A stretch of 25,049 bases of DNA from a virus. This document shows, in pieces, positions 1 to 25,049 of the stretch (position 1 is the first letter of the stretch; every line of letters begins with the position of its first letter). A model generated the notes under the pieces. That model was given only the letters and a program-made list of their open reading frames with translations. It did no database searches and was not told the DNA's origin. The position numbers were made by a program, and so were the translations under genes. The DNA is taken from positions 1-25,049 of the IMG/VR virus record IMGVR_UViG_3300046010_008550; one strand, 5' to 3'.

Positions 1-335
1 GCTCTGAGTTCCCCCTGAAGCCGGAGGACAGCCGTGTCTGGACTAAGACGGAGATCGACGAACTATTCCGTGATGATGTCGGGACTTTTGAACGCGGTGT
101 TCTTCGACTTGTTCCCGGCGTATCTGGCCGTCAAGGCTCTTTTGACGCTTTGGTCAGTTTTGCCTTCAATGCAGGGCTAGGCAACTTGCAGCGCAGCCAG
201 ATCAGGATGCGGGCCAACCGGGATGACTGGGACGGGGCGGCAGATGCCTTCCGCCAGTGGACAATGGGTGGTGGCAAAGTCCTGCCGGGTCTGGTAAAAC
301 GCCGTGAAGCCGAGATTGCCCTTTTTCTGTCTTGA
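1..335 (+). CDS. Endolysin, GH24 lysozyme/muramidase family (3' part only)
   Basis: The reading frame is open from position 3 to the TGA at 333-335, so the 5' end lies outside the window. The visible 110 residues match the C-terminal half of phage T4/P1/lambdoid-type GH24 lysozymes. They show a helix like FDALVSFAFNAGLGNL, then a segment like WDGAADAFRQW, and the closing KVLPGLVKRREAEIALFL, which is typical of this family near its C-terminus. Family members cut the MurNAc-GlcNAc bond of peptidoglycan to lyse the host. The catalytic Glu/Asp/Thr region sits in the N-terminal part and is not visible here, so activity, length and any signal-anchor cannot be judged. It is followed 15 nt later by virion genes on the same strand. 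Family assignment is firm; the precise type is not. Confidence 0.88.
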   Translation, partial: SEFPLKPEDSRVWTKTEIDELFRDDVGTFERGVLRLVPGVSGRQGSFDALVSFAFNAGLGNLQRSQIRMRANRDDWDGAADAFRQWTMGGGKVLPGLVKRREAEIALFLS

Positions 336-350
336 CAGGAAAATACCGTT

Positions 351-2186
351 ATGCCACTCCAGAAAATCTTGTTCAAGCCCGGAGTCAACCGCGAGAACAC
401 GCGGTACACCACCGAAGGCGGGTGGTATGACTGCGACAAGGTCCGGTTCCGCCAGGGCACGCCCGAAAAGCTCGGCGGGTGGCAACGCTTATCGGCCAAC
501 ACCTTCTTGGGTGTGTGTCGCTCCATGTGGAATTGGGTCACGCTCCAGAGCGAGAACTTGCTTGGCCTTGGCACCCACCTCAAGTTCTACATTGAGCGGG
601 GCGGCGACTACTACGACATCACGCCACTGCGTGCAACGACAACGCTTGGAACCGACCCTTTCACGGGTAACGGCACAACCACGGTCACGGTAACCGCGCC
701 TTCCCACGGCGGTATTACAGGGGACTTCGTAACCTTCAGCGGAGTGACGGGCACTTACGCTTCGGTGCTCAACGCTGAGTTTCAGATCACAGTTACGGGC
801 GTCAACACGTACACCATCACCACACCTTCCGTTGTCGCAGCAGGTGCAACAGGCGGAGCAGCCGTGTCTGCCGCATATCAAATCAATGTCGGCCCGGAGA
901 CTGAAGTTCCGTTGACCGGTTGGGGCGCAGGTGCGTGGGGCGTTGGCTCTTGGGGGATTGGCACGCCGAGCACGACCCAGACCTCAATCCGCCTGTGGAG
1001 CCAAGCCAACTTTGGCGAGGATTTGATCTTTGCCCCGCGCAAAGGCGGCATCTACTACTGGGACAACTCGGCAGGTGTCACCACCCGCGCAGTGGCGCTG
1101 TCTTCTTTGTCCGGTGCGTCAGACGTGCCGACCGTCAACAACATCGTCTTTGTGTCGGACATCAACCGGTTCGTGTTTTCGTTCGGTTGCAACGACTATG
1201 GCTCCGCTGCTCTGGATCCCATGCTGATCCGCTGGTCAGCGCAGGAAGATGCAGTTGATTGGACGCCTGTGGCCACCAATCAGGCGGGGAGCGTGCGCGT
1301 GTCGCACGGTTCCGAAATCGTGACCGTTGTACAGGCTCGTCAGGAAGTCGTGGTGTTCACCGACTCCGCGCTGTACTCGCTGCAGTACCTGGGGCCGCCG
1401 ATTGTGTGGGGTACCCAGTTACTGGGCGACAACATTTCCATTTTGAGCCAGAACGCGGCTGTGATTGCTTCTGGCGTGGTCTATTGGATGGGTGTGGACA
1501 AGTTCTACGCCTACGACGGTCGCGTGCAGACGCTGCCTTGCGATGTGCGCCGCTACGTGTTCAGCAACTTCAACGCTTCGCAGGCGGGGCAGGTTTTTGC
1601 TGGCACGAACGAGGGCTTCAACGAGGTTTGGTGGTTCTACTGCTCCGCGGGCTCCACGATGGTGGACCGCTATGTGGTCTACAACTACCTTGAGCGCATC
1701 TGGTACTACGGCACGATGGCCAGGACCGCGTGGCTTGATTCAGGCCTGCGGGACTTCCCGATGGCGGCAACCTACAGCCGCAACATCGTCAACCATGAGC
1801 AGGGCATTGACGACAACGAAACGGGCACGCCAACTGCCATCGTCGCCAACATCTCGTCGTCTGAATTCGATATCGGCGATGGCCACAACTTCGGGTTTGT
1901 GTGGCGCATGCTGCCCGACATTACGTTCGAGAACTCTACTGCCAGCGGTGCCACGGTCAACATGACGCTCTATGGGTTGTACAACTCCGGCTCCGGGGCC
2001 GTGGACAGCTCAGGCAAGCCGGTGGTCAGAGGCAACACGTACGTGATTACCGAGGAGTTCACCGGGCAGATCTATACCCGTGTGCGTGGGCGGCAAATGA
2101 TCTTCAAGATCGACTCCAATCAACTTGGCACGACGTGGCAGCTTGGCGCGCCGCGGATCGACATTCGTCAGGATGGTCGTAGATGA
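351..2186 (+). CDS. Virion protein, probable tail/head-tail connector (beta-rich, 611 aa)
   Basis: The protein opens with a segment of the type KPGVNRENTRYTTEGGWYDC followed by CDKVRFRQGTPEKLGGW, which I recognise from structural proteins of many uncultured podovirus-like phages. Residues from about 103 to 185 form a Thr/Val/Gly-rich insertion (GDFVTFSGVTG, then ITVTGVNTYTIT) that resembles the small beta domains of the E1 FCCH-like type found in phage tail proteins. The second half has repeated aromatic beta-strand motifs such as GVVYWMGVDKFYAYDGRV and WWFYCSAG, compatible with a beta-propeller like the P22 gp10 tail hub; that comparison is inference from pattern, not alignment. AGGA at 337-340 precedes the ATG by 10 nt. 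The stop overlaps the next start (ATGA at 2183-2186), so the two are probably translationally coupled. Confidence 0.72.
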   Translation: MPLQKILFKPGVNRENTRYTTEGGWYDCDKVRFRQGTPEKLGGWQRLSANTFLGVCRSMWNWVTLQSENLLGLGTHLKFYIERGGDYYDITPLRATTTLGTDPFTGNGTTTVTVTAPSHGGITGDFVTFSGVTGTYASVLNAEFQITVTGVNTYTITTPSVVAAGATGGAAVSAAYQINVGPETEVPLTGWGAGAWGVGSWGIGTPSTTQTSIRLWSQANFGEDLIFAPRKGGIYYWDNSAGVTTRAVALSSLSGASDVPTVNNIVFVSDINRFVFSFGCNDYGSAALDPMLIRWSAQEDAVDWTPVATNQAGSVRVSHGSEIVTVVQARQEVVVFTDSALYSLQYLGPPIVWGTQLLGDNISILSQNAAVIASGVVYWMGVDKFYAYDGRVQTLPCDVRRYVFSNFNASQAGQVFAGTNEGFNEVWWFYCSAGSTMVDRYVVYNYLERIWYYGTMARTAWLDSGLRDFPMAATYSRNIVNHEQGIDDNETGTPTAIVANISSSEFDIGDGHNFGFVWRMLPDITFENSTASGATVNMTLYGLYNSGSGAVDSSGKPVVRGNTYVITEEFTGQIYTRVRGRQMIFKIDSNQLGTTWQLGAPRIDIRQDGRR

Positions 2187-3559
2187 GCTTCATCATTGAA
2201 GATGCAATCGTCCCTGCGCCTCCCAACCTGCCTCTGGCCCCACGGGACTACGAGTCGCGTTACCACGAGCAGTTTAACAACGTCCTGCGTCTGTACTTCA
2301 ACCGTCTGGACGCACTGCTGAGGCAAATTGTGACCACACCATCCCCCATCCCAATCTCTATTGGAGGCACCAACGTAGACGCCTTCGGGCGCCTGCGGGT
2401 CAGCAACCCGCTGACTTTGTTCGACTCATCCCACCGCTATGCGGACAACAACCTATGGGTCAACAGCATTACCGGCACCGCAGCGGCAACGTTTAACGCC
2501 AATGAAGGTCTGATGGACCTGACGGTTGGCTCGGCCAGTGGCGACCAGATCATTCGGGAAACCATCAAAGTCTTTTCGTATCAGCCGGGTAAAAGCCTGT
2601 TGGTGATGAACACGTTTGTGTTCGGTGAGGCCAAGGCCAACCTGCGCCAACGTGCGGGCTATTACGGTGCGGCCAACGGCATTTACTTTGAACGCGAAGG
2701 CTCAAACAACTACATGGTCGAGCGCAGCAGCGTGACAGGCGCTCCGATCAACACCCGTGTGGCCCAGGCAGATTGGAATCAAGACCCACTGGATGGTACA
2801 GGCCCGTCTGGCCTGACGCTGGACTCCTCCAAGGCGCAGATTTTGTACATGGACATCGAGTGGTTGGGCCTTGGTACTGTTCGTACGGGGTTCATCATCA
2901 ACGGGGCATTCGTTCCGTGCCACAACTTCGACCACGCCAATCTGGTCAACACCACCTACATCACCACCGCCTCGCTGCCGCTGCGGTACGAGATGACCAA
3001 CGTGGCCGCAACGACCGGGGCCAGTACGCTCAAACAGGTCTGCTCGACTGTGATCTCCGAAGGCGGCTACGAGTTGCGTGGCGCGCAGTTGTCTGCTGGT
3101 AACACCATCACAAGCCCCAAAACATTGACCACTGCCGGTACGTTCTACCCCGTGGTGTCGATCCGGCTTAAGTCCACTCGGCTTGACGCCATCGCCATCT
3201 TGACGGCGGTATCTATTCTGGGCATCACCAACAACGCCAACTACAAGTGGGAAGTTGTGGCGTCTGGCACCACGACTGGCGGCACATGGGTGAGCGCGGG
3301 CACAAATTCAGCAGTGGAATACAACATTACGGGAACCTCATTCTCCAGTACCGGCGGGCGCATCTTGGCAACAGGTTTTTTCCAAGGGTCCAACCAAGGG
3401 TCCAACAGCGTGGACATTTTGAAAGAGGCGTTGTTTGCCTCTCAGCTTGAACGCAACCCCTTTACTTCGACCGCCTATGAGTTAACGCTGGCCTGCACCG
3501 CCGCATCCAACGGGGATCAGGTGCTTGGCTCTCTGGACTGGGAAGAGATTAGCCGCTAA
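2183..3559 (+). CDS. Phage virion structural protein (tail/fibre-associated, function unresolved)
   Basis: This 458-residue protein starts inside the stop codon of the preceding virion gene (ATGA overlap). Residues 65-86 contain the motif VDAFGRLRVSNPLTLFDSSH, a hallmark I know from a widespread group of phage structural proteins that carry DAFGRLRVS.P.TLFDS near the N-terminus. The first 60 residues contain an aromatic helix (YESRYHEQFNNVLRLYFNRL) that might attach it to the particle. The rest is beta-rich with no enzymatic motif visible. Its position between the connector-like protein and the internal proteins supports a virion role in the tail or as a decoration or fibre-type subunit. Nothing separates these options from sequence alone. 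Confidence 0.65.
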   Translation: MSFIIEDAIVPAPPNLPLAPRDYESRYHEQFNNVLRLYFNRLDALLRQIVTTPSPIPISIGGTNVDAFGRLRVSNPLTLFDSSHRYADNNLWVNSITGTAAATFNANEGLMDLTVGSASGDQIIRETIKVFSYQPGKSLLVMNTFVFGEAKANLRQRAGYYGAANGIYFEREGSNNYMVERSSVTGAPINTRVAQADWNQDPLDGTGPSGLTLDSSKAQILYMDIEWLGLGTVRTGFIINGAFVPCHNFDHANLVNTTYITTASLPLRYEMTNVAATTGASTLKQVCSTVISEGGYELRGAQLSAGNTITSPKTLTTAGTFYPVVSIRLKSTRLDAIAILTAVSILGITNNANYKWEVVASGTTTGGTWVSAGTNSAVEYNITGTSFSSTGGRILATGFFQGSNQGSNSVDILKEALFASQLERNPFTSTAYELTLACTAASNGDQVLGSLDWEEISR

Positions 3560-3607
3560 GCACCCAAACGACCTAAAATGACTTCAACCTTTTTCTCGGG
3601 ATAAATC
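3560..3607 (+). other. 48-bp gap before the internal virion protein genes
   Basis: This is one of the few gaps in the tightly packed virion block. It contains an A/T-rich stretch (TAAAAT at 3574-3579, then a T5 run at 3590-3594) but no -35-like hexamer at a proper distance and no hairpin before the T run. A GGGATAA element just ahead of the ATG at 3608 may serve as a weak ribosome binding site. I call neither promoter nor terminator here. Confidence 0.3.
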
Positions 3608-6600
3608 ATGGCCACTGCTCAACAAGGGATCATGGCTTTGCCAGAAATGAGCCAACAAGCGGCATCAGCGGCCATCAGCCCCGAGCAGATGGCCGCTTTT
3701 GACCAAATTCGCCAGACCGTTTCCCCCAAGGAATTTTCTGACGAGCTGCTGTCTAGTGCCTCCCAAGCTGACCCCCAGGCGGTTGCTGAGTTCAAGCAGG
3801 CGCTGGAGGAAATGGACGTTCCGGCGGAAGTCCTGGACCTGATCAACCAACTGGTGGACGAGGTTCTGGCCAACCCCGAGAACTACGAGGCCATCAAGCA
3901 AAAATACCTTGCACAGGGCGTCACGGACGACATCCTGCCTGAGCAGTTTGACCCCGAGTTCTTCGCTGCGTTGAACGTGGCCGTGGACCAGCTCCGCGGC
4001 GAGCCTGCAGGCCCCCAGGCCTTTGCCAAGGGCGGGATTGCGGAACTCAGCCCGATTGCCAAGGCCCTGGCCTCCTACGGCCGCAACGGCGACACCATGC
4101 TGGCGCACATCACGCCTGCTGAAGCTCGCATGCTGAAGAAGCGCGGCGGCTCGGGGACCGTGAACCCCGTGACGGGGCTGCCTGAGTTCTTCCTGAAGAA
4201 AGTCTTCAGCAAAATTGGCAATGCCGTCAAGAAGTTCACCCGCAGCACGGTGGGCCGGATTGTCACGACGGTGGCACTGGGCTTCCTTTTGGGGCCGGCC
4301 GCAGCGTCGATGCTAGGGGTCGGAGCGGGGACCGCGGCAGGTGCAGCTATCAGCGGCTTTGTGGGGTCGGCAGGCTCTACCCTGTTAGCAGGTGGCAGCG
4401 TCCGCGATGCTTTGAAGGCAGGCGCTGTCGCGGGGATCACGGCGGGCACAGGGGCAGCCTTGTTTGGGGACATGCCCCTGACCGGCCCCGCTGAAATGAC
4501 TGCTAAGGAAGCTTTCCAGACGCAGGTAGGCAAGGTCGCCAACTTCTTTGACGCGCCGGCCAAGGTCTATACGGAAGCCGCGGGGCCGTCTTTGCCCTCT
4601 CAACCTGAGCTACCGACGATGCCCGGATCGCAAGCTCCGGCTGCCGTAAATGTTCCGGATAAATACGATCTCCTGCCGGATTCTTTTGGGGAAGCCAGGG
4701 CCGTCGAACGTGCGACGACTTCGGGGGTTCCCAGCGTAGGAACTGTTGCCCCTCCGGCGGTTACAGCACCGGCGAGCACCGCAGTGACCGGTGGCACGGC
4801 TGCGCAGCAAGCCGCCGCGGCAAAGAGTCCAGTTCCCACGGTTGGCCAGTCAATCAAAACCATCGGAGAAGGCCTGGGCCTTGGTCAAGGGCCCGCGAGC
4901 TGGGAGACGTTCAAACAGGGCGTGTCTGATCTGTTCGTGCCCCAGGGAGCCAGTCAAGAGGCGATTGATCTGAAGGTCAATGACCTGATGGCCAAGAATC
5001 CTCGGATGCCGTATGCCGATGCGCTCAAGCGAGTTACCGGCCAAATGACACCCAGGATCATGCGCAGCTACGGCCCCATGGCCGCTGCGGGCCTGGGCAT
5101 CATGGGCTTGACGGGGGGCTTTAAGCAGCGCGAAGTGACGTCCCCTTACAGCAGTTTGTTTACAGGCGGCCCGGGCTCCGCGCGCGACTTGTTGGCCCGC
5201 AATCCTTCCTTGTACTACATCCAAAATCTCCCTGGCGTGACCTACTACGGCGGCTCTGTCGTGCCTCCCCCGGGCTATGCCCAGGGCGGCGAAGTGCAGC
5301 ATTTTGCTGAGGGCGGCGAGACGTTGCCTTCCGCCGCTGTAATTGGTCAGCAGGCTGCGCTACAAACTCCGGCAATGGGCACCGTTGCCTCTGCTCCGCC
5401 TGCGGCCACTGCTCCACTGACCCAGGTCGGAATTGCCGCGGCTCCTACCACTCAGGTGGCAACGCCCACGGTCGGCGGCTACAACATGTACTCCCCCGCC
5501 GCGCAGAACATGTACTACGGCGTGGTCAACCAGGGGCTGCTGGGCGGCTACCAGTACAACCCCCAGACACGCCGCAATGAGCCGGTGACGTCGCTGCCCA
5601 GCGTGGACGCTGCGTACAACACGGCTGCCCCCTATACCTCGCTGGTTCCTGCTGAGGCCCGGGCCACGGTCATGCCTCCGTCCCCCATGCCCCGGCGTGC
5701 CCCGATGCAGTTCCCCACTGGGGAGCGTCTGGCGGAGATCGAAGGCAGCTACCGCAGCCTCTTGGGCCGCGATCCTGATGTAGCAGGCCTGATGGCATTT
5801 GGCAGCCCCCAGTACAACCTGTCGATGGAAGACATCCGCGGCATGATGCTGGCGTCTCCTGAGCGGCAACGGTTCCTGGCACAGCAGGCGGCTGCCCAGG
5901 CCCCTGCGCCGGAGGCGGTGGTCAAGCCCATCACGGTGCCGTTTGTCGAGCCGCGCGCCGCGTTGGATCCGTTCTCTGGCTTGTCCAGGATTTCGGCTCA
6001 AAATGTTTCCGCGGCTAATCCGTCTAAGCCCATCATCATCTCGTCTACGGCGCCTGCCGGCTACGACTACTCGGCCGCAACACTTACAACGGATCGCGAG
6101 CGCCAGATCAACGACCTGTACCGCTCCATCCTCAACCGCGACGCGGAGACGGCAGGCCTGAAGTACTGGGCGGGCTCCGGCTTGTCGATCTCTGAGATTG
6201 AGGCTCAGATCCGCAAAATCGCCGGGGACATCGGCGTGCCGCTGACCCTTCCCCAGAATGTGCCGGTGGCCGACGTCTCGCGGCCCGTGACCATTTCTTC
6301 CACAGCTCCGGTGGGATATGACTACGCTGCCGCCCCAGTCACGAACGAGCGTGAGCAGCAGATCAACGACATCTACCGTCGCGTCCTAAACCGCGATGCT
6401 GAATCCGGCGGCCTGAACTACTGGCGGGACAGCGGCTTGTCCCTCCCTGAGATTGAGGCGCAGATTCGCAAAATTGCGGGGGATATCGGTGTCACGGTTG
6501 CCGCCCCGCGGCCCGCGGCCTCCTCTGGTGGTATCTCGACTATTCCCAAGACGCCAACTGGCGGCGTTGTCCAAAGAAACATGGGAGGCATTGCTTCCTT

Positions 6601-6808
6601 GGGCGCAGGCGGATATCCTCGTCGCACGGGTCAAATTGACGGACCGGGGACCGCGACTTCGGACTCCATCCCTGCGATGCTTTCTGACGGCGAATTTGTC
6701 ATGACCGCTAAGGCTGTCCGTGGGGCAGGAGGTGGTGACCGCCGCAAAGGAGCTAAGAAGATGTATGCGCTCATGCATCAACTCGAACGTAACGCATCAC
6801 GGGGCTAA
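3608..6808 (+). CDS. Large internal virion/ejection-like protein with DUF4214-type repeats (1066 aa)
   Basis: An acidic helical N-terminus (residues 1-130) is followed by a stretch ending LKKRGGSGTVNPVTGLPEFF, recurrent in large virion proteins of uncultured podovirus-like phages. Residues about 215-290 are Gly/Ala-rich and hydrophobic, suited to membrane interaction. The middle is Pro/Ala-rich linker with a GGEVQHFAEGGE motif. Near-identical modules at residues 806-877 and 891-962 each contain RQINDLYR.ILNRDAE.GGL.YW, the DUF4214 type signature; a weaker third copy lies near residues 708-754 (SYRSLLGRDPDVAGL). The C-terminus has DGPGTATSDSIPAMLSDGEF, a signature I recognise from phage tape-measure or internal proteins. 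Role inferred: packaged inside the head or tail and delivered with DNA. No lytic transglycosylase motif is visible. Confidence 0.68.
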   Translation: MATAQQGIMALPEMSQQAASAAISPEQMAAFDQIRQTVSPKEFSDELLSSASQADPQAVAEFKQALEEMDVPAEVLDLINQLVDEVLANPENYEAIKQKYLAQGVTDDILPEQFDPEFFAALNVAVDQLRGEPAGPQAFAKGGIAELSPIAKALASYGRNGDTMLAHITPAEARMLKKRGGSGTVNPVTGLPEFFLKKVFSKIGNAVKKFTRSTVGRIVTTVALGFLLGPAAASMLGVGAGTAAGAAISGFVGSAGSTLLAGGSVRDALKAGAVAGITAGTGAALFGDMPLTGPAEMTAKEAFQTQVGKVANFFDAPAKVYTEAAGPSLPSQPELPTMPGSQAPAAVNVPDKYDLLPDSFGEARAVERATTSGVPSVGTVAPPAVTAPASTAVTGGTAAQQAAAAKSPVPTVGQSIKTIGEGLGLGQGPASWETFKQGVSDLFVPQGASQEAIDLKVNDLMAKNPRMPYADALKRVTGQMTPRIMRSYGPMAAAGLGIMGLTGGFKQREVTSPYSSLFTGGPGSARDLLARNPSLYYIQNLPGVTYYGGSVVPPPGYAQGGEVQHFAEGGETLPSAAVIGQQAALQTPAMGTVASAPPAATAPLTQVGIAAAPTTQVATPTVGGYNMYSPAAQNMYYGVVNQGLLGGYQYNPQTRRNEPVTSLPSVDAAYNTAAPYTSLVPAEARATVMPPSPMPRRAPMQFPTGERLAEIEGSYRSLLGRDPDVAGLMAFGSPQYNLSMEDIRGMMLASPERQRFLAQQAAAQAPAPEAVVKPITVPFVEPRAALDPFSGLSRISAQNVSAANPSKPIIISSTAPAGYDYSAATLTTDRERQINDLYRSILNRDAETAGLKYWAGSGLSISEIEAQIRKIAGDIGVPLTLPQNVPVADVSRPVTISSTAPVGYDYAAAPVTNEREQQINDIYRRVLNRDAESGGLNYWRDSGLSLPEIEAQIRKIAGDIGVTVAAPRPAASSGGISTIPKTPTGGVVQRNMGGIASLGAGGYPRRTGQIDGPGTATSDSIPAMLSDGEFVMTAKAVRGAGGGDRRKGAKKMYALMHQLERNASRG
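6023..6238 (+). repeat. In-frame repeat copy 1 (DUF4214-type module)
   Basis: This 216-bp segment encodes residues 806-877 of the large virion protein and recurs 255 bp (85 codons) downstream. Both copies start with S.P..ISSTAP.GYDY and end with EIEAQIRKIAGDIGV. They differ at many third positions and some amino acids, so the duplication is not recent. Confidence 0.85.
6278..6493 (+). repeat. In-frame repeat copy 2 (DUF4214-type module)
   Basis: Second copy of the module at 6023-6238, encoding residues 891-962. It keeps the NDIYRRVLNRDAESGGLNYW core and the closing IRKIAGDIGV. A 13-codon linker separates the two copies. Confidence 0.85.
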
Positions 6809-6810
6809 AG

Positions 6811-8112
6811 ATGGCAACCGATATCAGTACCCAATTTGTCCGCGAAGCGCCTGAAATTGAGGCGCAAAAACTTGCGCTGATGCAAACGGCAAAGGCGCAA
6901 GTCGATGCCATCAATGCAGCAGCGCAACAAGGTCGGTTCCTTGCCCCCAGCTACCAGATTGCTGGTTTCTCCCCGGACCAAGTCCGGGCGATGGAAGCGG
7001 CCCGCATGGGCATTGGCGCGTACCAGCCCTACATGAGTGCGGCCACGCAAGGCGTGATGGGCGGGCAGGAGGTCGTGGGCCGCGGCGTTGAGGCACTGTT
7101 GGGTGCAGACACCCGTCGCCAGTTCTTGGCAGCGCAAAATGCTTTGAACCAGGCGGTTTCTCCTATCCAATCAATGGGCGAAGCAGCGCAAATGGTCCGG
7201 GGCGCGCAACTGGGCGCAGCACCCTTGGCCACTGCAGCAGGGGACATCTCCACTCAGTCCTTTGTGGCTCCGGGCACCGCAGGCTCGTACATGTCCCCGT
7301 ACATGCAGAATGTGCTGGACATCGAGAAGCGCGAAGCGCAGCGGCAGTCGGACATTGCTCGTCAGCAAGAGGCGGCGCAGTTCGCACGTGCGGGGGCTTT
7401 TGGCGGCAGCCGTCAGGCGATTGTGGAAGCTGAGCGCAACCGCAATCTGGCCACGCAGATGGGCGACATCCAGACCCGTGGTCTGCAGTCTGCCTTCCAA
7501 CAGGCTCAGCAGCAGTTCAATCAAGAGCAAATCGCTCGTTTGCAAGCTGCTCAAGCCAACCAACAAGTGCAGCAACAAGCCGCTCTGGCCAACCAGCAAA
7601 TGATGGGTCAGTACGGTCTGCAGGGCGCCCAGCTTGGGCTACAGCGAGCACAGCAATTGGGCAACATCTATGGCCAGCAATCGCAATTGGGCCAGGGCTT
7701 GGCGCAGGGTATCGGCAGTCTGGCGGGCCAGCAGTTCGGCATTGGCCAGCAGTTGGCACAGGGCCTGGGCGCCTTGGGTGGCCAGCAGGCCGCCCTTGGC
7801 GGACAACTTGCTGCATTGGGAGCTCAACAGCAGGGCCTGGGTCAGCAGGACGTGAACTTCCTGTACAACATCGGGGCTCAGCAGCAGCGCCAGCAGCAGG
7901 CTGTTTTGGACGCACAGCGCCAGAACCAACTGCAGCAGAGCATGCAGCCGATGCAGATGTTTGGTTTCCTGTCGGACATCTACAAAGGCGCGCCGACGAC
8001 GCAGATGGCGATGACGCAGCAGACACAAGCGGCTGCCAGCCCGTTCCAGCAAATCGCTGGTCTGGGCATCGCAGGGGCAAGTGCGGCCGCCGCGGCCAAC
8101 AAGCTTTTTTAA
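6811..8112 (+). CDS. Gln/Ala-rich internal virion protein (433 aa)
   Basis: It starts 2 nt after the previous stop. Residues 1-150 are helical. A conserved-looking core reads SYMSPYMQNVLDIEKREAQR, followed by FARAGAFGGSRQAIVEAERN, a combination I have seen in proteins next to large internal virion proteins of podovirus-like phages. Residues about 225-275 are a Gln-rich predicted coiled coil. Residues about 293-345 are a quasi-repeat of Gly, Leu and Gln (GQGLAQGIGSLAGQQ, then GQQLAQGLGALGGQQ) resembling glycine-zipper membrane-inserting segments. By position and composition it is a candidate ejected core protein in the manner of T7 gp14/gp15; that is analogy, not homology. No enzyme motif is seen. 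Confidence 0.62.
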   Translation: MATDISTQFVREAPEIEAQKLALMQTAKAQVDAINAAAQQGRFLAPSYQIAGFSPDQVRAMEAARMGIGAYQPYMSAATQGVMGGQEVVGRGVEALLGADTRRQFLAAQNALNQAVSPIQSMGEAAQMVRGAQLGAAPLATAAGDISTQSFVAPGTAGSYMSPYMQNVLDIEKREAQRQSDIARQQEAAQFARAGAFGGSRQAIVEAERNRNLATQMGDIQTRGLQSAFQQAQQQFNQEQIARLQAAQANQQVQQQAALANQQMMGQYGLQGAQLGLQRAQQLGNIYGQQSQLGQGLAQGIGSLAGQQFGIGQQLAQGLGALGGQQAALGGQLAALGAQQQGLGQQDVNFLYNIGAQQQRQQQAVLDAQRQNQLQQSMQPMQMFGFLSDIYKGAPTTQMAMTQQTQAAASPFQQIAGLGIAGASAAAAANKLF

Positions 8113-8121
8113 GGAATGGCG

Positions 8122-10143
8122 ATGAAAAGCAAGGTGCTTGAGCGCGAGATGTTTGCGAAGCCGCTGTCAAAAGTGACTCGCAACAGCGGCATCATGGAGG
8201 GATTTGAAGATGATGACGAATATGACAGCGAAGATAACCGAGGCGTGGAAGAACTTCCGCCAATGGCTCGCACGCCTCAGAACCCCGAAATCCTGATGAA
8301 CAACCTGCGCGGGGACATGCGGTCCACCGACGCACGGTACCAGGAGCTCGCTGAGATGGTCGGGGAAGACGCGGCCTACAACACGCCTCCCGAAGTGCTG
8401 GCCATGCTGCAGCCCACGCTGGCCGCGCAGCAGGGCATTGGCGCGCTGGGTGCCGGCCCGATGATGCCTCCGGGAGGGATGCCCATGCCTGCTGGCCCGG
8501 GGCCCGCGGCTGGCGCAATGCCGCCTCCGATGCCTGAGATGCCTGCCGAGATGCCCCCTCAAATGCCGCCAGAAATGGCTGCCGGACCGGGGCCCGCGCC
8601 TATGCAATTGGCAGCGGGCGGTATCGCCACGCTGGTAGGAGGCGACGAGACAGGAATGCCGGGCACGATGTCTGTGCCGCAGCAGTTCCGTCACGGCGGG
8701 ATTGTTCAGCATTTTAAAGACGGGTCCGATGAGGAGGGCGTGACCCCGGCAGCTTCTTACCCTCCTGCGTTAGTCCAAGCCGCCCAGCAATGGGCGCAGA
8801 AAATGGCTACGCAACAGCCCGCCGCGGTGCCGGATCTTCGGACCACCATGGCAGCCAAGATGCCTGTCTACCAAGAGCTGCTGGGCCTGGGCCGCTCAAG
8901 AGAAGACATGAAGACGCAGATGCTGCTGGACATTGCCAGTCGCGGACTCGGGTTTGCCGGCAACGTCGATGAGCAGGGCCGTCCTTTGCGCGGCTCATTT
9001 GCCTCGCGCTTGGGCCAGGTAACCCGCACGCTGCCCAACACGATGATGGCGTTGGCGGCGGAACAGCGCAAGGGCGAACTGGCCACCAAGCAGCTTGCTC
9101 TGCAGGCTGCAGAGAAGGAGATTGGGGACATCCGCGAGCTCAACGCCAAGGCGGTTGAGTCGCAGCGCAAGCTGTTTGGCGACATCCTCAAGGAAAGCGC
9201 CAAGGCCTCGGGCCAATCCCCGTTTGGCAAGGGCGACTGGCACTGGGCCGTGGTCAACCGTCCGGGCTTCTTGGCCAGTTACGCTGCAGGCAAGACCACC
9301 CCTGAGCAGGACAACTTGATCGAGTCGGCCATTACGGTGCTCAACACGCCGCGCCAGGAACTGCGCACTGACCCGGTGACGCAGCAGACCACCCAGGTAA
9401 CGGTGCAGCCGATGGTGCCGGACTTTGTGACGGCAGCGCAGGAAGCGCGTCGCAGGCTGAACTTGCCGACAGGCGCGGCCCGCGCACCTGCTCCGGCAGG
9501 GGCTGCCCCTGCAAAAGCTCCCGCTGCCGGGCCCAGTGCGGCACCTGCTCCTGCAGAAGGCCGCATGCCGGAAGAGGGCGCACCTCCCAAGATGCCGGGG
9601 GCTGCGTATGTGTCGGAAGGCCCGACGCTGTTCAACCTGGCCAAGGCTGGAACGGGCCCGATCAACGTCGGTACGGCGTTTGTTGCCCGTGTGCCGATTG
9701 CCGGCGAATTGATTGATGACCCTTCGCAGCCGATTCAGGCGGGGCGGTATTTGTCCAACGCGGCCAACCGTATTGGGCGGGCGTTTGCGACCAACCCACG
9801 GTTTGCTGAAGGCGAGCGCAGGCAGATTCAAGAAGAGCTGAACCTGCTGCCCGGCTTCATTGATCGCCCCGAAGCCTATCAACAGCGCTTGATCGGCTTG
9901 GATTCGCTGCTGCTGGACCTGCGTCGCGGGGCCTACCGCGAGGGCTACCTCAACCGCAACCTGGGCCCGGATACCATCAAGGCGGGCCGTCAGGCAGTAG
10001 AGGAGATCGACCGTGCGCGGGAGCTGCTAGGCGTGCCGCCTCGGGTAACTTCCAAGGAACAGTTTGACAAGCTGCCTGCCGGGCCTTTCTTGTTGATGAA
10101 CAAAAATGGCACCTTTGATCTTCGGATGAAACTCGGGCAATAG
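8122..10143 (+). CDS. Pro/Met-rich internal virion protein (673 aa)
   Basis: Two in-frame ATGs lie at 8116 and 8122. The only good ribosome binding site (AAGGA, 8111-8115) touches the first and is 6 nt from the second, so 8122 is preferred. The N-terminus is acidic. Residues about 111-165 are a Met/Pro/Gly-rich linker, followed by Gly motifs GGIATLVGGDE and HGGIVQHFKDG; the latter resembles GGEVQHFAEGG in the 1066-aa protein upstream. A central helical region of roughly residues 200-450 contains many charged residues, then comes a second Ala/Pro linker (about 452-490). The C-terminal 150 residues look like a folded helical domain. Role in the virion is inferred from location and shared motifs; no catalytic signature is visible. 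Confidence 0.62.
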   Translation: MKSKVLEREMFAKPLSKVTRNSGIMEGFEDDDEYDSEDNRGVEELPPMARTPQNPEILMNNLRGDMRSTDARYQELAEMVGEDAAYNTPPEVLAMLQPTLAAQQGIGALGAGPMMPPGGMPMPAGPGPAAGAMPPPMPEMPAEMPPQMPPEMAAGPGPAPMQLAAGGIATLVGGDETGMPGTMSVPQQFRHGGIVQHFKDGSDEEGVTPAASYPPALVQAAQQWAQKMATQQPAAVPDLRTTMAAKMPVYQELLGLGRSREDMKTQMLLDIASRGLGFAGNVDEQGRPLRGSFASRLGQVTRTLPNTMMALAAEQRKGELATKQLALQAAEKEIGDIRELNAKAVESQRKLFGDILKESAKASGQSPFGKGDWHWAVVNRPGFLASYAAGKTTPEQDNLIESAITVLNTPRQELRTDPVTQQTTQVTVQPMVPDFVTAAQEARRRLNLPTGAARAPAPAGAAPAKAPAAGPSAAPAPAEGRMPEEGAPPKMPGAAYVSEGPTLFNLAKAGTGPINVGTAFVARVPIAGELIDDPSQPIQAGRYLSNAANRIGRAFATNPRFAEGERRQIQEELNLLPGFIDRPEAYQQRLIGLDSLLLDLRRGAYREGYLNRNLGPDTIKAGRQAVEEIDRARELLGVPPRVTSKEQFDKLPAGPFLLMNKNGTFDLRMKLGQ

Positions 10144-10154
10144 TTGGAGACATC

Positions 10155-13100
10155 ATGGCATTGACCGCAGCTGAGCTTGAGGCCATTCGCAAGCAATCCG
10201 CCCCCGTGTCTGGGGTGGTGCCTCCTTCGCCCACGGCGGAAGGTGCTGCTCCAACGCAGTCTGTTGAGGACCTTGGGGTGCCGTTTTACCCCACGGCCGG
10301 CGAGAAAGCCGAAGCTATTGCGGTAGGCGCAGGCCAAGGCGCGGCCAAGGGCACTTCCGTCATGGCCGGCGCGCGCATGGGCGCGGAAGCTGGGCTGCGT
10401 CTCGCGGCGTCTCCGCTGGTGCCGGGACCGGGCAAGATTGCGTTGCCGGTGCTGGGCACAGTAGGCGGTGCTGGATTGGGCTTGCTTGGGGCAGAGGCGC
10501 TCGATGCGCTGATGTTCGACGAGTACAACGCCCGCATGCGCCCGGAAGTGGCGCCTTATCGCGAAGGTGGCACTACCTTTGGGCAGTCCATCGCCGCAGC
10601 TCCTTGGATGTTCTCTCTGCCGGTGATGACCGGTAATCGCGTCTCGCGATTCATCTCCCAAATTGGCGAAACTGCACGCAAGACCCCTGCCACCTTCCTT
10701 GCAGGCGAGACGCTGGCGGGAGGCGCTGCAGGGATTGCAGGCGGCACGGTCTACGCAATTGACCCCGAGGCCAAAGGAACGCGGCTCGCGGCTGAGGTCA
10801 CGGCCGGCGTGTTCACGCCTACGCGGCTGTTCTTCAACGGCTACAACATGGCCAGGGACATGTTGACGTCTGCCCGCGCAGGTGCAGACATCAAGGCCCA
10901 AAACACTGCGGCGGCTCAGCTCCAGAAGATCCTGGAAGAGCAGGGCGAGGACATCCCCAAGCTCATTCGACAGTTGGAAAAGCCGCTGCCGGGCAGTGTT
11001 TCCACGCCGACGTCTGCGCAGAAAACCGGCAGCCTGGTGCTGACCGAAGTAGAGCGCACGCTGGGCAACATGAACCTGAAGTTTGCCGCTGACACCGAGG
11101 CTCAGGGCAAGGAAGCCTTGCGGGCCTACGGCCTGTTGATGGAGCGGCTCAAGGAAGTGGGCACGCCCGAGGCTCTGACGCGCGTGGCTGAGATGCGCGA
11201 CCAGCTCTTCACCCAGGCCTTAGATGCGCGTCTCGCTAAAGCCGACGCTGACGCTGCGCGCAAGATCGTCAAGATCAAGCAGGACAATCCCGCTGCCCGT
11301 GCGCAGATTGGTGAGATTGTCAAGACTGAAACTACCCTGGCCCTGCAAAACGCCCGTGATGCGGAAAAGATGCTGTGGGACGAGGCGATACGCCAAGCCA
11401 CCAAGCCCACAGAGAAAACTGTTCGCATGAAAGTTGAGCGGCCCCCGTCAAACCAGGCCGAGCGACTGGCATGGGAACGCACAGGGCGCCTTCCTATTGC
11501 TGCTTGGGACGAAACTCGAATCGAGCCTCCAAAGCTTATCCCTTCGGCCACTTTCGACACGTTTCTCAAGCGCGCTTCTGAGGTCGGCACCGCTGCCTAC
11601 AACCAGGTAATTCCAAAAGTGGTGCAGGACATCATGCAGGAGTTGGGGGCTACCCGCGCCAACGTCCTGGCGTACAAGTCTGCCAAAAACACCCCTGAGT
11701 ACATCGAAACGGGCGTGGTGAGACTGCCCGCTCGTTACACCGCAAAAGAAGTGGATGTCAGCGAGCTGATCAACTACCGGTCCAACCTCCTGGCCCTGGC
11801 TCGCGATTCGGCTGGTCGTGGCGATGTCAGTGACGCAAACCTCTACAGCACGCTGGCCGATGCGCTTCTCACTGACCTCAACACACTGAAGAATCCTGCG
11901 TTTGACGCGGCCCGCGACTTCTCCCGCGCGCTCAACGACACGTTCACCCGCACCTTTGGCAAGACAGCGACCATCCAGGGCGACGTCGCGCGGACCGGGG
12001 CTGAGCGGCTGCCGGCTGAGATCCTTGTCACCCGCGCGTTTGGCCAAAACGCTGACGTGACCGCGATGCGGATGAACGAAATCGAGGATGCTGTTCGTTT
12101 TGCCCGTACTCAGTACGACCAGGCGGTGCAGCGATTCGGCCCCAAGAGCGACCAGGCACAGATGCTCAAGCCCCTGGCAGATCTGTCTGACCAGAGCGTG
12201 GTGTCCATCCAGGACGCTCAGTCGCGCGTCATGCGCCTCTTGGCCGCTCGGACAGTGGACCCGGTTACCGGCCGCGTTAACCCTCGCCAACTGCAGGCGT
12301 TTGTCAACGAAAACCAGGCCATGCTTGACAAGCTTGGTCTGACCAACGACATGACGGACATTGTCAAGGCCGAGCTCGCGCTCAAGCAGGTCGCTGCAGA
12401 CAACAGCCACTGGAATAAGACGCTGCGCAGCCAGGAAGCTTTTGCTCAGGTGCTCAAGGCCGGGGAAAATCCAACCAACGCTGTGGTGGACGTGCTCAAC
12501 AGCCGTTCGCCGGTGCTGGGCATGCGCAAACTCATGGAGTTTGCGCAAAGCGGTGGACAAACCGCAGTGGACGGCCTCAAGGCCACGCTGATGGACTACG
12601 CCTTTACCAAGGCGGGGGGAATCGACAACTTTAATCCTGAAGCGTTCCGTCGAATCCTGGTCGAGCCGCTCGCCCCCAACAAGCCTTCCCTTGTCAACAT
12701 GATGCGCACCAACGGGATGATTAGCCGAGAGGAGATGAGATCCATCGGCCAACTGACCAAGGCGATGATGCAGGTGGAAGATGCGATGGCCAACCGCCAA
12801 ACACTGGACTCAGTGATTCAGGGCAGTGGCATCGTGACAGACCTGGCGCTTAGGGTGATTGGTTCTAAGGTTGGTTCGACTGCGGCAGGCGGCAGTGGCC
12901 CCGGCACGCTGATCGCGGCATCCGCCGGCTCTAAGGCAATGCGCAGCATCTTCGACAAGATGCCTGCTGGCATGACCCGCGCTGCGATGGAACAGGCCAT
13001 GCGGGACCCTACGCTGCTGGCGCTGATGCTCAAACAGCCCGCCAACAACGCCCAAAGCCTGGGTCTGGCGCGCGATATCACGTCGCGCATGGTGTCCTCT

Positions 13101-13370
13101 GGCGTGCTGCCTGCGTCGATGCTGAACTACCTCGACGCGGCTATCAACCAGCCGCCGGTGGAGCGTCAGCGCCCGACTCAGCCCCCGCGCCAGTCCGCGC
13201 CGCCTACCCGTGGGGTTCCGCCCATTACTCCGGTAGCTGCTCCTGCTTCAGCTCCAGCCCCCGCAGGCGGGGGCCAGCAGACCAGTGCCGCTTCCGGAGA
13301 CATGTACCAAGCTTTGTTCCCTCAAGATCCCATCAGCTCACTGATGGCCATGCAGCCGCGTTCGGGGTAA
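10155..13370 (+). CDS. Large internal virion/ejection-like protein (1071 aa)
   Basis: The ATG follows GGAG (10145-10148). Residues about 53-122 and 184-203 are Gly/Ala-rich hydrophobic segments (for example VLGTVGGAGLGLLGAEAL) that could enter a membrane. Residues about 240-850 are mostly charged helix, consistent with a long coiled or helical-bundle protein. The C-terminal tail (about 996-1042) is Pro/Ala/Gln linker. Size, composition and being last of four large genes in a row fit an inner-core protein such as the T7 gp16 class, but no lysozyme or transglycosylase motif is visible, so the analogy is to position only. It is followed 3 nt after its stop by the Dps-like gene. Confidence 0.6.
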   Translation: MALTAAELEAIRKQSAPVSGVVPPSPTAEGAAPTQSVEDLGVPFYPTAGEKAEAIAVGAGQGAAKGTSVMAGARMGAEAGLRLAASPLVPGPGKIALPVLGTVGGAGLGLLGAEALDALMFDEYNARMRPEVAPYREGGTTFGQSIAAAPWMFSLPVMTGNRVSRFISQIGETARKTPATFLAGETLAGGAAGIAGGTVYAIDPEAKGTRLAAEVTAGVFTPTRLFFNGYNMARDMLTSARAGADIKAQNTAAAQLQKILEEQGEDIPKLIRQLEKPLPGSVSTPTSAQKTGSLVLTEVERTLGNMNLKFAADTEAQGKEALRAYGLLMERLKEVGTPEALTRVAEMRDQLFTQALDARLAKADADAARKIVKIKQDNPAARAQIGEIVKTETTLALQNARDAEKMLWDEAIRQATKPTEKTVRMKVERPPSNQAERLAWERTGRLPIAAWDETRIEPPKLIPSATFDTFLKRASEVGTAAYNQVIPKVVQDIMQELGATRANVLAYKSAKNTPEYIETGVVRLPARYTAKEVDVSELINYRSNLLALARDSAGRGDVSDANLYSTLADALLTDLNTLKNPAFDAARDFSRALNDTFTRTFGKTATIQGDVARTGAERLPAEILVTRAFGQNADVTAMRMNEIEDAVRFARTQYDQAVQRFGPKSDQAQMLKPLADLSDQSVVSIQDAQSRVMRLLAARTVDPVTGRVNPRQLQAFVNENQAMLDKLGLTNDMTDIVKAELALKQVAADNSHWNKTLRSQEAFAQVLKAGENPTNAVVDVLNSRSPVLGMRKLMEFAQSGGQTAVDGLKATLMDYAFTKAGGIDNFNPEAFRRILVEPLAPNKPSLVNMMRTNGMISREEMRSIGQLTKAMMQVEDAMANRQTLDSVIQGSGIVTDLALRVIGSKVGSTAAGGSGPGTLIAASAGSKAMRSIFDKMPAGMTRAAMEQAMRDPTLLALMLKQPANNAQSLGLARDITSRMVSSGVLPASMLNYLDAAINQPPVERQRPTQPPRQSAPPTRGVPPITPVAAPASAPAPAGGGQQTSAASGDMYQALFPQDPISSLMAMQPRSG

Positions 13371-13373
13371 GTT

Positions 13374-13754
13374 ATGACAGCAGAAAAGCTTCTCGCCGTG
13401 ATGTTTCTCAGCCGTGAGGTTGCGCATCGCGTTCATTGGTCCACCAAAGGCCCTGGCAGTTTCTCCCAGCACATGGCGCTGGGGGACTTCTACGACGGGA
13501 TCGTGGACCACGCAGACAAGATTGCCGAGGCCTACATGGGCCGCTACGGCTCGCTGGATGCCATCCCGTTCATGGAGCCATCCAAAGCGCCCACCAAGGA
13601 CAACATCGACGACCTGCTCGAAGATCACATGGACATGATCGAAGAGGGTCGCTATGAAGCGTGCGAGAAAGATGACACGCCCTTGCAGAACCTCATCGAC
13701 TCGGCCATCGAGTTGTACCTTTCCACCCTGTACAAACTGAGGAACCTGAAATGA
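13374..13754 (+). CDS. Dps/ferritin-like small phage protein (126 aa; DUF5856-like)
   Basis: Residues 18-53 read like the metal-site region of Dps: HRVHWSTKG, SQHMALGDFYDG and DHADKIAE. Counting from H21, the spacings to H33, D48 and E52 (12, 27 and 31) equal those of E. coli Dps H51, H63, D78 and E82. The fifth Dps ligand (D67) falls on G37, with D38 next to it and D41 nearby. W22 also matches Dps W52. A C-terminal helix (LIDSAIELYLSTLYKLRNL) suits a four-helix bundle. The protein is shorter than Dps (167 aa) and has no Lys-rich N-terminal tail. I recall a phage family of this kind named DUF5856, but cannot confirm membership. Known Dps proteins oxidise iron with peroxide and protect DNA; a virion or host-takeover role here is inference. 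The stop overlaps the next start (ATGA). Confidence 0.7.
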   Translation: MTAEKLLAVMFLSREVAHRVHWSTKGPGSFSQHMALGDFYDGIVDHADKIAEAYMGRYGSLDAIPFMEPSKAPTKDNIDDLLEDHMDMIEEGRYEACEKDDTPLQNLIDSAIELYLSTLYKLRNLK

Positions 13755-13909
13755 AAAAGGAAGTCTGGGACAAGCCCCGGCCCAAGGGCCTGGCTGCGCC
13801 GAAGAAGTTGGCTCCGGCCAAGAAGGCAGCCGCCAAGAAAATGGCCAAGGCCGCTGGCCGGCCCTACCCCAATCTTGTGGACAACATGCGCGCCGCGAAA
13901 AAGGGTTGA
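13751..13909 (+). CDS. Lys/Ala-rich H1-like basic peptide (52 aa)
   Basis: ATG at 13751 overlaps the stop of the Dps-like gene (ATGA) and the frame ends with TGA at 13907-13909. The peptide is very basic, with a central Lys/Ala/Pro tract (LAAPKKLAPAKKAAAKK) like the tails of histone H1-like proteins and of some betaproteobacterial nucleoid proteins, then a short GRPYPNLVDNM segment. Only two acidic residues precede the Lys tract. Such peptides usually bind DNA without sequence specificity. The coupling to the Dps-like gene suggests joint production. It is the last gene before the terminator of the virion operon. A purely structural or ribosome/RNA-binding role cannot be excluded. Confidence 0.72.
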   Translation: MKKEVWDKPRPKGLAAPKKLAPAKKAAAKKMAKAAGRPYPNLVDNMRAAKKG

Positions 13910-13912
13910 CGG

Positions 13913-13944
13913 CCCGCGGCCCGGGAGTATTATTGGGCTGCGGG
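13913..13944 (+). other. Strong stem-loop after the virion operon
   Basis: CCCGCGGCCC (13913-13922) pairs with GGGCTGCGGG (13935-13944) over 10 bp with one G-U wobble and a 12-nt loop. It begins 3 nt after the stop of the H1-like gene. No T tract follows on the + strand; on the - strand a T5 run comes about 10 nt after the stem. It may protect the mRNA 3' end or help stop one of the converging transcripts. Confidence 0.5.
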
Positions 13945-13965
13945 GTGACTCGCAGTTGTCTGTGT

Positions 13966-14694
13966 CTATGTTTCTCCTGTAGACGTCAAGTCTTTTGGCC
14001 CCGGTTCTGCCGGGGCTTTTTTCTTGGCCAAGTAATCGTCTACACGCCGCATCCACTGGTCCTTGTAGCCGTCAAACTCGCGGCTGCAGGTCACAAACTC
14101 CTGCGTCTGGCCATCCTGGCTGACCATCAGGATGATGCCCTGGCGGATGTTGGTGCCATGCACGGCGTTGTGCGCGGCTGCGTAGGCGGCCAACTGGACA
14201 AAATAGTCCTCAATCCACGCCCGCTGCTTCATTTTGTTGGCCTGCTTGAAGTCGATGATGGACTCCGCATGCCGGTATACGCCGATGCAGTCTGAGGTGC
14301 CTGCGTACTTGCCCGGGTAGTGCAGCGGAATCTCCGCGCCCCAGACCTCTTGGACGTTCGGGAAGAACGCTTCAATGAGCTTGTAGCCCATCCAATAGCC
14401 CTTGGTCTGCAGCCACGACTGGGGCGCCGGCAGCGGCTCGTTGAGCAGCAGGTGCTCGACCACGCTGTGCATGTGGGTGCCCACAGTGGCCGCTTCGTTG
14501 CGGATGCGCTCGGCTTCTGCCTCGCCCACGCGCGCCACCCAGGCATCCAACGCGGCCTTGTCCTTGGTCGCGGACAGGATGGTGGTGACGCTGGGCAGCT
14601 TGTCGGGGCCGTAGGTGCGCCCGCCAGGGCTGTTGTCGTTGCGCTCCAGGCGCTCGTAGCTGTAGCGGGCGTTCAGGGGGATTAGACGGTTCAA
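13966..14694 (-). CDS. PD-(D/E)XK exonuclease, MGME1/RecB-nuclease-like (242 aa)
   Basis: The N-terminus has LPSVTTILSATKDK and W.ARVGE, the opening typical of MGME1-like phage exonucleases. Using the TTG start, nuclease motifs follow in order: GTHMHSVVEH (H74, H76, E80), AEIPL (E121), GTSD (D135), IIDFKQ (D148, K150) and QLAAY (Q167, Y171), which match the H, E, D, DxK and QxxxY elements of the family. Such enzymes degrade single-stranded DNA ends in replication or recombination. Start choice: GTG 14703 abuts AAGGAG, whereas TTG at 14694 lies 8 nt after it and forms a TTGA overlap with the helicase stop, so TTG is preferred. The last codons overlap the + strand terminator. It forms a two-gene operon with the SNF2-like helicase. 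Confidence 0.82.
   Translation of the reverse strand: MNRLIPLNARYSYERLERNDNSPGGRTYGPDKLPSVTTILSATKDKAALDAWVARVGEAEAERIRNEAATVGTHMHSVVEHLLLNEPLPAPQSWLQTKGYWMGYKLIEAFFPNVQEVWGAEIPLHYPGKYAGTSDCIGVYRHAESIIDFKQANKMKQRAWIEDYFVQLAAYAAAHNAVHGTNIRQGIILMVSQDGQTQEFVTCSREFDGYKDQWMRRVDDYLAKKKAPAEPGPKDLTSTGET
13998..14022 (+). terminator. Rho-independent terminator of the + strand virion operon
   Basis: A perfect 7-bp GC stem (GCCCCGG 13998-14004 with CCGGGGC 14010-14016) encloses the 5-nt loop TTCTG and is followed directly by six T (14017-14022). The geometry is that of a classic intrinsic terminator for rightward transcription. It lies inside the last codons of the convergent exonuclease gene. No T run follows in the leftward direction, so it appears one-directional. 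Confidence 0.88.
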
Positions 14695-16142
14695 ATCAGC
14701 CACTCCTTGATGTCTTCGCCCAGCACTTGCGTGGCGATGTTGATCTTGTCGCGCAGCGCCCGGACGATCTTTTCGTCCACGGTGTTCACCGCAATCAGGT
14801 CGATGTAGGTCACGTTCTTGGTCTGCCCGATCCGGTGCGCCCGGTCCTCGGACTGCAGCCGCTTTTCCAGGTCAAAGCTGTTGCTGTAGTACACGACGAC
14901 GTTAGCCGCGGTCAGCGTCAGGCCGTAACCACCGGTGCTCGGATTACCAACAAAGAAGCGCAGCTCATCTTGATCGTCTTGGAATCGGGTGACGATTTCC
15001 TGCCGCTCGTCGGCCGACGTGTCCCCGTAGTAGGTCGCCACGGAGTTCATGCCGTACTCCTTCTGCAGGGCGAGCTTGATGGCCTCGATGTCATGCCGGT
15101 AGTTGGCCCAGATGATCATCTTGCCGTCGGTTTCCTCGACGATGGCCAGGAGCTCATCCACCCGCTTGTTGGCCAGGGGCCGCACGGTGCCGTCGTCCAG
15201 CTTGACGTGGCCACAGACGATCTGGTGCAGCCGCATGAGCTGCGTCAGGGCGTTGACCGTGCTCACGATGCCAGTGTCGAACTGCGCCAGGGCCAGCGTA
15301 CGCATCTGGTTGTAGGCGTTCACCTGCTCATCCGTCAGGTCCACCTCCCGCTTGACGTAAAGCTTGTCGGGCAGGTCCAAGCACTCTTCCTTCTTGACGC
15401 GGAACGCGAACCGGTCGATCTTGGTCTTGAGCTCGTCCAGGTGGCGGTAGCCCACGATCTGCTTGAAGCTGTGCGAGGACAACTGCCGCTCTATGGTGAC
15501 CGCGTACCGCGCCTGGAAGCTGTAGTACGACGGGCAATCCAGGCAGTCGTCGGACAGGAAAGCGCACTGCTGGTACAGGTCCATCGGGCTTTTGGTGATC
15601 GGCGAGCCCGTCATAATCCTCCGGTACCGCGCGGCGATGCCCACCTTTTCGGTGTTCTTGCTGCGCATGGAGTTGGGCGTCTTGATGGTCGTGCTCTCGT
15701 CGATGGCCATCATCGCGTCATGCACCAGCAGGAACCGCTGGGCAAACTTGAACCCCTTTTGCGTGCTGAATGCCTCGATGTTCATGATCAAGATCTTCAG
15801 GTCCTCGCTGACCTCAAACAGCTTGTCCAGTGCGACCTGCTCCGCCTTGCGTGGCGAGGCTGACCACAGGCCCATGCGGTAGATCACATGGTCGGGCATG
15901 TGTTTGGGGATCTCAGTGCCGTACCAGTTTCGGTACACGCCCTTGGGCGCGACGATCAGCAGGCCGTTGATCTTGCCTCGGTCATACAGCATCGCGGCGT
16001 TGTTGATGAGCATGAAGCTCTTGCCGGTGCCCATGTCAGCAAACAGGGCCGCCACAGGGCGGTCCCAGAAACGCTCAAGGTAAGCCGCTTGATGCAGGAA
16101 GGGCTTGTTCTTGAAGGGGTACGTGATCACAGGGTTAGTCAT
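14691..16142 (-). CDS. SNF2-type SF2 helicase/ATPase (483 aa)
   Basis: SF2 motifs are present in order: H17-Q18 and Walker A ADMGTGKS (35-42), motif Ia LLIVAPKGVYRNW, DEST Walker B variant (148-151), motif III TGSPITKSP, then in the second RecA domain KMIIWANYRHDIEA, motif V STGGYGLTLTAA and motif VI QSEDRAHRIGQ. The QSEDRAHRIGQ form is characteristic of the SNF2/RAD54-like group, here in the compact phage version without accessory domains. Such proteins use ATP to translocate on double-stranded DNA, remodelling or displacing bound protein or driving branch migration. The coupled exonuclease gene points to recombination or replication repair. The ATG is at 16142 with a weak GTGAG-type site ahead; transcription probably starts in the divergent region at 16143-16225. 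Confidence 0.93.
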   Translation of the reverse strand: MTNPVITYPFKNKPFLHQAAYLERFWDRPVAALFADMGTGKSFMLINNAAMLYDRGKINGLLIVAPKGVYRNWYGTEIPKHMPDHVIYRMGLWSASPRKAEQVALDKLFEVSEDLKILIMNIEAFSTQKGFKFAQRFLLVHDAMMAIDESTTIKTPNSMRSKNTEKVGIAARYRRIMTGSPITKSPMDLYQQCAFLSDDCLDCPSYYSFQARYAVTIERQLSSHSFKQIVGYRHLDELKTKIDRFAFRVKKEECLDLPDKLYVKREVDLTDEQVNAYNQMRTLALAQFDTGIVSTVNALTQLMRLHQIVCGHVKLDDGTVRPLANKRVDELLAIVEETDGKMIIWANYRHDIEAIKLALQKEYGMNSVATYYGDTSADERQEIVTRFQDDQDELRFFVGNPSTGGYGLTLTAANVVVYYSNSFDLEKRLQSEDRAHRIGQTKNVTYIDLIAVNTVDEKIVRALRDKINIATQVLGEDIKEWLI

Positions 16143-16167
16143 GATGTCTCACTTTCTGGCAGGGGGG

Positions 16168-16196
16168 TTGCAGTCCCTGAAGCGGCAGTGTACACT
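16168..16196 (+). promoter_or_regulatory. Candidate sigma70-like promoter for the replication operon
   Basis: TTGCAG (16168-16173) and TACACT (16191-16196) are separated by exactly 17 bp and lie 30 nt before the first gene of the rightward replication block. The -35 matches consensus at 3 of 6 and the -10 at 4 of 6, so the match is modest. Support comes mainly from its place in the only divergent intergenic region and the palindrome over the -10. Confidence 0.4.
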
Positions 16197-16197
16197 G
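16186..16197. promoter_or_regulatory. 12-bp perfect palindrome, candidate operator
   Basis: CAGTGTACACTG is a perfect inverted repeat in the middle of the 83-bp divergent region, covering the candidate -10 element. Position and symmetry suit binding of a dimeric repressor or activator controlling both directions. No regulator gene is seen in the window. Confidence 0.45.
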
Positions 16198-16225
16198 AAC
16201 GCCTTCACCAAGAAAGGAGAAATTA

Positions 16226-16561
16226 GTGCCCAAGGTCTACGTTGTTTCCGAAACCACACAGCACAACATCGCCAGTGCTTTGGACTATGGCCAGATCGAA
16301 ACGATCTTGCCCCCAAATGCCCAGATCGCGTTTTCAGTGGTGCCCACAGTACGGCGCATCCAACGAAAGCTAGAGAAATTTACCGACGACGACTTCTTGT
16401 TGCTCATCGGTGATCCATCAGCCATAGGCATTGCCTGTGCGGTGGCCGCGGCCCGTAACAACGGTCGCTTTAAGTGCCTCAAGTGGGACAAGCGTGAGAG
16501 ACGCTACATTCCGCTGGAGGTTGATTTGTTCAAGAAAGGAGAATCAGATGAGTCTTACTAA
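16226..16561 (+). CDS. Conserved small phage protein (111 aa, unknown function)
   Basis: GTG start 6 nt after a strong AAGGAG (16214-16219). The protein opens with KVYVVSETTQHNIASALDYG and has a central hydrophobic strand followed by a small-residue helix (FLLLIGDPSAIGIACAVAAA), ending in CLKWDKRERRYIPLEVDL. The layout (N-terminal YVV strand, central LLI.G.P..I...A, C-terminal strand with a basic hairpin) recalls a small family common at the head of phage early regions, with no known function. It may be a Rossmann-like alpha/beta fold. It overlaps the next gene by 14 nt and is probably the first gene of the operon. Confidence 0.7.
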   Translation: MPKVYVVSETTQHNIASALDYGQIETILPPNAQIAFSVVPTVRRIQRKLEKFTDDDFLLLIGDPSAIGIACAVAAARNNGRFKCLKWDKRERRYIPLEVDLFKKGESDESY

Positions 16562-17102
16562 CCTGTATGAAGAGGACGCAAGTGCTCTGAAGGTCAAGGA
16601 TGACGAGATCAGTGGCATCGCGGCCATGGCCAAGCGTGCCAAGGAGTTGGAGAAAGAGATAGAGGACCACGAGGGCATTCTCAAGGAGCGTAAGGACCAG
16701 TTCCGCAAGCTCACCGAGGAAGCCATTCCCGAGGCGCTGTCGCAGATGGGCATGAAGTCCTTCAAGATGGCCGACGGGTCTTCCATCGACATCAAGCCGT
16801 TCTACGGCGCCAACATCAGTGAAGCGCGGCGCGCGGAAGCCTACAAGTGGCTGCGCGAGCGGGGCTTCGACGACATCATCAAGAACACGGTTTCCGTGCG
16901 CTTCGGTCGCAACGAAGATGCACTGGCCGCCCGAGCAATCGATCTGCTGCGTGCGCAAGGCTTCCCAGTCGAGCAAACGGAGAAGATCGAGCCCCAGACC
17001 CTCAAGGCCTGGGTAAAGGAGCGAGTCGAGAAGGGGCAGCCCATCGACTCCGAGCTTTTTGGCGTATTCATTGGCCAAAAGGCTGTCATTAAATCTGCGT
17101 AA
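16548..17102 (+). CDS. Conserved phage protein with N-terminal coiled coil (184 aa)
   Basis: The frame is open further upstream, but the ATG at 16548 lies 6 nt after AAGGAG (16536-16541) and starts just before the previous gene ends, so it is the chosen start. Residues about 20-60 form a charged coiled coil (AKELEKEIEDHEGILKERKD). The core has FKMADGSSIDIKPFYGA, then EAYKWLRERGFDDIIKNTVS and a C-terminal segment with IEPQTLKAWVKERVEKG. I recognise this layout from phage genes beside ssDNA-binding proteins but know no established function. Shape (coiled coil followed by an alpha/beta domain) is reminiscent of Mu Gam-type end-protecting proteins; this is a weak structural hunch. No catalytic motif is seen. 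Confidence 0.7.
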   Translation: MSLTNLYEEDASALKVKDDEISGIAAMAKRAKELEKEIEDHEGILKERKDQFRKLTEEAIPEALSQMGMKSFKMADGSSIDIKPFYGANISEARRAEAYKWLRERGFDDIIKNTVSVRFGRNEDALAARAIDLLRAQGFPVEQTEKIEPQTLKAWVKERVEKGQPIDSELFGVFIGQKAVIKSA

Positions 17103-17122
17103 CGAAACAAGGAAATCGAATC

Positions 17123-17884
17123 ATGGCTAAGAACGAACTTGCCCAAAAGACCTCTGGCGAACTGGTGCTGGCCACCAGCTTTGAAGACGACGCTGGCAAC
17201 AGCTTTGCCGGGATGAACCAGGACGACTTCGCCCTGCCGTTCCTGCGGCTGCTGACCAACACGAGCCCTGAAGTGGGCGAGCTGGAAGGCGCGCTGCCGG
17301 GGATGATCCACAACACCGTGACCAACGAGCTCTTCGATGGCAAGAAGGGCGTGCGTGTGATCCCCTGCGCATATGTGCGCCAGTACATTGAGTGGGCCCC
17401 GCGCGGCAGTGGCACTGGCGCTCCGCTGCACATCTACCCCGCCACCAGCGACATCCTGTCCAAGACCCGGCGCGAGCCTGGTGACAACAAGGACTACCTG
17501 GACAACGGCAACTACATCGAGAACACCGCCAATCACTACGTGATGGTGCTCGACGCCAACAATGTGCCGTCGCCCGCGCTGATCACCATGAAGTCCACGC
17601 AGCTCAAGAAGAGCCGCAAGTGGAACAGCATGATGGCCGCGGTCAAGATCCCGGGCAAGAACGGCCTGTTCACGCCCCCGATGTACAGCCAAATCTACCT
17701 GCTGACCACGCAGGGCGAGTCCAACGACAAGGGCAAGTGGTTTGGCTGGGAGATCGAGCGGATTGGCAGCGTCGAAGATGCGGGCGTCTACATGGCCGCC
17801 AAGCAATTCGCTCAGTCCATCAACGCCGGCGAAGTCAAGGTCAAGCACGAGGGGGACGAGCCCTCCACCGGCACGATCTTCTGA
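17123..17884 (+). CDS. Probable phage ssDNA-binding protein (253 aa)
   Basis: AAGGAA (17109-17114) precedes the ATG by 8 nt. The first 35 residues are flexible and acidic (FEDDAGNSFAGMNQDDF), then comes a conserved-looking domain with LPFLRLLTNTSPEVGE, GVRVIPCAYVRQYIEWAPRG and a second part with MKSTQLKKSRKWNSMM and YSQIYLLTTQ. This arrangement occurs in a large phage group located beside primase, helicase and polymerase genes and often assumed to bind ssDNA. The C-terminus (EGDEPSTGTIF) is acidic with a terminal aromatic, as in T7 gp2.5 and SSB tails that recruit partners. Function is inferred from gene context and the tail. It is followed by the primase after a 61-nt gap with no terminator. 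Confidence 0.55.
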   Translation: MAKNELAQKTSGELVLATSFEDDAGNSFAGMNQDDFALPFLRLLTNTSPEVGELEGALPGMIHNTVTNELFDGKKGVRVIPCAYVRQYIEWAPRGSGTGAPLHIYPATSDILSKTRREPGDNKDYLDNGNYIENTANHYVMVLDANNVPSPALITMKSTQLKKSRKWNSMMAAVKIPGKNGLFTPPMYSQIYLLTTQGESNDKGKWFGWEIERIGSVEDAGVYMAAKQFAQSINAGEVKVKHEGDEPSTGTIF

Positions 17885-17945
17885 TTTAGCTCCACGGGGG
17901 AAAGCCACTGGGTCAGTACCCCTTCATCCACGCTAGAAAGAAGAA

Positions 17946-19478
17946 ATGACCGACATCACCCGGTTTAAGTCGATCTTTTCAGGGCTGGACATCGCCTACG
18001 GCACCTACAAGATCGAGAAGTCCAAGGAAAACGGCAAGCAGGCAGGTAAGGCTGTCGTAGTCCGTAAACCACCCACTGACGACCTATGGCAAAAGCACTT
18101 CGAGGGCGTTGAGCCCTCACTGGGCATCATCCCGATCCGCGCGGACAACACCTGCATCTGGGGCTGCATCGACATCGATCAGTACCCGCTGGATCACCCT
18201 GGCCTGGTCAAGAAGATCGCCGACCTGAAGCTGCCCTTGGTTGTGTGCCGCAGCAAGTCTGGCGGTGCCCACGTCTTCCTGTTCACCAAAACCCCGCAGC
18301 CCGCACGCGAGTTCCAGGAATACCTGAAGAACTGCGCCGCCCTCTTGGGCGAGGCCGGCCGCGAAATCTTCCCCAAACAATCTGAGATCCTCGTGGACCG
18401 CGGGGATACCGGCAACTTCCTCAACCTGCCGTACTTCGGCGCTGACAACGGAACGCGCTATGCCTTCAATCCCGATGGGTCGGCGGCGACTCTTGAACAG
18501 TTTTACGCTCTTTGGGAGGCAAATGTTCAAGAGTCGATCTCGGCTTTTCCAGACCCGCCGAAAGCACCTGACGCACCAATCAAAGACGGGCCGCCTTGCC
18601 TACAGGCGCTATGTGCTCAAGGCGTTCCAGAGGGAGGTCGCAATAACACGCTTTTTAACATCGGCATCTACCTGAAGCAGGCTGCGCCCACCAAGTGGGA
18701 AGACCAGCTGGTCGAGTACAACTTCAAGTACGTAGCCCCTCCACTGCCCAACAACGAAGTCCAGATCGTCGTCAAGCAGCTCAACAAGAAGGACTACAAG
18801 TACAAGTGCAAGGACGCGCCGCTCAACAGCTTTTGCAACAGCGGCCTGTGCCGTACCCGCAAATTTGGGATCGGGGCCCACGGCCCAGACAGCCCGCAGC
18901 TGTCGTCGCTGTCCAAGTACAACAGCGAACCTCCGCTGTGGTTCCTGGACATCAACGGCAAGCGCATCGAGCTCGACACTGAGAGCCTGTTCAACCAGGC
19001 CTCCTTCCAGAAAGCGTGCATTGAGCGCATCAACGTGCTGCCCCCGACCCTGCGCCGCCAGGACTGGGAGTCTGTGCTCAACAGCCTGCTCAAGGAGATG
19101 GTGGAGAGCGAACAGATCACCGAGGCCAGCGAGGACACGAGCCTGACCGGCCGCTTCAACGACCTTTTGGAAGAGTTTTGCACCCACGTCCAACAGGCCA
19201 TGGACCGCGATGAGATCCTCATGGGCCGGCCCTGGACCAACGACGAGGAAGCCAAGACCTACTTCCGCATGAAGGACCTCGAAGCGTTCCTCACGCGCAA
19301 CAACTTCAAGGGCATGACTGCGCCCAAGATGGCGCAGCGCATCCGCGACATGGGCGGTGAGCCCATCAGCATGTTCCTGAAGAACCGGGCCGTGCGCTGC
19401 TGGCGCCTACCGCGCTTCAACAGCCAAGACTCGCCGTTCGACACGCCCGAGCAAAAGAAAGCAAGGAGCCCGTTCTGA
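17946..19478 (+). CDS. Archaeo-eukaryotic-type primase (TOTE-like AEP / PrimPol), 510 aa
   Basis: The N-terminal 200 residues hold the AEP catalytic elements: CIDIDQY (D76 and D78, metal ligands), SKSGGAHVFLF (H109), and EIFPKQSEILVD followed by GNFLNLPYFG, which is characteristic of the AEP domain named from TOTE conflict systems. Residues 218-302 form the usual second domain: PPC.QAL, GGRNNTLFNIGIYLK, PPLPNNEVQ and a Cys cluster C288-x8-C297-x4-C302 followed by RTRKFGIG. The C-terminal 200 residues are helical and unassigned. The protein should synthesise primers, and possibly longer strands, for the polymerase encoded 3 genes downstream. No helicase motif is fused, unlike T7 gp4. The stop codon shares one base with the start of the next gene (TGATG). 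Confidence 0.85.
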   Translation: MTDITRFKSIFSGLDIAYGTYKIEKSKENGKQAGKAVVVRKPPTDDLWQKHFEGVEPSLGIIPIRADNTCIWGCIDIDQYPLDHPGLVKKIADLKLPLVVCRSKSGGAHVFLFTKTPQPAREFQEYLKNCAALLGEAGREIFPKQSEILVDRGDTGNFLNLPYFGADNGTRYAFNPDGSAATLEQFYALWEANVQESISAFPDPPKAPDAPIKDGPPCLQALCAQGVPEGGRNNTLFNIGIYLKQAAPTKWEDQLVEYNFKYVAPPLPNNEVQIVVKQLNKKDYKYKCKDAPLNSFCNSGLCRTRKFGIGAHGPDSPQLSSLSKYNSEPPLWFLDINGKRIELDTESLFNQASFQKACIERINVLPPTLRRQDWESVLNSLLKEMVESEQITEASEDTSLTGRFNDLLEEFCTHVQQAMDRDEILMGRPWTNDEEAKTYFRMKDLEAFLTRNNFKGMTAPKMAQRIRDMGGEPISMFLKNRAVRCWRLPRFNSQDSPFDTPEQKKARSPF

Positions 19479-19720
19479 TGTTTACGCTTGACGGTTTTGA
19501 CGAAGCCATCCTTGGGCCTGCGATGCTTTGGCACATAGACGGCCACCGCGTCGAGGTACTGGTTTACGACGCAGAGAAGATTCGCGCCATCCTCATGCGG
19601 GACGGCATGGACAGCGAAGAAGCCCGTGAATTCATCGAGTTCAACATCGAAGGCGCCTACGTGGGGCCCGGCACCCCAATCCTGGTGTGGACTCAGGACC
19701 AGTGGAGCCATGATGACTGA
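19478..19720 (+). CDS. Small conserved phage protein (80 aa)
   Basis: The ATG overlaps the primase stop (TGATG). The sequence pattern is GFDEAILGPAM, then VLVYDAEKIRAILMRDGMDS, EEAREFIEFNIEGAYVGPGTPI. This D..K....L...GM...EA.E...FN..GA..G..TP pattern is shared by a family of small proteins in phage replication regions and some plasmids; its function is unknown to me. Highly acidic, no signal or membrane segment. It is squeezed between primase and helicase with overlaps on both sides, so it is probably translated in a fixed ratio with them and might bind one of them. Confidence 0.75.
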   Translation: MFTLDGFDEAILGPAMLWHIDGHRVEVLVYDAEKIRAILMRDGMDSEEAREFIEFNIEGAYVGPGTPILVWTQDQWSHDD

Positions 19721-21215
19721 TATCAGCAAAGTCTTCGGGCCCCCTGGCACCGGCAAGACCACCTACCTTCTCAACATCGTCGAGCAGGAGCTCGCCAATG
19801 AAACCTCACCTCTCAAGGTTGGCTACTTTGCCTTCACCCGCAAAGCTGCCAACGAGGCTCGCGACCGAGCCATTCAAAAGTTTCCTCACCTCAACCCTGA
19901 CCGCGATTTCCCTTGGTTTCGCACGCTGCACAGTCTGGCTTATCGCTGCCTGGGCATAGGCTCCAAGGACATGATGGACCCGGCTAACTACCGGGAGTTC
20001 GCGCAAGAGGCAGGCATTGAGATCGCCCTGGAGTCCGGTGAAGAAGACTTCATGGTCAAGCCCGACAACCCCATCCTCAACGAGATCAACATCGCCCGCA
20101 TCCGGGGCATGGACCTGCGCCAGCACTACAACAACAGCCAGATGGACATCGAGTGGCGCCACTTCGAGTACGTCGAGCGCGCCTACCGCCACTACAAGGA
20201 ATCCCGCGGGTTGCTGGACTTCACCGACCTGCTGGAGCAAATCCTCATGGAGCCTAACCGGCTGCCACACCTCGAAGCACTCATCATCGACGAGGCTCAG
20301 GACCTCTCCCGGCTGCAGTGGCGGCTGGTAGAACAGCTCGCGCTGCGCGCTCAGCGTTGCTTTCTGGCTGGCGACGATGACCAGGCTGTCTACACCTGGG
20401 CCGGCGCAGACGCCGAAAGCTTCCTGATGTTCCAGGGCAAGGTGATCGTGCTGGACCAGTCCTACCGCGTGCCCTCGCGCATCCACGCCCTGGCCAACAC
20501 AGTGGTCAACCGCATCCGCAAGCGCCAGCCCAAGACCTGGAAGTCCCGCGACGTCGAGGGCTCCATCAACTTCTACAACGACTACCAGCAGGTAGACATC
20601 TCCCACGGCGACTGGCTGGTGCTGGCCAGTACCAACTACATGCTCACCGACATGCACGACTGGATCAAGAGCCAAGGCCTGCTCTTCGAGCGCCACGGCC
20701 ATCGCAGCGTGCCCGAATCCGTGCTCATGGCCGTGCTGGGCTGGGAAAAGCTGCGCAAGGGCGGCGAAGTGCCCTTCAACGTCGTCAAGACGATCTACAA
20801 GTACCTCGACGCAAGCGCCGTGAAACACGGCCACAAGACGCTGCGCACCGCGTCCGAGGAAATCAACTACACCATGGAAAAGCTCAAGGCTGACCACGGG
20901 CTGCTGACCGAGGCCATCTGGCACGAGGCGCTGACCAAGATCTCCGAAGACAAGCGTTACTACCTGGTGGCCATGCTCAAGCGCGGGGTCAAGCTCACTG
21001 GCCATGTGCCCATCAAGCTCTCCACCATCCACGGCGCCAAAGGCGGCGAGGCCGACAACGTCCTGCTCCTGTCAGACCTGTCCACACGCTTTGCCAAGGA
21101 GTACGACAAGAACTCCGACGACATCAACCGCCTGTTCTACGTCGGCATCACCCGCGCCAAGAAAGCGCTGCACATCGTGCTGCCCAAGAACGAACTCAAA
21201 GGATTTCGCCTGTGA
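19713..21215 (+). CDS. UvrD/PcrA-like SF1A DNA helicase (500 aa)
   Basis: All main SF1 motifs are visible: Walker A GPPGTGKT (residues 9-16), motif Ia YFAFTRKAANEA, motif II IIDEAQDLS (D193-E194), motif III AGDDDQAVYTWAGA, motif IV LDQSYRVP, motif V STIHGAKGGEADNV and motif VI RLFYVGITRAKKAL. The STIHGAKGGE and YVGITRA forms are those of UvrD/Rep. At 500 residues it is shorter than bacterial UvrD (about 720), so accessory subdomains must be reduced. Of two in-frame ATGs (19710, 19713) the second is 5 nt from GGAG and is preferred. It probably unwinds DNA 3' to 5' at the phage fork or in recombination, since no DnaB/gp4-type helicase is present here. The stop overlaps polA (GTGA). Confidence 0.93.
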   Translation: MTDISKVFGPPGTGKTTYLLNIVEQELANETSPLKVGYFAFTRKAANEARDRAIQKFPHLNPDRDFPWFRTLHSLAYRCLGIGSKDMMDPANYREFAQEAGIEIALESGEEDFMVKPDNPILNEINIARIRGMDLRQHYNNSQMDIEWRHFEYVERAYRHYKESRGLLDFTDLLEQILMEPNRLPHLEALIIDEAQDLSRLQWRLVEQLALRAQRCFLAGDDDQAVYTWAGADAESFLMFQGKVIVLDQSYRVPSRIHALANTVVNRIRKRQPKTWKSRDVEGSINFYNDYQQVDISHGDWLVLASTNYMLTDMHDWIKSQGLLFERHGHRSVPESVLMAVLGWEKLRKGGEVPFNVVKTIYKYLDASAVKHGHKTLRTASEEINYTMEKLKADHGLLTEAIWHEALTKISEDKRYYLVAMLKRGVKLTGHVPIKLSTIHGAKGGEADNVLLLSDLSTRFAKEYDKNSDDINRLFYVGITRAKKALHIVLPKNELKGFRL

Positions 21216-23077
21216 GAACCGTCAACATGTTCCCGCGCCCGTCCGAGTGGGTTCCGCCCGAGGTGTTCCCGAACCTCTCCAGCGCCAAGGAGATTGCAAT
21301 TGACCTCGAAACCTGCGACCCCCACATGGAATCTATGGGACCAGGATGGCCACGTCGTGACGGTTTCATTGTCGGCTACGCCCTTGCTGTTGACGGATGG
21401 TCCGGATACTTCCCCGTCGCGCATCAAGGTGGAGGGAACCTTGACCGACAACGAGTCGAGCGTTTCATTCGTAGCGTTCTTGAGCTGCCCTGCGACAAGA
21501 TCATGCACAACGCCGCCTACGACTACGGCTGGCTCCTCGCGCAAGGCTTCAAAGTCAACGGCACCATCTACGACACGATGCTCGCCGCGCCGCTCATCGA
21601 CGAAAACCGATTCAGCTTCAGCCTCAACGCCCTTGGATTCGACTACCTCAAAGAAACCAAGTCCGAGCAAGGCCTCAAGGAATCCGCCGCCGACTTCGGA
21701 GTCCACCCGAAAAAGGAACTCTGGAAGCTCCCCGCCATGTACGTCGGAGAGTACGCCGAGCAAGACGCAGCCCTGACGCTCAAGCTCTGGCACCACCTGC
21801 GCACCCTGCTCAAGCGCGACGAGCTGGAATCCATCTTCGAGCTCGAAACCCAGCTGCTGCCGGTGCTGGTCAACCTCACCCGCAAGGGCATCCGCTTTGA
21901 CCGCTCGCGCTGCCAGGAGCTCATCCAAAAGCTCAAGGGCCGCGAAGACGCCCTGGCCCAGGAGCTGCGCACCCTGACTGGCCAGAAGGTGGACATCTGG
22001 GCCGCTGCCAGCATCGCTGCCGCCTTCGACCGCGTCGGGATTCAGTACCCGAGGACCGCGAACGGCGCCCCGAGCTTCACCAAGAGCTTCCTGGACACGC
22101 ACGAGCACCCCATGTGCAAGCTGATCGTGGAGGCCCGGGAGGTCAACAAGACCCACGGCACGTTCCTGGAGCCCTACCTGCGGCATTCCGAGGCCGACGG
22201 CCGCATCCACTGCCACTTCAACCAAATGCGCAACGAGGACGGCGGCACCGTCACGGGGCGGCTTTCAGCTGCCAACCCCAACCTCCAGCAAGTCCCGGCC
22301 AGGCACGAAATTATCGGCCCGATGGTGCGTTCGCTCTTCCTCCCAGAGGAGGGCCAGTTTTGGGCGGCGAACGACTTCTCCTCTCAGGAACCGAGATTGC
22401 TGGTTCATTATGCTACTTTGCTGGACCTTCCGGGGGCCGAAAAGATGGCCAACGCCTACCGGGAAGATCCCAACACGGACTTCCACCAGATGGTCGCGGA
22501 CATGGCCGGCATCAAGCGCAAGGCCGCCAAGACCATCGGCCTGGGCCTGATGTACGGCATGGGCAAGGCCAAGCTCGCCGCCCAGCTGGACCTGCCCCTG
22601 GACGAGGCCAGCGAACTCATCACCACGTTCCACCAGAAAGTCCCCTTCCTGCGCGGCACCATCGACGCGGTCATGCGCCGCATCGAACACCCGGCCTCTG
22701 GCGGCTCCATCCGCACCCTGCTGGGGCGCAAGTGCCGCTTCCCGCTGTGGGAGCCGGTGGAGTACGGCGTCAACAAGCCCCTGCCCCGCGAACAGGCCAT
22801 CATCGAATACGGCCAGCGCATCAAACGCTCAGGCACCTACAAAGGCCTGAACCGCCTCATCCAAGGCTCAGCCGCCGACCAGACCAAGGCCGCCATGGTT
22901 GCGCTGCACAAGGCAGGCTTTGACCTCCTGCTGCAGGTGCATGACGAAGTGGCCATCAGCGTTCGCGACAAGAGCGAAGCCGAGGAAGCCTCGCGGATCA
23001 TGGCCCAGGCCGTCACGCTGGAAGTCCCCTCCCGCGTGGACGTGGAAGTGGGCCCGAGCTGGGGAGCCGCGGCATGA
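21212..23077 (+). CDS. polA: DNA polymerase I, family A, T7-like with 3'-5' exonuclease (621 aa)
   Basis: Exonuclease motifs: AIDLET (D31, E33), HNAAYDYGWL and YAEQDAALT. Polymerase motifs: A NDFSSQEPRL (D388, E393), B KRKAAKTIGLGLMYG (K440, Y448) and C LLQVHDEV (H577, D578, E579). All catalytic acids are present, so both activities are expected. The position matching E. coli Pol I F762 is L444. There is no 5'-3' nuclease domain, as in other phage polymerases. The GTG start overlaps the helicase stop (GTGA) with AAAGGA 8 nt ahead. It would copy the phage chromosome together with the primase and helicases upstream. Its own stop overlaps the AT-hook gene (ATGA). Confidence 0.95.
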   Translation: MRTVNMFPRPSEWVPPEVFPNLSSAKEIAIDLETCDPHMESMGPGWPRRDGFIVGYALAVDGWSGYFPVAHQGGGNLDRQRVERFIRSVLELPCDKIMHNAAYDYGWLLAQGFKVNGTIYDTMLAAPLIDENRFSFSLNALGFDYLKETKSEQGLKESAADFGVHPKKELWKLPAMYVGEYAEQDAALTLKLWHHLRTLLKRDELESIFELETQLLPVLVNLTRKGIRFDRSRCQELIQKLKGREDALAQELRTLTGQKVDIWAAASIAAAFDRVGIQYPRTANGAPSFTKSFLDTHEHPMCKLIVEAREVNKTHGTFLEPYLRHSEADGRIHCHFNQMRNEDGGTVTGRLSAANPNLQQVPARHEIIGPMVRSLFLPEEGQFWAANDFSSQEPRLLVHYATLLDLPGAEKMANAYREDPNTDFHQMVADMAGIKRKAAKTIGLGLMYGMGKAKLAAQLDLPLDEASELITTFHQKVPFLRGTIDAVMRRIEHPASGGSIRTLLGRKCRFPLWEPVEYGVNKPLPREQAIIEYGQRIKRSGTYKGLNRLIQGSAADQTKAAMVALHKAGFDLLLQVHDEVAISVRDKSEAEEASRIMAQAVTLEVPSRVDVEVGPSWGAAA

Positions 23078-23511
23078 GCACCAAGAAGCCCGAACCCGTC
23101 GAGGACACCGAAGCTGTCGATCCGCTGGCCGAGCCCCTGGAGCTCCCGCCAGGCTTTGAGATCGGCATCCCGGAAAAGCCCGCCCCCTACCAACGCCGCA
23201 AGCGCAAGCGCCGTAAGAAGAAGCCCGGCCGCCCGCGCAAGTACGCGGCGATTTCGCCGTCCGTGCGTGAAGGCAAACGCTATCACTCCATCATCGTGCC
23301 CGAGCTCACCTACTACCACCTCAAAGAGCTCAAGAAGTTCTACAAGCTCAGCTCCTTCGGCAAGGTAATCGAGAAGTACATCACGCCGGCCTTTGAGAAA
23401 GCCTATCAAGACGCCGTCATCCTCAAGAAAATCGAAGAGAGAAAGGAAAAGGAACGTGAAGAAGCAGCAGCTAGAGTTGCAGCTTACGCTGCCCGTAAGG
23501 GTAAGCTTTGA
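23074..23511 (+). CDS. Basic AT-hook-containing protein (145 aa)
   Basis: It starts inside the polA stop (ATGA). Residues 1-38 are acidic and Pro-rich. Residues 41-56 are a very basic run ending in an AT-hook core, PGRPRK (51-56), with flanking Lys/Arg that usually enter the DNA minor groove at A/T tracts. Residues about 65-105 (YHSIIVPELTYYHLKELKKF, then FGKVIEKYI) could be a small helical, perhaps ribbon-helix-helix-like, domain. The C-terminus is a charged coiled coil (about 115-140). Coupling to polA suggests a DNA-binding accessory role in replication or nucleoid organisation, which is inference. It is not a family I can name. Confidence 0.65.
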   Translation: MSTKKPEPVEDTEAVDPLAEPLELPPGFEIGIPEKPAPYQRRKRKRRKKKPGRPRKYAAISPSVREGKRYHSIIVPELTYYHLKELKKFYKLSSFGKVIEKYITPAFEKAYQDAVILKKIEERKEKEREEAAARVAAYAARKGKL

Positions 23512-23686
23512 GCTGCTCCCCCGCATGCTGGTCGAAGGCCAGCTGCTCCCGGATCAGATCGACATCCTCGAAGTACTACTCGAAATCCCTGACAAAAACG
23601 GCAAACTGAGAAACGTAAACATCTTGCCAGCCCTGGAAGAGAGCGCTATCATGCTGCTCGAAGACGACGTCCTCAACGAGCTCTAA
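23456..23686 (+). CDS. Small hypothetical protein (76 aa)
   Basis: The frame overlaps the end of the AT-hook gene. An ATG exists at 23393, but its first 21 codons are a shadow of the upstream basic coding region. The GTG at 23456 has AAAGGA (23442-23447) 8 nt ahead and is preferred, leaving a 56-nt overlap. The product starts KKQQLELQLTLPVRVSFELL and ends in an acidic helix (LLEDDVLNEL). The periodic Leu/Val pattern suggests beta strands then helix. I recognise no family; the start is the main uncertainty. Confidence 0.55.
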   Translation: MKKQQLELQLTLPVRVSFELLPRMLVEGQLLPDQIDILEVLLEIPDKNGKLRNVNILPALEESAIMLLEDDVLNEL

Positions 23687-23714
23687 GCTCACCAACCCAG
23701 AAAGAGAGAATGCA

Positions 23715-23951
23715 ATGCGCGAGAATGAACACGTACCGTCCAATGTTCCTTACCCCACACGCACCGGGGTAAAGATCGGGCTGCTCTACCAGCCCCCGCC
23801 CCCTGACATGTACCGCGACGGCGAACTGCTGCAACGCGCTCTGCTGCGCCCCGACGACGACCCCATGGAAGACCTTGGCCGCCTGGCCATCGGCATCGTA
23901 GGAGTCTTTTTCTTTGCCGCCGTGACCCTCGGCATCATCTTCTTCCTCTGA
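23715..23951 (+). CDS. Small single-pass membrane protein (78 aa)
   Basis: ATG at 23715 follows a purine-rich AGAGAG site. The first 55 residues are hydrophilic and Pro-rich (LLYQPPPPDMYRDGELL); residues about 57-78 form one transmembrane helix at the extreme C-terminus (LAIGIVGVFFFAAVTLGIIF). This is a tail-anchored layout with the N-terminus probably in the cytoplasm. No family recognised. A holin or pinholin usually has the membrane segment near the N-terminus, so a host-membrane modifying role is as likely. It is 2 nt from the next, secreted, protein gene. Confidence 0.6.
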   Translation: MRENEHVPSNVPYPTRTGVKIGLLYQPPPPDMYRDGELLQRALLRPDDDPMEDLGRLAIGIVGVFFFAAVTLGIIFFL

Positions 23952-23953
23952 CC

Positions 23954-24280
23954 ATGAAAAAGCTCCTACTCATCACGCTTGCCGTGACTACCTCCATGGC
24001 CCAGGCAGAGTACCTCTCCGGCAACGAGCTGCTCAACAGGCTTAACTCAGAAGGGATCGCGGACCGGGGCTTTGCCCTGGGCTACATCGCCGGCGTGTCC
24101 GACGGGCTGGAGGACATCCTGGTGTGCGCCCCGACAGGCTCGACCACGGGCCAGGCCCGCGACATTGTCTGGCAGTATTTGCGGATTAACCCCCAGTCTC
24201 GCCACCAGGGCGCCGCGCTCTTGGTTGTCGAGGCGCTTCAACGTGCATGGCCATGCCGACAAAAAGGAAAGGCGCTGTGA
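23954..24280 (+). CDS. Secreted Rap1a/Tai-like protein (108 aa)
   Basis: A clear Sec signal peptide (KKLLLITLAVTTSMAQA, cleavage expected after A18) precedes a mature domain of about 90 residues. The domain shows the Rap1a/Tai pattern: GFALGYIAGVSDGLED, then C58-A-P, GQARDIVWQYLRINPQSRH, and LLVVEALQRAWPC ending at C101. C58 and C101 probably form a disulfide in the periplasm. Family members include Tai/Rap1a immunity proteins that block type VI amidase effectors, but many relatives have no known role. In a phage it may act in the periplasm on a cell-wall enzyme or rival toxin; this is inference. It lies 2 nt after a small membrane protein gene, and the next gene starts in its stop codon (TGATG). 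Confidence 0.75.
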   Translation: MKKLLLITLAVTTSMAQAEYLSGNELLNRLNSEGIADRGFALGYIAGVSDGLEDILVCAPTGSTTGQARDIVWQYLRINPQSRHQGAALLVVEALQRAWPCRQKGKAL

Positions 24281-24402
24281 TGAAAGAAGAACTAGCGGAA
24301 TGGTTGTTCTCGGTGTGGTTGTTCACCCTCCTGTTCCTGGTATTCCTGGCCCCGTTCGTGACGGTCGGGATGCTGATTGCCTATGTGTGGGGGATGGTAT
24401 GA
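24280..24402 (+). CDS. Very small membrane peptide (40 aa)
   Basis: ATG at 24280 overlaps the stop of the Rap1a/Tai-like gene (TGATG), with AAGGAAAGG purine-rich sequence ahead. Residues 1-8 are charged (KEELAEW) and residues about 9-38 are almost entirely hydrophobic (LFSVWLFTLLFLVFL, then VTVGMLIAYVW), broken only by AP near 24-25. It could form one long or two short membrane helices. Size and layout are seen in holin-like or membrane-stress peptides, but nothing proves this. The coupling to a secreted protein gene supports a shared envelope role. Confidence 0.55.
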   Translation: MKEELAEWLFSVWLFTLLFLVFLAPFVTVGMLIAYVWGMV

Positions 24403-24418
24403 GTAGAGGGGGTGAAGC

Positions 24419-24757
24419 ATGACTGACCGAGAACTACTTGAACTGGCTGCGAAGGCGGCTGGGATCGTTGGGGTGGATGATGTGTACCCCATATTTCGTG
24501 GTGCAAGCAAGGATTGGGATTTAAAAGACTGGAGCGAATGGAACCCCCTCACCGAAGATGGCGATGCGCTGTGGTTAGCGGTGAAGTTGAAACTTAGGGT
24601 GCATATACGCGAGATCGAAGTGTCCGTGGACATCTATGAGGGTGGCGCATGGCAAAACCAAGTGGTGGTCGGTGTAAGTTGGAATGCAGATCCCTACGAC
24701 GCCACCCGCCGCGCCATCGTCCGTGCAGCGGCAGAGATTGGAAGGAACATGAAATGA
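24419..24757 (+). CDS. Phage ABA-sandwich/NinX-like small protein (112 aa)
   Basis: The N-terminus DRELLELAAKAAGI and the centre WNPLTEDGDALWLAVKLKL, followed by strand pairs and a closing NADPYDATRRAIVRAAAEIG, follow the layout of small phage proteins with the so-called ABA sandwich domain, often annotated as NinX- or DUF2591-like. They are frequent in phage accessory regions and of unknown function. A GAGGGGGTG element precedes the ATG. The base composition is slightly lower in GC than the upstream genes. The stop overlaps the next start (ATGA). Confidence 0.65.
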   Translation: MTDRELLELAAKAAGIVGVDDVYPIFRGASKDWDLKDWSEWNPLTEDGDALWLAVKLKLRVHIREIEVSVDIYEGGAWQNQVVVGVSWNADPYDATRRAIVRAAAEIGRNMK

Positions 24758-25014
24758 GCCTACGAGAAGCAGCGCAGCAGGCGCTTGAGGCGTTGGAGTA
24801 TTACGAGCATAGAGGCATTGATTGGTGCTATGCCGACAAAGAAGCCATCACCGCCCTCCGCACCGCGCTTGCGAAGCCTGAGCGCAAGCCGCTGACGGAT
24901 GAGGAGATCGTTGATCTATGGGCAGGCGTGTCAATGGACTACGACGACCAGATTAGCATCATTGAAATGGCAAGGGCCATCGAACGCGCACACAGGATTG
25001 GAGGTGAAGCATGA
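24754..25014 (+). CDS. Small phage accessory protein (86 aa)
   Basis: Start chosen at ATG 24754 because it overlaps the previous stop (ATGA) and has AAGGAA 7 nt ahead, although the frame is open further upstream. The product is SLREAAQQALEALEYYEHRG, then AITALRTALAKPERKPLTDE and a C-terminal helix EMARAIERAHRIG. The QALEALE...I.ALR.AL....R.PLTDEEI layout is common to small proteins in phage early or accessory regions. No function known. All-helical, soluble, Glu/Ala-rich. Confidence 0.7.
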   Translation: MSLREAAQQALEALEYYEHRGIDWCYADKEAITALRTALAKPERKPLTDEEIVDLWAGVSMDYDDQISIIEMARAIERAHRIGGEA

Positions 25015-25049
25015 GCGAGATCAAGGACGGTGGGGCAGCGTTCTCTTCC
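25011..25049 (+). CDS. Start of a small phage protein (3' end outside window)
   Basis: ATG at 25011 overlaps the preceding stop (ATGA) with GGAGGTG 5' of it. The 13 visible residues, MSEIKDGGAAFSS, resemble the start of a common phage family that opens with .DGG.AFP and continues with GMSLRDYFA. Only the beginning is visible, so this is tentative. Confidence 0.5.
   Translation, partial: MSEIKDGGAAFSS

Follow-up and report, generated by a model that had tools for sequence, protein, structure and literature searches.

Dps proteins oxidize Fe(II), with H2O2 as the preferred oxidant, at an iron site that is common to two-fold related subunits: the histidines and D67 are provided by one subunit, and D78 and E82 by the other. 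They assemble into dodecameric cages and also contain a short helix in the loop between helices B and C, which is placed at the dimer interface. A lysine-rich tail is not universal among them, and the title of the structure of the Agrobacterium protein (1o9r) speaks of protection without binding.

Dps proteins are already known from phages. Their genes have been reported in Gratiaviridae and other gut phages (PMC8008677) and, near the replication genes, in Lactobacillus plantarum phages (PMC6669764), and protection against reactive oxygen was proposed for both. The available text of these papers presents the proteins as DPS or ferritin-like enzymes that help the host, and they are set beside the protein studied here by this description only. 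Also known is the ferritin reading of one member of the family treated below, gp217 of phage Sajous1, which was called a ferritin on the basis of Phyre2 with a confidence of 96.7 (PMC10892097). For another member, rI.-1 of phage T4, over-expression in E. coli is reported to give a slightly longer T4 lysis inhibition (PMC6832632, reviewing Golec et al. 2010). In the openly accessible literature searched, the family DUF5856 was not found named, and no paper turned up in which rI.-1 occurs together with any two of the terms ferritin, Dps, and phage T4. Likewise, the available text of PMC4581121, PMC7283392, and PMC6989608 yielded nothing on the family, DPS being a polysaccharide in the last of these.

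Family membership and predicted fold

The window, by which we mean the whole stretch of 25,049 nucleotides analysed here, originates from a 25-kb virus record and encodes a Dps-related protein of 126 residues (Table 1), as compared to 167 residues in E. coli Dps, to which it is 15-18% identical. The gene has four near-identical contig copies, each with differences at 5 of the 381 bases; since these changes alter no amino acid and the encoded protein is identical, the coding status of the reading frame is supported.

Table 1. Features of the Dps-related gene, its putative ligand residues, and its operon in the window. Conservation is given for the sets of 23 and 148 homologs.
Feature	Position	Strand	Evidence or content
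Upstream genes	351..13370	+	Co-directional; neighbours overlap or are separated by at most about 50 bases; products are two virion structural proteins (PHROG 3287, 1645), one tape-measure-like/DUF4214 protein, one protein with a weak DNA-ejection match, and two that reach no family cut-off
Dps-related gene, DUF5856 / PHROG 858, 126 aa	13374..13754	+	ATG ORF, profile matches, structure model
His18 (position 48), first His of HxxH, helix A	13425..13427	+	His in 22/23 and 141/148
His21, equivalent to E. coli Dps His51	13434..13436	+	His in 23/23 and 148/148
His33, equivalent to Dps His63	13470..13472	+	His in 23/23 and 148/148
Gly37, at the Dps Asp67 ligand position (fifth ligand lost)	13482..13484	+	Acidic in 8/23 and 10/148
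Asp38, position after the lost ligand	13485..13487	+	Acidic in 9/23
Asp48, equivalent to Dps Asp78	13515..13517	+	Asp in 23/23 and 148/148
Glu52, equivalent to Dps Glu82	13527..13529	+	Glu in 23/23 and 148/148
52-aa Lys/Ala/Pro-rich protein, PHROG 34011, pI 10.7	13751..13909	+	4-base overlap with the end of the Dps-related gene; last operon gene
Stem-loop resembling a terminator, with a T tail, downstream of the operon	13997..14017	+	Consensus match only

The protein is a member of the Pfam family DUF5856 (PF19174) by strict membership (2.4e-15; 57.8 bits against a cut-off of 34.6; profile positions 1-94 of 94), which is what a preliminary description of this DNA had guessed. It also matches PHROG 858, named “starvation-inducible transcriptional regulator” (1e-15; profile positions 16-128 of 129), and PHROG 3636 (1e-8), and it does not reach the cut-off for Ferritin PF00210 (4.9e-4; 20.5 bits against 24.5). 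All 27 family members scanned (alignment A3, including a protein identical to T4 rI.-1) match DUF5856, and the window protein is the only one among them that matches PF00210 at E 0.01 or better. The relationship to Dps proposed in the preliminary description is borne out by profile, sequence, and structure matches. The best matches in a PDB sequence search were Dps-family chains, with B. subtilis MrgA at 1.6e-4, while a profile of the 27 members retrieved NapA at 5.2e-5 and reached E. coli Dps only at E 0.1. Matches to the window protein were found by tblastn in 464 phage records at E-values up to 1e-3. None of 72 pattern matches in bacterial genomes encodes a relative, in a scan that reaches close relatives only.

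The AlphaFold monomer model, based on a 25-sequence alignment, has a mean pLDDT of 95.8 and forms the expected four-helix bundle of the ferritin type, with helices at residues 3-23, 30-58, 78-96, and 102-124. Residues 59-77, which correspond to the B-C loop, are modeled as coil with no helix. The best 50 rows in a Foldseek search with this model were all Dps-family chains, one of them a Dps-bacterioferritin chimera, with a best E of 7e-3. In VIA-align, the best row was Dps2 of M. smegmatis (Z 14.9, rmsd 2.2, 124 aligned residues); E. coli Dps scored Z 13.9 and the best non-Dps row Z 13.1. Since helical bundles may reach high Z-scores by shape alone, the fold is convincing mainly in combination with the ligand pattern. 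The four-helix bundle (Z up to 14.9) and the His-His-Asp-Glu order are common to the window protein and Dps, MrgA, and NapA, and the HxxHW motif is shared with MrgA and NapA. We consider it very likely that the protein has a Dps-type bundle and is homologous to Dps. In a search of the BFVD with the same model, uncharacterised proteins from Fadolivirus (E 1.3e-3) and Pithovirus LCPAC404 (E 2.7e-3) were among the best matches, besides phage proteins.

T4 rI.-1 (NP_049716), for which RefSeq gives the same name as PHROG 858 and the note MobD.6, is a homolog encoded directly behind rI (L115, 1320-1706, minus strand). A protein identical to it matches DUF5856 at 5e-33, and the model of that protein (pLDDT 89.9) has Dps2 as its top row (Z 14.0), although YciF/YciE-type bundles (Z 13.0-13.4) count as ties with Dps2 under the rule of the tool; bacterioferritins reach 12.2. 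The database name looks misleading for this protein.

The window protein differs from Dps in that it lacks the lysine-rich tail, the fifth ligand, and, in the monomer model, the B-C helix. Helix A is predicted to start already at residue 3, leaving no N-terminal lysine tail, and the protein has a pI of 4.8 and a charge of -10 at pH 7. We have not filed it as a Dps, since neither the fifth ligand nor the tail was found when both were looked for; it may still work in a Dps-like manner despite these losses. The idea that it remodels the host nucleoid, raised in the preliminary description, is disfavoured by the missing tail and the negative charge.

The putative ligand residues and their conservation

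Conservation was counted in two sets of homologs. The first contains 23 sequences: the window protein, 20 tblastn hits, and, added by accession, T4 rI.-1 and Sajous1 gp217. The hits were picked for variety among the best 60 rows each of 464 and 602 matching records, so that the set is not random; it includes some closely related sequences (up to 95% identical in pairs) and the longer, more canonical Dps of LAh_8, and no row was dropped. The second set contains 148 unique proteins from motif-based scans for related loci. Since several of the search motifs contain H33, D48, or E52, its counts are biased for the equivalents of H63, D78, and E82, and the set of 23 is therefore the main evidence for conservation.

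H21-W22, H33, G37, D38, D48, and E52 are located where the preliminary description had placed them, and the E. coli Dps ligands H51, H63, D67, D78, and E82 (dps, NC_000913) are found in the columns aligned to the window protein. The HW and DH.D..AE contexts are also present in both proteins. At a median pairwise identity of 31%, the only columns that are invariant in all 23 sequences are H21, H33, D48, and E52, which are exactly the four ligands that had been singled out. The spacing of 12, 27, and 31 residues from the first histidine, which had also been emphasized, is indeed shared with E. coli Dps, but while the residues are typical of the family, the spacing is not. The two histidines are separated by 9 residues in 17 of the 23 sequences, by 12 in 4, and by 13 in 2, and in the motif-retrieved set a distance of 12 is seen in 6 of 148 proteins, 9 being usual. 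The A-B loop is thus three residues shorter in most relatives than in the window protein. The His-Asp distance of 15 and the Asp-Glu distance of 4 are constant in 23/23 and 148/148. The pattern H-12-H-15-D-4-E arose in 213 of 200,000 shuffles of the window protein (about 0.1%), a figure that would be indecisive by itself in a large scan; the decisive evidence is homology.

The replacement of the fifth ligand by G37 was confirmed, and this position is variable in the family. An acid (D or E) occupies position 67 in 8 of the 23 sequences, among them members from T4, Slopekvirus, Krischvirus, Biquartavirus, and Pseudotevenvirus, and the others have G (10), N (3), or R (2) there; in the larger set the position is G in 94, R in 22, N in 21, D in 7, E in 3, and Q in 1. 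In the seven cellular Dps chains listed, and in E. coli Dps, it is always D or E. T4 rI.-1 contains all five Dps ligand equivalents (H33, H42, D46, D57, and E61). The listed cellular Dps proteins and T4 RI.-1 have thus kept an acidic ligand that has been lost, with a change to glycine, in the window protein. T4 rI.-1 also differs in that helix A is preceded by about a dozen residues and the A-B loop is shorter by three, whereas the A-B loop of the window protein has a Dps-like length.

The adjacent D38 was considered as a replacement for the fifth ligand. In the set of 23, the acid has not merely shifted by one position, as position 68 is acidic in 7 of the 15 sequences without an acid at position 67 and in 2 of the 8 with one. 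The seven listed cellular Dps chains contain EE at positions 67/68 in six cases, so that a glutamate is present there in addition to the acid at the ligand position, and D38 is no convincing substitute. In the set of 148, position 68 is acidic in 89 of 138 proteins without an acid at 67 and in 3 of 10 with one, but these numbers are no test of D38, the 67/68 pair being dictated by the motifs used for retrieval (QHMALGDF, QHEALGEF, and KHKALGEF). To judge from its conservation, His18 is a possible extra or second-shell ligand.

Gene neighbourhoods and virion-associated homologs

In agreement with the placement in a virion operon suggested earlier, the Dps-related gene starts 3 bases after a 1071-aa ORF and is the penultimate gene of an apparent virion operon, downstream of which there are convergent exonuclease and helicase genes. 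Further upstream, a 1066-aa protein (window 3608-6808) has a DUF4214 match and, near its C-terminus, tape-measure-like matches.

The 52-aa lysine-rich protein encoded at the end of the operon was considered as a missing DNA-binding tail of a split Dps, an idea that was rejected since the pair is not conserved. Among 54 loci from the first scan, the 52-aa gene is found 3' of the Dps-related gene only in the near-identical L001-L004, and only two of 80 loci with the 52-aa protein (L261 and L320) contain the Dps-related gene, within flanks of up to 3 kb that are in some cases cut by contig ends. The 52-aa protein gave no tblastn match in phage records with the low-complexity filter on. It is histone-tail-like, and relatives are encoded by at least 547 IMG/VR pattern matches (547 among the first 600 listed).

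In 11 of 22 annotated phage regions with a homolog, the name of the adjacent gene points to a portal protein (L056, L104), to an endolysin, lysozyme, or M15 peptidase (L103, L110, L112), or to rI or lysis inhibition (L105, L106, L107, L114, L115, L346). In the remaining 11, the neighbours are hypothetical or unannotated, or the gene is sited elsewhere, as in nucleotide metabolism; the LAh_8 protein, for example, is encoded among ribonucleotide reductase and other genes. In LIMEstone1 and Sajous1, virion proteins detected by mass spectrometry are encoded nearby, not always adjacent. In IMG/VR, the gene is located after a portal gene (L116), between the large terminase and portal genes (L023), before an endolysin gene (L018), and after a tail-fibre-like gene (L201). 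Of twenty neighbour proteins that were also scanned, hand-picked and not all immediate, 11 fall into head, packaging, connector, tail, or lysis families and 3 into pectin lyase, glycosyltransferase, and lipoprotein families, while 2 gave matches to families of unknown function only and 4 gave none. These neighbourhoods suit a late product in many phages, although not uniformly. In Aeromonas phage 31.2, a gene with a noted similarity to glutathionylspermidine synthase is located three genes upstream of the Dps-related gene (L106, 836-2026), and is possibly another redox function.

Two homologs in the Ackermannviridae have been detected in virions. ORF78 of LIMEstone1, which is 33% identical to the window protein and annotated as a confirmed structural protein, was identified with 3 unique peptides and a coverage of 28.21% (13.15 kDa; PMC3296691). 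Sajous1 gp217, identical to it at 107 of 117 residues, gave 10 spectra in mass spectrometry of CsCl-purified virions, and its authors remark that low spectral counts may represent contamination (PMC10892097); no comparison of gp217 with T4 rI.-1 was found in the available text of that paper. Both proteins belong to the same family as the window protein and have the four ligands and a glycine at the fifth position, but their locus differs from the window operon. Virion presence is documented only for distant relatives; a location in the particle of the window phage is conceivable, if somewhat doubtful. In LIMEstone1, the gene is clustered with those of four virion proteins of unknown function confirmed by mass spectrometry (ORF80, 81, 82, and 85) in the region ORF78-85 (L057, 74-4345), which is separate from the main structural region.

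Possible functions of the DUF5856 proteins

The reading that we prefer, with our confidence evenly poised, is that the window protein is a late-made, tail-less miniferritin that would remove Fe(II) and peroxide without binding DNA. This shortened Dps relative within DUF5856 would be made late, in keeping with a gene that is second to last in the virion operon. In an assembled dimer or cage, the two histidines of one subunit and the Asp and Glu of helix B of its two-fold mate would form an inter-subunit site, at which the metal would be iron. The four-ligand site probably binds a transition metal, and the chances that iron oxidation or peroxide consumption is the role of the protein seem to us about equal either way. 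Since both histidines and the Asp/Glu pair are kept, we expect one of the two iron positions to be preserved and the other to be weaker, and His18 or Asp38 might assist; any ferroxidase chemistry would proceed with four of the five ligands. Fe(II) would be bound and peroxide consumed, or the iron simply withheld, and the phage DNA would be spared Fenton damage during packaging or inside the particle. For a protein that lacks the tail and carries a net charge of -10, the closest analogy is the protection without DNA binding in the title of 1o9r.

Several observations speak against the miniferritin reading. The fifth ligand is G in the window protein and R or N in other members, the match to PF00210 is below cut-off, E. 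coli Dps is reached only at E 0.1 by profile, and the best Foldseek E is 7e-3. The monomer model shows no B-C helix, the homologs detected by mass spectrometry are distant, and 11 of the 22 regions have no portal or lysis neighbour. The lost or variable fifth ligand, the missing tail, the absence of a B-C helix from the model, and the presence of homologs in virions would be consistent with a retired enzyme, whose bundle is a structural or assembly protein and whose site holds a structural metal such as zinc and oxidizes no iron. The absolute conservation of four metal-binding residues at a median identity of 31%, and the fact that 8 of the 23 sequences still have D or E as the fifth residue, make this improbable in our view. 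The virion data have also been interpreted differently for Sajous1 gp217, as an iron-carrying part of the particle that approaches iron-uptake receptors in a ferrojan-horse entry (PMC10892097). We regard this as very unlikely for the window protein, given that in the same paper the phage infected tonB and feoB mutants about as efficiently, that no location of gp217 in the particle was found in its available text, and that the fold suggests a soluble cage.

The neighbourhoods are also compatible with a factor in lysis timing of the kind suggested for T4 rI.-1, which would act late in infection, either at the membrane or on the antiholin pathway, with a metal site that senses redox or iron state rather than serving storage. 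The position of rI.-1 directly behind rI points in this direction, as does an upstream gene named rI or lysis inhibition, in product or note, in six of seven Straboviridae regions, the seventh being without names. Endolysin, lysozyme, or M15 peptidase genes adjoin the Dps-related gene in several phages, and over-expressed rI.-1 extends lysis inhibition. However, that effect is slight and was obtained by over-expression (PMC6832632), portal or terminase rather than lysis genes are found beside the gene in several phages, and RaK2 is reported to have an RI.-1 homolog yet no apparent RI or T (PMC3622015). We therefore consider lysis timing an unlikely function, if a little less so than a retired enzyme.

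Extended to the whole family, the miniferritin reading would make DUF5856 a phage-specific branch without DNA binding and often minus one ligand, with a four-ligand iron site. Its members would guard the packaged genome against iron and peroxide in the virions of several lineages, and in T4-like phages the RI.-1 site would couple iron or redox state to lysis inhibition; as a whole, this is speculative and rather unlikely. For DUF5856, a functionally uncharacterised family with matches in hundreds of phage records, the analysis supplies a testable biochemical hypothesis with named residues. The same hypothesis now covers its T4 member rI.-1, with its reported but unexplained effect on lysis inhibition, and it raises the question of whether phage particles are themselves equipped to withstand iron and peroxide.
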